Below, piece after piece: positions 1-64,000 of a stretch of 64,000 nt of DNA. The notes under the pieces were generated by a model, which was given only the letters and a program-made list of their open reading frames with translations, was not told the DNA's origin and searched no databases. Source of the stretch: Paraburkholderia sp. (lineage in GTDB: Bacteria > Pseudomonadota > Gammaproteobacteria > Burkholderiales > Burkholderiaceae); the NCBI RefSeq assembly GCF_028283785.1, contig NZ_JAPWKB010000018.1:186001-250000 (forward strand). The letters run 5' to 3'. A program made the translations under genes and the position numbers. Within the stretch, counting starts at the first letter, position 1; each line of letters opens with the position of its first letter.

Positions 1-58
1 CATTGCGCCGCGTGACCGTTCACAACGACAACAACCACGACGACCACACCACCGCACG

Positions 59-1574
59 ATGCACGCATCATCTTCCGGCGACGCCCGCTCGCCCTCCTCT
101 CGCGACGATCCGTCGGATCGCGCCGATCAGTCCGCTGAACCCCAAGCCGCCGCCGAGGCCACCCGCACCGCCGACGACGCCGTGACCGCCGAGCTCACCT
201 CAACGCCCAACACGTCTGCCGATCAGGACGAACCCGGCCTGGCCATTCCGCAGCGCTATTGGGCGATTCTGGTGGTGGCGCTCGGGATTACGCTGGCCGT
301 GCTCGACGGCGCGATCGCGAACGTCGCGTTGCCGACGATCGCGCGCGATCTCAAGGCGAGCGCGGCCGGATCGATCTGGGTGGTGAACGCGTATCAGCTG
401 GCGATCACGATCTCGCTGTTGCCGCTTGCATCGCTGGGCGACCGGATCGGCTATCGACGGATTTATCTATCGGGGCTGGCGTTGTTCACGGTCGCATCGT
501 TCGGATGCGCATTATCGGACTCGCTGACGACGCTCGCCGCCGCGCGGGTGATCCAAGGTTTCGGCGCAGCCGGGATCATGAGCGTGAACACCGCGCTGGT
601 GCGGATGATTTATCCGCGCAAGCAGCTCGGACTCGGCGTGGCGATCAACGCGATGGTGGTTGCGGTGGCGTCGGCGGTTGGGCCGACCGTGGCGTCGGGC
701 GTGCTGGCGGTGACATCGTGGCCGTGGCTGTTCGCGATCAACGTACCGATCGGCGTCGCGGCGGTTTGCGTCGGGCTAAAGGCTCTGCCGCGCAACAATC
801 GCAACGACGCACCGTACGACTATCTGAGCGCGGTGATGAACGCGTTCGTGTTCGGTCTGCTGATCTTTGCCGTCGATGGCATCAGCCACGGCGAGCGGGC
901 CGTTTTCGTGATCGGCGAGTTGATTGCGGCGGTAGCGATCGGCTACTTCTTTGTCCGTCGACAGTTATCGCAACCCGCGCCGTTGGTTGCCCGTCGATCT
1001 GCTGCGCATTCCGATATTCGCGTTGTCGGTGGGGACGTCGATCTGTTCGTTTGCCGCGCAGATGCTGGCGTTCGTCTCGTTGCCGTTCATGTTGCAGGAC
1101 ATGTTGGGGTTGTCGCAGGTTCAGACGGGCTTGCTGATGACGCCGTGGCCGCTCGTGATCGTGGTGGTGGCACCGCTCGCGGGGGTGTTGTCGGATCGGG
1201 TGTCGGCGGGTTTGCTGGGCGGCGTGGGCCTGGCGATTTTCGCAGTTGGCTTGTTGTTGCTGGCGACGGTGGGCGCGCATCCGGCGCCATTCGATATTGC
1301 TTGGCGGATGGCGGTGTGTGGCGCTGGGTTCGGGATTTTTCAATCGCCGAATAATCGGGCGATGCTGTCGGCCGCGCCGAAGTCGCGGAGTGGCGGTGCG
1401 AGCGGGATGTTGGGGACAGCGCGGTTGACCGGCCAGACGGTGGGGGCGGCGTTAGTGGCGTTGGTGTTTGAGGTTGCGCCTGCGCGCGGGCCGGTGATTG
1501 TGCTTTATGTGGCGGCGGGGTTTGCGGTGGTGGCGATGGGGGTTAGTTTGGGGAGAATACGGGTAAGGGTTTGA
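59..1574 (+). pseudogene. MFS transporter (DHA2/EmrB-like drug transporter), interrupted by a single-base frameshift
   Basis: N-terminal part in ORF 59..1354 (AILVVALGITLAVLDGAIANVALPTIARDL) and C-terminal part in ORF 951..1574 (LLRIPIFALSVGTSICSFAAQMLAFVSLPFML...). The frames join at about 983-989 if one G of ttgGttg is removed. Confidence 0.8.
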
Positions 1575-1674
1575 TTTGGTTTTTGATTTGGTTTGGTTTT
1601 TGGTTTGGCCTGGCTCGGTTCGGGTGTCCCGTTTTCACGTCGGTTTGCCTGGTTCGTCCCTGTGCGGGACCGCA

Positions 1675-1708
1675 CCTACTTTTCTTTGCTCGCGCAAAGA
1701 AAAGTAGG
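1675..1708. repeat. 34-nt palindrome, 15-bp stem with TCGC loop (copy 1, left end)
   Basis: cctacttttctttgc-tcgc-gcaaagaaaagtagg. Confidence 0.95.
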
Positions 1709-1942
1709 CAAAAGAAAGCGCGTTTACCTCGCGCTTCGTAGCGAGTGGCGTCTAGTATTTTTCGGGTAGTGGACCGCGCACGTTTTGACTCGGCGGTCCG
1801 TTTGGCGTGGTGGTCCGCGCCCGCACATCCCGCCCGCTTCGCGGCGGTAGCCCACTTCAAAAACCCATTTTCGCCACGCTATGTTTCGGTCTTTTCGACT
1901 GCTCCGGCGTCCGCCCCGAAGCGCGGTTTTGCCTTCGTCTGG

Positions 1943-2056
1943 ACGATTCCGGCGTCGGCTCAAAGCCCGGTTTTCACCACGCGATTTGCCAGCCGTCACG
2001 ACCGTTCCTGCTTCCCGCTCAAGGCCCGGTTTGCGCCACGGCGTTCACCCGCCTTC
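1943..2056. repeat. Degenerate 55-59 bp tandem units inside element copy 1
   Basis: Units 1943-1997 and 1998-2056 both follow acgaYYgttcc...gctcaaRgcccggttt...cacg...; a partial unit precedes and another follows. Confidence 0.7.
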
Positions 2057-2342
2057 ACGATGGTTTCGACGTTCCGAGTTGCCAGGACTTTTGCGCGCGC
2101 GACCCGACCGGCGCATGCCAGGAAAATGGGTTTTGTGACCGACGGAGTGCAGCGCGCGAAGAGCGCCGAGAGAAAAAGACGGGGCTGTGCCCAACGGCTG
2201 TCGCGGAGCGAACAGCCGGAACGAATGACTGCCTTGTCACCAGGTTAAGCGGTGCGACAACTCAAATCGTGCGCGGTCCACTACCCGTTAGTCAGTAGAC
2301 GCCACTCGCTACGGAGTGGCGGTGTAAACGCGCTTTCTTTTG

Positions 2343-2376
2343 CCTACTTTTCTTTGCGCGAGCAAAGAAAAGTAGG
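2343..2376. repeat. 34-nt palindrome (copy 1, right end)
   Basis: cctacttttctttgc-gcga-gcaaagaaaagtagg, reverse complement of the left-end palindrome. Confidence 0.95.
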
Positions 2377-2468
2377 TGCGGTCCCGCACAGGGACGATCC
2401 AGGCAAACCACCGCGAAACCGGGACAACCACAACAACCAAAACCACAACAAAACCAAAAACCAAAAAA

Positions 2469-3890
2469 TCAAATCGTCACGTCAGCAACCTTCACCACCT
2501 TCTCGGCGACAGACGAAGCCCTCGCCACACTCCTCAAATCCCCCAGGAAAGTATCCCGCCAAACCGACAGATTATTCTCCCTCATCGGTGCCATCATGTC
2601 CGAATGCCGCGCCTGCCGCTCCGCCAGCGGCATCGACAACGCCCGCTCCAACGCCTCGGCCATCTGCGACAGATCGAACGGATTCACGACCAGCGCCCCC
2701 GGTAACTGCTCCGCGGCACCCGCAAACTGCGACAGCACCAGCACCCCCGGATCGGCCGGGTCCTGGGACGCCACATACTCCTTCGCGACCAGATTCATCC
2801 CGTCGCGCAACGGCGTCACATACCCAACCTGCGATTGACGGAACAGCGCCATCAACAGATTCCGGTCGTACTTCCGGTTCAGATACTGAATCGGCGTCCA
2901 GTCGAGCTGCGCGAACCGTCCATTGATCCGCCCGGCTTCGCCTTCCAGATTCTGACGAATCCGCTGATAGGTCTGCACGTCCGAGCGCGTCGGTGGCGCG
3001 ATCTGCACCAGCGACACACGTCCATGCCACCCCGGCGCATTCAGCAACAAGCGCTCGAACGCCTGAAACCGCTCCACCAGCCCCTTCGAATAATCGAGCC
3101 GGTCCACGCTCATGATCAACTTCCGCCCACGCATCCCGTCACGCAAACTCTTCACCGGCTTGCGATCCGTGAACTGCGCCGCGGCCTTCGCGATCGCGTC
3201 CGGATAAATGCCGATCGGATACGCAGCAACCTTCAGGAAACGGTTGTACGCGTGCACCATCCCGTCCTCGCTCGACGTACCGTGCGCGCCGCGCTCAATG
3301 TAATCGACGAACGATTGCCGGTCGGCCTCGGTCTGAAAACCGACGACGTCATACGAGCACATCGCCTTCACCAACTCCTCGTGCGGCGGTACCGTGCGTA
3401 AGACTTCCGGAACCGGAAACGGAATGTGCAGGAAGAACCCCATAGGATTCTTCACGCCAAGTTCACGCAAACACCGCGCAAACGGCAGCAGGTGATAGTC
3501 GTGAACCCAGATGATGTCGTCGGGCTTCAGCAACTCCTTGAGCTGCTTTGCCAGCGTCAGGTTGACGCGCAGATAACCCGCATATTCCTGACGGTCATAG
3601 CGCGACAGATCATTCCGGTAGTGGAAGGTCGGCCATAGCGTCGCGTTCGAAAAACCACGGTAATACTGGTCGTAATCGCGCTTGGTCAGCCCGACCGTCG
3701 CATACGTGACATTGCCCTGCTTCTCGATCACCGGCGCCGATGGCTCGGCCACCGTCTCGCCGCTCCAGCCGAACCACACGCCGCCGGTCTCTTTCAATGC
3801 GTCCAGTACGCCAATCGCCAGGCCGCCTGCGGCGGGGCGTCCTTCCTGCGTCGGCGCAACCCGGTTCGATACCACGATCAATCGGCTCAT
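2469..3890 (-). CDS. otsA: Alpha,alpha-trehalose-phosphate synthase (UDP-forming)
   Basis: MSRLIVVSNRVAPTQEGRPAAGGLAIGVLDALK...WVHDYHLLPFARCLRELG...MSVDRLDYSKGLVERFQAFERLL, typical GT20/OtsA. Confidence 0.95.
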   Translation of the reverse strand: MSRLIVVSNRVAPTQEGRPAAGGLAIGVLDALKETGGVWFGWSGETVAEPSAPVIEKQGNVTYATVGLTKRDYDQYYRGFSNATLWPTFHYRNDLSRYDRQEYAGYLRVNLTLAKQLKELLKPDDIIWVHDYHLLPFARCLRELGVKNPMGFFLHIPFPVPEVLRTVPPHEELVKAMCSYDVVGFQTEADRQSFVDYIERGAHGTSSEDGMVHAYNRFLKVAAYPIGIYPDAIAKAAAQFTDRKPVKSLRDGMRGRKLIMSVDRLDYSKGLVERFQAFERLLLNAPGWHGRVSLVQIAPPTRSDVQTYQRIRQNLEGEAGRINGRFAQLDWTPIQYLNRKYDRNLLMALFRQSQVGYVTPLRDGMNLVAKEYVASQDPADPGVLVLSQFAGAAEQLPGALVVNPFDLSQMAEALERALSMPLAERQARHSDMMAPMRENNLSVWRDTFLGDLRSVARASSVAEKVVKVADVTI

Positions 3891-4291
3891 TCGGCTCCTC
3901 CTCATTCGGTTTTGTCGTGCATGGGGGAATACTTGCCCTTAATGCACGCAAGTCCCATGCCGTTTTAACGGCTTTGCGAGAACGAAAATGTGTGTAAATG
4001 TGACAGGCGAGTAAAAGCCGCCCTCGGTATCGCGGAAAACAGAAAAGCTTTCTGCGCGCATCGCATCGATCGAGAAACGGTTTTGCGATTGCGAATCGAA
4101 TTTTTGAAGCGTCGAAAAAACCGCCGTGGTGCGATCGAAGAACCGCATCGGTCGCCGTGTCGGCGTGTCGTTCTCGAATCATTTCAACCGACGAACGCTG
4201 GTGCGCGCCGGACAAACTTCAGCGAATCGCGGTGCGTCCGATCGATCTCCAGACCGCGCGTGCTCGCCGACTCACGCGCGCCGTCACGCGC

Positions 4292-4504
4292 TCACGAATC
4301 CTGTTCCGAACCGAGATCGCGCTGGTAGTCGATGCCTTCCTTGCGCGCGCCGCCCTGATTGTGGTCGCCGTCGGGCGGCGCATCGGGCGCGACGCGATTC
4401 TGTGCGGCAGGGTCAGGCGCGAGCGGCGGGCCGCCGGTCGATCCTGCGGGGCGCGCATCGCGTTTGTTGTGGCGCGCGGAGCGCCGCAAGGCAGGGTGTC
4501 TCAT
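4292..4504 (-). CDS. Small hydrophilic hypothetical protein (70 aa)
   Basis: ORF preceded by a GGAGG Shine-Dalgarno (tttggaggcataccaagATG on the minus strand). Confidence 0.5.
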   Translation of the reverse strand: MRHPALRRSARHNKRDARPAGSTGGPPLAPDPAAQNRVAPDAPPDGDHNQGGARKEGIDYQRDLGSEQDS

Positions 4505-4711
4505 CTTGGTATGCCTCCAAAGAAGGCCATCATCCCGACGGATGACATCATCACAGTCTAGGGCGCGGACCCGCCCTTTGCCGGTAAATCATGCGTCCGC
4601 TTTGTAACAAATACAGCAAAACGCCGCGAAGACGCCGGGCAGGCACAAACTGTGAGCAAATTTGTCCACGTTCACCGTGGCAATGGTGGGCGCGATCGCG
4701 CGCGGCCACGC

Positions 4712-5026
4712 TCAGTGCAAATAACGTGGACGGATCAACGCGGAAAGTGTCGCGGAATGCGGGGTCTCGCCCGGCTGGACCGGCGGATCGCCAATGGACG
4801 GCGTGTCGGGATCGGTCGGCTCGCGAGTCGGGTCGGGAATCGTGTCCGGCTGCGGCGCAGGTTGCGGAGCGGGTCCGGGCGTTGGCGTCGGCGTCGGCGG
4901 ATCGACGGGTTCGGGAGCATGCGCGTGCAGCGCAACCACTGCGCACGTACCGAGCGCAAAAGTCGCTGATGTCGCCGACGTCGTGTGCGGCGAAGCAGGT
5001 GTAGGCGAAGCGGTGTCGTGAGTCAT
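4712..5026 (-). CDS. Pro/Thr-rich hypothetical protein (PTPTPTPGPAPQPAPQPD...)
   Basis: Low-complexity ORF with apparent SD (cagggagccgatATG). Confidence 0.45.
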   Translation of the reverse strand: MTHDTASPTPASPHTTSATSATFALGTCAVVALHAHAPEPVDPPTPTPTPGPAPQPAPQPDTIPDPTREPTDPDTPSIGDPPVQPGETPHSATLSALIRPRYLH

Positions 5027-5155
5027 ATCGGCTCCCTGTTCTCTGCGTTTATCCGTTTGACGGATAAACGCAGCAAGGGGTGTGCCGTCACGATGGCATG
5101 CAGACTGTGTCAGCAGGCAAAACCATCTCGCCCCGGCATGCCAAGGCGTCGCGCG

Positions 5156-6556
5156 TCAGGCGTCGGCGCCGCCCAGCGCGCGCGATTCGTCGGCGGCGTC
5201 GCCGTCGTCACGCGCGTCGTTGCCGTATTCGACCAGACGGTTGTACAGCGTCTTCAGGCTGATCCCGAGGATTTCCGCCGCGCGCGTCTTCACGCCGCCG
5301 CATTGCTCGAGGGTGGCCAGAATCAGCTGACGGTCGGCTTCCGCGAGCGACGTGCCGAACGGGATCGTGATGGCCGTGCCGGCGGCCGGCTTCGACAGCG
5401 TGATCTGCAACGGCACGGTGGCCGTCACGTCGGAATCCGTGCCCGACATGATGTGCGCGCGCTGTACGTAGTTCTTCAGTTCGCGCACGTTACCCGGCCA
5501 CGGATACGACATCAGCATGTCCTTCATGGCCTGCGGGAAATGCTTGCGCGTGCTGTGCCGCTCGTTCAGGTCGTCGAGGAACGCCTGCGCGAGCAGCTCG
5601 ACGTCCTTGCCGCGCTCACGCAGCGGCGGCAGGCTGATCGGGAAGACGTTGAGCCGGTGATACAGATCGAGCCGCATCTTGCCTTCGAGCACCGCCTGTT
5701 CAGGATCGCGGTTGGTCGCGGCGATCAGCCGAACGTCGGTTTCGATTTCCTTGGTCGTACCCACGCGCATGAACATGCCGGTTTCCAGCACGCGCAGCAG
5801 CTTCACCTGAAGCTCGATCGGCATTTCGGTGATTTCGTCGAGGAACAGCGTGCCGCCGTTCGCGCGCTCGAAATAGCCCTTGTGCTGACGATCCGCGCCC
5901 GTGAAAGAGCCGCGCTCGTGACCGAACATTTCCGACTCGATCAGGTTCGGCGAAATGGCGCCGCAGTTCACCGCGAGAAACGCGTGTTTGCGCCGCAAGC
6001 TCAACTGGTGGAGCGTCTGCGCGGCGACTTCCTTGCCGGTGCCCGACTCGCCGACCAGCATCACCGAGGCCGCCGTCGGCGCAACCCGGCCGATCTGGTC
6101 GTAGACCTCCTGCATTGCCGGGGAATTGCCGAGCATCAGGCCGAAGCGGCCCATCCGGCGCAACTCGCCGCGCAATGTGCCGATTTCCGCCTTCAGGTCG
6201 CCCGCGCGCGGCAGCCGCGACAGGATCGCCTTCACGCGCTGCATGTTGATCGGCTTGACCAGGTAGTCGGTGGCGCCCATTTTCAGCGCGTTCACCGCCG
6301 ATTCCACGGTCGCGTGACCGGTAATCACAATCACCTCGACGCCCGAACGCGGGTCGAGATCTTCGAACAGATCGACGCCGCTGCCATCGGGCAGCTTGAG
6401 GTCGGTGAACACGACATCCGGCATCTGCCGGACCAACTGGATACGCGCTTCGCGCAGGTCGCCCGCCGTGGCGGTCGTGAGCCCGTCTTCCCCGATGATG
6501 GCGGCCAGCGCCTCGCGGGTTTCGGCATCGTCATCGACGATCAATACGTGTGGCAT
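5156..6556 (-). CDS. Sigma-54-dependent response regulator (NtrC family: receiver, AAA+, Fis-type HTH)
   Basis: MPHVLIVDDDAETREAL...VFTDLKLPDGSG...[15 protein letters not shown]...MFGHERGSFTGA...[12 protein letters not shown]... Confidence 0.93.
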   Translation of the reverse strand: MPHVLIVDDDAETREALAAIIGEDGLTTATAGDLREARIQLVRQMPDVVFTDLKLPDGSGVDLFEDLDPRSGVEVIVITGHATVESAVNALKMGATDYLVKPINMQRVKAILSRLPRAGDLKAEIGTLRGELRRMGRFGLMLGNSPAMQEVYDQIGRVAPTAASVMLVGESGTGKEVAAQTLHQLSLRRKHAFLAVNCGAISPNLIESEMFGHERGSFTGADRQHKGYFERANGGTLFLDEITEMPIELQVKLLRVLETGMFMRVGTTKEIETDVRLIAATNRDPEQAVLEGKMRLDLYHRLNVFPISLPPLRERGKDVELLAQAFLDDLNERHSTRKHFPQAMKDMLMSYPWPGNVRELKNYVQRAHIMSGTDSDVTATVPLQITLSKPAAGTAITIPFGTSLAEADRQLILATLEQCGGVKTRAAEILGISLKTLYNRLVEYGNDARDDGDAADESRALGGADA

Positions 6557-6964
6557 CGTGTCTCGAGAGCCTGAAAGTGTTGATGGTGGACGGCATGCGT
6601 GAATGCATGAAGATACAACCGGACCACAGTATGCCACCGAGGTCGGAGCGCCCGGAAGGCGGTCCCGAACGCGCGAAACCGCTACGTTCGACGACCGGCC
6701 AAACCAGCAACTCGACGCGATCTCGCAACAATCGCCAGTCAACGCGCGGCGAAAACACCGCTAACGGCACCGATTGTTGTGTATTCGCTGATTATACGGA
6801 CATATCGCAATAAACTCGACCGGCCGATGTGCGGGTCCGCGCGCACCTGCTGCGCGCCGTGCAACCGCAGTGCAACCACAAAGCGCACGTGAGGCAAGCG
6901 CAGAAACGGACACGCGGGTTTGCCGCGCGTCCGCTCCGCTCGATATTCAATCTTGCAGCTAGTG

Positions 6965-7216
6965 TCAACTATGCGGAAACGGCCACGGCCCAGCGCCGTT
7001 CGCGTGATCGGCGCCATTGGCGACACCCCGCGGCGCCACGCCGGTTTTCGGCACCACCGCGCTCGGCGTGACGACGTTGCCGCCTTCGTTCTCCCAGCGG
7101 TTCAGCTCGCGGCCGAGCGGCAACTGCGCGCCGCCGTGCTTCTGCGCCCAGCGCAACGCGAGCATGCCGCCGACCACCATCAGAATGCCAAAAACACCGA
7201 TTCTCGGACGTGCCAT
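6965..7216 (-). CDS. Small hypothetical membrane protein
   Basis: MARPRIGVFGILMVVGGMLALRWAQKHGG..., one TM helix, adjacent to the DUF883 gene. Confidence 0.6.
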   Translation of the reverse strand: MARPRIGVFGILMVVGGMLALRWAQKHGGAQLPLGRELNRWENEGGNVVTPSAVVPKTGVAPRGVANGADHANGAGPWPFPHS

Positions 7217-7296
7217 GTCGATCTCCTCATTCTCGTCAAACGGTTCAGGCTGCGCGACGCGCATCGCCCGATACGTGAAAACCGTGCGCGCCCGTG

Positions 7297-7614
7297 TCAG
7301 CGCGCGGCCAGCACGCCGAGCAGAAACGCCGTGCCGGCCGCAATGCCGATCGACTGCCACGGATTGCGGCGGATATAGCGTTCCGCGCTGACGGCCGCGA
7401 CCCGATAGCGATGATGGGCGGCGTCCTGCGCGTCGCCCAGCGCGGCTTGCAGGGTTTCGACATGCGTGCCGAGCCGGTCGCGCAACGCGTTGACGCCTTC
7501 GCCCGGCACATTGGCCGCAAGTCGCAGCATTTCTTCCGAGTCGGTCAGCAGCACCCGCAGGTCTTCGACGATCTTCTGCTTGCCCAGTGCAAGCTGTTGC
7601 GTGGTTTCGGTCAT
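7297..7614 (-). CDS. DUF883 (YqjD/ElaB-like) family protein
   Basis: LLTDSEEMLRLAANVPGEGVNALRDRLGTHVETLQAAL...YIRRNPWQSIGIAAGTAFLLGVLAAR. Confidence 0.85.
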   Translation of the reverse strand: MTETTQQLALGKQKIVEDLRVLLTDSEEMLRLAANVPGEGVNALRDRLGTHVETLQAALGDAQDAAHHRYRVAAVSAERYIRRNPWQSIGIAAGTAFLLGVLAAR

Positions 7615-8077
7615 TACCCGCTCCTGTGTTCATGCAGCGTCATTCGGTTGGCGACCCGGACGGTGCGGTCCGATCGCCTTCGTTTAGCTGGTGCGGCAAA
7701 GCGCACGTGTCGGAGTGAAGTCGCAAGCGCCGTTCCTGGCCGCCGCCGATGCCCGCGCCGCAGTCCCGATTAGCATCGATCCGATCGGCGATAAAGCGTT
7801 CATTCCGCGCCACGGACCGGCGTGTCGCGTTCAACAGGCGCAGAAAATTATGCCGATCAGGCACGTTCCGTGCGGGTCTTCCGGTCACACTTGCCGGACC
7901 GCGTGACGACCCGCACGTCCGCTACCGACGCGCATTGCAGCCAACCGCTTTCAGATGGTTAAATCGACCTTTGCGAGATAGTGAACGGCAGCCTGCCGCG
8001 TCCGCGCTCACGAAGCGCGCGTTTGCAATGGCGCATGCGCCGCTTCATCGAACCACACTGCACAGGACACCCTGTTT

Positions 8078-9148
8078 ATGGCGTCAACCGATCTGGATTC
8101 GCCCCCCGTTGCCGGCGGCAGCCACGCCGCCGCACAGGCGAAGCACCGTGTCGCGGAAGGCGTCGCGGGACTGAAGTCGTACGGCTTGCTGTACGGCTCG
8201 TCACCGGTGATGCTGGATCTGTACGAGCAGATCGAACGGGTCGCCGCCACCGACGCCACGGCGCTGATCATCGGCGAATCGGGCACGGGTAAGGAACTGG
8301 TCGCCCGCACGATCCACGATCAAAGCGCCCGTAAGGACGCGCCGTTCATCGCCGTGAATTGCGGCGCGATTCCCGACGAACTGATCGAAGCCGAACTGTT
8401 CGGCCACGAAAAAGGCAGCTTCACGGGCGCGGTCCAGGGCCGCATCGGTTACTTCGAACACGCGAACGGCGGCACGCTGTTCCTCGACGAAATCACCGAA
8501 ATGGCGCCCGTCCGTCAGGTCAAGCTGCTGCGCGCGCTGGAAACCGGCACGTTCTATCGGGTCGGCGGCAACGACCTGATCTCCAGCGATGTACGCGTGA
8601 TCGCCGCGACCAATCGCGACCCTGCAGTCGCGGTCAAGGAAAACGGCCTGCGCGAAGACCTGATGTACCGGCTGGCGGTGTTTCCGCTGCGCGCGCCGCC
8701 GCTGCGCGAACGCGAAGGCGATCGCGAACTGCTCGCCCAGCATTTCCTCGCGTCGCTGAACGTGCAGGAAAGCGCCAGCAAGAGCTTCAGCAAGCGGTCG
8801 ATGGAAACGCTGCGGACGTGGTCGTGGCCGGGCAATGTGCGCGAGCTGAAGAACGCGGTGTATCGCGCGTTTATCCTCGCTGAAAAAACCGTCGAGCTCC
8901 CGCATCCGCATCTGGCCTCGCGCGTGAAGAAGCCGGTCACGCAAGGTGATTCGATGAGCGTATGGATCGGCACGCCGCTCGCCGACGCGCAAAAGCAGAT
9001 CATCCTCGGCACGCTGAAGCATTGCGGCGGCGATAAGCGTCGCGCCGCGAAGGCGCTCGGCGTCAGCCTGAAGACGCTGTACAACCGGCTCAGCACATAC
9101 GGCACCGAAGACGGCGGCAGCGAACCCGCCGAAGCGGACGACGCGTAA
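8078..9148 (+). CDS. Sigma-54 interaction domain activator lacking a receiver domain
   Basis: [16 protein letters not shown]...[18 protein letters not shown]...[10 protein letters not shown]...[12 protein letters not shown]...[18 protein letters not shown]. Confidence 0.9.
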
Positions 9149-9186
9149 CGTTAGCGTCGCGGTTCCTTTCAAAGCGCCATCACCGG

Positions 9187-9226
9187 GCGGCATCGGATCT
9201 TTTGCAGAGCCGATGCCGCTTTTTTC
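9187..9226 (+). terminator. Intrinsic terminator
   Basis: gcggcatcgg...ccgatgccgctttttt. Confidence 0.7.
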
Positions 9227-9513
9227 AATGTGCCGCGCCTGCCGCACACCGAACCGTCAGTTCACCTTCCGACACACAGCTTTCAGCGCCGCTTTCAACG
9301 TCCATTCACACGCGCTTTAGCCGTCGTGTTGCGGGGATTTGCCAAGCGCAATCGTTTGTTCACCGCACGAACTTTTGCATTTGCTTGCACTTTCCCACTG
9401 CCCGTTTCAAATCCTATCCTGCACAATGCGGCTGCATCGAAAAGGCGTCCCGGGCCAGCCGCTTGCTCATTGAGCGGATCGCGGCATCGGGCGCAGCAGC
9501 AGGGACAGGGAAA

Positions 9514-10152
9514 ATGCACAACACGATTCACACGGCCGCACGGGCCGCAGCGCGAGCGTCGGCAAGCTCGACGATTCCAACGCTTTCCAGCATCGCCGCA
9601 CCGCGCGCCAAACGCACGTCGATCGTTTCACTCGCGACGGTTTCATCACTTGCGGCCGCAGTGCTGGTCGCCACCAGCCTGAGCGGTTGCGGCTCGCTGT
9701 ACTCGGAGACGGCGACCGCCGGCGCGGGCGTGGCCGGCGCGGCGCTGGCGGCGAAAGTGACCAACAACGCAGCGGTCGCGACCGGTATCGGGCTCGGCGC
9801 GCTCGCGGCGGCGAAAGCCGGCGTCCAGTATTCCGAACGTGTGGTTCACCGCAATACGCAGGACGGCATCGCGAAGATCGCCGGCCCGCTCGACGTCGGC
9901 GGCGTGGCGCCGTGGAGCGTCACGCATTCGGTGCCGCTCGAAGAGGACGAACACGGTCGCGTGACAGTCAGCCGGACCATCAGCACCGGCGAACTCGACT
10001 GCAAGGAAATCGTCTTCTCGGTCGATTACGCCGCGAAGAAGGACAAGCCCGCGTCCAGCGCGTTCTATGTCGCGTCGATCTGCCGTGACGGCGCCGCGTG
10101 GAAATGGGCGTCGGCGGAACCCGCCACCGAACGTTGGGGCGCGCTGCAATGA
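9514..10152 (+). CDS. Putative lipoprotein (paralogue of the next gene)
   Basis: Lipobox ATSLSGCGSLY; C-terminal ...SAFYVASICRDGAAWKWASAEPATERWGALQ. Confidence 0.7.
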   Translation: MHNTIHTAARAAARASASSTIPTLSSIAAPRAKRTSIVSLATVSSLAAAVLVATSLSGCGSLYSETATAGAGVAGAALAAKVTNNAAVATGIGLGALAAAKAGVQYSERVVHRNTQDGIAKIAGPLDVGGVAPWSVTHSVPLEEDEHGRVTVSRTISTGELDCKEIVFSVDYAAKKDKPASSAFYVASICRDGAAWKWASAEPATERWGALQ

Positions 10153-10760
10153 GCGCCGTGCATCTGGCTTCAGGACGCGGCGAGCATCGCCCGGCGTCGC
10201 CCGGCCGGGTCCGGCGCGACGATCGACGCGAACCCGGCCGCACGCCATCGCGTGCGCTGTTGCGCGTGCTCACCGCAGCCGCACTGTGCGCGAGCATGAG
10301 CATCACGATGAGCGGCTGCTCGTCGGTCGGCGCGGCGAGCGGCGCGGCAGCCGGTGTCGCGACCGGCCTCGTGACGTCGAATCCGGCGATCGGGATCGGC
10401 GTCGGGATCGCGGTGCAAGCCGCCACCGACGAAGCCGTCGCCCACTATATGCGCGTGATGCACACCGACCAGCAGGACGCGATCGCGCGCCTCGCGGGGG
10501 GCATGGCGGTCGGCGACGCGCCGAAGCCGTGGCAGGTCAAGCACACGCTGCCGGTCGAAAACGGTCACGGCCAGGTGCGCGTGACGCGCGCATTCGCGTC
10601 GGCCATCGCAATCTGCAAGGAATTCGCGTTCTCGATCCAGGACGGCGACAAGCCCGGCGCGCACGAAGACTGGTACACCGCGTCGGCCTGTCTGCAGGAC
10701 AAGGGCTGGAAATGGGCGTCGGCGGAACCGGCGGTGGATCGCTGGGGCAACCTGCAATAA
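10149..10760 (+). CDS. Putative lipoprotein, tandem paralogue, ATGA overlap with the upstream gene
   Basis: Lipobox SITMSGCSSV; C-terminal ...WYTASACLQDKGWKWASAEPAVDRWGNLQ. Confidence 0.7.
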   Translation: MSAVHLASGRGEHRPASPGRVRRDDRREPGRTPSRALLRVLTAAALCASMSITMSGCSSVGAASGAAAGVATGLVTSNPAIGIGVGIAVQAATDEAVAHYMRVMHTDQQDAIARLAGGMAVGDAPKPWQVKHTLPVENGHGQVRVTRAFASAIAICKEFAFSIQDGDKPGAHEDWYTASACLQDKGWKWASAEPAVDRWGNLQ

Positions 10761-10796
10761 GTCGCGGCGCACATCGCGAAGCACACGCAGCAGATG

Positions 10797-10837
10797 AAAA
10801 AACGGCTGGAATACTCACGTATTCCAGCCGTTTTTTA
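10797..10837 (+). terminator. Intrinsic terminator (works in both orientations)
   Basis: aaaaaacggctggaatactcacgtattccagccgtttttt. Confidence 0.85.
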
Positions 10838-10858
10838 TCGCGTCGACGCTAACGCCGC

Positions 10859-12205
10859 TTAGGACTCGACGTCTTCGAGACTGAAGATTTCGGTCTGGTC
10901 GTTGTACGAAAAAATCTCGCCATAACGGCCCCAGTTGATCACTGCGTCCAGCGTCTCTTCGGCGGCGCTATCGGACAGAAAATCTTCCAGCTCCTGCTCG
11001 AAGCGCACGCGCGGCGCGCGGTGCCCCGGCCGTTCGTTCAGCACTTTCTTGATTCGGGCGGCGAGCGGCACGTGACGCAACAGATGTTCGGCGAACATCA
11101 TCTTGCGCTCCTGCGTGCCGAACTCGGCGAACACGCGCGCGGGCGGCGTCAGGAAAATATCGCCTTCGCGGACATCGGCGAAACCCAGATGTTGCAGCAC
11201 TTCCGCGACCGGGAACAGATCGTCCACTTCGAGATGCAGCGAACGCGCGATCTCCGGCATGTCCGCGCGGCCGTGATACGGCGCGGCGGCCAGCGTCTCG
11301 ATCAGACCGGCCATCAGGTTGGTCGACACATGCGGCAACCAGCTATGCAGCTCCAGGCCCTTCTTGGTCTTTTCGTCGGTCTGACGCGCGGTCATCTTCG
11401 CGTAGATCTCGTCGACCAGACGACGGAACGCCGGATCGAGACGGTTACGCGGATGCTTGAACGGCACCTTGATCTCGGCGATCACCCGACCCGGATTCGA
11501 CGACAGCACCAGAATCCGGTCGCACATAAACACCGCTTCCTCGATGTTGTGCGTGACGATCAGCACCGATTTGATCGGCATCCGGCCTTGCGTCCACAAG
11601 TCGAGCAAGTCGGTGCGCAGCGTTTCGGCGGTCAGCACGTCGAGCGCGGAGAACGGCTCGTCCATCAGCAGCAGCGTCGGATCGACGACCAGCGCGCGCG
11701 CAAAGCCCACGCGCTGACGCATCCCGCCCGACAGTTCGCGCGGATACGCATTCTCGAAACCGTCGAGACCGATCAGATCGATTGCGGCCAGCGCGCGTTC
11801 GCGCCGCTGGCGCGCGGCGACGCCTTGCGCTTCGAGACCGGCTTCGACGTTTTGCAGCACGGTCAGCCACGGGAACAGCGCGAAGGTCTGGAACACCATC
11901 GCGACGCCTTCGGCGGGACCGTCGAGCGGTTTGCCCATGTACGTGACTTCGCCGTCGGTCGGTTCGATCAGACCGGCGATGATCCGCAGCAACGTGGATT
12001 TGCCCGAGCCCGAACGGCCCAGCAGGCCGACGATCTCCCCTTCGCGCAGCGACAGGTTCGCATCGTCGAGCACCAGCAATTCGCCCTGCGTCTTGTTGAA
12101 ACCGCGGCACACGTCCTTGACGCGCAAGATTTCCTCACCCAGACGCGGCGGCTTGGGCGGCGTCTGGATCGGCGCGGCGGTGGTGGCAGCTTTTGGATTT
12201 TGCAT
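10859..12205 (-). CDS. ABC transporter ATP-binding protein, nitrate/sulfonate/taurine type with C-terminal AAA-associated domain
   Basis: GLLGRSGSGKSTLLRIIAGL, ELSGGMRQRVGFARAL, LLMDEPFSALD plus an additional ~170 aa C-terminus. Confidence 0.88.
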   Translation of the reverse strand: MQNPKAATTAAPIQTPPKPPRLGEEILRVKDVCRGFNKTQGELLVLDDANLSLREGEIVGLLGRSGSGKSTLLRIIAGLIEPTDGEVTYMGKPLDGPAEGVAMVFQTFALFPWLTVLQNVEAGLEAQGVAARQRRERALAAIDLIGLDGFENAYPRELSGGMRQRVGFARALVVDPTLLLMDEPFSALDVLTAETLRTDLLDLWTQGRMPIKSVLIVTHNIEEAVFMCDRILVLSSNPGRVIAEIKVPFKHPRNRLDPAFRRLVDEIYAKMTARQTDEKTKKGLELHSWLPHVSTNLMAGLIETLAAAPYHGRADMPEIARSLHLEVDDLFPVAEVLQHLGFADVREGDIFLTPPARVFAEFGTQERKMMFAEHLLRHVPLAARIKKVLNERPGHRAPRVRFEQELEDFLSDSAAEETLDAVINWGRYGEIFSYNDQTEIFSLEDVES

Positions 12206-12226
12206 CGCGTTTTGCCTTTCTTGAGC

Positions 12227-13978
12227 TCAATCGAGCCGGAGCTTCGCTTCGGCGTAGGCGTACATCGGACGCCACAGCAGGCGGTTGAACAGGGTCACGA
12301 ACAGGGACATCACGGCAATGCCCATGATGATCTTCGGATAATCGCCGGCGGCGGTATTTTGCGCGATGTACGCGCCGAGGCCATGCGCGGCGACTTTCGT
12401 ATCGCCCCACTGGACGAATTCCGCGACGATGCTGGCATTCCACGCGCCGCCCGACGCGGTGATCGCGCCCGTCACGTAGTAAGGGAACACGCCCGGCAGC
12501 ATCACCTGACGCCACCATTGCCAGCCGCGAATACGGAAGTTTTTCGCCGCTTCGCGATAGTCGTTCGGGTAGGAACTTGCGCCCGCGACGACGTTGAACA
12601 GGATATACCACTGGGTGCCGAGCACGATCAGCGGCGACAGCCAGATGTCCGGGTTCAGATGGAAGCGCACGATCGCGATCACGAACACCGGGAACAGCAG
12701 GTTCGCCGGGAACGCGGCGAGGAACTGCGCGAGCGGCTGGATCTTTTCGGCGAGTGCGGGACGCAGCCCGATCAGCACGCCGAGCGGCAACCAGATCACC
12801 GACGCCAGCGCGATCAGCACGACCACGCGCAGCAGCGTCAGCAGACCGAGACCGAACACGTGACCGACTTCGTCGAGCGACACGCCGGTGCGCACATACA
12901 TGAACACGCGGTACACCACGAACACCGTCGCGACCAGCACGAACACCGCCCACACGATATCGCCCACCCGCGACGACTTCTCGCGCTGCGGTATCTGGAA
13001 GCGCACGGCGTCGAATGCGGGAATCCGCAACGGAATCCGCGCGGCCTTCGCGAACAGCCAGCCCAGCGGCACCAGCAGACGGTGAATCAGACGCGTGCGG
13101 CGGATCAGGTCGAGCAGCCAGGATTCGGGCGCGTCGCCGGAACTGGTGTTTTCCATCCGGAACTTGTCGGCCCATGCCACGAGCGGACGGAACAGCAACT
13201 GGTCGTAGGCGAGAATCACGACGGTCATCGCGAGAATCACCCAGCCGATCGCATGCAGGTTCTTGTCGGCGATCGCCTGCGCGAGATAAGCGCCGATGCC
13301 CGGCAGCGTGATCGTGTTATTGCCGACCGTGATGGCTTCCGACGCGACGACGAAGAACCAGCCGCCCGACATCGACATCATCATGTTCCAGATCAGGCCC
13401 GGCATCGAGAACGGCACTTCGAGTTTCCAGAAGCGCTGCCATGCGGTCAGATGGAAGCCGCGCGACACTTCGTCCAGATCGCGCGGCACCGTGCGCAACG
13501 ACTGGTAGAAGCTGAAGGTCATGTTCCACGCCTGGCTCGTGAAGATCGCGAAGATCGCCGCGAGTTCGGCGCCGAGCACGCGGCCCGGGAACAGCGCGAG
13601 GAAGAATGTGACCGTAAACGAGATATAACCGAGCACCGGCACCGACTGCAGGATATCGAGAATCGGCACCAGCACCTGCCCCGCCCGGCGGCTCTTCGCG
13701 GCCAGCGTGCCGTAGACCAGCGTGAACAGCAGCGACGCGACCATCGCGAGCAGCATGCGCAGCGTGGTGCGCATCGCGTATTCGGGCAGATTCGACGGAT
13801 CGAGCGAGATCGCCTGGGTTTTCAGCGTCGAGATCGGCAGCAAGGTCTCATGGAAACCGATCGCCGCCATCGCGATCAGGCAGATGATCAGCGGGAACGC
13901 GACGAAATCCCAACGGTTCGGCAGCACGCGCCATGCAGATGCATTAGCGGTGCGTTTCAGATCGAAGTTGAACTGCAT
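12227..13978 (-). CDS. ABC transporter permease with two fused BPD-type transmembrane halves
   Basis: MQFNFDLKRTANAS...; two EAA-like segments (DLDEVSRGFHLTAWQRFWKLEVP and DYREAAKNFRIRGWQWWRQVMLPG). Confidence 0.88.
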   Translation of the reverse strand: MQFNFDLKRTANASAWRVLPNRWDFVAFPLIICLIAMAAIGFHETLLPISTLKTQAISLDPSNLPEYAMRTTLRMLLAMVASLLFTLVYGTLAAKSRRAGQVLVPILDILQSVPVLGYISFTVTFFLALFPGRVLGAELAAIFAIFTSQAWNMTFSFYQSLRTVPRDLDEVSRGFHLTAWQRFWKLEVPFSMPGLIWNMMMSMSGGWFFVVASEAITVGNNTITLPGIGAYLAQAIADKNLHAIGWVILAMTVVILAYDQLLFRPLVAWADKFRMENTSSGDAPESWLLDLIRRTRLIHRLLVPLGWLFAKAARIPLRIPAFDAVRFQIPQREKSSRVGDIVWAVFVLVATVFVVYRVFMYVRTGVSLDEVGHVFGLGLLTLLRVVVLIALASVIWLPLGVLIGLRPALAEKIQPLAQFLAAFPANLLFPVFVIAIVRFHLNPDIWLSPLIVLGTQWYILFNVVAGASSYPNDYREAAKNFRIRGWQWWRQVMLPGVFPYYVTGAITASGGAWNASIVAEFVQWGDTKVAAHGLGAYIAQNTAAGDYPKIIMGIAVMSLFVTLFNRLLWRPMYAYAEAKLRLD

Positions 13979-14642
13979 CAGGCGCCCTCCGGGCTTAGAC
14001 GGGCGGCGACAACGCGGCGAACGCGCACGGCATTCATCGCGACGGCAAACTCCGGCGCTGCATCGCGGCGCGGGAACGAAGGGTCCGGAAAGCGGAAATC
14101 GGGCATGGCAAAACGCATGTGCGCGGTAATTCGTTAGCGTTGGAGATACGTGAGCCAGTCGGAATCGCGGCGCTCCGGTACGACGCGCCACGATCCTGCC
14201 GGTCCTCCGCTGTCGCCGTAAGCGCCGTCCCGTCAGGGCCGGCGAGCTTTCCTCGTTTTGGACGGCACGACACTACTACAACCTGTGTTTCAGGCACAAC
14301 CTCAAGGGCATCTTTAGCGGTAAAACGGGCGAAACCGCGCGGGCAGGCCGTCGGAAGGCTTCCGATCCGCTACCGAAGCGCTTACACGCGACGCGCGCGT
14401 CGATGAAAACCCGCACGTCTATCAAGAAACCCGGCGACGTGCCGTTAAGGATCGGTGGCTGATCGCTTGCACAAAACCCGCGAAGCGCGTCCCACGGCAG
14501 TTAAAATCGGGAAGCGCAACACGGGCGCCGCCTCGAACGATCACTACGGCGGGTCGCCTGCCGTTTTCCAGGGGCGCGGCGCAGCAGCGGCGCGCGGCAA
14601 CGTGAGACCTTGTTGCATATACAGTCAGACGGATCAGAGTCG

Positions 14643-16322
14643 ATGAACAGGACAAGCTTGCGCCAGGCAACCGGACCGATCAGCTTCGCGCTGATCGTGC
14701 TCGTTTGCTGGTTCGTGGCGGGCATGGTCGCGGACCGGATGGTACAGCAAGAGCTCGATGCCGCGATGCGCGCGCAACGGCAGATGTCGGTATCGATCGT
14801 CGACAACATGGCCGAGGTGATCGCCAGCGACCTGTCGCTCGCCCGCGCCATTCCCGCGACCATGGCGAAAATGGACGTCGTCCAGCGCGCGCTGGCGCAA
14901 TCTCAGAATTATGCCGCGAACAGCGAAGTCGCGGAACCCGCGCAGCGCGACGCGCTGCTAAAAATCCCCGCGCTCACGGCCGTCAGCAGTTTCCTGCACG
15001 AAGCACAAGGTTTCTCCGGGCTCGATTCGATCTGGCTGGTCAACGCTCACGGCACTTGCGTGGCGGCGGGCAACGCGCCGGGCGGCCATTCGTTTATCGG
15101 CATCGACATGCGCTCGCGGGCGTATCTGACGCAGTCGCTGCTCGGCGCGTTCACCGAGGCCTACGGCGTCGGCCGCAAGAGCGGCGAGCCGGGCATCTTC
15201 ATCGCCGCGCCGGTCTACGACGACGGCATCCTGATCGGCGCGGTAGTCGCGAAGGTCGGGATCGCGCGGCTGCGACACTGGGTGGCGCACGCGGGCACGT
15301 TCGTCGCGGACGACAACGGCGTGATCATCATGGCGCACGACAGCGCGATCGAAGGCAACGCGCTGCCCAATTCGCGCGTCGTGCAGATGAGCGACGCCGA
15401 GCGGCTCAATACCTATCACCGGCAGAGTTTCCCCGACGTGCAGATCGCCGCTGACAACAAACATCTGCAAAGCCAGGCGCCGTGGGTGCCGCACAGCATC
15501 GCCATCGACCTGTTCACGATGGCCGCCAAACCGGTCCCGGCGCTGTACGACACGCGAGGCGGCCTCAACTCCGGACTGTCGGCGCATCTGGTCGACCCGC
15601 TGAGCGCGTGGCCCGAACTGCTGCGCAATCACACGCGCGATCATCTGCTGGTGTTTCTGACGATGGCCGGGATCGTGTCGCTCGCGTGGGTGATCACGGT
15701 GTCGTACGTGCGCGAACGGCGGCTGCATCGCGAAGCGCGGGATCTGGCCGACCAGTTGCAATCGGCGAACACGTTGCTGTCGGCGGAAGCACGGCACGAT
15801 GCGTTGACGGGCGCGCTGTCGCGCCGCTACTTCCTCGACCTGCTGCGTCGTGAGATCGAACGGGCGCGGCCGAAAGGCGAACGGCTGTGCATGGCGATCG
15901 CCGACCTCGACCACTTCAAGCAGATCAACGATCGCTTCGGCCATGCGGCCGGCGATCGCGCGCTCGAACATTTCGTGGATACCTGCCGCGCGGAGTTGCG
16001 CGGCAGCGATGCGATCGGCCGGCTGGGCGGCGAGGAATTCGGCATCCTGTTGCCGGCGACGTCGCTCGAAACCGGGCTCGATGTCGTCGAGCGTCTGCGC
16101 AACCGTCTGAAGACGCAGCCTTCGCCGAAGCTGCCCGCCGCCGTGGAACTGAGCGTGAGCATCGGCATCACCGAACTGTCGGCCGACGACCTGCCCGAGC
16201 GGATCATGAGCCGCGCCGACCTCGCGCTGTATGCGGCGAAGACAGGCGGACGCGACCGCACCGAAGCGCTGCCGCCCGACGACACCGCGCCGCCGACCCG
16301 CGCCACCGCCGACATTTACTGA
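14643..16322 (+). CDS. Diguanylate cyclase (GGDEF family) with N-terminal periplasmic Cache-like sensor
   Basis: HDALTGALSRRYFLDLL...IADLDHFKQINDRFGHAAGD...RGSDAIGRLGGEEFGILLP (GGEEF active site; RxxD I-site 5 aa upstream). Confidence 0.9.
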   Translation: MNRTSLRQATGPISFALIVLVCWFVAGMVADRMVQQELDAAMRAQRQMSVSIVDNMAEVIASDLSLARAIPATMAKMDVVQRALAQSQNYAANSEVAEPAQRDALLKIPALTAVSSFLHEAQGFSGLDSIWLVNAHGTCVAAGNAPGGHSFIGIDMRSRAYLTQSLLGAFTEAYGVGRKSGEPGIFIAAPVYDDGILIGAVVAKVGIARLRHWVAHAGTFVADDNGVIIMAHDSAIEGNALPNSRVVQMSDAERLNTYHRQSFPDVQIAADNKHLQSQAPWVPHSIAIDLFTMAAKPVPALYDTRGGLNSGLSAHLVDPLSAWPELLRNHTRDHLLVFLTMAGIVSLAWVITVSYVRERRLHREARDLADQLQSANTLLSAEARHDALTGALSRRYFLDLLRREIERARPKGERLCMAIADLDHFKQINDRFGHAAGDRALEHFVDTCRAELRGSDAIGRLGGEEFGILLPATSLETGLDVVERLRNRLKTQPSPKLPAAVELSVSIGITELSADDLPERIMSRADLALYAAKTGGRDRTEALPPDDTAPPTRATADIY

Positions 16323-16531
16323 CATCCGCTGACGCCAGCGGACGCACCCGCGCCCTCGCATCGCGACTTGCGATCGTGCGTCAGGTTTTTTCACTTTTGT
16401 TCGACGCCGCTCATCCGCACTGCACAATGGCGGCTACCGCATCGGAACTCGCCGGGATTCACGCGACGAAGCAGGTATCATCGACTTTCCTATGAAGTTC
16501 GACGTTACCGCTGCTCTACCGGGAGGTTCGC

Positions 16532-16798
16532 ATGAAGGGGAATCTGGTCATCGTTTGCCGCGATCACGATGCAGACGCGTTCGACCATCTGCTGGCCGAA
16601 TACGGGGCGTTTCAGACGCGCCTGTCTTCGACCGCGTGGTATCTGAAACTGGAAGTGGCACCGGAAGTGATTCAGGAAGAGATCCTGGCGCGGCTCGGCA
16701 AGTACACCACGCATTACATCTTCGAGGCTGAAACCGTGACATGGAATACGGTGGACAGCGAAGCCGCCGCAGCGCTGAACACGCTGTTCTCCGACTAG
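16532..16798 (+). CDS. Small conserved protein resembling the SinR/Cas2-like fold family
   Basis: MKGNLVIVCRDHDADAFDHLLAEYGAFQTRLSSTAWYLKLEVAPEVIQEEILARLG...; SD gggaggttcgcATG. Confidence 0.6.
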   Translation: MKGNLVIVCRDHDADAFDHLLAEYGAFQTRLSSTAWYLKLEVAPEVIQEEILARLGKYTTHYIFEAETVTWNTVDSEAAAALNTLFSD

Positions 16799-17056
16799 TC
16801 TCACCACGCCCGCAACCGGGCTGCATCACACGTCACACGTTGCCACGCAAGCGGCATCAAGACCGCACCTGATCGCACTATAGCCACTGCACTATTGCAC
16901 TAGTGAACGATCGCATCGGCGAAATCGGCGCGCACCGACGGGCGCGCCGGCTGTTCGCCGAGACAGCCATCTTCAGCATGTCCCGGCTCTCCAGCATCTT
17001 CAGCACGTCCAGCACCACCCGCCATTGTGTGCGTTAGCGCCGTCGTGTCCGCGCTT

Positions 17057-18376
17057 TCACGACCACGCACTTTCCGACATCGCCGGAACACGCGCCACGA
17101 CCTGAAGCGGGAACGTCATCTTCACGCGCAAACCCTTGCCGCCGTGATTGCCGATTTCCCATTCGCCGCCGGTTCGCCGCACCAGACGTTCGACGATTGC
17201 CAGACCCAGCCCGCTGTGGCCGTTGCCGCCGCGCGCCGGATCGAGCCGGACGAACGGACGGCTGGCGTTGATCAGGTCCTGCGCGGCAATGCCGCTGCCG
17301 TTGTCCTGCACCGACAGCACATAGCCCGCCGACGTGCGCGCGGTCGATACGACGATGGGCGGCGCGCCGTACGCATGGGCGTTGTCGAGCAGGTTCGACA
17401 GGATGCGGTCGAGCGTGGCGGCCGGCAATATAAAGCCGGGCCCCGCGCGCAGATCCGTTTGCACCGTGGACACGCCCGAAGCGACCGCCCGATAGCTGCG
17501 CACCACCCGCTCGCACTGCCCGTCGACATCGACGCCTTCGCTGCGGTCGGCGCCGTCGTGCGCGAACACGAGGAACTGCTCGACGATATGCGTCATCGAA
17601 TCGACGTCGCGCACCACGCCGTCGCGCGTCTTCACGTCGTCCATCATTTCGGCACGCAGACGCAGTCGCGCCAGCGGCGTTTTCAGGTCGTGCGCGACGC
17701 CGGCCAGCATCACCGCGCGATCGTTTTCGGTACGCGCGACTTCCTGCACCATCTGGTTGAAACCGTGCGTCAGTTGCCGCAATTCACGCGGACCGCGCTC
17801 CGGCACCGGCGGCACCGGCTGGCCCCGCCCGAACCGCGCGACCGCATGCGCAAGCGAGCGCAACGGTTGCTGCAACTGCCACGCGGCAAACAGCGCCGCC
17901 CCAACCGCCGACGCGAAGATCATCACGAGCCAGTACACCTGCCGGTCGAGCGGACGCGGCGGACGCAGCGGCTGCACCGGCACCACGATCCAGTTCGGAT
18001 CGCCCGGCGCACGCACCCACAACGTGGGCGGGCGGCCCGGCGGGCCGATCCGCGCGAGACTGCCGGACGGCATCCGGTCGCGCACGTCGTCGAGGAAACG
18101 CGACAGCGGCGCGTCGAGGCCGGCGTTCTCCGGCGGCACGTCCTTGCTGGCGGGATCGACCACCTGCACCCGCGACGGCAACGGCTGATCCGGCGAATTG
18201 ACGATGTGCTGACGCACCGCGTCGACGAGGAACACGGCTTCCTCGACCGCGTAGCGGGTCTGCAACTGGTCGCGGTTCAGACGGATCATCGCGTACCACG
18301 CGAAATGCGAGAACAGCAGCACGGCGACGACCAGCACCGCCAGCCGCCCGAACAGAGAGTCAATGGGCCGGCGCAT
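17057..18376 (-). CDS. Sensor histidine kinase, EnvZ-like
   Basis: Two TM helices, HAMP, HDLKTPLARLRLR, GNGHSGLGLAIVERLV; overlaps the RR gene by 17 bp. Confidence 0.9.
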   Translation of the reverse strand: MRRPIDSLFGRLAVLVVAVLLFSHFAWYAMIRLNRDQLQTRYAVEEAVFLVDAVRQHIVNSPDQPLPSRVQVVDPASKDVPPENAGLDAPLSRFLDDVRDRMPSGSLARIGPPGRPPTLWVRAPGDPNWIVVPVQPLRPPRPLDRQVYWLVMIFASAVGAALFAAWQLQQPLRSLAHAVARFGRGQPVPPVPERGPRELRQLTHGFNQMVQEVARTENDRAVMLAGVAHDLKTPLARLRLRAEMMDDVKTRDGVVRDVDSMTHIVEQFLVFAHDGADRSEGVDVDGQCERVVRSYRAVASGVSTVQTDLRAGPGFILPAATLDRILSNLLDNAHAYGAPPIVVSTARTSAGYVLSVQDNGSGIAAQDLINASRPFVRLDPARGGNGHSGLGLAIVERLVRRTGGEWEIGNHGGKGLRVKMTFPLQVVARVPAMSESAWS

Positions 18377-19085
18377 GCTGCTCGCCATCGGGCACGAACA
18401 CATAACCGCGCCCACGCACCGTCTGAATGAAACGCGGTGTGGCCGGGTCGGTTTCCAGAATGCGGCGCAGGCGCCACACCTGAACGTCGATGCCGCGGTC
18501 GGTGCCGTCGTACTCGGGACCATGCAGCAATTCGAGCAGACGCTCACGCGTGAGCGTGCGCATCGGGTGATTGACGAAAATTTTCAGCAGCGCGAATTCA
18601 CTGCCCGACAGCGTCAGCGGCTTGTCTTCGAGGCTCAGCGTGCGCGACTGGAAATCCAGCGTGAAGCGGCCGAATCCAAACGGCTCGCGCTGTTCAGGCG
18701 CCGCCGCCGACGGCAACGTGCGACGCCGCCGCAGCACCGCCTGCACGCGCGCCAGCAGTTCGCGCGGATTGAACGGCTTGCCGAGGTAATCGTCCGCGCC
18801 GAGTTCGAGACCGACGATGCGGTCTACGTCATCGGCACGCGCGGTCAGCATGATGACGGGGATGTCGTCGCCCGACGCGCGCAGCTTGCGCAGCGCAGTC
18901 AGACCATCGACGCCCGGCATCATCAGATCGAGCACGATCAGATCGGGACGTTCGCGTTCCAGCCGACGCTCCAGCGATCCCGCGTCATGCAGCACCGAAA
19001 CTTCGATGCCCTGGCGGGCCAGATAGTCGCGCAGCAGGTCGCGCAGTTCGACGTCGTCATCGACGACAAGTATTTGAGTAGCCAT
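18360..19085 (-). CDS. OmpR-family response regulator
   Basis: MATQILVVDDDVELRDLLRDYL...LDLMMPGVDG...GADDYLGKPFNPRELLARV...DVQVWRLRRILETDPATPRFIQTVRGRGYVF. Confidence 0.93.
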   Translation of the reverse strand: MATQILVVDDDVELRDLLRDYLARQGIEVSVLHDAGSLERRLERERPDLIVLDLMMPGVDGLTALRKLRASGDDIPVIMLTARADDVDRIVGLELGADDYLGKPFNPRELLARVQAVLRRRRTLPSAAAPEQREPFGFGRFTLDFQSRTLSLEDKPLTLSGSEFALLKIFVNHPMRTLTRERLLELLHGPEYDGTDRGIDVQVWRLRRILETDPATPRFIQTVRGRGYVFVPDGEQHAPAH

Positions 19086-19141
19086 GAGATGAAGTTTAAC
19101 GCGCGCTGGTAAGGGTTTCCGTGACGACAATTCCGCAAAGG

Positions 19142-19185
19142 GTTACTGGGTGTTACGACGAAAGGCGTACGTAATGTCGCGTAAT
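19142..19185. promoter_or_regulatory. Candidate response-regulator boxes: GTTAC-N5-GTTAC and GTAAT-N5-GTAAT, oppositely oriented between divergent genes
   Basis: gttac tgggt gttac (19142-19156) and gtaat gtcgc gtaat (19171-19185); both are 10-bp-periodic half-site pairs, as in CpxR-type boxes. Confidence 0.55.
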
Positions 19186-19308
19186 AGCCGTTCCATTCCA
19201 CGTAACACAAGGCGGCTCGCGGCTCTCTACGCTGTGCCTTACCGAATGCACGCCGTCCTTTGCTGTCGTGTCTGCATCCTCGGCCATTCCGTTCCAAGGA
19301 GCAATCTG

Positions 19309-19851
19309 ATGTCCAAGAAAATATCGCGCTTTCTCGCCGTTGCCGTCGCCTCCCTCGCCGTCAGCATCGGCGCCGCTCACGCCGCACCGACCGACGGCCC
19401 TGGCGGCCCCGGCGGTCACGGTGGCCCCGGCGGCATGCACGGCCACTTCATGAAAGATATCCAGCAGCTTCACAACCAGCTGAATCTGACGGCGGATCAG
19501 GAAAAGCTGTGGCAATCCGCGCTCGACACGATGAAGCAGAACCGTCAGGCCGAGCACGCCACCCATGAACAGATGAAGGATCAGTTCAAGGCCGTGCAAC
19601 AACAACCCATTCTCGACCTGAACGCGATGAACGCCGCGCATCAGAAGATCGAGGCGCAAGACCAGCAGTTGCGCGAGCAGACCACCGCCGCCTGGCTGAA
19701 TTTCTACAACAGCCTGAACGACAAGCAGAAAACCACCGTCAGCACGTCGCTGAAGCAGCACTGGGCGAAGATGGAAGCGCGTCACATGAAGATGCGCGAC
19801 CGTTGGGAACATCACGGCAAGGGTCCGGCTTCGGCACCTGTCGCGCAGTAA
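19309..19851 (+). CDS. Periplasmic CpxP/Spy-like protein (LTxxQ motif)
   Basis: Signal peptide MSKKISRFLAVAVASLAVSIGAAHA; Gly/His-rich stretch; LNLTADQEKLW; SD aaggag. Confidence 0.82.
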   Translation: MSKKISRFLAVAVASLAVSIGAAHAAPTDGPGGPGGHGGPGGMHGHFMKDIQQLHNQLNLTADQEKLWQSALDTMKQNRQAEHATHEQMKDQFKAVQQQPILDLNAMNAAHQKIEAQDQQLREQTTAAWLNFYNSLNDKQKTTVSTSLKQHWAKMEARHMKMRDRWEHHGKGPASAPVAQ

Positions 19852-19866
19852 GTCTCGCCGCATGGC

Positions 19867-19902
19867 AAAACGCCACGGAAGTCGCTTCCGTGGCGTTTTT
19901 TG
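19867..19902 (+). terminator. Intrinsic terminator
   Basis: aaaacgccacggaagtcgcttccgtggcgtttttt. Confidence 0.85.
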
Positions 19903-19944
19903 TTGCAGTGCGTCGAAGCGCGGCGCATCCGCGCCGCCTGCGGG

Positions 19945-20652
19945 CTAGCGTAGCTCGCCGAGATCGAACACCAGCACTTCGGCGCCGGTGCCCTTTTCGA
20001 GCGTCACCCGTTGTGCATCGGTGATCTTCGCGGCGTCGCCGGCCACCAGCGCCTCGCCGTTGACCGTCACCGTGCCGCGCGCCACGTGCACATACGCCTG
20101 ACGGCCCGCGTCGAGCGTGAGTTCGGCGCGTTCGTCACCGTCGAACAGCCCGGCGTAGAGAGTCGAGTCCGCGTGGATCGTCACCGAGCCGTCGCGTCCG
20201 TCCGGCGATGCCACCACGCGCAGGCGACCGCGTTTGTCGGCGGCGTCGAAGCGCTTTTCCTCGTAGCCGGGCTGGTCGCCCGCGCGCTTCGGAATCACCC
20301 AGATCTGCAGCAGATGCAGCGAATCTTCCTGCGACGCGTTGAATTCGCTGTGCTGCACGCCGGTGCCCGCGCTCATCCGTTGCACGTCGCCGGGACGGAT
20401 CGTCGAGCCGGTGCCCATGCTGTCGCGATGCGACAGCGCGCCTTCGAGCACGTACGTGACGATCTCCATATCGCGATGGCCGTGTGTGCCGAAGCCCTGC
20501 CCCGGCGCGATCCGGTCTTCGTTGATGACGCGCAGCGGGCCGAAGTGCACGTGTTGCGGATCGCGGTAATCGGCGAACGAAAAGCTGTGATACGAATCGA
20601 GCCAGCCGTGATTGGCGTGACCCCGGTCTTCGGAGCGGCGAATGTCGATCAT
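19945..20652 (-). CDS. Pirin family protein (YhaK-like bicupin)
   Basis: MIDIRRSEDRGHANHGWLDSYHSFSFADYRDPQHVHFGPLRVINEDRIAPGQGFGTHGHRDMEIVTYVLEG. Confidence 0.93.
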   Translation of the reverse strand: MIDIRRSEDRGHANHGWLDSYHSFSFADYRDPQHVHFGPLRVINEDRIAPGQGFGTHGHRDMEIVTYVLEGALSHRDSMGTGSTIRPGDVQRMSAGTGVQHSEFNASQEDSLHLLQIWVIPKRAGDQPGYEEKRFDAADKRGRLRVVASPDGRDGSVTIHADSTLYAGLFDGDERAELTLDAGRQAYVHVARGTVTVNGEALVAGDAAKITDAQRVTLEKGTGAEVLVFDLGELR

Positions 20653-20979
20653 GGAATTCTCCCAGTCGGATGCAGTGTCGATACGGGAATGTAGGGGCGG
20701 CGGACCGCGTACACAATCCGCGCGAATGCACCGGACCGTTCCAGCAATCCGGTCAATCGACGGAACCCGCCATCGCACTGGCGTCGGCCGCGTGTTCGGG
20801 TAAAATACCGCGCTTTTCGGGCGTGCGGCCACGCCGCGATGCCCGGGACCCCGGCTACGCCGGGCGCGGCGAGACAATTTTGGCCGCCTAGAATAGCGAC
20901 GGCCGGTTGCCCGCTACCGACTACCCGCCGGTACCGGTCGACGCGTCACCGAAGACGACCAGTCCGATCCAGGAGAACC

Positions 20980-21072
20980 ATGAAGCAGTTCGCATTGTGC
21001 CCGGCGCAGGCCGCAGATACCGCGAGGTCCGGACCGCAACGCGGCGCCGTCCTCCACGGAACGAACCGTTGA
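20980..21072 (+). pseudogene. Possible remnant of a periplasmic binding-protein gene (start and signal-peptide end only)
   Basis: SD aggagaacc then ATGAAGCAGTTCGCATTGTGC... giving MKQFALC-PAQAADTARSG..., 30 codons, stop; sits where an ArgT/HisJ-type SBP gene would be expected. Confidence 0.3.
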
Positions 21073-21336
21073 CCCATACCGGCGTGCCCATGTGATCCGT
21101 GCGATTCAGGCGGCACTGCGTCTCGCACCCGGGCTCGCCCGCATGGGCGGACGCCAGGCTTCGTAATAGAGTCGGACGGAGCCGGACGCAGAGCCAACCG
21201 CAACGTCGGACGTTGCACAGAGTTATAAAACGCGCTGCCCGGCCGGCAACGGCCAGGCAATCATGAATTGCACAAGCGGTGCGTCGCGCACCGCGTCTTT
21301 CGCGGTGCGCCCAGCGCGTATCGTCGGGGACCCCTT

Positions 21337-22026
21337 ATGCTCCTTCAAGGCTACGGCCCGCTGATCCTCAGCGGCACCTGGCAAACCGTCAAGCTGGCGG
21401 TGTTGTCGCTGGCGTTCGCCTTCCTGCTCGGCCTGATCGGCGCGGCGGCGAAACTGTCGAAAAACCGGGTATCGAACGGACTCGGCACGATCTACACGAC
21501 CGTCGTGCGCGGCGTGCCCGATCTGGTGCTGATGCTGCTGCTGTTCTACAGCATCCAGATCTGGCTGAACAACCTGACCGACCTGCTCGGCTGGGATCAG
21601 ATCGACATCGATCCGTTCGTGGCCGGCGTCGCGGTGCTCGGCTTCATCTACGGCGCGTATTTCACCGAGACCTTCCGCGGCGCATTCCTCGCGGTGCCGC
21701 GCGGCCAGCTCGAAGCGGGCGCGGCTTACGGGATGACCGGCTGGCAGGTGTTCACGCGGATCATGTTCCCGCAGATGATGCGTTTCGCGCTGCCGGGCAT
21801 CGGCAACAACTGGCAGGTGATGGTCAAGGCGACCGCGCTGGTGTCGATCATCGGCCTCGCCGACGTCGTCAAGGCGTCGCAGGATGCGGGCAAGGGCACG
21901 TTGCGGTTCTTCTTCTTCACGCTGCTGGCGGGCGCGATCTATCTCGCGATCACCACGGTGTCGAACTTCGTGTTGATTTACCTCGAAAAGCGCTACTCGA
22001 CCGGCGTGCGTAAGGCGGACCTATGA
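21337..22026 (+). CDS. hisQ: Amino-acid (His/Lys/Arg/Orn) ABC transporter permease, HisQ-like
   Basis: GTWQTVKLAVLSLAFAFLLGLIGAAAKLS...VVRGVPDLVLMLLLFY...EAGAAYGMTGWQVFTRIMFPQMMRFALPG. Confidence 0.85.
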   Translation: MLLQGYGPLILSGTWQTVKLAVLSLAFAFLLGLIGAAAKLSKNRVSNGLGTIYTTVVRGVPDLVLMLLLFYSIQIWLNNLTDLLGWDQIDIDPFVAGVAVLGFIYGAYFTETFRGAFLAVPRGQLEAGAAYGMTGWQVFTRIMFPQMMRFALPGIGNNWQVMVKATALVSIIGLADVVKASQDAGKGTLRFFFFTLLAGAIYLAITTVSNFVLIYLEKRYSTGVRKADL

Positions 22027-22736
22027 TCGAGCTGATCCAGCAATACTGGCGCAACTACCTTTTCACCGACGGCTACCGCGTTACCGGTCTCGCGATCACC
22101 GCGTGGCTGCTGGTGGTGTCGATCGGGCTCGGGTTCTGTCTGTCGGTGCCGCTCGCGGTGGCGCGCGTGTCGAAGAAGAAATGGCTGTCGCGGCTCGTGT
22201 GGCTGTACACGTATATCTTTCGCGGCACGCCGCTCTACGTGCAGCTGCTGCTTTGCTACACCGGTTTGTACAGCCTCGAAATCATCCGCAACAACGAGCT
22301 GACCAACGCGTTCTTCCGCGACGGCATGCACTGCACGCTGCTCGCGTTCACGCTGAACACCTGCGCGTACACCACGGAAATTTTCGCGGGCGCGATCAAG
22401 GCCACGCCGTACGGCGAGATCGAAGCGGCGCGTGCGTACGGCATGTCGCCGTTCACGCTGTACCGGCGCGTGATCCTGCCGTCGGCGCTGCGCCGCGCAC
22501 TGCCGTACTACAGCAACGAAGTGATCCTGATGCTGCACGCCACCACCGTCGCGTTCACCGCGACCGTGCCGGACATCCTGAAGATCGCGCGCGACGTGAA
22601 CTCGGCGACCTATCAGTCGTTCAACGCGTTCGGCATCGCCGCCCTGCTCTATCTGTTTGTATCGTTCACGCTGGTGTGGCTGTTCCGCCGCGCCGAGCGT
22701 CGCTGGCTCGCGTATTTGCGACCGCAAGGCAAATAA
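22023..22736 (+). CDS. hisM: Amino-acid ABC transporter permease, HisM-like
   Basis: MIELIQQYWRNYLFTDGYRVTGLAITAWLL...TYIFRGTPLYVQLLLCYTG; overlaps the upstream gene by 4 bp. Confidence 0.85.
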   Translation: MIELIQQYWRNYLFTDGYRVTGLAITAWLLVVSIGLGFCLSVPLAVARVSKKKWLSRLVWLYTYIFRGTPLYVQLLLCYTGLYSLEIIRNNELTNAFFRDGMHCTLLAFTLNTCAYTTEIFAGAIKATPYGEIEAARAYGMSPFTLYRRVILPSALRRALPYYSNEVILMLHATTVAFTATVPDILKIARDVNSATYQSFNAFGIAALLYLFVSFTLVWLFRRAERRWLAYLRPQGK

Positions 22737-22780
22737 CATCGCACGCCGCGTAATCCGGCCCGCTTGCGTCAAGGACCCTG

Positions 22781-23560
22781 ATGAACACAATGAAGCAAAA
22801 GCTCTTCGTCGACGAGCTTCACAAACAGTACGGCGATAACGAAGTTCTCAAAGGCGTGTCGCTGAAAGCGAATGCCGGCGACGTGATCAGCGTGATCGGA
22901 TCGTCCGGTTCGGGCAAGAGCACGATGCTCCGCTGTATCAACTTCCTCGAACAGCCGAACTCCGGGCGGATTTTCGTCGACGGCGAAGAAGTCCGCACCA
23001 AGCAGGACAAACACGGCGCGTTGCACGTGGCCGACCCGAAGCAGTTGCAGCGCGTGCGCACCAAGCTGTCGATGGTGTTCCAGCACTTCAACTTGTGGGC
23101 GCACATGACGGTGCTCGAAAACATCATCGAGGCGCCGGTTCACGTGCTGGGATTGTCGCGCCGCGAAGCCGAAGAACGGGGGCGCGCGTATCTGGAGAAA
23201 GTCGGGCTCGCGCCGCGCGTCGAAAAGCAGTATCCGTCGCATCTGTCGGGCGGCCAGCAGCAACGCGTCGCGATCGCGCGCGCGCTGGCGATGCACCCCG
23301 ACGTGATGCTGTTCGACGAGCCGACGTCGGCGCTCGACCCGGAACTGGTCGGCGAAGTGCTGAAAGTCATGCAGACGCTCGCCGAAGAAGGCCGCACGAT
23401 GATCGTCGTCACGCACGAAATGGCGTTTGCCCGGAACGTGTCGAATCACGTGATGTTCCTGCATCAGGGCCGCGTCGAAGAAGAAGGCCATCCGGACGAA
23501 GTCTTTAAAAATACGAAAAGCGAGCGACTCAAGCAGTTTCTGTCGGGCAGCCTGAAATAA
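22781..23560 (+). CDS. hisP: Amino-acid ABC transporter ATP-binding protein, HisP-like
   Basis: [20 protein letters not shown]...[35 protein letters not shown]. Confidence 0.9.
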
Positions 23561-23604
23561 CGGCCACCGGCACGATGTAGTTTTTGTAGTTGCCGTATTG
23601 ATTA

Positions 23605-23632
23605 AAAAAGGCGCCTCCGGGCGCCTTTTTTA
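23605..23632 (+). terminator. Intrinsic terminator after hisP
   Basis: aaaaggcgcctccgggcgccttttttat. Confidence 0.85.
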
Positions 23633-24182
23633 TTTTCCGAAGAACGCGACGAAATCCGTTTGCCGCGCGTCCAACGCGCGAATCACGCATATTTGGGACG
23701 TTGGAGTGCACGTTTTAGCATCAAAACGATGCGTGATGCGCTTTACCTCTAGCGCCTGGCAACGTCAATAGTGGCAATCCTTAACATTAAGTCGGTGGAA
23801 ACGTGATTCCCTTGTCGCACAAGGCTTTTTGCGCCTTTGGGTGAAGCGGACATAGATTGTTGAGCACAACGGTATTGCAATTTGGAGACACTGGTCTGAA
23901 GCGAGCGATTTTCTTCTCCCACCTAAAAGGTATTTTTGCTAAATTAGTAACCAAAGTACCAAAACAAAGTTGTTAAAAAGTAGTTTCACTTCAAAACACA
24001 CAGGAGATACCGGTCGGCAAGGGATCGGCAAGACGCACCGACGGCTCCAATAAGGCCGCGCGTCCAGACACATGCTGCCCATCCGTTGGTCTCCCTGGTA
24101 CAGGATTTCTGCTCGGCGCTCCGTGCGACCGGGCACCATTCGCAGTACTGGGTTTTTCTTTTGACAGGGTATGGAGGAGAAG

Positions 24183-25286
24183 ATGAAAAAAGCTTTGCTC
24201 GCGGCTTCGCTGCTGGCGTTTGGCGTGGCAGCCCACGCACAGAGCAGCGTCACGTTGTACGGCCGCCTGGATGCTGGCCTTGAATATATGAGCGGCCTGG
24301 GCAACGGCGCGACCGGCAGCTCCTCGCATCGGTTCCGCGCAGAAAGCGGCGACTGGGGCACGAGCCTGTGGGGCATGAAAGGTGTCGAAGACATCGGTGG
24401 CGGCAACAAGGTTCTGTTCCAGTTGGAAGGCTCGTTCAACACGATGACGGGTGCAGGCCCGGGCGGTGGCGGTCTCTTCAATCGTTGGGCAACGGTCGGT
24501 ATGTCGAACGACCAGTTCGGTACGCTGCTGTTGGGTCGCGAACTGTTCATCTCGAACGGCGTGTGGGACTTCGATCCGTTCGGTCAGTCGAACTGGTCGT
24601 CGGCATCGCTGGTTCGTGGCCGCAACTGGCCGCAATCGAGCAACAACATTTCGTACCAGTCGCCGAAGTTCGCAGGCTTTGACGTCTACGGTCAGTTCGC
24701 GCTGTCGAACGCGACGAACTTCAACGGTAACGGCACGACGGCGCAAGGTCGCGAAGGCGGTCTGCAACTGACGTACACGAACTCGCTGTTCCAGGTTCGC
24801 GGTATGTACGACGAAATCCGCAGCGCGGCAAACGGCAACTTCACCGACCCGTTCACGGCATCGCGTGAATACACGGGCGCGGTCAACGTGTTCCTCGGTC
24901 CGTTCAAGATTCAGGGCGCATACCAGGCTATCCGCACGTCGAGCGCAGCAAGCGCCGCCGGCGCATCGCCGACCTCGCTCGATCACGAATGGGGTGGTGT
25001 GACGTGGCAGGCAACGCCGGCAGCAGCGCTGATCGCGGCGGTCTATCACGTGAATGCGAACAAGAACGGCGGCAACGCAACGATCTACACGATCGGTGGT
25101 TCGTACAACCTGTCCAAGCGCACGCTGCTCGACATCCAGATCGCGCAAGTGCGTAACAGCAACGCCGCGAACTTCGGTCTCGAAGCGAACAGCGCAGGCG
25201 CTGGCGACGGCGGTGCGACCAACGACAACCCGCTGCCGGGTCACAACCAGTCGGGCGTGTACGCAGGTATCCAGCACTCGTTCTAA
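24183..25286 (+). CDS. Gram-negative porin (beta-proteobacterial trimeric porin family)
   Basis: MKKALLAASLLAFGVAAHAQSSVTLYGRLDAGLEYMSG...SGVYAGIQHSF. Confidence 0.93.
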   Translation: MKKALLAASLLAFGVAAHAQSSVTLYGRLDAGLEYMSGLGNGATGSSSHRFRAESGDWGTSLWGMKGVEDIGGGNKVLFQLEGSFNTMTGAGPGGGGLFNRWATVGMSNDQFGTLLLGRELFISNGVWDFDPFGQSNWSSASLVRGRNWPQSSNNISYQSPKFAGFDVYGQFALSNATNFNGNGTTAQGREGGLQLTYTNSLFQVRGMYDEIRSAANGNFTDPFTASREYTGAVNVFLGPFKIQGAYQAIRTSSAASAAGASPTSLDHEWGGVTWQATPAAALIAAVYHVNANKNGGNATIYTIGGSYNLSKRTLLDIQIAQVRNSNAANFGLEANSAGAGDGGATNDNPLPGHNQSGVYAGIQHSF

Positions 25287-25350
25287 TCGAACGATGCTGT
25301 AGTCAGAATAGTTAGAGAGTCTTTTTCACGCTGCTGCGAGAGGCGCGTAT

Positions 25351-25387
25351 CGGTGCGATGTCCGAAAGGGTATCGCACCGTTTTTTA
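25351..25387 (+). terminator. Intrinsic terminator after the porin
   Basis: cggtgcgatgtccgaaagggtatcgcaccgtttttta. Confidence 0.85.
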
Positions 25388-25626
25388 TTGGGCGCGCGGA
25401 TTCGCTATCTTGATGGGCGATCGGATGGGATTTGCCGGCTGAAGACGGAATCGCGTCGAGCGTTCCGGATTGGGTACCTTGTGCTTTCGTGCTGCGGTGA
25501 TTCACATTGCGTGAACCGCGCGAAACGCACCGGCATAGTGCAATACCGACGTTGCCTCGATCTCACGCAACGCCGGTTTGTCGTGCAGCTTTCCGCCGAC
25601 GGCCTGACGCCATCGACAAACACCGC

Positions 25627-26130
<504 letters not shown>

Positions 26131-26207
26131 TTAACATGACCGGACGTCACGACCGACGCTGATACGTCCACTTCGAACAACCTGACGACGCGCCTGCCCC
26201 TCGCTCC

Positions 26208-27434
26208 ATGCATTGCTGCCGACGGGAATCACGGTTCGCCGTTCCGATCGGAACAGTCCACAAGTTGAATCAGGAACGCTTTGATTATCGCACGGGCATT
26301 CTGGCCTCACCGCTCGAGGTCGATGCCGCCGAATGGAATGCGCTGCTCGCGCAGCAGGGACAAGCCACGCCGTTTCTGCGGCACGAATTCCTGAGCGCGT
26401 TGCACACGGCGCAGTGCGCCGTCGCCGAAACCGGTTGGGCCACGCAGTTCGTCACGCTGACGGAACCCGTCACCGGCAAGCTCGCCGCGGCCGCGCCGGT
26501 TTACCTGAAGGGCCACTCTTACGGCGAATACGTGTTCGACTGGGCATGGGCCGACGCCTACAAGCGCAACGGCCTGCCGTACTATCCGAAGCTGCTGTGC
26601 GCGGTGCCGTTCACGCCGGTGCAAGGCAACCGGCTGCTCGCCGCGAACCCACACGCATTGCGCCACCTCGCCGCCACCTTGATGGCGTTCGCGGAGCAGG
26701 CGGACGTATCGTCGTTGCACGTGCTGTTTCCGACCGAAACAGAAAGCGCCGTGCTCACCGAGATGGGCATGATGCAGCGCGAAGGCGTGCAGTTTCACTG
26801 GATCAACGACGGCTATCGCCACTTCGACGACTTCCTGTCCACGCTCGAACAGAAAAAGCGCAAGAACATCAAGGCCGAGCGACGCAAGGTGCGCGATGCG
26901 GGCGTCACGTTCCGTCGCGTACGCGGCGCGGACATCACCGATGCCGACTGGCGCTTCTTCAACAAGTGCTATAAGCAGACCTACCGCGAGCACTTTTCGA
27001 GTCCGTATCTGAACCTCGATTTTTTCCGCACGATCGGCGCGACGATGCCGGACAACCTGTTGCTGGTGATCGCCGAAGCCGAAGGCAAACCCATCGCGAG
27101 TTCGCTGGTCGTCTACCAGCGCGATGCCGCGACCGGCGGCACGCTCTACGGCCGCTACTGGGGCGCGCTCGAACACGTGCCGTGCCTGCATTTCGAAACC
27201 GCCTACTATCAGCCGCTCGAATTCTGCATCGAGGAAAAGCTCGGCGTTTTCGAAGGCGGCGCGCAAGGCGAACACAAGATGGCGCGCGGCTTCCTGCCTA
27301 CCGTGACGCGTTCCGCGCACTGGCTCGCGCATCCGGCGTTTTCCGATGCGGTCGGACGCTTTCTCGACAGCGAAACCAGCGGCATTCATGCCTACGTCGA
27401 CGAACTGCGCGAACACAATCCGTTCAAGGACTGA
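26208..27434 (+). CDS. FemAB-like / GNAT-superfamily N-acyltransferase (start uncertain)
   Basis: ...FLRHEFLSALHTAQCAVAETGWATQFV...KRKNIKAERRKVRDAGVTFRRV...YGRYWGALEHVPCLHFETAYYQPLEFCIE. Confidence 0.85.
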   Translation: MHCCRRESRFAVPIGTVHKLNQERFDYRTGILASPLEVDAAEWNALLAQQGQATPFLRHEFLSALHTAQCAVAETGWATQFVTLTEPVTGKLAAAAPVYLKGHSYGEYVFDWAWADAYKRNGLPYYPKLLCAVPFTPVQGNRLLAANPHALRHLAATLMAFAEQADVSSLHVLFPTETESAVLTEMGMMQREGVQFHWINDGYRHFDDFLSTLEQKKRKNIKAERRKVRDAGVTFRRVRGADITDADWRFFNKCYKQTYREHFSSPYLNLDFFRTIGATMPDNLLLVIAEAEGKPIASSLVVYQRDAATGGTLYGRYWGALEHVPCLHFETAYYQPLEFCIEEKLGVFEGGAQGEHKMARGFLPTVTRSAHWLAHPAFSDAVGRFLDSETSGIHAYVDELREHNPFKD

Positions 27435-27440
27435 CGCACG

Positions 27441-27854
27441 ATGCCGTGGTTTCTGTATCTGATCGAATGCGCGGACGGCAGCATCTACACCGGCATCGCG
27501 ACCGACGTGCAGGCGCGTTTCGACAAGCATCTGAGCGGCCTGGGCGCACGTTATACGCGCTCGCGCAAACCCGTGCGCCTGCTCGCATCGTTCGAACTCG
27601 ACGGGCGCTCCAGCGCATCGCGCGCCGAGTACTGGGTCAAGCGTTTGACGCCGGTTGCCAAACGCGCGCTCGTCGCCGGCGAACGTACGCTGGACTCGGT
27701 GATGCCGCCCGTCGAAATCGACACGCAGGCGTGCGAGGCGGAAGACGTTGCAACGGATACTGAAGCCGAAGCCAACGCAGCGCCCTCGCCTCAGGCTAAA
27801 AAAACCAAACCCGCCACGCGACGCAAGCGCGCCGCCCAAACCGCGGCGGCATAA
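27441..27854 (+). CDS. GIY-YIG nuclease family protein with basic Ala/Lys C-terminal tail
   Basis: MPWFLYLIECADGSIYTGIATDVQARFDKHLSGLGARYTRSRKPVRLLA... Confidence 0.88.
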   Translation: MPWFLYLIECADGSIYTGIATDVQARFDKHLSGLGARYTRSRKPVRLLASFELDGRSSASRAEYWVKRLTPVAKRALVAGERTLDSVMPPVEIDTQACEAEDVATDTEAEANAAPSPQAKKTKPATRRKRAAQTAAA

Positions 27855-27894
27855 AAAAACCGCGCGACCCTTGCGGGTTCGCGCGGTTTTTTTT
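27853..27894 (+). terminator. Intrinsic terminator (bidirectional)
   Basis: aaaaaaaccgcgcgacccttgcgggttcgcgcggtttttttt. Confidence 0.85.
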
Positions 27895-27917
27895 CGATCC
27901 GGGATCGACGCGGCAGC

Positions 27918-28445
27918 TTACTTGTTGAAGTTCGCGATGCCGTCGGTGATTTCCTTGTGGGCGGCGTCCATGTCGGCCCAACCTTCGACCTTCACCCACT
28001 TGCCCTTCTCCAGCGCCTTGTATTGCTCGAAGAAGTGCTTGATCTGATCCTTCAGATACGCCGGCACGTCGTCGATCGACTTCATCGAGGCGGTCATCGG
28101 GCAGACCTTGTCGTGCGGCACGGCGACCAGCTTCGCGTCTTCGCCCGATTCGTCCGTCATCTTCAGCATGCCGAGTGCGCGCGCGCGCACGACCGAACCG
28201 GCCAGCAGCGGGAACGGCGTCAGCACCAGCACGTCGACCGGGTCGCCGTCACCTGCCAGCGTTTGCGGAATGTAGCCGTAGTTCGCCGGATAGCGCATGC
28301 CCGTACCGATGAACCTGTCAACGAACAGCAAGCCCGTTTCCTTGTCGGCTTCGTACTTCACCGGATCGCTTTGCGCGGGGATTTCGATGATGACGTTGAA
28401 ATCTTGCGGAAGGTCTTTGCCTGCGGGTACGTTATTGAAGCTCAT
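27918..28445 (-). CDS. ppa: Inorganic pyrophosphatase
   Basis: [45 protein letters not shown]...[25 protein letters not shown]. Confidence 0.95.
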
Positions 28446-28820
28446 GAGCGCTCTCTGATCGAAAAAACGGAAAACGGTGGATGGCTGCGCCGCGATGATT
28501 CACGCGAGGTCCGGGTAAGACCTCAGTGACCAAAGCAGCGGTAAAACCGCAGCATATCGCACCATACGGAATACGACATTATAGCCAAACGGCCAATGGC
28601 GACCGCCGCGGAATCGGCGCGATAATCGTTCGAACACGGTCGCCTCCGGATCGCACGCTGTGCGGCCGCCGGACCGGCGGTTCGACGCGAATCCCGCGGA
28701 TCCCGCCGCAGCTCGCGTCGGGATGCGACAGCCAGTGTGCGGCGTGCGTGCGGCATACGTGTGTCGTCCGTGTGCGCGCACGCATCGTGGTGCTCATCTT
28801 TTTACAAAGGAGCAACCTGC

Positions 28821-30260
28821 ATGGAAGAGGCGAAACACTTCATCGGGGGCGAATGGACCGCCGCACGCGGCGGCGAAACGATCGCCGTGCTCGATCCGTC
28901 GGACGGCCAGCCGTTCGCGCAACTCGCACGCGGCAACGCCGCCGACATCGACATCGCGGTGAAATCGGCGCGTCACGCGTTCGAAGGCCCGTGGGGCGCG
29001 GCCAGCGCCGCCGATCGCGGCCGCCTGCTATTCCGGCTGTCGATGCGGGTCGCCGAGTGCCACGAAGAACTGGCCCAACTCGAAGCGCGCGACACCGGCA
29101 AACCGCTGCGCCAGGCGCGCGCCGACGCCGCCGCGCTCGCGCGCTATTTCGAGTTCTACGCGGGCGCCGCCGACAAACTTCACGGCGAAACGCTGCCCTA
29201 TCAACACGGCTACACGGTGTTTACCGTGCGCGAGCCGCACGGCGTGACCGGCCATATCGTGCCGTGGAATTACCCGATGCAGATTTTCGGCCGCAGTGTC
29301 GGCGCGGCGCTGGCGGCGGGCAACGCATGCGTCGTCAAACCCGCCGAAGACGCGTGCCTGTCGGTGTTGCGCGTCGCGGAACTCGCGACCGAAGCCGGTT
29401 TGCCGCCGGGCGCGCTGAACATCGTCAGCGGCTACGGACACGAAGCCGGCGCGGCACTCGCGCAGCATCCGGGGATCGACCATATTTCGTTCACCGGATC
29501 GCCGCAAACCGGCAAGCTGGTCGCGCAGATGGCCGCAGAAAACCACGTGCCGGTCACGCTCGAACTCGGCGGCAAGTCGCCGCAAATCGTCTTCGCCGAC
29601 GCCGATCTCGACACAGCGCTGCCCGTGCTCGTGTCCGCGATCGTCCAGAACGCCGGGCAAACCTGCTCGGCGGGCAGCCGCGTGCTGATCGAGCGCGCCA
29701 TTTACGAGCCGCTGCTCGACCGGCTGTCGAATGCGTTCAATCGTCTGCGGGTCGGGCCGTCGCACGCGGATCTCGATTGCGGACCGCTGATCAACGCGAA
29801 GCAGCAACGTCGCGTGTGGGATTTTCTGTCCGACGCACAACACGACGGCATCGCGATGGCCGCGCACGGCGAGGTGATCGCCGAAGCGCCGGAAACCGGT
29901 TTTTACCAGGCGCCGACGCTGCTGCGCGACGTGCCACCCACGCACCGGCTCGCACAGGAAGAAGTATTCGGACCGGTGCTCGCCGCAATGTCGTTCGCGG
30001 ACGAAGACGAAGCGGTCTCGCTCGCGAACGGCACGCTGTACGGACTCGTCGCCGGCATCTGGACCCGCGACGGCGCACGCCAATTGCGTCTTGCGCGACG
30101 CGTCCGCGCGGGCCAGGTGTTCATCAACAACTACGGTGCGGGCGGCGGCGTCGAATTGCCGTTCGGCGGCAACGGCCACTCGGGACACGGCCGCGAGAAA
30201 GGCTTCGAAGCGCTTTACGGCTTCACCGCACTGAAGACGGTCGCGATCAGGCACGGCTAG
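28821..30260 (+). CDS. Aldehyde dehydrogenase family protein
   Basis: MEEAKHFIGGEWTAARGG...VTLELGGKSPQIVFADADLD...NAGQTCSAGSRVLIE... Confidence 0.92.
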   Translation: MEEAKHFIGGEWTAARGGETIAVLDPSDGQPFAQLARGNAADIDIAVKSARHAFEGPWGAASAADRGRLLFRLSMRVAECHEELAQLEARDTGKPLRQARADAAALARYFEFYAGAADKLHGETLPYQHGYTVFTVREPHGVTGHIVPWNYPMQIFGRSVGAALAAGNACVVKPAEDACLSVLRVAELATEAGLPPGALNIVSGYGHEAGAALAQHPGIDHISFTGSPQTGKLVAQMAAENHVPVTLELGGKSPQIVFADADLDTALPVLVSAIVQNAGQTCSAGSRVLIERAIYEPLLDRLSNAFNRLRVGPSHADLDCGPLINAKQQRRVWDFLSDAQHDGIAMAAHGEVIAEAPETGFYQAPTLLRDVPPTHRLAQEEVFGPVLAAMSFADEDEAVSLANGTLYGLVAGIWTRDGARQLRLARRVRAGQVFINNYGAGGGVELPFGGNGHSGHGREKGFEALYGFTALKTVAIRHG

Positions 30261-30327
30261 ACACGGTTACGCACGACCAGGCACCTCAGGCGCGCGCCGC
30301 GTCGAACATCACAACATTGGAGACAAC

Positions 30328-31086
30328 ATGCGTTTGACTGGAAAGACGGCCATCGTCACGGGTGGCGGCTCGGGATTCGGTGAAGGCATTGCGAAAACCT
30401 ACGCGCGCGAAGGCGCGAACGTCGTCGTCAACGACCTGAACGGCGCAGCCGCCGAACGCGTCGCGAGCGAGATCGCGCTGTCGGGCGGCAAGGCGATCGC
30501 GGTCGCCGGCGACATCACACGCAGCGAAGACTGGCAACGCCTGCGCGAAGCCGCGCTCGACGACTTCGGCAGCGTGCAGATCGTCGTCAACAATGCGGGC
30601 ACCACGCATCGCAACAAACCGGTGATGGAAGTGACCGAAGCCGAGTTCGATCGCGTGTATGCGGTGAACGTCAAAGGCCTCTACTGGAGCGTCCAGCAAT
30701 TCGTCCCGTATTTTCGCAGTCAGGGCGGCGGCGTATTCATCAATATCGCGTCCACCGCCGGGGTCCGGCCGCGCCCGGGTCTGGTCTGGTACAACGGCAG
30801 CAAGGGCGCGATGATCGTCGCCAGCAAGGCGCTCGCGGTGGAACTCGGTCCGGACCGGATTCGCGTGAACTGTGTAAATCCGGTGATGGGCGAAACCGCG
30901 TTGATGACCGAGTTCATGGGCGTCGAAGATACGCCGGAGAATCGCCAGCGCTTCCTGTCGACCATTCCGCTCGGCCGTTTTTCGACGCCGCAAGACATCG
31001 CCAACGCGTGCCTGTATCTCGCATCGGACGAAGCGGAGTTCATCACCGGCACCTGCCTCGAAGTGGACGGCGGCCGCTGCGTATAG
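30328..31086 (+). CDS. SDR family oxidoreductase
   Basis: TAIVTGGGSGFGEGIAKTYAREGANVVVNDLNG...NNAG...YNGSKGA...CLEVDGGRCV. Confidence 0.92.
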   Translation: MRLTGKTAIVTGGGSGFGEGIAKTYAREGANVVVNDLNGAAAERVASEIALSGGKAIAVAGDITRSEDWQRLREAALDDFGSVQIVVNNAGTTHRNKPVMEVTEAEFDRVYAVNVKGLYWSVQQFVPYFRSQGGGVFINIASTAGVRPRPGLVWYNGSKGAMIVASKALAVELGPDRIRVNCVNPVMGETALMTEFMGVEDTPENRQRFLSTIPLGRFSTPQDIANACLYLASDEAEFITGTCLEVDGGRCV

Positions 31087-31266
31087 CGTGCCGGCGGATG
31101 AAAAAAAGACATCCTGCGTAGCCATAGAACGTTCGAAGGCGGCCCGAAGACCGCCGTCACGCCCTAGTGTTTTCCCCCGGTTCGCAAGCGCTTCAAAAGC
31201 CTGTTCGCGCGACTAGAATCGGGACACGGCGGTACTTCTTTTTACAAAAAAGCAAGGAGACACCCG

Positions 31267-32586
31267 ATGGCCAGCCCTGCCAACCCGCTCCACCATCCCG
31301 GCGCGGGCGCGCCGCCTTCCACCTTCGAAGAAGCGACGTATCGCAAGGTCGCGTGGCGTCTGACGCCGCTGCTGATGCTGTGTTACGTGGTCGCGTATCT
31401 GGATCGCGTGAACGTCGGCTTCGCGAAATTGCAGATGAGCGCCGACCTGAACCTGAGCGACGCCGTGTACGGCTTCGGCGCGGGCATCTTCTTTATCGGC
31501 TACTTCATCTTCGAGATTCCGAGCAACGTGATTCTGCACAAGGTCGGCGCGCGGGTCTGGATTGCGCGGATCATGGTGTCGTGGGGCATCGTGTCGATGG
31601 CGACGATGTTCGTCACGACGCCGACCATGTTCTACGTGATGCGCTTTCTGCTCGGGCTCGCCGAAGCGGGATTTTTCCCCGGCATCATCCTGTATCTGAC
31701 CTACTGGTATCCGGCGCATCGGCGCGGGCGGATGACGACGTGGTTCATGACGGCGATCGCGCTGTCCGGCGTGATCGGCGGGCCGGTGTCCGGCTATATC
31801 CTGAAGAACTTCAACGGCGCGAACGGCTGGCACGGCTGGCAATGGCTGTTTCTGCTCGAAGGCATCCCGTCGGTGATCGTCGGCGTGCTGGTGTTCTTCG
31901 TGCTCGACGACCGGATCGCGACGGCCAAATGGCTGACGCCCGAAGAACGCCAGTTGCTCGAACGCAATATCGCGGCGGAAGACGCGACCAAGCACGACAT
32001 GCCGATCCGTCAGGTGCTGTCGAGCGGCCGCGTGTGGTTGATGAGCGCGATCTATCTGTCGTTCGTGATGGGTCTTTACGGCGTGAGCTTCTGGCTGCCG
32101 ACCATCATCAAGGCCACCGGTGTCACCGACCCCTGGATCATCGGATTGCTGTCGGCGATTCCGTTCGCGGCGGCGGTGGTCGTGATGGTGCTGGTGTCGC
32201 GCAGCGCCGACCACTCGCGCGAGCGCCGCTGGCATATCGCGTTGCCGGCGCTGGCCGGCGCGATCGGGCTGGTGCTGTCCGTCGTATGGGCGCACGACAC
32301 GCTGCTCGCCATGACCGCGCTGACGCTCGCGACCATCGGCATCCTGACCACGTTACCGCTGTTCTGGAGTCTGCCCACGGCGTTCCTCGCCGGAACCGGC
32401 GCGGCCGCAGGCATCGCGATGATCAACTCGATCGGCAATCTGGCGGGCTTTCTGAGCCCGTATGCAATGGGCTGGCTCAAACAGGTGACGGGCGCGAACG
32501 ATTCCGGCATGTATATGCTGGCGGCATTCATGGTGCTCGGCGGATTGCTGGCGCTCAGCGTGCCGGGGAAACTGGTGAACCGCTAG
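31267..32586 (+). CDS. MFS transporter (anion:cation symporter/phthalate-permease-like)
   Basis: RKVAWRLTPLLMLCYVVAYLDRVNVGFAKLQMSADL... Confidence 0.9.
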   Translation: MASPANPLHHPGAGAPPSTFEEATYRKVAWRLTPLLMLCYVVAYLDRVNVGFAKLQMSADLNLSDAVYGFGAGIFFIGYFIFEIPSNVILHKVGARVWIARIMVSWGIVSMATMFVTTPTMFYVMRFLLGLAEAGFFPGIILYLTYWYPAHRRGRMTTWFMTAIALSGVIGGPVSGYILKNFNGANGWHGWQWLFLLEGIPSVIVGVLVFFVLDDRIATAKWLTPEERQLLERNIAAEDATKHDMPIRQVLSSGRVWLMSAIYLSFVMGLYGVSFWLPTIIKATGVTDPWIIGLLSAIPFAAAVVVMVLVSRSADHSRERRWHIALPALAGAIGLVLSVVWAHDTLLAMTALTLATIGILTTLPLFWSLPTAFLAGTGAAAGIAMINSIGNLAGFLSPYAMGWLKQVTGANDSGMYMLAAFMVLGGLLALSVPGKLVNR

Positions 32587-32644
32587 CCAGGGACGCGACG
32601 CGCTGCCCGCGCAGCGGGTTCGCTACCGACATCCCGCCCGCAAC

Positions 32645-32683
32645 GAAAAAGCCCCGGCGCGTTCACCGCGCCGGGGCTTTTTA
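32645..32683 (+). terminator. Intrinsic terminator (bidirectional)
   Basis: gaaaaagccccggcgcgttcaccgcgccggggcttttta. Confidence 0.85.
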
Positions 32684-32704
32684 TTACTGCCGCTCAATGC
32701 GACC

Positions 32705-33895
32705 TCAGACGATATTCATCGCCAGCGCGCTTTCGCGATAATGCTCGCTCGCGCGGGTCGAGTCGCCGAGCTGCTCATGCAAGCGTGCCAGCGCGCGATG
32801 CGAGCGAATCTTCAACGTCTCGTTGTCGGCCAGTTTCAGCGCCATTTCGAGGAACGATTGCGCCTTGCCCCACAGTTGCTGATGCAGGCACAGGCGGCCC
32901 AACGCGAACAGCAGGTCGGCATCGTCCGGACGATCCTTCTTCCAGCCTTCGGCCTTCTGGATCAGCGGCAATGCATCGCCGCCCGCCGTATCGGGATAAC
33001 GACGCAGCAAACGCGCGTCCCAGTTCTGCGCCAGCGCCTCTTCGACGATCCTGCGCGCCTCTTGCGGCTTGTTCAGCGCGACCAGCAATTCGGCGGCGAG
33101 ATCGGCCAGGCGCGGCGAATGACGCTCGACAGCCGACAGCGAATGCCACAGTTCGAGCAATGCGTCCGCGTTATGACGACGATCGCGCAACAGATTTTCA
33201 GCCGCCAATTGACGCAAACGCACCGCCACGGCCGGATGAATCGCCTCGCGCTTTTCCAGCGTCTTGACCAGCTTCAGCACTTCGCCCCAGTTCTTCAACT
33301 GCTGCTGCGCACGCAGCGTGATCTGTTGCGCATGCAGACGACGCGCGCCTTGCGACTGCATTTCGGTCAGCGCGGCCAGCGCACCGTCGGCGTCGCGGCC
33401 ATCGGCGCGCATGTCGGCTGTCGCCATCAGACGCGCGTCCTGCCAGTCGGCCTCGTCGATCTGCGCGAGCCACTCGTCGCGACGCGCGTATTCGTGCATC
33501 CGGTGCGCCGCGCTTGCGCCGATCAGACCGGCCGCGCCCTTGTTGTCGCCATTGGCGAGCGCGTCGCGCGCGGCCTTTTCAGCACGCGAAAACCGTCCCG
33601 CGTACAGATTGCCGACCGCGTCGCGCAACGCCGCGTGCGCCTTCGCGACCCGCGAACGGGCGCGATACGCGGCGACCCGCTGCGGCATGCGCCAGATATT
33701 GCGGACGATGCGCAACAGCGCGTAGATCAGGATGAACAGCACGACGATCGCGACGATAAACAGATTCAGCGACACGTCGATGCGGTACGGCGGATACACC
33801 AGCAACACCTGCCCGGCATCGAAACGCCCGACCGTGGCGAGCACGACGGCGATGGCAAACAGGAACGCCAGCCAAAGAAGACCCCGGATCGCCAT
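32705..33895 (-). CDS. hemY: HemY-like heme-biosynthesis associated TPR protein
   Basis: MAIRGLLWLAFLFAIAVVLATVGRFDAGQVLLVYPPYRIDVSLNLFIVAIV... in hem operon context. Confidence 0.88.
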   Translation of the reverse strand: MAIRGLLWLAFLFAIAVVLATVGRFDAGQVLLVYPPYRIDVSLNLFIVAIVVLFILIYALLRIVRNIWRMPQRVAAYRARSRVAKAHAALRDAVGNLYAGRFSRAEKAARDALANGDNKGAAGLIGASAAHRMHEYARRDEWLAQIDEADWQDARLMATADMRADGRDADGALAALTEMQSQGARRLHAQQITLRAQQQLKNWGEVLKLVKTLEKREAIHPAVAVRLRQLAAENLLRDRRHNADALLELWHSLSAVERHSPRLADLAAELLVALNKPQEARRIVEEALAQNWDARLLRRYPDTAGGDALPLIQKAEGWKKDRPDDADLLFALGRLCLHQQLWGKAQSFLEMALKLADNETLKIRSHRALARLHEQLGDSTRASEHYRESALAMNIV

Positions 33896-33897
33896 GA

Positions 33898-35982
33898 TTA
33901 ACCTCGGCTCCGGTATTGATTGACCGCTTGCAGACTGGAGTCGATCGTCGGCACGTCGACTGCGGCCGAAGCGCCGTCCACCTGCTTGACCAGATCACGG
34001 ACCGTCTCCGTGCGCTTCGACGACGCATCGAAATAGGTTGCGAGCGCATCGTCGGCGGCGTGCAGGTCGGACTTCAGCGTGCTCTGGTTACGCGACAGCA
34101 GCGCAAGCCGCGCGGACAACAGCCGCAGCTTCAGATTCTCACGGACGAAATACCCTTGATCCGGCGACGTCAGCATCGCATCGGCGTGATCGATGCGACG
34201 CACCTGCACGAGGCTCGTCAACTGCTGACCGATGCCGTTCGAGATGGTGTTCCACCACACTTTCCACTTCGGCTCGCCGGTCGCGGCGGCGACCTTGGCG
34301 ACGTCGGCGGGCGTGTCGGCCTTCGGCGTGGCGTGCGCGATCGGTGCTTCGCCCGCGAGCGGCAGCGAGTCGATCTGGGCGATCGCGTTGTCGAGCTTGA
34401 TCGCCAGTCCGGTCAGGTCGGTGGACGGTGCGGCCTTCAGCTTGTCGATGTCCTGCGCGATCGCCTTGCGGACCGCGATCACCTGCGCACCGTCGGACGC
34501 GGCCAGGCGCGTGTCGGCGCTTTGCAGCGCGAACAGCGCGAGTTGCGTGTTGCCGGTCAGTTGCAACTGCTGGCTCGCGCTCGACAGCATCTGCGCGACT
34601 TCGGCGAGCGTCCAGTCGTCGCGATTGCGCGCGAGATCGGCGTATTGCTGTTGCAGCGCGCTTTGCGCGGTCTGCGCGTCGGCGAGCTTGCCTTCGAGTT
34701 GCGACGTCTGCGAATCGATCTGATGGACCGTGGCGAGCGCCTGATCGGTCTTGACCCGCAGTTCGGCGGTTTGCGCGTCGTTGGCCTGCTGGCGCTGCGC
34801 GAGTTGCTGCTCGGTGCGCTCGACCTTGCGGTTCAGCGCATAGCCGCCCACACCCGCCGCGCACGCGATCACCACCACCACGAACCACAGCACCGGACCG
34901 CTGGCGCTGCGGCGCGGCGTCTGTGCTTCGTAAGGCGTGAACGGGGAATTCGGCGGCAACGGCGACGTAGCGGCCGGGGACGGCTGGGAGGAAGCGTTCG
35001 TGGATGCGTTCGTTTCAGTCATGCGTGAGTGAGCCGGGTTGGACGGAACCGGTTTAACAACGGAAGCGGCGGATATATCTGAGGCAGCCGGGTCTTCTGA
35101 AACCGCTGTCGCGGCCGATGACGCCGAAGCGGCGGCGGACAGCAGCGCGCGGGCAATGCGTTGATCGCCGGCGCCGGACACCGTAATGCTATCAAAACCC
35201 AATCCCCGCGCGGTCTCGGCGATGCGCGGATGCGGTGCGACGACGGCCGCGCGTTTGAGTTGCGCGATCTCCGCGACATTCAGATGCTCGTGCGCGAGCT
35301 CGTTCAGATTGCGCACGCCTTCGGAACTGGTGATGAGCCATGCGTGCGGCTTGCCCGTCAGCAGCGCGTGAACCTGCGTCCATGCGCCGACAGCCGGTTC
35401 CGGCACGAGACGCCGGTAAGCGGCCACGGTTTCGACTTCCGCGCCCGCTTCGCGCAGACGATCGGCGAGCCATTCGCGGCCGCCGTCGCCGCGCACGATC
35501 AGCACGCGCTTGCCGTCGAGCGATGCTTCGCCCGAGCGCGCGTCGATCGCGGCGAACAGCGCTTCGGAATCGAAACGCGCGCCGTCGTCGTCGACACCCG
35601 ACGACGGGCTGATCACCGTGTACGCAGGCGCTTCGACGCCGTGCCGCGCGAGCGCCGCAACGCTGCCCGGTCCGACCACGCCGACCGGCAGCGCATGCGG
35701 CCAGATCGCGTCGTAGTGGCCGAATGCGTAATCGACCGCGTTCGGCGACACGAACACCACCAGCGCGTAGTCCGACAGCGCGGCCAGCGCGGCGCGCAAC
35801 GGCGCGACGTCGAGCGCGGGCGCGATATCGATCAGCGGGAATTCGAGCGAAGCGACACCGGCCGCAGCCAGCTCGGCCATCAGCGCGTCCGACTGACCGG
35901 CCGGTCGCGTGACGACGACGGTGAAGCTCGCCGGGCCGGAGCGGCCGACTGTGTCGCGAGGCGTGGCGCCGGCCGTCATCAC
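33898..35982 (-). CDS. hemDX: Fused uroporphyrinogen-III synthase (HemD) - HemX membrane protein
   Basis: N-terminal HemD ([34 protein letters not shown]) then a Pro/Ser linker, a TM helix and a coiled-coil HemX domain. Confidence 0.88.
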
Positions 35983-36959
35983 GCGCCGGCGGCCGGACCG
36001 CTCGCGGTATTCAGCGAACGGACGATTTCGAGCGCGCCCTGAGCTTCGAGCGCGGTGGCGACTTCACGGCCCAACTCGATCGCACGCTCGACCGTCGGCG
36101 CGGGCGCCGAACCGTGCGCGTGCAGCACGCGCTGGCCGTCGGGCGTCGCGACGATACCGCGCAGATGCAGCGCGCCGTCGTGCCACGTGGCGTGCGCCGC
36201 GAGCGGCACTTCGCAACTGCCGCCGAGCGCGCGCGACACCATCCGCTCCGCTTCGACGGCTGCGGCCGTATGTTCGTGATGCAAAGGCGCGAGCCACCTG
36301 GCCAGATCGGCGCGGTCGGCGCGGATCTCGATGCCTAGCGCGCCCTGCCCTGCGGCCGGCAAGCTGTCCTCCGGATCGATCAGCGCGCGAATCCGCGCGT
36401 CGAGACCGAGGCGCTTCAAACCCGCCGCCGCGAGGATGATCCCGGCGTATTCGCCGCGGTCGAGCTTCGCGAGCCGCGTATCGAGATTGCCGCGCAACGG
36501 TTGCACGACCAGATGCGGAAAACGCGCGCGCAGCATCGATTCGCGCCGCAGACTCGACGTGCCGACCACGCTGCCCGGCGGCAACGCCGCCAGCGAAGCG
36601 AAGTCGTTCGACACGAACGCGTCGCGCGGATCTTCGCGTTCCATGATGGTGGACAGCGCGAAGCCTTCGGGCAGTTCCATCGGTACGTCTTTCAGCGAAT
36701 GCACCGCGAGATCGGCGCGGCCATCGGCCAGCGCAGCCTCGAGTTCCTTCACGAACAGACCCTTGCCGCCGACCTTCGACAGCGTGCGATCGAGAATCTG
36801 ATCGCCGCGCGTCGTCATTCCGAGAATTTTTACGTCACAAGATGGATATAATTTGTGCAGCGCACACCGCACATGCTCAGCCTGCCACATGGCCAGGCGG
36901 CTTTCTCGCGAAGCAATTACAAGCGTGTGGGGCGATGTGTCGAACGTCTCGGGATTCAT
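35979..36959 (-). CDS. hemC: Hydroxymethylbilane synthase (porphobilinogen deaminase)
   Basis: [18 protein letters not shown]...[19 protein letters not shown]...[17 protein letters not shown]. Confidence 0.95.
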
Positions 36960-37270
36960 TGCGGAAGCTTTGGATGGCGGGAGGTAATAACAAACAATGT
37001 TAGCACGCGCTTTCCCGACCTTTTATCGGCCGGTGAGCCCACGCTGACGCGGAATCGATGGAAGAGACAGGGCCTCCGGGCGCCCATTGCCGTGCCGCGC
37101 GCATTGTCGCGAGCGCTTCGCCTGCCCGTCGTCGTCTCTCCCCTCCTCCGCTCCGGTAGTCCATGCGCAGTTCCTGCGCGCTTCAGCCTGCTTCATCCTT
37201 ATTGCATGCGCAGTTCACGTAGTAGCACGTCCATCATTCAATAGACCCGGCTTCCCTGAGGAAACCCATC

Positions 37271-40200
37271 GTGAAGACTTCCGCCAAAGCGGCTTCGAAA
37301 ACCGCCGTTAAGGCCGACGCCGCTGTGACCGCCAAGCCCGACGCCCAAGCCGGCGCTGCCACGCAACCCGTCAGCACACCCACGAAGCGCAAAGTATCCG
37401 GGCTCAAGGCCAACGGCAGCGCGAAACCCGCCGCGCCGTTGCGCACAGCCAAGGCAGAGACGAAGGCCGTATCGAAAGCGGATAGCAAGGCGCAGGCCAA
37501 GGCCGCATCGAAGGCAGAGGCCAAAGCCGCTGCCAGGGGTGACGCGAAGGCCAAGATCAAGGCCAAGACCGATACCAAAGCACAAGGCAAGCTCGCGTCG
37601 AAGCCCGACGCCAAGGCGAACGCCAAAACCGCCGTCGCCACGAAAACCGCCACGCGAAATCGCGACGACAAGGATCAGCCGCTGTTCGAGGACATCCGTT
37701 ATCTCGGACGTCTGCTCGGCGACGTGGTGCGCGAGCAGGAAGGCGACGCCGTGTTCGACGTGGTCGAGACGATCCGTCAGACGGCGGTGCGTTTCCGTCG
37801 TGAGGACGACAGCGTCGCGTCGCAAACGCTCGACAAGCAATTGCGCGCGCTGAGCCCGGAGCAGACCGTCAGCGTGGTGCGTGCGTTCAGCTACTTCTCG
37901 CATCTGGCAAATATCGCCGAAGACCGCCATCGCAACCGCCGTCACCGCATTCACGCGCTGGCCGGGTCTACTTCGCAAATCGGCACGATCGCGCATTCGC
38001 TCGACAAGCTGATCGCATCGAATGCGGCCGCCACGCCGGTGCTGCAGAAGTTCTTCAACGACGCGCTGATCGTCCCCGTGCTGACCGCGCATCCGACCGA
38101 AGTGCAGCGCAAGAGCATTCTCGACGCGCAGCACGACATCGCGCGTCTGCTCGCCGAACGCGACCAGCCGCTGACCGATCGCGAGCGCGCGCACAACGAA
38201 TCGATGCTGCGCGCGCGCGTCACGTCGCTGTGGCAGACGCGGATGCTGCGCGACGCGCGCCTGACCGTCGCCGACGAAATCGAAAACGCGCTGTCGTATT
38301 ACCGCGCCACGTTCCTCGAAGAAATCCCGGCGCTCTATGCGGACATCGAAGCCGCGCTCGCCGAACACGGCGTCGATGCGCGGATGCCGCCGTTTCTGCA
38401 AATGGGAAGCTGGATCGGCGGCGATCGCGACGGCAATCCGAACGTCACCGCCGAAACGCTCGAAACCGCGATCACGCGCCAGGCCGCCGTGCTGTTCGAG
38501 CACTACATGGAGCAGGTCCACAAGCTCGGCGCGGAACTGTCGGTGTCGAACCTGCTGGCCGGCGCGAGCGACGCGCTGAAGGAACTCGCCGGCATTTCGC
38601 CGGATCAGTCGCCGCACCGCACCGACGAACCGTACCGGCGCGCGCTGATCGGCATGTACACGCGACTCGCGGCGAGCGCGCGCGTGCGTCTGGGCGAAGG
38701 CGCGATCGCCGTGCGCAGCGCCGGTCGCGGCGTGCCGCCGATCCGCGCGACGCCTTACGCCGACGCGTCCGAATTCGTCCGCGATCTGCATGTGCTGATG
38801 GCATCGCTGGCGGAGCATCACGGCGCGTCGCTGGCGGCGCCGCGTCTGTCGCCGCTGGCGCGCGCAGCCGAAGTCTTCGGCTTCCATCTGGCCAGCATCG
38901 ACTTGCGACAAAGCTCCGACATCCACGAAGCCGTGATCGCCGAACTGCTGAAGCACGCCGGCGTCGAAGCGGATTACGCCGCGCTGCCGGAGGCCGGCAA
39001 GCTCAAGCTGCTGCTCGCCGAACTCGCGCAACCGCGGCTGTTGCGCTCGCCGTATTTCGAGTATTCCGACCTCGTCAAAAGCGAGCTCGGCGTGCTCGAG
39101 GAAGCGCGCAAGACCCGCGAGAAGTTCGGCGCGCGCGCGGTGCGCAACTACATCATCTCGCACACGGAAACCGTCAGCGATCTGGTCGAAGTGATGCTGC
39201 TGCAAAAGGAAACCGGGCTGCTGCAAGGCCTGCTCGGCGACGCGGACCAACCGGCCAAGGCCGGGCTGATGGTGATTCCGCTGTTCGAGACGATCCCCGA
39301 CTTGCGCAACGCGCCGGTCATCATGGGCGAATTCATGGCGTTGCCGGGCGTCGGTCAGGTGATCGAACACAACGGCAACGAGCAGGAAGTGATGCTCGGC
39401 TACTCGGACAGCAACAAGGACGGCGGTTTCCTGACGTCGAACTGGGAGCTGTATCGCGCGGAACTCGCGCTGGTCGGCCTGTTCAATGCGCACAAGGTGA
39501 CCTTGCGGCTGTTCCACGGCCGGGGCGGCACGGTCGGTCGTGGCGGCGGCCCGACCTATTCGGCGATCCTGTCGCAGCCGCCGGGCACCGTCGACGGTCA
39601 GATCCGTTTGACCGAACAGGGCGAGGTGATCGCCAGCAAGTTCGGCAATCCGGAAATCGGCCGGCGCAATCTGGAAACCGTGGTCGCGGCCACGCTCGAA
39701 GCGTCGCTGCTGCCGCACGACAACGCGCCCGCGCAACTGCCCGCGTTCGAAGCGACCATGCAAACCTTGTCCGATACCGCGATGGCGTCGTATCGCGCGC
39801 TCGTCTACGAGACGCCGGGCTTCAAGGAATATTTCTTCGAGTCCACGCCGATCTCGGAGATCGCGGAACTGAACATCGGCAGCCGTCCGGCGTCGCGCAA
39901 ACTGCAAGACCCGAAGCAGCGGAAAATCGAAGATCTGCGCGCGATTCCGTGGGGCTTTTCGTGGGGCCAATGCCGCTTGCTGCTGACGGGCTGGTACGGC
40001 TTCGGCAGCGCGGTAGCCGCGCATCTGGACAGCGCGCCGGACGAAGCGGAACGCGCACGCCGTCTGACGCTGCTCAAGAAGATGAACAAGACCTGGCCGT
40101 TCTTCGCCAACCTGCTGTCGAACATGGACATGGTGCTCGCGAAGACCGATCTGGCCGTGGCGTCGCGTTATGCCGCGCTCGTCAGCGACAAGAAAATCCG

Positions 40201-40465
40201 CAAGCATGTGTTCGAGCGGATCGTCGCGGAATGGGAACGCACGTCGAAGGTGCTGTCGGAAATCACCGGCCGGCAGGAGCGCCTCGCCGAGAATCCGCTG
40301 CTCGCGCGGTCGATCAAGAACCGATTCCCGTATCTCGATCCGCTGAATCACTTGCAGGTCGAATTGCTGAAACGCCATCGCGCCGGCGACGACAACGTGC
40401 GCGTGCGACGCGGGATTCATCTGACGATCAACGGGATTGCCGCGGGCTTGCGTAATACGGGCTAA
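37271..40465 (+). CDS. ppc: Phosphoenolpyruvate carboxylase with long Lys/Ala-rich N-terminal extension
   Basis: Core [54 protein letters not shown]-terminal [14 protein letters not shown]. Confidence 0.96.
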
Positions 40466-40504
40466 GCGCGCGCTTGCGCGCCACACGCGCATGCGTTGAC
40501 CAGG

Positions 40505-40540
40505 GCCGGTTTGCGGAACGATCTGCAAACCGGCTTTTTC
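40505..40540 (+). terminator. Intrinsic terminator after ppc
   Basis: gccggtttgcggaacgatctgcaaaccggcttttt. Confidence 0.8.
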
Positions 40541-40675
40541 TTTTGGAGCGTGCAAAACGGTCGCAACGGCCACCCACATCCCGCACGCGCCGCCGCATCC
40601 AGCCGCTACAATAGAGCCCGCTTACACTGGTACAAGCCAGTGATTATTCTGGTATCGCCCTCACCACACACATCG

Positions 40676-41488
40676 ATGACGCAGTTCCCCGCCGACGCTT
40701 CGCCGCCCCCGCTCGATGCCACGCCCGCGCACGCGCTGGGCGATTTCATTCGCGCCCATCGCGAACGGCTGTCGCCGCAAGCCGTCGGATTGCCGCCGGG
40801 TCCGCGTCGGCGCACGCCCGGTTTGCGTCGCGAGGAAGTCGCGCAGTTGTGCGGCGTCAGCCCGACCTGGTACACGTGGATCGAGCAAGGGCGGCCGGTG
40901 TCGGCATCGGCGGACGCATTGGCGCGGATTGCGGTTGCGTTGCAGTTGTCGCGGGCCGAACGCGCCTATCTGTTCGAACTCGCCGCGCAGCGCGATCCCG
41001 CCGAACCCGATCCCGCCGCCACCGACGCCCCGGCGACGCTGCTCGAAACCGTTCAGCTGGTGGACGCGCCCGCGTACGTGCTCGATCGCCAATGGAACGC
41101 GCTCGCGTGGAACGCCCGCGCGGCCGACCTGTTCGTCGGCTGGCTGGACGGCGCGAACGACCGCAACCTGCTGCGTTTCACCTTCAACAAACCCGCCGCG
41201 CGCGAGTTGATCGTCGACTGGGAGACGCGTGCGCGCCGCCTCGCCGCCGAATTTCGCGCCGATTCGATCCGCCATCTGGGCGACCCGCCGACCCGCAGCC
41301 TGATCGACGCGCTGACCGGCGGCAACGAAGCGTTCGCGCGGTTCTGGGCGTCGCAAGACGTCGGCGAGCGCGAAGGCGGCCGCCGCGAGTTCAATCATCC
41401 GCGCGACGGCCGGATCGTCTACGACCAGATCACCTTCAAGCCCGCGCATCGCGAAGACCTGAAACTGGTCGTGCTGGTGCGCCAATGA
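40676..41488 (+). CDS. Helix-turn-helix transcriptional regulator (MmyB-like ligand-binding domain)
   Basis: RRRTPGLRREEVAQLCGVSPTWYTWIEQGRPVSASADALARIAVALQLSRAERAYLFELA. Confidence 0.92.
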   Translation: MTQFPADASPPPLDATPAHALGDFIRAHRERLSPQAVGLPPGPRRRTPGLRREEVAQLCGVSPTWYTWIEQGRPVSASADALARIAVALQLSRAERAYLFELAAQRDPAEPDPAATDAPATLLETVQLVDAPAYVLDRQWNALAWNARAADLFVGWLDGANDRNLLRFTFNKPAARELIVDWETRARRLAAEFRADSIRHLGDPPTRSLIDALTGGNEAFARFWASQDVGEREGGRREFNHPRDGRIVYDQITFKPAHREDLKLVVLVRQ

Positions 41489-41643
41489 CGGGCTTTCGAC
41501 GCGCGCCGCGTTGAGCCACGGCCGGATTCGCGCAGGCCGCGCGCGTCCGCGATGTTAAAATCACAGGCTTACCGGCGACGGTGCGCAACGCGTGCGCCCT
41601 CGCCTGCCGGCTTTTACTCACCGCTCGTTCACTGCTCAACACC

Positions 41644-43050
41644 ATGACGTCCCAACTGCACAAAAAAGGCGAAGCCTGGTCGGCTCGCTTCTCGGAACCG
41701 ATGTCGGAGCTCGTCAAACGCTACACGTCGTCGGTTTTCTTCGACAAGCGTCTCGGACTGGTCGACATCGAAGGATCGCTCGCGCACGCGTCGATGCTGG
41801 CTGCGCAGAAGATCATCGCCGCCGACGACCTCGCCGCCATCCAGCGCGGCATGGCGCAGATCAAGGGTGAGATCGAGCGTGGCGAATTCGAGTGGCAACT
41901 CGATCTCGAAGACGTGCACCTGAATATCGAAGCGCGCCTGACCGCGTTGATCGGCGACGCCGGCAAGCGCCTGCACACGGGCCGCTCGCGCAACGATCAG
42001 GTCGCGACGGATATCCGTTTGTGGCTGCGCGGCGAGATCGACCGGATCGGCGATCTGTTGAAGGATCTGCGCAGCGCGTTGCTCGACCTCGCGGACAAAA
42101 ACGCCAGCACGATCATGCCGGGTTTCACGCACCTGCAGGTCGCGCAACCGGTGACCTTCGGTCATCACCTGCTGGCGTACGTCGAAATGTTCACGCGCGA
42201 CGCCGAGCGGATGATCGATTGCCGCAAGCGCGTGAACCGTCTGCCGCTGGGCGCCGCCGCACTCGCCGGCACGAGCTACCCGATCGACCGTCACGCGGTT
42301 GCGAAAACGTTGGGCTTCGACGGCATCTGCGCGAATTCGCTCGATGCCGTGTCGGATCGTGATTTCGCGATCGAATTCACGGCCGCGTCCGCGCTGGTGA
42401 TGACGCACGTGTCGCGCTTCTCGGAAGAGCTGGTGCTGTGGATGAGCCCGCGCGTCGGCTTTATCGATCTGGCCGACCGTTTCTGCACCGGTTCGTCGAT
42501 CATGCCGCAGAAGAAAAACCCGGACGTGCCCGAACTGGCGCGCGGCAAGACCGGTCGCGTGAACGGTCACCTGATGGCGTTGCTGACGCTGATGAAGGGC
42601 CAGCCGCTCGCGTACAACAAGGACAATCAGGAAGACAAGGAACCGTTGTTCGACACCGTCGATACGGTCGCCGACACGCTGCGGATTTTCGCGGAAATGG
42701 TGGCTGGCATCACCGTGAAGCCGGACGCGATGCGCGCCGCCGCGCTGCAAGGCTTCTCGACCGCCACCGACCTCGCCGACTACCTCGTGAAGCGCGGCCT
42801 GCCGTTCCGCGATGCGCACGAAGCGGTTGCGTTGGCCGTACGCGTGTGCGTCGATCGCGGCTGCGATCTGGCCGATCTGACGCTCGACGAAATGCGGGCC
42901 GACCTGCCGAACGTCGCGCATCTGATCGGTGAAGACGTGTTCTCGTTCCTGACGCTGGAAGGCTCGGTCAATAGCCGGAACCATCCGGGCGGCACCGCGC
43001 CCGAACAGGTATTGGCCGCCGTCAAAGCCGCTCGCGACAATCTGAAGTAA
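41644..43050 (+). CDS. argH: Argininosuccinate lyase
   Basis: [21 protein letters not shown]...[20 protein letters not shown]. Confidence 0.96.
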
Positions 43051-43078
43051 TTTTTGCCCACTGGGCAGACGTTATAGT

Positions 43079-43107
43079 GGGCGAGCCTGTTTGGGCTCGC
43101 CCTTTTT
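43079..43107 (+). terminator. Intrinsic terminator after argH
   Basis: gggcgagcctgtttgggctcgcccttttt. Confidence 0.8.
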
Positions 43108-43235
43108 GTTGGTGCCGGCGTTTTCGGCTGATGCGTCGCGTGGGCATTGCCGAGGTTGCGCGTGTACTTCGTGTTCGCTGCGCGTTTGCGTCGTCTGTTT
43201 CGTGTTTGTCTGCTGCGTTTGATTCAGGATTTCCG

Positions 43236-44162
43236 ATGATTATTCGTCCGCATCTCAACTGGTTCCGGATGTTGCTCGCATGGCGCGGCTCGGTGTTGCC
43301 GCAACTGCTGCCGCGTCTCACGCTGATTTTTCTGATATCGCTGGTGGCCGTGGCGTCGCACGATCATTTGTTGCGCGTCACCGTGAATCTGAACAGCACC
43401 GCACCGTTTTCGCTGATCGGGATTGCGCTGGCGGTGTTTCTCGGTTTTCGCAATAACGCGAGTTACGACCGGTATTGGGAAGCGCGCAAATTGTGGGGGC
43501 AATTGCTGAACGAGTCGCGCTCGCTGACGCGTCAGGCGCTGACCTTGCCGCAAGCCACGCTGGACGCCGCCGAGCGTCGTGCGTTTCTGGTGATGCTGGG
43601 CGCGATGCCGCATGCGTTGCGGCATCAGTTGCGCAAGACCGACCCGTCGGCGGATCTGGCCGAGCGATTGCCGCCGGCGATGTTGACGCGGGTGATGCAA
43701 TCGCGATATCGACCGGCGACGCTGTTGATGTGTCTGGGCGAATGGGTCCATCGTCATGCTCGCGACGGTGCGATCGATCCGATGGCGGTGGTGGCGTTCG
43801 ACCGGAATCTGAATGGCTTGTCGGATGTGATTGGCGGTTGCGAGCGGATTGCGTCGACGCCGTTGCCGTTTGCGTATTCGGTGATGATTCACCGGACCGT
43901 GTATTTCTTTTGTGCGTCGTTGCCGTTTGGGTTGGTGGATAGCATTGGGTTGTTTACGCCGTTGTTTTCGGTGTTTGTCGCTTATGCGTTTATGGCGCAT
44001 GAGGCGATCGCCGGGCAGATCGAGGAGCCGTTCGGCACCGAAGATAACGATCTGGCGCTGGAGATGATGTCGGTGACGATTGAAGATGCGGTGGGGGATC
44101 TGGCGGGGTTGCCGGTGGCGCCGGGGGTGGATGGGTGTCGGGAGGGGGTGGTGTTTAGGTGA
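43236..44162 (+). CDS. Bestrophin-like (UPF0187) membrane protein
   Basis: MIIRPHLNWFRMLLAWRGSVLPQLLPRL...FSLIGIALAVFLGFRNNASYDRYWEARKLWGQLLNESRSL...EIAGQ-type EEPFGTEDNDLAL. Confidence 0.9.
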   Translation: MIIRPHLNWFRMLLAWRGSVLPQLLPRLTLIFLISLVAVASHDHLLRVTVNLNSTAPFSLIGIALAVFLGFRNNASYDRYWEARKLWGQLLNESRSLTRQALTLPQATLDAAERRAFLVMLGAMPHALRHQLRKTDPSADLAERLPPAMLTRVMQSRYRPATLLMCLGEWVHRHARDGAIDPMAVVAFDRNLNGLSDVIGGCERIASTPLPFAYSVMIHRTVYFFCASLPFGLVDSIGLFTPLFSVFVAYAFMAHEAIAGQIEEPFGTEDNDLALEMMSVTIEDAVGDLAGLPVAPGVDGCREGVVFR

Positions 44163-44202
44163 GAGTTGGTTTTGTTTGGTTTTGTTTGGTTTGGTTCTGT
44201 TC

Positions 44203-44440
44203 GGTTGTCCTGTTTTCGCGTCGGCTTTGCGTGGTTTCGTTCGGTCGTCCCGGTTCGCGTCGGCTTTGCGTGGTTTCGTTCGGTTGTCCCGGTTGCGCGC
44301 CGGCTTTGCGTGGTTTCGTTCGGTCGTCCCGGTTCGCGTCGGCTTTGCGTGGTTTCGTTCGGTTGTCCCGGTTGCGCGCCGGCTTTGCGTGGTTTCGTTC
44401 GGTTGTCCCGGTTGCGCGCCGGCTTTGCGTGGTTTCGTTC
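44203..44440. repeat. Tandem repeat, six 39/40-bp units plus a divergent seventh unit that leads into the element terminus
   Basis: Units start at 44203, 44243, 44282, 44322, 44361, 44401, 44441; consensus ggttgtcccggttgcgcgccggctttgcgtggtttcgttc. Confidence 0.92.
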
Positions 44441-44493
44441 GGTTGTCCCGTTTTCACGCTGGTCTGCCTGGATCGTCCCTGTGCGGGACCGCA

Positions 44494-44527
44494 CCTACTT
44501 TTCTTTGCTCGCGCAAAGAAAAGTAGG
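44494..44527. repeat. 34-nt palindrome (copy 2, left end)
   Basis: Identical to 1675-1708. Confidence 0.95.
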
Positions 44528-44713
44528 CAAAAGAAAGCGCGTTTACCTCGCGCTTCGTAGCGAGTGGCGTCTAGTATTTTTCGGGTAGTGGACCGCGCAC
44601 GTTTGGAGTTGCCGGTCCGTTTTTCCCGGTGGTCCGCGCCCCCACATCCCGCCCGCTTCGCGGCGGTAGCCCACTTCAAAAACCCATTTGCGCCTCGTCA
44701 CTGGCCTGCTTTC

Positions 44714-44887
44714 ACGACGGTTCTGGCCTCGGCGCACAGCCCGATTCGCGCCTCTCGAATTGCCAGCCCACGACGGTTCCGGCGTCGGCTCGAAGCCCGG
44801 TTTGCGCCTCTCGATTTGCACGCCCCCACGACCGTTGCAGCCTCCGGCTCAACGCCCGGTTTGTGCCACGGCATTCACGCCTCTTCT
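44714..44887. repeat. Degenerate 56-60 bp tandem units inside element copy 2
   Basis: Units at 44714-44769, 44770-44827, 44828-44887, same family as 1943-2056. Confidence 0.7.
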
Positions 44888-45044
44888 CGACGGTTTCGAA
44901 GTTCCGGGTTGCCTGGAATTTTGCGCGCGCGAACCGGCCGGCGCATGCCAGAGAAACGGGTTTTGTAACGGACGAAGTGCAGCGCGCGGATGGCGCCAAG
45001 AGATAAAGACGGGGTTGTGCCCGTCGGCTGTCGCGGAGCGAACA

Positions 45045-46372
45045 GAGCCTGTCAGAAATTTTGTGTGCGAGTCATGGTACTCATGGCCCGACAGTAAAGC
45101 GGTCTTCAAACTGGATGGCGAACTCCGTTCGCGCCGCGCTCCAGCACAGGGGCCGGTTGGTCCACTTGCCGACGATGTAGCGCAGGCTCAGCCAGATGAG
45201 TTTGAGCGCGGCTTCGTCGGATGGAAAGTGGCCCTTGTTGCGGATCGATTTGCGCACCTGGCTGTGCAGGCTCTCGATCGCGTTGGTCGTGTAGATCAGC
45301 GTGCGCACCGGCGCGGTGAACGCAAAGAACGGCACGACCTCTTCCCACTGCCGTCGCCACATCGGCACGATCGCCCGGTAGCGCTGGCCCCACTCGCCGG
45401 CCTCGAAGCGCGCCAGTTCCTGTTCGGCCGCCTCGGCGCCCGTCGCGGTGTAGACCGGCCTGAGCGCGGCGGCCAGCGCGGCGCGCTCCTTCCAGGTGGC
45501 GAACTGCATCGAGTTGCGCAGCAGGTGCACGATGCAGGTCTGGACCACCGTCTGCGGGAACACCGACACGATCGCCTCCGGAAACCCCTTGAGCCCGTCG
45601 ACCACCGCGATCAGGATGTCGCGCGTGCCGCGCGCCTTCAGCTCGCTCATCACCCTGAGCCAGAACCGGGCGCCCTCGGTGTGCTCGATCCAGATGCCCA
45701 GCACGTCGCGGTAGCCCTCACAGTTCACGCCGATGGCCAGATACACGGCCTTGTTGCGCACCAGCCCCTCATCGCGGATCTTCACGCGCAGCGCATCGAA
45801 ATAGACCAGCGCATACACCGGATCGAGCGGGCGCTCCTGCCGTGCCCGGACCTCGTCGAGCACCGCGTCGGTGACCGCCGACACCAACTCGGGCGAGATC
45901 TCCAGGCCGTAGAGTTCGGCCACGTGGGCCTGGATATCGCGCGTACTCATGCCGCGCGCGTACAGCGCGATGATCTTCTGGTCGAAGCCGGGAAAGCGGC
46001 GCTGGTATTTGCCGATGAGCGCCGGATCAAAGCGGCCGTGGCGATCGCGGGGAATCGCCAGCTCCAGCGGGCCGTCCTCGCTGAGCACGGTCTTCGCGCT
46101 CGATCCGTTGCGGTGGTTGCCCGCGTCGTGCTCGAGCGGCTGGTCCAGATGCACGTCCATCTCGGCGTTGAGCATGCGCTCGGCCAGCGCCTTCTTGAGT
46201 TCGCCGAGCAGGCCCTGCGAACGCAGGACCGTCTGCGGATCCTGCCCCTTGAGCAGTTCGTCCAGCACCGCCGGATCGAACCGGCTCCTCGTCTTGCGCG
46301 TTGCCATATGACTCTCCTTGGCCTGTTACGGGCAATCATATGACTCGCAGACACAAAATCGCTTACAGGCTC
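45045..46372 (-). mobile_element. IS256-family (mutator-type) insertion sequence, 1328 bp, 8-bp TSD AGCGAACA
   Basis: Ends GAGCCTGTCAGAAATTTTGTGT / ACACAAAATCGCTTACAGGCTC; TSD at 45037-45044 and 46373-46380; removal restores a sequence matching copy 1 (gcggagcgaacagccggaac). Confidence 0.92.
45081..46307 (-). CDS. IS256-family transposase, apparently intact
   Basis: MATRKTRSRFDPAVLDELLKGQDPQTVLRSQGLLGELKKALAERMLNAEMDVHL...YFDALRVKIRDEG...VVDGLKGFPEAI...IYTTNAIESLHSQVRKSIRNKGHFPSDEAALKLIWL. Confidence 0.95.
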   Translation of the reverse strand: MATRKTRSRFDPAVLDELLKGQDPQTVLRSQGLLGELKKALAERMLNAEMDVHLDQPLEHDAGNHRNGSSAKTVLSEDGPLELAIPRDRHGRFDPALIGKYQRRFPGFDQKIIALYARGMSTRDIQAHVAELYGLEISPELVSAVTDAVLDEVRARQERPLDPVYALVYFDALRVKIRDEGLVRNKAVYLAIGVNCEGYRDVLGIWIEHTEGARFWLRVMSELKARGTRDILIAVVDGLKGFPEAIVSVFPQTVVQTCIVHLLRNSMQFATWKERAALAAALRPVYTATGAEAAEQELARFEAGEWGQRYRAIVPMWRRQWEEVVPFFAFTAPVRTLIYTTNAIESLHSQVRKSIRNKGHFPSDEAALKLIWLSLRYIVGKWTNRPLCWSAARTEFAIQFEDRFTVGP

Positions 46373-46500
46373 AGCGAACAGCCGGAACTAATGACTGCCT
46401 TGTCACTCGCTTAAGCGGTGCGGCAACTCAAATCGTGCGCGGTCCACTACCGGAAAGTTACTAGACGCCACTCGCTACGAAGCGGCGGGGTAAACGCGGC

Positions 46501-47730
46501 GGATTCAACCGGTCAATGCAACGCCAACGTTTCCGCCAGTTTTTCAGCAGGATTCATAAACTGAAGGGTCAGGCGGGGGCGACCGTTCAGGCGCGCGGCA
46601 ACCTTGTTCAGCTCAGCCTGTGTATAGCCATCGAGCCGCGTTCCTTTCGGAAAGTACTGGCGCAGAAGTCCATTCGTGTTCTCGTTGCTGCCTCGCTGCC
46701 ACGGACTCTGCGGGTCGCAAAAATACACCTGCACCTGCGTGGCCACCGTGAAGGCCCTGTGGCTCGCCATCTCCGTGCCGCGGTCCCATGTCAGTGACCG
46801 GCGTAGTTGCGCTCGGCAGTTTGTTCACCTGCCTGATCAGTGCGGACGCCACGCTTTGCGCGTCCTTGCCCGCCACCTTGACCAGCATGACATAGCGCGA
46901 GTGCCGCTCCACCAGTGTGGCAATGTAGGTATTGTCCGCGCCTGCCAGCAGGTCCCCTTCCCAGTGCCCCGGTACCGCCCGGTCGTCCGCCTCGGCGGGC
47001 CGCTCGCTGATCGACACCGCCCCGCATATCCGGCCTCTGCCCTGGCCGCGCTCCGAAGCGCTCTTCGCCTGACGCATCGTCCGGTTTGTTCGCAGATGGG
47101 CGACCAGTTCCTTTTTAAGCACGCCACGTGTCTGGATGAACAGGCTGCGATAAATGGTTTCGTGAGATATCTGCATGTCCTTGTTGCCCGGGAACTCGCG
47201 CCGCAGCCACCCGGCTATCTGTACAGGCGCCCATTGTAGTTTGAGCCGGGCGGCCACCAGGCGACGCAGCCGGGCATTGTTCGACAGTGCACACGCCTTG
47301 GGTCGCAGTGCCCGCTCCCAGGTGCTGGCGTCGGCCTCATGGGCCCGATACCTTTGGCTGCCGCCATTGCGCGCGACTTCCCGTGTAACGGTCGAGGTCG
47401 GGCGCCCCAGTTGCACGGCAATCTGACGCATCGATATGCCCGCCGCCAGCGAGCGTGAGATATCCTCGCGTTCGGCCAGTGTCAGCGCCCGCCCAGAACG
47501 GGTGCGAGTGACCGGGGATATTCCACCCCCTTTAGAGATCACCCGGAAAGGCCCACTTGGATGACGTCCAAGTGCGCGCCCGATCTCGCTCAGCGACTCG
47601 CCCTGGCGCCACATCTTCCAGATGTCGGTCTTCTGCTGTGCGCTTAGCCAGTGTTTCCTCTGCCGTTCCATAGTGTTCCACTCTCCAATTCCGCATTGGA
47701 ACAGATATGTTGCAACGACCGGTTGAATCC
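46501..47730 (-). mobile_element. IS30-family insertion sequence (about 1230 bp) inserted in the right arm of element copy 2
   Basis: Inverted ends ggattcaaccggtc.../...gaccggttgaatcc; flanks gtaaacgcg and cgcgctttc join to the copy 1 sequence gtaaacgcgctttc. Confidence 0.9.
46513..47671 (-). pseudogene. IS30-family transposase, frameshifted
   Basis: N-terminal part in ORF 46613..47671 (MERQRKHWLSAQQKTDIWKMWRQGESLSEIGRALGRH...), C-terminal part in ORF 46513..46770 (MASHRAFTVATQVQVYFCDPQSPWQRGSNENTNGLLRQYFPKGT); LTWDRGTEM is only readable after a frame change near 46800. Confidence 0.85.
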
Positions 47731-47746
47731 GCCGCGCTTTCTTTTA

Positions 47747-47780
47747 CCTACTTTTCTTTGCGCGAGCAAAGAAAAGTAGG
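47747..47780. repeat. 34-nt palindrome (copy 2, right end)
   Basis: cctacttttctttgc-gcga-gcaaagaaaagtagg. Confidence 0.95.
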
Positions 47781-47867
47781 TGCGGTCCCGCACAGGGACG
47801 ATCCAGGCAGACCGGCGTGAATACGGGACAACCGAGGCAACCCAACAGCAACCAACCCCAACCTCAA

Positions 47868-48572
47868 CTAATCATTCCCCACCGTCTCCGACAACCTCTT
47901 AACCGTCGCCACCCGCCCGCCAATAATATCAATCCGCCCCCTCTCATCCACAACAGCCGAAGTAGCATCCCGATACCGCGTCCACGCCCGCTGCGCCTTC
48001 GTCAACAACGCACGCGACTTCACCGGCATTTTCCCCACCAACCGCCGGTAATACCGATTCAGATCGAACATCGCATGTTCGCACTGCGCATCCGCAGAAC
48101 ACGCCCGCAATCTCGGCGTCGTCGCCCCGCTCTGTGCGGCCGCAGCCGCACTCCGCAGCGCCAACGCCCGATCCCGCACCGGCTGCAACTGCATATCCGC
48201 AGCCGCTAACCGGTACATCGTGCCCTGCGTCGTCGCGATCACCGCGCCAAGCAACGGCTCCTCCGCGTCCCGCCACGCGAGCCACGCCGTCTGACTCTTC
48301 TGCCACTTCGTGCGCTGCGCCGGCGGCAACTTGCTCTGCAACTGCTGCCACGCGGTATCGAGCGCGGCATGCCAGCCGATCCGCGCTGTATCCATGCACT
48401 GAATCTGCCCGACTGTCGACGACATGTCGCTGCGCGCCAGGCACGCTCGCATCGCCGCGTCGATCGGATCGGCGGCGGCGACTTCGGCGTGCGCCAAACC
48501 CGGCGTCAACCACATCGCCATCGCCGCCATCACCGCGGTCGCGTGCAACCGCACGCGTGCCGTCGTCGTCAT
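47868..48572 (-). CDS. LprI/DUF1311-like periplasmic protein
   Basis: Signal peptide ...AMAMWLTPGLAHA; DAAMRACLARSDMSSTVGQIQCMDTARIGWHAALDTAWQQLQSKL...KWQKSQTAWLAWRDAEE. Confidence 0.75.
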   Translation of the reverse strand: MTTTARVRLHATAVMAAMAMWLTPGLAHAEVAAADPIDAAMRACLARSDMSSTVGQIQCMDTARIGWHAALDTAWQQLQSKLPPAQRTKWQKSQTAWLAWRDAEEPLLGAVIATTQGTMYRLAAADMQLQPVRDRALALRSAAAAAQSGATTPRLRACSADAQCEHAMFDLNRYYRRLVGKMPVKSRALLTKAQRAWTRYRDATSAVVDERGRIDIIGGRVATVKRLSETVGND

Positions 48573-48613
48573 GGCGCGCCCAAACCCTCGCCGGGACACG
48601 CTTCCCGTCATGC

Positions 48614-50901
48614 TCAGCTGCGCACGCAATCGACGAAATACTCGATGCGCCCGTTGATCATCTCGCCCACCAGACCGTGGACGTCCGTGTGGAAGCCGGG
48701 GAAACGCTCGTTGAACTCGCGTGCGAACCGCAGATAGTTGACGATCGTCTTGTTGAAACGCTCGCCCGGAATCAGCAACGGAATGCCCGGCGGGTAAGGC
48801 GTCAACAGGATCGACGCGACGCGGCCTTCGAGTTCGTCGATAGGCACGCGGTCGATCTCGCGATGCGCCAGCTTCGCGAATGCATCCGACGGCTTCATCG
48901 CCGGTTCCATGCTCGACAGATACATCTCCGTCGTCAGACGCGCGATGTCGTTCGCGCGGTACACGCTGTGAATCTGCTCGACACAGATCGCGCAAACCGA
49001 CCCGCTCGTACATCGGATGATGCGCGACGAACTCGGGCAACACGCGCCACAACGGCTGGTTGTTGTCGTAGTCGTCCTTGAACTGTTGCAGCTCGGTCAC
49101 CATCGAGTTCCAGCGACCCTTCGTGATGCCGATCGTGAACATGATGAAGAACGAATACAGCCCGGTCTTCTCGACGATGATGCCGTGCTCGGCCAGATAC
49201 TTCGTGACGATCGCGGCCGGAATGCCCGATTCGCCGAAGCCGCCGTCCATATCCAGACCCGGCGTGACGATGGTCGCCTTGATCGGGTCGAGCATGTTGA
49301 AGCCTTCGGCGAGCGGGCCGAAACCGTGCCACGCGTCGTTCGGACGCAGCATCCAGTCTTCGCGCGAACCGATGCCTTCTTCCGCGAATTCGTCCGGACC
49401 CCACACCTTGAAGAACCATTCGTCGCCGTATTCGGCATCGACCTTGCGCATCGCACGACGGAAGTCCAGCGCCTCGGCGATGCGACTCCTCGACCAGCGC
49501 GGTGCCGCCCGGCGCTTCCATCATCGCCGCCGCCACGTCGCACGACGCGATGATCGCGTACTGCGGGCTGGTGGACGTGTGCATCAGATACGCTTCGTTG
49601 AAACGGTGCTTGTCGAAGCGGCTGTTCTTCGAGTCCTGAACGACGATCTGCGATGCCTGCGAAATGCCGGCCAGCAGCTTGTGCGTCGAGTGCGTCGCGA
49701 ACACCAGCGCGCCGATGCGCGGACGACCCGCGCCGATCGCGTGCATGTCCTGATAGAACTCGTGGAATTCCGCGTGCGGCAACCACGCTTCGTCGAAATG
49801 CAGCGTGTCGAGCCATTCGCCCAACATGCCCTTGATCATTTCGACGTTGTAGATCACGCCGTCGTACGTGCTTTGCGTGATCGTCAGAATGCGCGGCTTC
49901 ATGCCCGGATTCTTCGCCAGCGCTTCGCGTGCGAACGGGTTCGCCTCGATCTTCTTGCGGATATTTTCCGGCTCGAATTCCGAACGCGGAATCGGGCCGA
50001 TGATGCCGAAGTTATTGCGCGTCGGCGTCAGGAACACCGGGATCGCGCCGGTCATCGTGATCGCGTGCAGGATCGACTTGTGGCAGTTACGGTCCACCAG
50101 CACGATGTCGCCGGGCGCAACCGTGCCGTGCCAGACGATCTTGTTCGACGTGGACGTGCCGTTGGTCACGAAGAACACGTGATCCGCGCTGAAAATACGC
50201 GCCGCGTTGCGCTCCGATGCCGCCACCGGGCCGGTGTGATCGAGCAGCTGGCCGAGTTCGTCGACGGCATTGCAGACGTCCGCGCGCAGCATGTTCTCGC
50301 CGAAGAACTGGTGGAACATCTGGCCGAGCGGGCTCTTCAGGAACGCGACGCCGCCCGAGTGGCCGGGGCAATGCCACGAATACGATCCTTCTTCCGCGTA
50401 CTGCACCAGCTCCTTGAAGAACGGCGGCGCGAGCGAATCCAGATACACCTTGGTTTCACGAATGATGTGGCGCGCGACGAATTCCGGCGTGTCCTCGAAC
50501 ATATGGATGAAACCATGCAGTTCGCGCAGGATGTCGTTCGGCAAGTGACGCGACGTGCGCGTTTCGCCGTACAGGAAGATCGGAATGTCGGCGTTGCGGC
50601 GGCGCACTTCGGTCACGAACGCGCGCAGTGCGACGATCGCCGCAGCCAGTTCCGGCGTCTCGCCCTCGACCACCACGTTATCGGTGTACGGCAGCAGTTC
50701 ATCGTCGTCGATCGACAGGATGAAGCACGACGCACGGCTCGATTGTTGCGCAAACGAAGTCAGGTCGCCGTAGCTCGTCAGCCCGAGCACTTCCGCGCCT
50801 TCTTTCTCGATGGCTTCGGCCAATGCCCGGATGCCGGAACCCGAGATGTTCTCGGAGCGAAAATCTTCGTCGATGATGACGACGGGAAAACGAAACTTCA
50901 T
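48614..50901 (-). pseudogene. Orn/Lys/Arg decarboxylase (PLP, fold type I) broken by two single-base frameshifts
   Basis: Three consecutive frames: 48934..50901 (N-term, FATHSTHKLLAGISQ), 47868..49451 (RKVDAEYGDEWFFKVWGPDEFAEEGIGSREDW...), 48614..48964 (MYRANDIARLTTEMYLSSMEPAMKPSDAF...). Removing one base near 49485 and one near 48998 restores EESIAEALDFRRAMRK and LCEQIHSVYRAND. Confidence 0.88.
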
Positions 50902-50977
50902 GGGCGATTCTCCAAAAAGAACGACCGCTGCACGCAGCGGTCACCCGAAATACTGGTGAGTTACAGCGTCGCGAACG

Positions 50978-51547
50978 TCAGGTCCGCGGCAACGTGACCC
51001 CGTGCTGGCCTTGATATTTGCCGCCGCGATCCGCGTACGACGTTTCACAAATTTCGTCGCTCTCGAAAAACAGCACCTGAGCAACGCCTTCGTTCGCGTA
51101 GATTTTGGCAGGCAAAGGTGTCGTATTCGAGAATTCGAGCGTGACGTGACCTTCCCACTCCGGCTCGAACGGCGTCACGTTGACGATGATCCCGCAACGC
51201 GCATACGTGGATTTGCCCAGACATACCGTCAGCACGCTGCGCGGAATGCGGAAATACTCGACCGTGCGCGCGAGCGCGAACGAGTTAGGCGGGATGATGC
51301 AAACATCGCCCTTGAAGTCGACAAACGATTTCTCGTCGAAGTTCTTCGGATCGACGATGGTCGAATTGATGTTCGTGAAGATCTTGAATTCGTCCGCGCA
51401 ACGAATGTCGTAGCCGTAGCTCGACGTGCCGTAGCTGACGATCTTCCGACCGTCTTCGGAGACGCGCACCTGATCGGGCGCGAACGGCTCGATCATGTTG
51501 TGACTTTCGGCCATGCGCCGAATCCACTTGTCGGATTTGATGGTCAT
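50978..51547 (-). CDS. dcd: dCTP deaminase
   Basis: [28 protein letters not shown]...[18 protein letters not shown]...[45 protein letters not shown]. Confidence 0.95.
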
Positions 51548-51754
51548 ATATGAGCGCTGCCTGACGAATGATTACGAATAAAAACCGGGTGAATGCCGGG
51601 CGAAAGCGGGCCGCGTAAGGATCGCGCGGGCGATCCGGGCGGGCCGACCGGCGCGGCTCAACGAAAGGCGCTTATTTTACGCGATCGGGCGCGCGCCGCT
51701 GCAAGCCGGGCTATCCGGCGGCCGCGAGACAGCGGGACGGTCGCGCCGGGCCGG

Positions 51755-52288
51755 TCACTGGCGGATCACGCCGCACGCAATCGCGACGCCGCCGCCGTCT
51801 TGCGGCGACGCGTAGGGATCGCTGGCTTCGTGATGAAGCAGCACCGAGCGGTTCAGCACCGAGCGAATGCCGTCGAGCGATACGTCCGGCGCCACGATAA
51901 AGCCGCTCGCGACGCCGTTCGCGTCTGCGCGGATATTGCCGAGGTCGCCCTCGACGCGCGCGCCGGCCTTCAGGCGTTCCGCCGCCGGCGAGAACACCGC
52001 GCCCGCACTCGAACCGTCCGATGCATTGCAGTCGCCGCGCTCATGCACTTGAAGCGCGTGTTCGGAATTCGGCGGCAGACCCGCGAGGTTATACGTGACC
52101 TGCACGCCGTCCGAGCGTTCGATGAACGTCACCGTGCCATGCGCCTGATTGCCGATCGTAGGCAGTAGTTGTGTGTCGGCGCGTTTTTCCTGCGGCCTCA
52201 GGAAGCTCGTGCAGCCGCAAAGCAGCAGACTGCTGGCAGCCAGGACGATGAACGCATGCACCGCCTGTCCGTCGATTCGTTTTCCCAT
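51755..52288 (-). CDS. Cu/Zn superoxide dismutase-like lipoprotein with degenerate active site
   Basis: Lipobox SLLLCGCTSF; GTVTFIERSDGVQVTYNLAGLPPNSEHALQVHERGDCNASDGSSAGAVFSP...GDLGNIRADANG...IACGVIRQ. Confidence 0.82.
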   Translation of the reverse strand: MGKRIDGQAVHAFIVLAASSLLLCGCTSFLRPQEKRADTQLLPTIGNQAHGTVTFIERSDGVQVTYNLAGLPPNSEHALQVHERGDCNASDGSSAGAVFSPAAERLKAGARVEGDLGNIRADANGVASGFIVAPDVSLDGIRSVLNRSVLLHHEASDPYASPQDGGGVAIACGVIRQ

Positions 52289-52492
52289 GCGATCCTCTTG
52301 CCGGTTGACGACCGCCCCTGCGGTCGTCGCACCGAACCTGATGAAGCCCACATGATACAGCGAGAGCCGCCCGGATTTAACCGGTCGGCAGTGCGCTTTG
52401 CCTCACGGCATAAGGCGTTCAGCGCGTTGAAGGGTCGCAGGACGGCGACTGTAAGGGCCAGCCCGACCGATGTCGGCCAGCCCTTCGCGCCG

Positions 52493-53581
52493 TCAGGTAT
52501 TTTGCAGCACGATGCTCGGGAATTTCGAGGTCATGTCGCGGGCGCGCTCGGCGATATGAATCGCGACCTTACGCGCGATCGAACGATAGATCTCCGCGAT
52601 CCGGCCATCGGGATCGGCGATCACGGTCGGGCGGCCGGAGTCGGCCTGTTCGCGAATGCCGATGTCGAGCGGCAAGCTGCCCAGCGCGTCGACGCCGTAC
52701 TCCTGCGCCATCCGCGCGCCGCCGCCCGTGCCGAAAATATGCTCTTCATGGCCGCAATTCGAGCAAATATGCATGGCCATGTTTTCGACGATACCGAGGA
52801 TCGGAATGCCGACCTTCTCGAACATCTTCAGCCCTTTTTTGGCGTCGAGCAGCGCGATGTCCTGCGGCGTGGTGACGATCACCGCGCCGGTGACCGGCAC
52901 GCGCTGCGACAGCGTCAACTGGATGTCGCCCGTGCCCGGCGGCATATCGACGATCAGGTAATCGAGATCGTGCCAGTTGGTCTGGCGCAGCAACTGTTCG
53001 AGCGCGGAGGTCGCCATCGGGCCGCGCCATACCATCGGGTTGTCCTGATCGACCAGAAAGCCGATCGAATTGGCCTGCACGCCGTGACCGGTCATCGGGT
53101 TCATCGACTGGTTGTCCGGCGATTCCGGACGGCCTTCGATGCCGAGCATCATCGGCAGCGACGGACCGTAGATATCGGCGTCGAGAATCCCCACCGATGC
53201 GCCTTCGCCCGCTAGCGCCAGCGCCAGATTCACCGCGGTCGTGCTCTTGCCGACGCCGCCCTTGCCCGACGCGACCGCGACGATATTCTTCACGCCCGGC
53301 AGCAGTTTGACGCCGCGTTGCACCGCGTGCGCGGCGATCTGCTGCGACACCTGTACGCGCGCATCGGCGACGCCCGGGACCGCGCGCAACGCCGCGTCGA
53401 ACAGCGCGCGGATCGCGTCGAACTGACGCTGGGCCGGATAGCCGAGCACCACCTCGACGCTGACCGTATCGCCGTCGACGGAAACGTTTTTCAAGTTTTT
53501 CGCGGCCGCGAAAGAACGGCCGGTGTTGGGGTCAGCGACAGCCGCGAGAGCGGCATCGACCAATGCCCGATCGATACTCAT
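52493..53581 (-). CDS. apbC: Mrp/NBP35-type iron-sulfur carrier ATPase
   Basis: VASGKGGVGKSTTAVNLALALAGEGASVGILDADIYGPSLPMMLG...DMPPGTGDIQLTLSQ. Confidence 0.95.
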   Translation of the reverse strand: MSIDRALVDAALAAVADPNTGRSFAAAKNLKNVSVDGDTVSVEVVLGYPAQRQFDAIRALFDAALRAVPGVADARVQVSQQIAAHAVQRGVKLLPGVKNIVAVASGKGGVGKSTTAVNLALALAGEGASVGILDADIYGPSLPMMLGIEGRPESPDNQSMNPMTGHGVQANSIGFLVDQDNPMVWRGPMATSALEQLLRQTNWHDLDYLIVDMPPGTGDIQLTLSQRVPVTGAVIVTTPQDIALLDAKKGLKMFEKVGIPILGIVENMAMHICSNCGHEEHIFGTGGGARMAQEYGVDALGSLPLDIGIREQADSGRPTVIADPDGRIAEIYRSIARKVAIHIAERARDMTSKFPSIVLQNT

Positions 53582-53869
53582 TGAGACTCCGTGGGGAACA
53601 CTTGCAGCGCGATCGAATCGAAATCTCGACCGCTGGCTGGAATTTGAAAGAAATTGTTATGCAGCATTGCGCAAACGATCCGTGGGGGGCAACCTTCCGC
53701 AGCAGCCAATCGTAAGGGTCGCATCAAATCGCAACACTGTTGTGGACATCGACCATTATTGTAGTGGTTGACGCCATGCGCTGCCGGAAGACCCTTCAGC
53801 GATATCCGGGCCCGCCGCGCGTGGCGTGAACACTCAGGTAGGACCGCTTTAACCCAAGAGGAACCAAAT

Positions 53870-54520
53870 ATGAATGCAAAAATGATGAGTCGTGTTGCCG
53901 TGTTCGCAGTCGCCGGTTCGTTGCTGGCGGGTTGTGCAACGCAGCAAGGCACCAATACCGCGGTCGGCACCGGCGTCGGTGCGGGCGTGGGCGCAGGTCT
54001 CGGCGCGTTGATCGGCGGCGGCAAGGGCGCGGCGATCGGTGCGGGTGTGGGCGCGGCGGCAGGCGGCATCACCGGCTACAACTGGCAGAACATTCGCAAC
54101 AAGCTGTCGGGCGCAACGAAGGGCACCGGCACGCAGATCACCGAGCAGCCGGACGGCTCGCTGAAGCTGAACATCCCGAGCTCGGTCACGTTCGACACCA
54201 ACAGCTACGCGATCAAGCCGTCGTTCGCACCGGTGCTGGATCAGGTCGGTCAGACGCTGAACCAGAATCCGGAAGTGAACGCACAAGTGGTCGGCCATAC
54301 GGATAGCACCGGCCAGGCTGCGTACAACCAGACGCTGTCGGTGAACCGCGCGCAAAGCGTGGTCAACTATCTGGCGTCGCACGGCGTTGCCGGTCAACGT
54401 CTGTCGGCACAAGGCATGGGCGCATCGCAGCCGATCGCCGACAACAACACCGAAGCCGGCCGCGCGCAAAACCGTCGCGTGGAAGTGTATCTGCGCGCTA
54501 CGGCGCAACACGCGCAATAA
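53870..54520 (+). CDS. OmpA-family lipoprotein with glycine-zipper segment
   Basis: Lipobox SLLAGCATQQ; GVGAGVGAGLGALIGGGKGAAIGAGVGAAAGG; VVGHTDSTGQAAYNQTLSVNRAQSVVNYL...AQNRRVEVYL. Confidence 0.92.
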   Translation: MNAKMMSRVAVFAVAGSLLAGCATQQGTNTAVGTGVGAGVGAGLGALIGGGKGAAIGAGVGAAAGGITGYNWQNIRNKLSGATKGTGTQITEQPDGSLKLNIPSSVTFDTNSYAIKPSFAPVLDQVGQTLNQNPEVNAQVVGHTDSTGQAAYNQTLSVNRAQSVVNYLASHGVAGQRLSAQGMGASQPIADNNTEAGRAQNRRVEVYLRATAQHAQ

Positions 54521-54618
54521 GCGCCACAGGCGCGATAGCCGCGATACGCGCAATCTGGCGTGACAGCGGGCCGGCACTCGCCGGCGCCGCACTCAGGCAC
54601 ACGCTGACCTGAGAAAAC

Positions 54619-54654
54619 ACGGGCCTCGCCGTCTCCGACCGCGAGGCCCGTTTC
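54619..54654 (+). terminator. Intrinsic terminator after the OmpA-family gene
   Basis: acgggcctcgccgtctccgaccgcgaggcccgttt. Confidence 0.7.
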
Positions 54655-54861
54655 ATCTTGAAGGACGCCGCGCAACCGGCTCGCGCATGCGACGCCGGAA
54701 AAAGTCCCAGACGCCGCTCCCGGATGTAAGAACTGCCGGACCACGCGCGGTGCAAAGATCGAAAAAAATTTCGAACTCTGTCGAAATCCGGCTGTCTGTC
54801 TTTACGGTACGTGGCTGTTTGAAAGCGGCTGCGTCACCATTCTCCTCTTGTCGTTGTTGCT

Positions 54862-54889
54862 CCGGGGCCCAATCGCCCCGGTTTTTTTT
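54862..54889 (+). terminator. Rho-independent-terminator-like hairpin upstream of metG
   Basis: ccggggcccaatcgccccggtttttttt. Confidence 0.65.
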
Positions 54890-55021
54890 GCCTGCAATTC
54901 CGCGCGCCGCGGCCCGTTTTGCACGCGCAACCGCACGACAGCCGTGCGTTCTCTCCCCGCCGCGCGGCGCGGCCCCCCTGCTAGAATCGAAGTTTCGTCC
55001 CTCGCAAGACCTCACCACCCT

Positions 55022-57175
55022 ATGTCAGCACCCGCAACCGATCTCACCGCAGGCGCGCCGTCGGGCCGCCGCCAGATTCTCGTCACGTCCGCCCTTCCCT
55101 ATGCGAATGGGCAAATCCATATCGGCCATCTGGTCGAATATATCCAGACGGATATCTGGGTCCGGTCGCTGCGAATGCATGGGCACGAGGTCTATTACGT
55201 CGGCGCCGACGACACCCACGGCACGCCGATCATGCTGCGCGCCGAGTCGGAAGGCATCACGCCGAAGCAGCTGATCGACCGCGTCTGGCAAGAACACAAG
55301 CGCGACTTCGACAGCTTCGGCATTTCGTTCGACAACTACTACTCGACCGATTCCGACGAAAACCGCGTGCTCAGCGAGTCCGTCTATCTGGCGTTGAAGG
55401 AAGCCGGTCTGATCGAAGCGCGCGACATCGAACAGGCGTACGACCCGGTCAAGGAAATGTTCCTGCCGGACCGTTTCATCAAGGGCGAGTGCCCGAAATG
55501 CGGCGCGAAAGACCAGTACGGCGACAGTTGCGAAGTCTGCGGTTCCACGTATCTGCCTACCGACCTCATCAATCCTTACTCGGTCGTATCGGGTGCTACG
55601 CCGGTTCGTAAGACGTCGACGCATTACTTCTTCCGTCTGTCCGACCCGCGCTGTGAGAATTTCCTGCGCAAGTGGGTGGGCGGTCTGGCGCAGCCGGAAG
55701 CGACCAACAAGATGCGCGAATGGCTCGGCGACAGCGGCGAAGCGAAGCTGGCCGACTGGGATATCTCGCGCGACGCGCCGTATTTCGGCTTCGAGATTCC
55801 GGGCGCGCCCGGCAAGTATTTCTACGTGTGGCTCGACGCGCCGGTCGGTTATTACGCGAGCTTCAAGAACCTCGCGGAAAAGCGCGGTCTCGACTTCGAC
55901 GCGTGGGTTCGTCGCGACTCGACCACCGAGCAATATCACTTCATCGGCAAGGACATCCTGTATTTCCACACGCTGTTCTGGCCGGCCATGCTCGAATTCT
56001 CGGGTCATCGCACGCCGACCAACGTGTTCGCGCACGGCTTTCTGACGGTTGACGGCGCGAAGATGTCGAAGTCGCGCGGCACCTTCATCACCGCGAAAAG
56101 CGTGATCGACACCGGCCTGAATCCGGAATGGCTGCGCTACTACTTCGCGGCCAAACTGAACAGCACGATGGAAGACCTCGACCTGAACCTCGACGACTTC
56201 CAGGCGCGCGTGAACAGCGATCTGGTCGGCAAGTTCGTGAATATCGCGAGCCGCACGGCCGGTTTCCTGATCAAGCGTTTCGACGGCAAGATCCAGGACA
56301 GCGCGATGCAACACCCGCTGCTCGGCAACCTGCGCGCGGCGATTCCGCAAATCTCGGCAAGCTACGAGGCGCGCGAGTACAACCGTGCGCTGCGTCAGAC
56401 CATGGACCTCGCCGACACCGTCAACGCGTACGTGGACAGCGCGAAACCGTGGGATCAGGCCAAAGATCCGGCCAACTCGGTCGCGCTGCACGAGACCTGC
56501 TCGGTCAGCGTCGAGGCATTCCGCCTGCTGTCGCTGGCGCTGAAGCCGGTGCTGCCGAAGGTCGTGGAATCGGTCGAGGCGTTCCTCGGCATCGAGCCGC
56601 TGACGTGGGCGCACGCTAACGTGCCGCTCAGCTCGGCCAGCCCGATCAACGCGTACAAGCATCTGATGACGCGGGTCGATCCGAAGCAGGTCGAGGCGTT
56701 GCTGGCCGCGAACCGCGATTCGTTGCAGCCGACGGGCACCGCGCCTGCCGCCGCCGACGCCGATGCAGCCGCGAAGGCGAAAGCCGCTGCGAAGGCAAAG
56801 GCGAAGACCGGCGCCGCCGCCCCGGCCGAAGACGGCATCATCTCGATCGACGATTTCGCGAAAATCGATCTGCGGATTGCGAAGATCGTGGATTGCAAGG
56901 CCGTCGAAGGATCGGACAAGCTGCTGCAACTGACGCTCGACGTCGGCGAAGAGAAAACCCGCAACGTGTTCTCGGGTATCAAGTCGGCTTATCAGCCGGA
57001 GCAACTGATCGGCAAGCTGACGGTAATGGTCGCGAATCTCGCGCCGCGCAAGATGAAGTTCGGTCTGTCCGAAGGGATGGTGCTGGCGGCGTCGGCGACT
57101 GACGAGAAGGCCGAGCCGGGTCTCTACATCCTCGAACCGCACAGCGGCGCGAAGCCGGGTATGCGCGTGAAGTAA
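55022..57175 (+). CDS. metG: Methionyl-tRNA synthetase with C-terminal EMAP/Trbp111-type tRNA-binding domain
   Basis: [30 protein letters not shown]...[15 protein letters not shown]...[45 protein letters not shown]. Confidence 0.96.
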
Positions 57176-57206
57176 GGCAATACTCACGTCGCGAAAATAC
57201 GCGGCG

Positions 57207-57243
57207 AAACAAAAAAGGCACGTCTTTCGACGTGCCTTTTTTT
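57207..57243 (+). terminator. Intrinsic terminator after metG
   Basis: aaaaaaggcacgtctttcgacgtgcctttttttt. Confidence 0.85.
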
Positions 57244-57279
57244 TATGCCCGGTCGCCCGGCTTGCCATCACGAACATCG

Positions 57280-60200
57280 CTACTGGCCGCCGCCCCATTG
57301 CCAGCGGTCGAAACGCCGTGTGTACAGCAGATCGACGCCGTCGAAGGTGCCGCTATACGCCGCCACCGACCAGTAACGCGTCAGGTTGACGGTCGCCTTG
57401 ATCGCGTTACTCGCCGACTGCAAGCCCTGTTCGTAGCCGATCACGAGCCACTCGTTGATCGCCTTCGACACCATCACCACCTGCGGGTCCGTCAAGCCCA
57501 CCTCGCTCCGTCCAACCGAAAACTCGTCGAGACCGAAGGTCTGCGCGATACGTTTGCCGCTCGCGCTGCCGAGCAACGCGAGCGCGGTCGTCATCGTGCT
57601 TTGCTGACCGAGGTTGTTACCCTGATCCGTGCCGTGGCCGAACAGCAGCCACGACAGCTTCTCGTTATCCGGCACGTTGGGCTCGGACACCAGTTTGGCG
57701 TTCGGCGACTGCACCGTCCCCGTCACCTGCACGCCCGCCTCGACCTGCTGGTTGCGGCGCATCGCCAGAATATTGATGCCCGGATTCGCGACCGGACCGT
57801 TGAACGTGAAGAAGCCGTTCTCGATGCCGAGCTTGCGGCCAAACGCCGTGTACGTCGAGCCTTCGGTCACGCGGACATTGCCGACTGCGCGCAGCGGCAG
57901 GTTCGGCGCGCTCATCGCGGTGATCGTGCCGCGCAGCCCGAGATCGGCGCCCTGACCGCGGAAACGGAAATCCTTGCCGAGGTCGATATCGATATTGGCG
58001 CGCGGCGCGAACCGGCCAACCGGCTTTTCGCTGCCGGGCACCTCAGGCTGCTTCTCGCCGATCACCGTGCCGTCCGGCCGAACCACCACCACGTCGTCGC
58101 CCAGCGACGGCGCCGACGACTCCGGCAAATCGAACAGCGCGTGATCGACGGTGAATTTGCCGTTGATCGCCATGCCGCCCTGCGCGCCCGCATTCGCAAC
58201 GCTCGCGCTGCCCGACAGCGACAATTGCCGGTCGGGCGACGCGAACAGTTCCAGCTTGTCCGCGACGATGCTCGCATTCATGTCCGGCTCCGCGCCGTCC
58301 AGGCGCACGCGGCCGGAGGCGCGCAGCGTTCCGCTCGCGCCGTGAAACTCGACCTGCTGGAAGTCGACGAGGTTCTGCGACAGCGCGATCCGGATCACGC
58401 CGTCTTTCAACTGCACGCCCTGATCGACCATCGTGGCCGACAGTTCGTCGCCGATCAGCGAGCCCGACAGATTCGGCTTCGCGACCGTGCCGCCGATCGC
58501 CAGCTTCAACGCGAGATGCCCGTCGAGCAGATAGCTCGGGCCAAACAGACCGCCGGTGGTTTTCAGCGACGGCACGTTCGCGTTGACGCTGCCGCTGAGC
58601 GGCGCTTCCTCGTTGACCGTCAGACGGCCATCGCGCATCGCCAGATTCGTGTGGGCGTCGGCGTCGATCACGCCGAGGCGGCTGGCCTGCGCGTGCACCG
58701 TCGCGTTCATCCGGTTGCCCGCGCTGAAGTCGGCGCGCGCCGACAGATCCGTAATACCCAGCGATGCCAGCCCGCGCCCCACTTCGACCGTCACGTCGCC
58801 GGTGCGCCGCTTGATCTGGATATGGCCGGTGGCCGTGTCGCCGAGCGCGAAATCCCAGTCGCCGTCGAAGACGAGATCCGATTTCAACGTGGACGGCGTG
58901 CCCGTGATCTGCTGCTTCAGTTCCATCAGCCGCGTCAGCGACACCGACGTCAACGATCCCGCCGACTGGATGCGCCCGCGATCGAAAGCGAACGCCTTCA
59001 GATCGAGCACCGCGCCTTCGAGCGTGAGCCGCGTCGAACCGAGCGTGATCCGGTTCGCGCTGGCGCCGATCGTCAGCGGCATTTCCAGATTCAATGCCGG
59101 CGTGCCGCGATTTTGCAGATGCGACAGCGTGCCGTCCCAATGCGTGCCGTCGCGCGCGTCGGTCAGACGGCCGTTCGCGTTCAACGTCAGATCGAGCGGC
59201 TGCCCCTGCAATTTGCCGGTCGTCGCGACGTCGAGCGTGTGGCTCGCGCGCGTGCCGCGCAGATGCGCAGTCAGCGTGGCAAGTTCGACGCCTTCGGTGC
59301 GCAGGTTGCGTGCATCGGTCGAGAACACCAGCGCGCCGTTCGCGCCGTCCCGCAACTCGGCATGACCTTCCGCGTGACCGACCTGGTTGGCGCCGAACAC
59401 GACGCTGTCCGCCTTGTAGTTCAGCACGACGTTCGGATGCGCGAACGAGCCGGTCAGATCGCCGTCCGCCGCGACCACGCCCGCGAGACCGAAGCCGAGC
59501 CGGTCGAGCGCAGGCGCGTCGACGCGGAAGCGCAAGCGGTCGCCGGGCGCGCCGAAGCTGCCTTGCAGATTGACCTGATTGCCTGCCACCGACAATTCCG
59601 CGCGGCTCGGCAGGATGCGCGAACCGGCAAGCTGGATCGTGCCTGCGCCCGTCAGCGGCAAACCGTCGTAGACACTTTGAGTGAGCTTGAAATCGGCCTT
59701 GGTGGTGAAGGTCGGGCCGAGCACGCCCGCTGCGCTCAGCGTGCCGCTCACGCGCGCGTCGATCCGGTGCGCGGGCGTGGCGGTCGCGCGGCCTTTGGCT
59801 TTGCCTCTGACCGGCGCGTCCTTGCGCGGCGGCTTCGCGGCGGCGGTTTTGACCGCATTCGCGGTGGCGTCGACCGATGCCTGGGCGACCGCTTTCGCCG
59901 CGTCCGCGACCGGACCTTCGTTCGCGCCTTGCGCGGATTGTGTGGCTTTACCCGCAGCCTTCCCGGCGGGTTTCGGCGCGGGCCGGGTTTCAGCCCGGTT
60001 TTCGGGCTTCGGTGTAGAACCGGACGTGGACTGGCTGCCCGCTTTCGATGACGTCGAAGGTTTCGGCAAGTCCACCGGCGTGCGCGACGGCATTTGCGAG
60101 GTCAGCGACAATGGATCGAAATCGGTCAGTTGCGCCTTCAGGTTGTACGTCGAATTCGTGTCGTGCTTGATCGCGCCCGACAGATCGATGCGGCCCTTGC

Positions 60201-61785
60201 CCGAGGTCACGCGCACGTCGCTGAAGCTGGTGCGCGCCGGATCGAGCGTGACCTTGCCTTGCGCGCGCAGACCGGCCTTCGGGTCGGCGAGATCGAGCGT
60301 GACGCTCTGGATGTCGTCGTTCAGGCGGATCGCGACCGGTCCGGCGAGTTGGGTCGGACGGACCGTGGCTTCCAGTGCGTTCAGGTCGAGACCGGCGACC
60401 TGGAAATCGAACTGGCCGCGCTTGCCGGTCAGCGCGCCGCCGCCCTTGAGCGTGGCGCTTTTGACGAGGCGCACGTTCAGGTTCGAAATGCGCTGCGCCT
60501 GCGCGTCGAGCCGGATGTCGGCGTGTGCGTCGATCAGCGGCAACAGGTGTTGATCGATCGCGCCCGGTGTCGCGTTGACGATCGATACCGATCCGGCCAC
60601 CGCGAAGCCCGCCGCACGTTCGCCGGCGGTGGGGTTTTCGTCCGTGGGACGGGTTTGTGGCGAAGAGGCCGTGGCTGCGCTGGCGGCGCTAACCGCGCTC
60701 GCCATGCTGGCGACGCGAGGCAAGCCCGACGCGCCGACCGCGCTCGCCGCAGCTTTCGGCGTTGTGCCCGCGCTCGCGCTCGCACCTACGCCCCCGCCCG
60801 CACCCGCACCAACCGGCGACAGATCCGCACGCACCGCGAGATCGGCCGCGGGCGCGCCCGGCGCGAATGCTTGCGGATTCACGTGATCGAAGGTCAGCGT
60901 GGCGCGGCGCAACGGCACGTCGCTGAACGGCGTGGCTTCGACGCGCGCGTGACCGCTCAGCTTCATCCCGCTCGCATCGAGTTCGGCGAGCAGGTTCTCC
61001 AGCGAGCCGGACAGATGACCGCCGACCTGCACCGCTTCGTTGTTGACCTTGCCCGAATAGCCGAGGTCGCCGGTCAGCGGAAACGGCTGCACGCCATCGA
61101 GTTTCGCCGAAGCCGTGACCGCGCCGAACGGCGTATCGAGCCGATCGACGGCGGCCTCGTGATGCCGGCCGTCGCTGCGCCCGTGGAACTGGAAACGCGA
61201 AAACTCGGTGGTCGACGAACCTTGATGCAGCAGCAGCCGCTCGACGCTGATATCGCGAATCTCGATCTGCATCGGCAATAGCAGGTCTTTCGGCAAGCTG
61301 ACCGGACCGCTGCTCGACGACGACGACGAACCGATCCGCGCGTCGATCGTGCCGACGTGTAAGTAGTCGATCGCGAAACGCCACGGCGCGCGCGTCAGCG
61401 CCCAACGCCCGCTGATCCGGTCGATCCGGATATCGGTGCCGCGACTGTCCAGACTGTGCCAGGCCACGTGATCGAGCCGCACGCCACGCGACAGCGCGCC
61501 GCCTTCGAGCGTGCCAGTGAGTCGTCCATCGAGCAGTTTCACCGCCGCGCGCCACGCGTACGCGGTGCCGCGCTCGGTCGTCAGCGCGCCGTACAGCAAG
61601 CCCACGCCCAGCGCGACCAGCAACACCAGCACGGCCAGCACCCACACCAGCACACGCCACCCGCGACGCCGACGGCGCGGCGCGGGAGCGGGCGGCTGCG
61701 GCGGCGTACCGGCGTCGCCGGTCCCACCGGGCGTGGCGTCGCCGGTGGAGTGCGGAGGCGGGTTGGCGGAAGCGTCCGTCGTCAT
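57280..61785 (-). CDS. tamB: Translocation and assembly module protein TamB (AsmA-like)
   Basis: N-terminal TM; DUF490 C-terminus (NIDIDLGKDFRFRGQGADLGLRGTITA...LLFGHGTDQGNNLGQQ...VGLTDPQVVMVSKAINEWLVIGYEQGLQSASNAIKATVNLTRYWSVAAYSGTFDGVDLLYTRRFD). Confidence 0.93.
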   Translation of the reverse strand: MTTDASANPPPHSTGDATPGGTGDAGTPPQPPAPAPRRRRRGWRVLVWVLAVLVLLVALGVGLLYGALTTERGTAYAWRAAVKLLDGRLTGTLEGGALSRGVRLDHVAWHSLDSRGTDIRIDRISGRWALTRAPWRFAIDYLHVGTIDARIGSSSSSSSGPVSLPKDLLLPMQIEIRDISVERLLLHQGSSTTEFSRFQFHGRSDGRHHEAAVDRLDTPFGAVTASAKLDGVQPFPLTGDLGYSGKVNNEAVQVGGHLSGSLENLLAELDASGMKLSGHARVEATPFSDVPLRRATLTFDHVNPQAFAPGAPAADLAVRADLSPVGAGAGGGVGASASAGTTPKAAASAVGASGLPRVASMASAVSAASAATASSPQTRPTDENPTAGERAAGFAVAGSVSIVNATPGAIDQHLLPLIDAHADIRLDAQAQRISNLNVRLVKSATLKGGGALTGKRGQFDFQVAGLDLNALEATVRPTQLAGPVAIRLNDDIQSVTLDLADPKAGLRAQGKVTLDPARTSFSDVRVTSGKGRIDLSGAIKHDTNSTYNLKAQLTDFDPLSLTSQMPSRTPVDLPKPSTSSKAGSQSTSGSTPKPENRAETRPAPKPAGKAAGKATQSAQGANEGPVADAAKAVAQASVDATANAVKTAAAKPPRKDAPVRGKAKGRATATPAHRIDARVSGTLSAAGVLGPTFTTKADFKLTQSVYDGLPLTGAGTIQLAGSRILPSRAELSVAGNQVNLQGSFGAPGDRLRFRVDAPALDRLGFGLAGVVAADGDLTGSFAHPNVVLNYKADSVVFGANQVGHAEGHAELRDGANGALVFSTDARNLRTEGVELATLTAHLRGTRASHTLDVATTGKLQGQPLDLTLNANGRLTDARDGTHWDGTLSHLQNRGTPALNLEMPLTIGASANRITLGSTRLTLEGAVLDLKAFAFDRGRIQSAGSLTSVSLTRLMELKQQITGTPSTLKSDLVFDGDWDFALGDTATGHIQIKRRTGDVTVEVGRGLASLGITDLSARADFSAGNRMNATVHAQASRLGVIDADAHTNLAMRDGRLTVNEEAPLSGSVNANVPSLKTTGGLFGPSYLLDGHLALKLAIGGTVAKPNLSGSLIGDELSATMVDQGVQLKDGVIRIALSQNLVDFQQVEFHGASGTLRASGRVRLDGAEPDMNASIVADKLELFASPDRQLSLSGSASVANAGAQGGMAINGKFTVDHALFDLPESSAPSLGDDVVVVRPDGTVIGEKQPEVPGSEKPVGRFAPRANIDIDLGKDFRFRGQGADLGLRGTITAMSAPNLPLRAVGNVRVTEGSTYTAFGRKLGIENGFFTFNGPVANPGINILAMRRNQQVEAGVQVTGTVQSPNAKLVSEPNVPDNEKLSWLLFGHGTDQGNNLGQQSTMTTALALLGSASGKRIAQTFGLDEFSVGRSEVGLTDPQVVMVSKAINEWLVIGYEQGLQSASNAIKATVNLTRYWSVAAYSGTFDGVDLLYTRRFDRWQWGGGQ

Positions 61786-61873
61786 ACGGAAAAGTGGCGA
61801 ATGAAGTGCAAGACAGTCGGCACGGCTGAATAGGATGTCAGGAAAAATTCCGTCGGAGAAATCGCATGTCGCA

Positions 61874-63847
61874 TCAGAACGCGATCCCCAATGTCAGATA
61901 CGGACGCACGCTCTTGTTGCGAATGCCGTAGGCGATATCGACGTTGACCGGACCGACCGGGCTGCGCCACCGAGCGCCGACACCGACGCCCGGATAGAAC
62001 ACTTTTTCGCCCCAGGTATCGGTCGCGGTGCCGATATCGAAAAACGCGGCCGCGCCCCAATCGTGGTTGAACCAGTGCTGATACTCGCCGCTGCCGGTCA
62101 GCAGATATTTGGTGGGCAGAATCGAGCCGTCGACGTTGTTACCGATGCTCTGGAAGCCATAGCCGCGCACCGAATTCGACCCGCCCGCGCGAAACAGCAG
62201 CGACGCCGGCACGCCGCTCGACGGCCCGCTCGTGAACACGCCGCCCATTTCCGCACGAAACACGATGATGTCGGCCTTGCCGATCGGGACGTACTGCTGG
62301 CCGCGCGCGTAACCGCGCACGAAGCTCTGGTCGGTCAGCATATGCTTGACCGCGAAGCCCGCCTCGACGTGAATCAGGTTGCCCGAACGCGGGAACAACG
62401 GGTCGTCGGTATTGCGGCGGGTCCATGACCACGCGGGCACCAGCGCGCGGCTCGTGGTCGGCGCGATGGCGTTCTGGTCCAGCCGGTCCTGGTAGTAGAG
62501 GATCGAATACGAGTAATCGATGTACTGCGAGGTGCGGGTTCGCTGCACGCCCGCACGAATACTGTAGATGCGGGTGTCGGACACATCCGTGGTCGTATAG
62601 GAACCCAACACACTGTTGGTCCAGCCACGCGCGCCCGGCGGCATTGCCAGCTGGATCTGACCGTACTGCTGGACTTCGTCGATGCGTCCTTCGATCGAGA
62701 AAGGCCACGCTTTGCCGAAGGTGTCGAGGTACGAATACGCGCCCTGCACCTGCGGACCGTTATCGGTCGAATAACCGATACCGCCGCGCACGCTGTTATA
62801 CGGATATTCGCTGACCTTCACGTGAACCGGCGTTTCGGCGGGTTTGGCCGTGTCGTTGTCTACGTCGATCGCGACGCTCGCGTAGTACGGCGTGTTCTGC
62901 AACTGCCGCTGAAGCTCGGTCACGCGCTGCACGTCGTACACATCGCCAACCGCAATCGGGTTCACGTTCGTGACGATGTGCTCCGGATAACGCCGCGTGC
63001 CGGACACGTCCAGCGGCCCCATCGTGAAGGTCGGACCGCTGTCGAACGACACGGTGAGCTTTGCGTCGTGCGTGCGCGGATCGATCCGCGCGACCGAGCG
63101 CGCGATTTTCGCGCCCAGATAACGCTTCGACTGCAAGGCCTTCAGCGCGTCGTTCTTCGCGTCGTTCCAGCCTGCCTGCGAAAACGGGTCGCCTTCGTGC
63201 AGCGAAAACGCAAAGCGCGTGGCGTTTTCCTGCTCCGGCGCTTCGGTCAGGATCGGCCCGCGAAACGACAGCGAGATCGACGAAATGGTGGTGAGCGGCC
63301 CGGGATCGACGCTGACCGTCACGTGCTTGCGACCGTCGACGGTTCGCACGTCGGTGCGCACGACCGGCGTGAAATAACCGCTGGTGGAAGCGAGATCGCG
63401 CACCTGTTGCGGCGTCGCGGTGACGAGAAATTCGAACTGGTCTTCGCTGATGTCGTCGCGCTTTGCGAAGCGGGAAATATCCAGGTGCGCTTCGAGCAGT
63501 TTGCGCAGATCGCGCGGCGTGGCCTCGATGTCGACGGTGTACGCCGCATGATGGCGCGAGAACCACGCGGCCTGCGCCTCGCGCGACGCAAACGGCGCGG
63601 TGAAGCCCAGCATCACGACCGCGCACGCGACGCACCCGCGCAGCGTCAGCGGCAGGAACGAGATCAACGCGGCCAGATGCGTGCGCCCGAAGGATCGCGC
63701 CGCTGCCGCCTGCCTGCTCCGCCCGTGCGGCGTTCTGATCGCACACCCCGTCAAACAGGACCTCCAGCCGTTGTCAGTCAATCTGTTGAAAAATCGTCGT
63801 GCCGTAGAGCGAAACCGCGCGCGACAAGGACCGCCGGAGACCGTCAT
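61874..63847 (-). CDS. tamA: BamA/TamA family outer membrane protein (start uncertain)
   Basis: POTRA-like repeats (RKHVTVSVDPGPLTTISSISLSFRGP...) and C-terminal beta-barrel (GGSNSVRGYGFQSIG...VGVGARWRSPVGPVNVDIAYGIRNKSVRPYLTLGIAF). Confidence 0.92.
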   Translation of the reverse strand: MTVSGGPCRARFRSTARRFFNRLTDNGWRSCLTGCAIRTPHGRSRQAAAARSFGRTHLAALISFLPLTLRGCVACAVVMLGFTAPFASREAQAAWFSRHHAAYTVDIEATPRDLRKLLEAHLDISRFAKRDDISEDQFEFLVTATPQQVRDLASTSGYFTPVVRTDVRTVDGRKHVTVSVDPGPLTTISSISLSFRGPILTEAPEQENATRFAFSLHEGDPFSQAGWNDAKNDALKALQSKRYLGAKIARSVARIDPRTHDAKLTVSFDSGPTFTMGPLDVSGTRRYPEHIVTNVNPIAVGDVYDVQRVTELQRQLQNTPYYASVAIDVDNDTAKPAETPVHVKVSEYPYNSVRGGIGYSTDNGPQVQGAYSYLDTFGKAWPFSIEGRIDEVQQYGQIQLAMPPGARGWTNSVLGSYTTTDVSDTRIYSIRAGVQRTRTSQYIDYSYSILYYQDRLDQNAIAPTTSRALVPAWSWTRRNTDDPLFPRSGNLIHVEAGFAVKHMLTDQSFVRGYARGQQYVPIGKADIIVFRAEMGGVFTSGPSSGVPASLLFRAGGSNSVRGYGFQSIGNNVDGSILPTKYLLTGSGEYQHWFNHDWGAAAFFDIGTATDTWGEKVFYPGVGVGARWRSPVGPVNVDIAYGIRNKSVRPYLTLGIAF

Positions 63848-64000
63848 GCAACGCCATGGACGCTGTGACCGCCACGCACCGAAGCACGCTATTTGAACAC
63901 AAGGGCACGGCCCGACGCGATCTTGAAAAAAGACCGGACAGCCCTGCAAACACTGGATTGTGGCGTATTGATCTGGATATTGGCGGCTGCGTGCGCGGGA

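Follow-up and report, generated by a model that had tools for sequence, protein, structure and literature searches.

A dispersed palindromic repeat of Paraburkholderia flanked by a mirrored mutation gradient, a possible mark of recurrent chromosome breakage

Copy 1 of the element described here lies between two convergent genes of a Paraburkholderia genome, otsA (2469-3905, minus strand) and an MFS gene (218-1574), and raises the question of what so long a palindrome does to the chromosome that carries it. All positions refer to the window, the 64-kb stretch of DNA that was analysed. Natural sites of chromosome breakage and the evolutionary mark left by their repair are open questions that have mostly been studied with engineered cuts, and the locus may bear on both. 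An earlier note on this DNA had described a structured repeat of unrecognised family, possibly MITE-like, a chromosomal structural element or a structured RNA. That account is supported in part: it missed the gradient in the flanks, which is the main feature of the element, as well as the copy number and the insertion sequences (IS) in the second copy.

Anatomy, copy number and spread of the element

The perfect inverted arms of 72 nt recognised in the earlier note are confirmed by the sequence itself, with 1656-1727 being the inverted copy of 2324-2395, and their imperfect continuation is recovered by a repeat finder as arms of 146 nt matching at 85% (1587-1732 and 2319-2464). The left terminal inverted repeat (1626-1727) consists of an outer segment, a small hairpin at 1656-1670 (GTCCC-TGTGC-GGGAC), a perfect 34-nt hairpin at 1675-1708 (CCTACTTTTCTTTGC-TCGC-GCAAAGAAAAGTAGG) with a 15-bp stem and a loop that is nearly invariant in the genome, and then CAAAAGAAAGCGCGTTTAC. 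The right terminal inverted repeat (2324-2428) likewise carries both hairpins, the perfect one at 2343-2376, with the loop GCGA, being the reverse complement of its left counterpart, followed by the small one at 2381-2395 and the outer segment. Inward of these, the repeat finder delineates inner arms at 1734-1812 and 2238-2316, which pair at 78%, and the central region (1857-2140) contains both the inner inverted pair noticed before (caaaaacccatttt / ggaaaatgggttttgtg) and degenerate units of about 57 bp discernible by eye. Element lengths across the genome also step by about 57 bp, clustering at 536, 598, 656, 712 and 770 bp. No gene of its own was found inside copy 1. Against shuffled sequences the 34-nt hairpin folds with z = -7.6, and the 811-nt element reaches -484 kcal/mol against -316 +/- 9 in shuffles (z = -18), forming the long hairpin that is expected of a palindrome cleaved by SbcCD.

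The hairpin is itself under conservation. In 69 distinct hairpin contexts across taxa, the second and third base pairs below the common stem core vary while retaining Watson-Crick complementarity (CG 37, TA 22, GC 6 and AT 4, 100% paired, for the former; CG 44, GC 22, TA 1 and AT 1, 99% paired, for the latter), and pairing ends at the fourth. As several Watson-Crick forms occur at the same stem pairs, the hairpin is conserved through compensatory change.

The hairpin pattern matches 117 times in the 7.06-Mb genome of this strain and its reversed version not once, which together with the folding scores places the element far above chance and bears out its description as multi-copy, non-coding and highly structured. 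The census, which answers the earlier call to count copies per genome, combines pattern counts with 45 fetched regions holding about 50 copies, in a draft genome of 21 contigs whose genes were predicted by means of a simple codon model. The hairpins usually form inverted pairs about 500-770 bp apart, or 2-3 kb apart where an IS lies between them. When 44 left ends are aligned, the surroundings of the hairpin are almost invariant and the terminal repeat holds about 1.6-2.0 bits per column; more than about 50 bp outside the hairpin there is little common sequence on either side other than G/T-rich DNA on the inward-pointing strand. The exact hairpin is present in 95 of the 148 genomes of the genus, 1 to 365 times each (kinship not being corrected for), and in 23 of 369 genomes sampled across the class, of which those other than our own hold it 1-14 times; several of these class genomes, and Caballeronia too, display the two-hairpin architecture with different stems. 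A related hairpin in Pseudoalteromonas lies directly downstream of the TwoAYGGAY RNA motif (RF01731; L107, 3861-3974), and three hairpins in P. piscicida (L108) stand in direct tandem, about 750 bp apart.

The second copy claimed in the earlier note is indeed present, from 44421 to 47845, with its hairpins at 44494-44527 and 47747-47780. It is longer than copy 1 because two transposons have inserted into it, one of the IS256 family (45047-46372, approximate ends, minus strand; PF00872, ORF 45081-46307) and one of the IS30 family (46498-47732, approximate ends, minus strand; HTH_38 and rve, ORF 46613-47671). At 44170-44493 this copy is abutted by a tandem array of about seven units of 39-40 bp, which are similar to the terminal repeat's outer segment. 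We observed that IS repeatedly land in the element, with the same junction in several copies: an IS30-like end recurs in L062, L064 and L101, and an end with GGAAGGTCTG in L071 and L078 and in the loci L200, L201 and L206 of the species G020. Roughly a quarter of the two-ended copies in our genome are 1.8-3.3 kb long and apparently bear an IS.

Neither Rfam, at the gathering threshold, nor phage records yielded a match to the element, and no named family in the libraries searched covers its two-hairpin form, in keeping with the previous failure to recognise one. Searches of the open-access literature found no description of the element or of a gradient in bacteria such as that reported below, which is weak evidence of novelty.

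The sites themselves have a recoverable history, and the comparison with relatives that had been suggested was informative at two of them. In 29 of 29 relatives the otsA/MFS site is empty, the same convergent pair being separated by a gap of 45-330 bp that in most of them holds a terminator-like hairpin, and of 29 compared at the right gene of locus L068, none has the element there either. This comparison indicates that the element was gained at sites that are empty in relatives. The MFS gene beside copy 1 displays a frameshift at about 973-1017 relative to 29 orthologues, reflecting either a pseudogene or a sequencing error.

A strand-mirrored gradient in the flanks

On the strand that runs 5' to 3' toward the element, G and T are enriched and C and A depleted, and this holds on both sides. 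At 50-100 bp the inward strand is composed of T 0.44, G 0.39, C 0.14 and A 0.03, and its GC skew declines from 0.48 there to 0.27 at 250-400 bp, 0.12 at 600-900 bp and 0.03 at 1.8-2.5 kb, being 0 beyond; the halo is back at background by about 2.5 kb, and fitting two exponentials yields lengths of about 140 and 960 bp. In the window, the visible part of the left halo of copy 1 (1-1674, plus strand) rises toward the element over the 3' end of the MFS gene, and the right halo (2377-4400, outer limit approximate, minus strand) covers the 3' half of otsA. Copy 2 (locus L064) shows the halo on both of its outer sides (0.47 left, 0.26 right), and in a scan of the entire window the two copies are the strongest strand-switch points. 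Across 41 two-ended copies, the G+T excess surpasses 0.1 in 81 of 82 flanks (sign test, 3e-23), against a background of -0.007 (sd 0.074) across 263 windows at distances beyond 3 kb; the lone exception is the right flank of L100, a copy in which unrelated sequence stands in place of the outer repeat. No consistent skew was found inside the two-ended copies. The same gradient recurs in the species G001 (20 loci) and G020 (19 loci), where the interiors are different, and is weak or absent around the related hairpins of other genera.

The balance between the two sides bears on one explanation of the halo, namely that replication forks are arrested, or meet, at the palindrome and that the lagging-strand template is thereby exposed in single-stranded form, with no break involved. 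The sign of the halo is that of the leading-strand bias of forks heading toward the element, and the lagging-strand template can form hairpins; yet replication from one side would be expected at most sites, whereas the mean G+T excess is 0.298 on the left and 0.291 on the right, with both sides above 0.1 in 40 of 41 pairs. We hence regard this explanation as improbable.

Within genes the gradient shows at third codon positions: third-codon GC skew is 0.76 near the element and drops to 0.02, and among two-fold codons T/(T+C) climbs from 0.32 to 0.86 and G/(G+A) from 0.56 to 0.87 on nearing it. In genes that read away from the element the coding-strand skew is reversed (-0.48 near, -0.04 far), and this mirror sign indicates that the halo follows the element and not transcription. 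The element sits mostly just 3' of genes: where genes were called on both sides (41 copies), they are convergent at 20 copies, in tandem at 18 and divergent at 3, and the convergent setting is far commoner than at other junctions (45 of 273; p = 1e-5). This placement, and the presence of copy 1 where relatives have a terminator-like hairpin, would suit a bidirectional transcription terminator or a structured RNA, with the halo arising from transcription through R-loops or damage to the non-template strand. The RNA version draws further on Bp1_684 (Rfam RF02421; Bp1_Cand684), a candidate sRNA of B. pseudomallei that lies near pdhB and lpdA and was validated by RT-PCR (PMC3521395), and to which the outward-facing half of the terminal repeat can be aligned (AGAAAAGU...CCCGCACAGGG). 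The family scores 118.8 bits in B. cepacia, and 39.2 and 34.7 bits in Caballeronia, where the two matches stand in inverted orientation. This resemblance leaves some room for the earlier thought of a structural element or structured RNA; the score here is 23.8 bits against a gathering score of 44, and the family describes 113 positions and not the two-hairpin element. Against a transcriptional origin of the halo stand the sign in away-reading genes and the element-free gene junctions, at which the halo was not seen: none of 90 has both sides above 0.15, and convergent ones show little skew (0.066/0.009, n=21). We therefore reject transcription as the cause of the halo, its sign being independent of gene direction, and consider this reading as a whole very improbable; a role as terminator may hold as well, yet it would leave the halo unexplained.

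A further alternative attributes the halo to selection instead of mutation, with a polar G/T-rich sequence (Chi-like, KOPS-like or favoured by RecA) being kept pointing at the element. Across 92 flanks the motif GCTGGTGG is indeed found 20 times pointing inward and never pointing outward. However, no k-mer strongly exceeds what base composition predicts, on which ground Chi alone is rejected, and C and A at synonymous sites are shifted generally, over 1-2 kb and at nearly every copy. Selection of this kind thus appears the most remote of the explanations considered.

The direction of change was read from three genes at two sites, using synonymous third positions that are conserved in element-free orthologues. 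At 90-400 bp from the element, C has changed at 35 of 54 positions (19 C>G, 15 C>T, 1 C>A) and G at 12 of 73, while further out, at 1.3-1.8 kb, C has changed at 10 of 52 and G at 8 of 58 (p = 3e-8 and 2e-6). This polarised loss implies that C on the inward strand was hit near the element, after insertion. Inward-strand A was also hit, as seen at few sites (A>G at 5 of 5 within 90-400 bp). Third-position mismatch between our lineage and the relatives, taken relative to that among the relatives, is 1.5x beside the element and 1.2x further out. A skew pre-existing at the target is rejected at the two sites tested, the element-free orthologues being without the gradient.

Recurrent breakage and the likeness of copies

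If a two-ended break were resected 5' to 3', C and A would be expected to disappear on each side from the strand that points its 3' end at the element, giving a mirrored pattern centred there, as is seen; for this reason we favour a reading in which the dispersed palindrome is a site of recurrent two-ended breakage and resection, repaired by recombination. We infer the break from the pattern it would leave, and judge this reading to be somewhat more probable than not. The non-coding interrupted palindrome would fold into a hairpin or cruciform, probably at replication, and be broken repeatedly as a two-ended double-strand break; 5'-to-3' resection would then expose, on each side, a 3' single strand between a few hundred bases and about 2 kb long, on which C and A would be damaged or miscopied. 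Repair by homologous recombination would retain the element and, where other copies served as donors, would make the copies within a genome alike.

Two known systems come close to this proposal. Around human meiotic breaks the forward strand shows C>N and A>N mutations, the reverse strand bears their mirror image, and the pattern, which extends over 2 kb, is tied to resection (PMC7615360). The flanks of our element bear the same mirrored C and A asymmetry over about 2 kb, on the break-pointing strand and with a centre free of asymmetry; the human hotspots are eukaryotic and programmed by PRDM9/SPO11, whereas here a bacterial palindromic repeat would be the site of the presumed break. In E. coli, an engineered interrupted palindrome of 246 bp can undergo SbcCD cleavage in each replication cycle, being repaired from the sister and kept in the chromosome (PMC4213011), and a chronic two-ended break so repaired would likewise keep the present element. 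Compared with that palindrome as described, our element is natural and dispersed, with some 50-180 copies in the genomes examined, lies in a genome in which canonical SbcD was not found, and has a mutation halo.

Several considerations count against breakage, among them the weak or missing gradient around the related hairpins of other genera and the failure to find in this genome canonical SbcD, which cuts palindromes in E. coli. RecBCD-type repair is expected to remove the DNA adjacent to a break, and not to preserve it in mutated form. Furthermore, in E. coli the rpoB mutation rate was reported to be no higher under the chronic break at the palindrome (PMC4213011).

The nuclease that would cut the folded element is unlikely to be canonical SbcCD, which we reject for this genome: the best match to TIGR00619 scores 47.5 bits against a cut-off of 77.65, and SbcD surpasses the cut-off in only 15 of the 148 genus genomes, falling below it in our own and in the four copy-richest. 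Hairpins are, if anything, more numerous in genomes that do have SbcD (median 11 vs 2, p = 0.025, with no correction for phylogeny). A divergent Mre11/Rad50-like pair, comprising a metallophosphatase of 375 aa and an SMC-like ATPase of 874 aa (L240, 516-4264), could provide one candidate nuclease. Many other members of the genus give a similarly partial match to SbcD, at about 45-50 bits.

The nearest rival posits that the element is a MITE-like non-autonomous transposon, cut at its terminal hairpins by a transposase and restored by repair from the sister, with the halo as an excision scar; such excision would make the same break. It is suggested by the long terminal inverted repeats (72-nt perfect, about 146-nt imperfect), the dozens to hundreds of copies, the species-specific interiors and the two sites empty in all 29 relatives, which is the part of the earlier MITE-like suggestion that stands. 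However, no target-site duplication is visible, the flanks read on the same strand being opposite, G/T-rich on the left and C/A-rich on the right; mutation could have erased one, and the ends of the element lack sharpness. A non-exhaustive search revealed no transposase with the ends of the element, those in copy 2 belonging to the IS256 and IS30 insertions, and the few sites common to species hold elements whose sequences are not shared, so some copies seem long-settled. On balance we deem a MITE-like origin of the halo unlikely. REP/REPIN elements, with their RAYTs, and MITEs resemble the present element in being intergenic, multi-copy and built of inverted hairpin pairs, but in comparison with REPINs it is longer (540-770 bp), lacks a linked RAYT and shows no target-site duplication; a REP/REPIN origin is rejected, the sole Y1 (RAYT) match of the genome (PF01797) lying at a locus, L106, from which the hairpin words are absent.

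The likeness of copies provides a separate line of evidence. What lies between the two hairpins in copy 1 has no match at E 1e-12 in the other genomes among the 148 of the genus, and copies show a likeness, over all columns, of 0.80 within the genome and 0.51 between species. Certain sites are nevertheless occupied in two species, namely L079/L182 and L073/L171 (with G001) and L097/L204 and L062/L197 (with G020). At two of these shared sites the aligned elements, with a likeness of 0.537 and 0.520, are no closer to each other than random cross-species pairs (0.513 and 0.502). Between G001 and G020, two sites with flanks matched at 87-89% hold elements with a likeness of 0.716 and 0.771, where 25 sampled pairs average 0.707 and reach at most 0.760. 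A further pair, L069/L179, was rejected as a common site, the two lying in neighbouring gaps at different sites. Arm types A and B are found in all four left-right combinations. This pattern of likeness is what gene conversion among copies would give, the alternative being independent insertion at the same site; recurrent breakage, if true, would explain why copies within a species are alike.

In its broadest form, the proposal is that the genus harbours some 50-180 natural hotspots of recurrent double-strand breaks per copy-rich genome, each a selfish or tolerated palindrome that imposes a lasting, strand-specific field of hypermutation, about 2 kb in extent, on neighbouring genes and is kept like its fellows by break-induced recombination, as a bacterial counterpart of meiotic hotspots. 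We see the case for this wider claim as evenly poised. Were breakage at the element to hold, these repeats would be natural break sites written in base composition and readable from sequence in many species, and through them the 3' ends of adjoining genes would be subject to skewed codon choice and increased mutation. The mirrored gradient would also offer a sequence-only test for recurrent breaks, applicable to any genome.

Elsewhere in the window, the Burkholderia sRNA ncS16 (Rfam RF02866) lies at 54807-54890, and two diverged inverted repeats of 142 and 223 nt, matching at 73-77%, span 5217-9108, possibly as an inverted gene duplicate.
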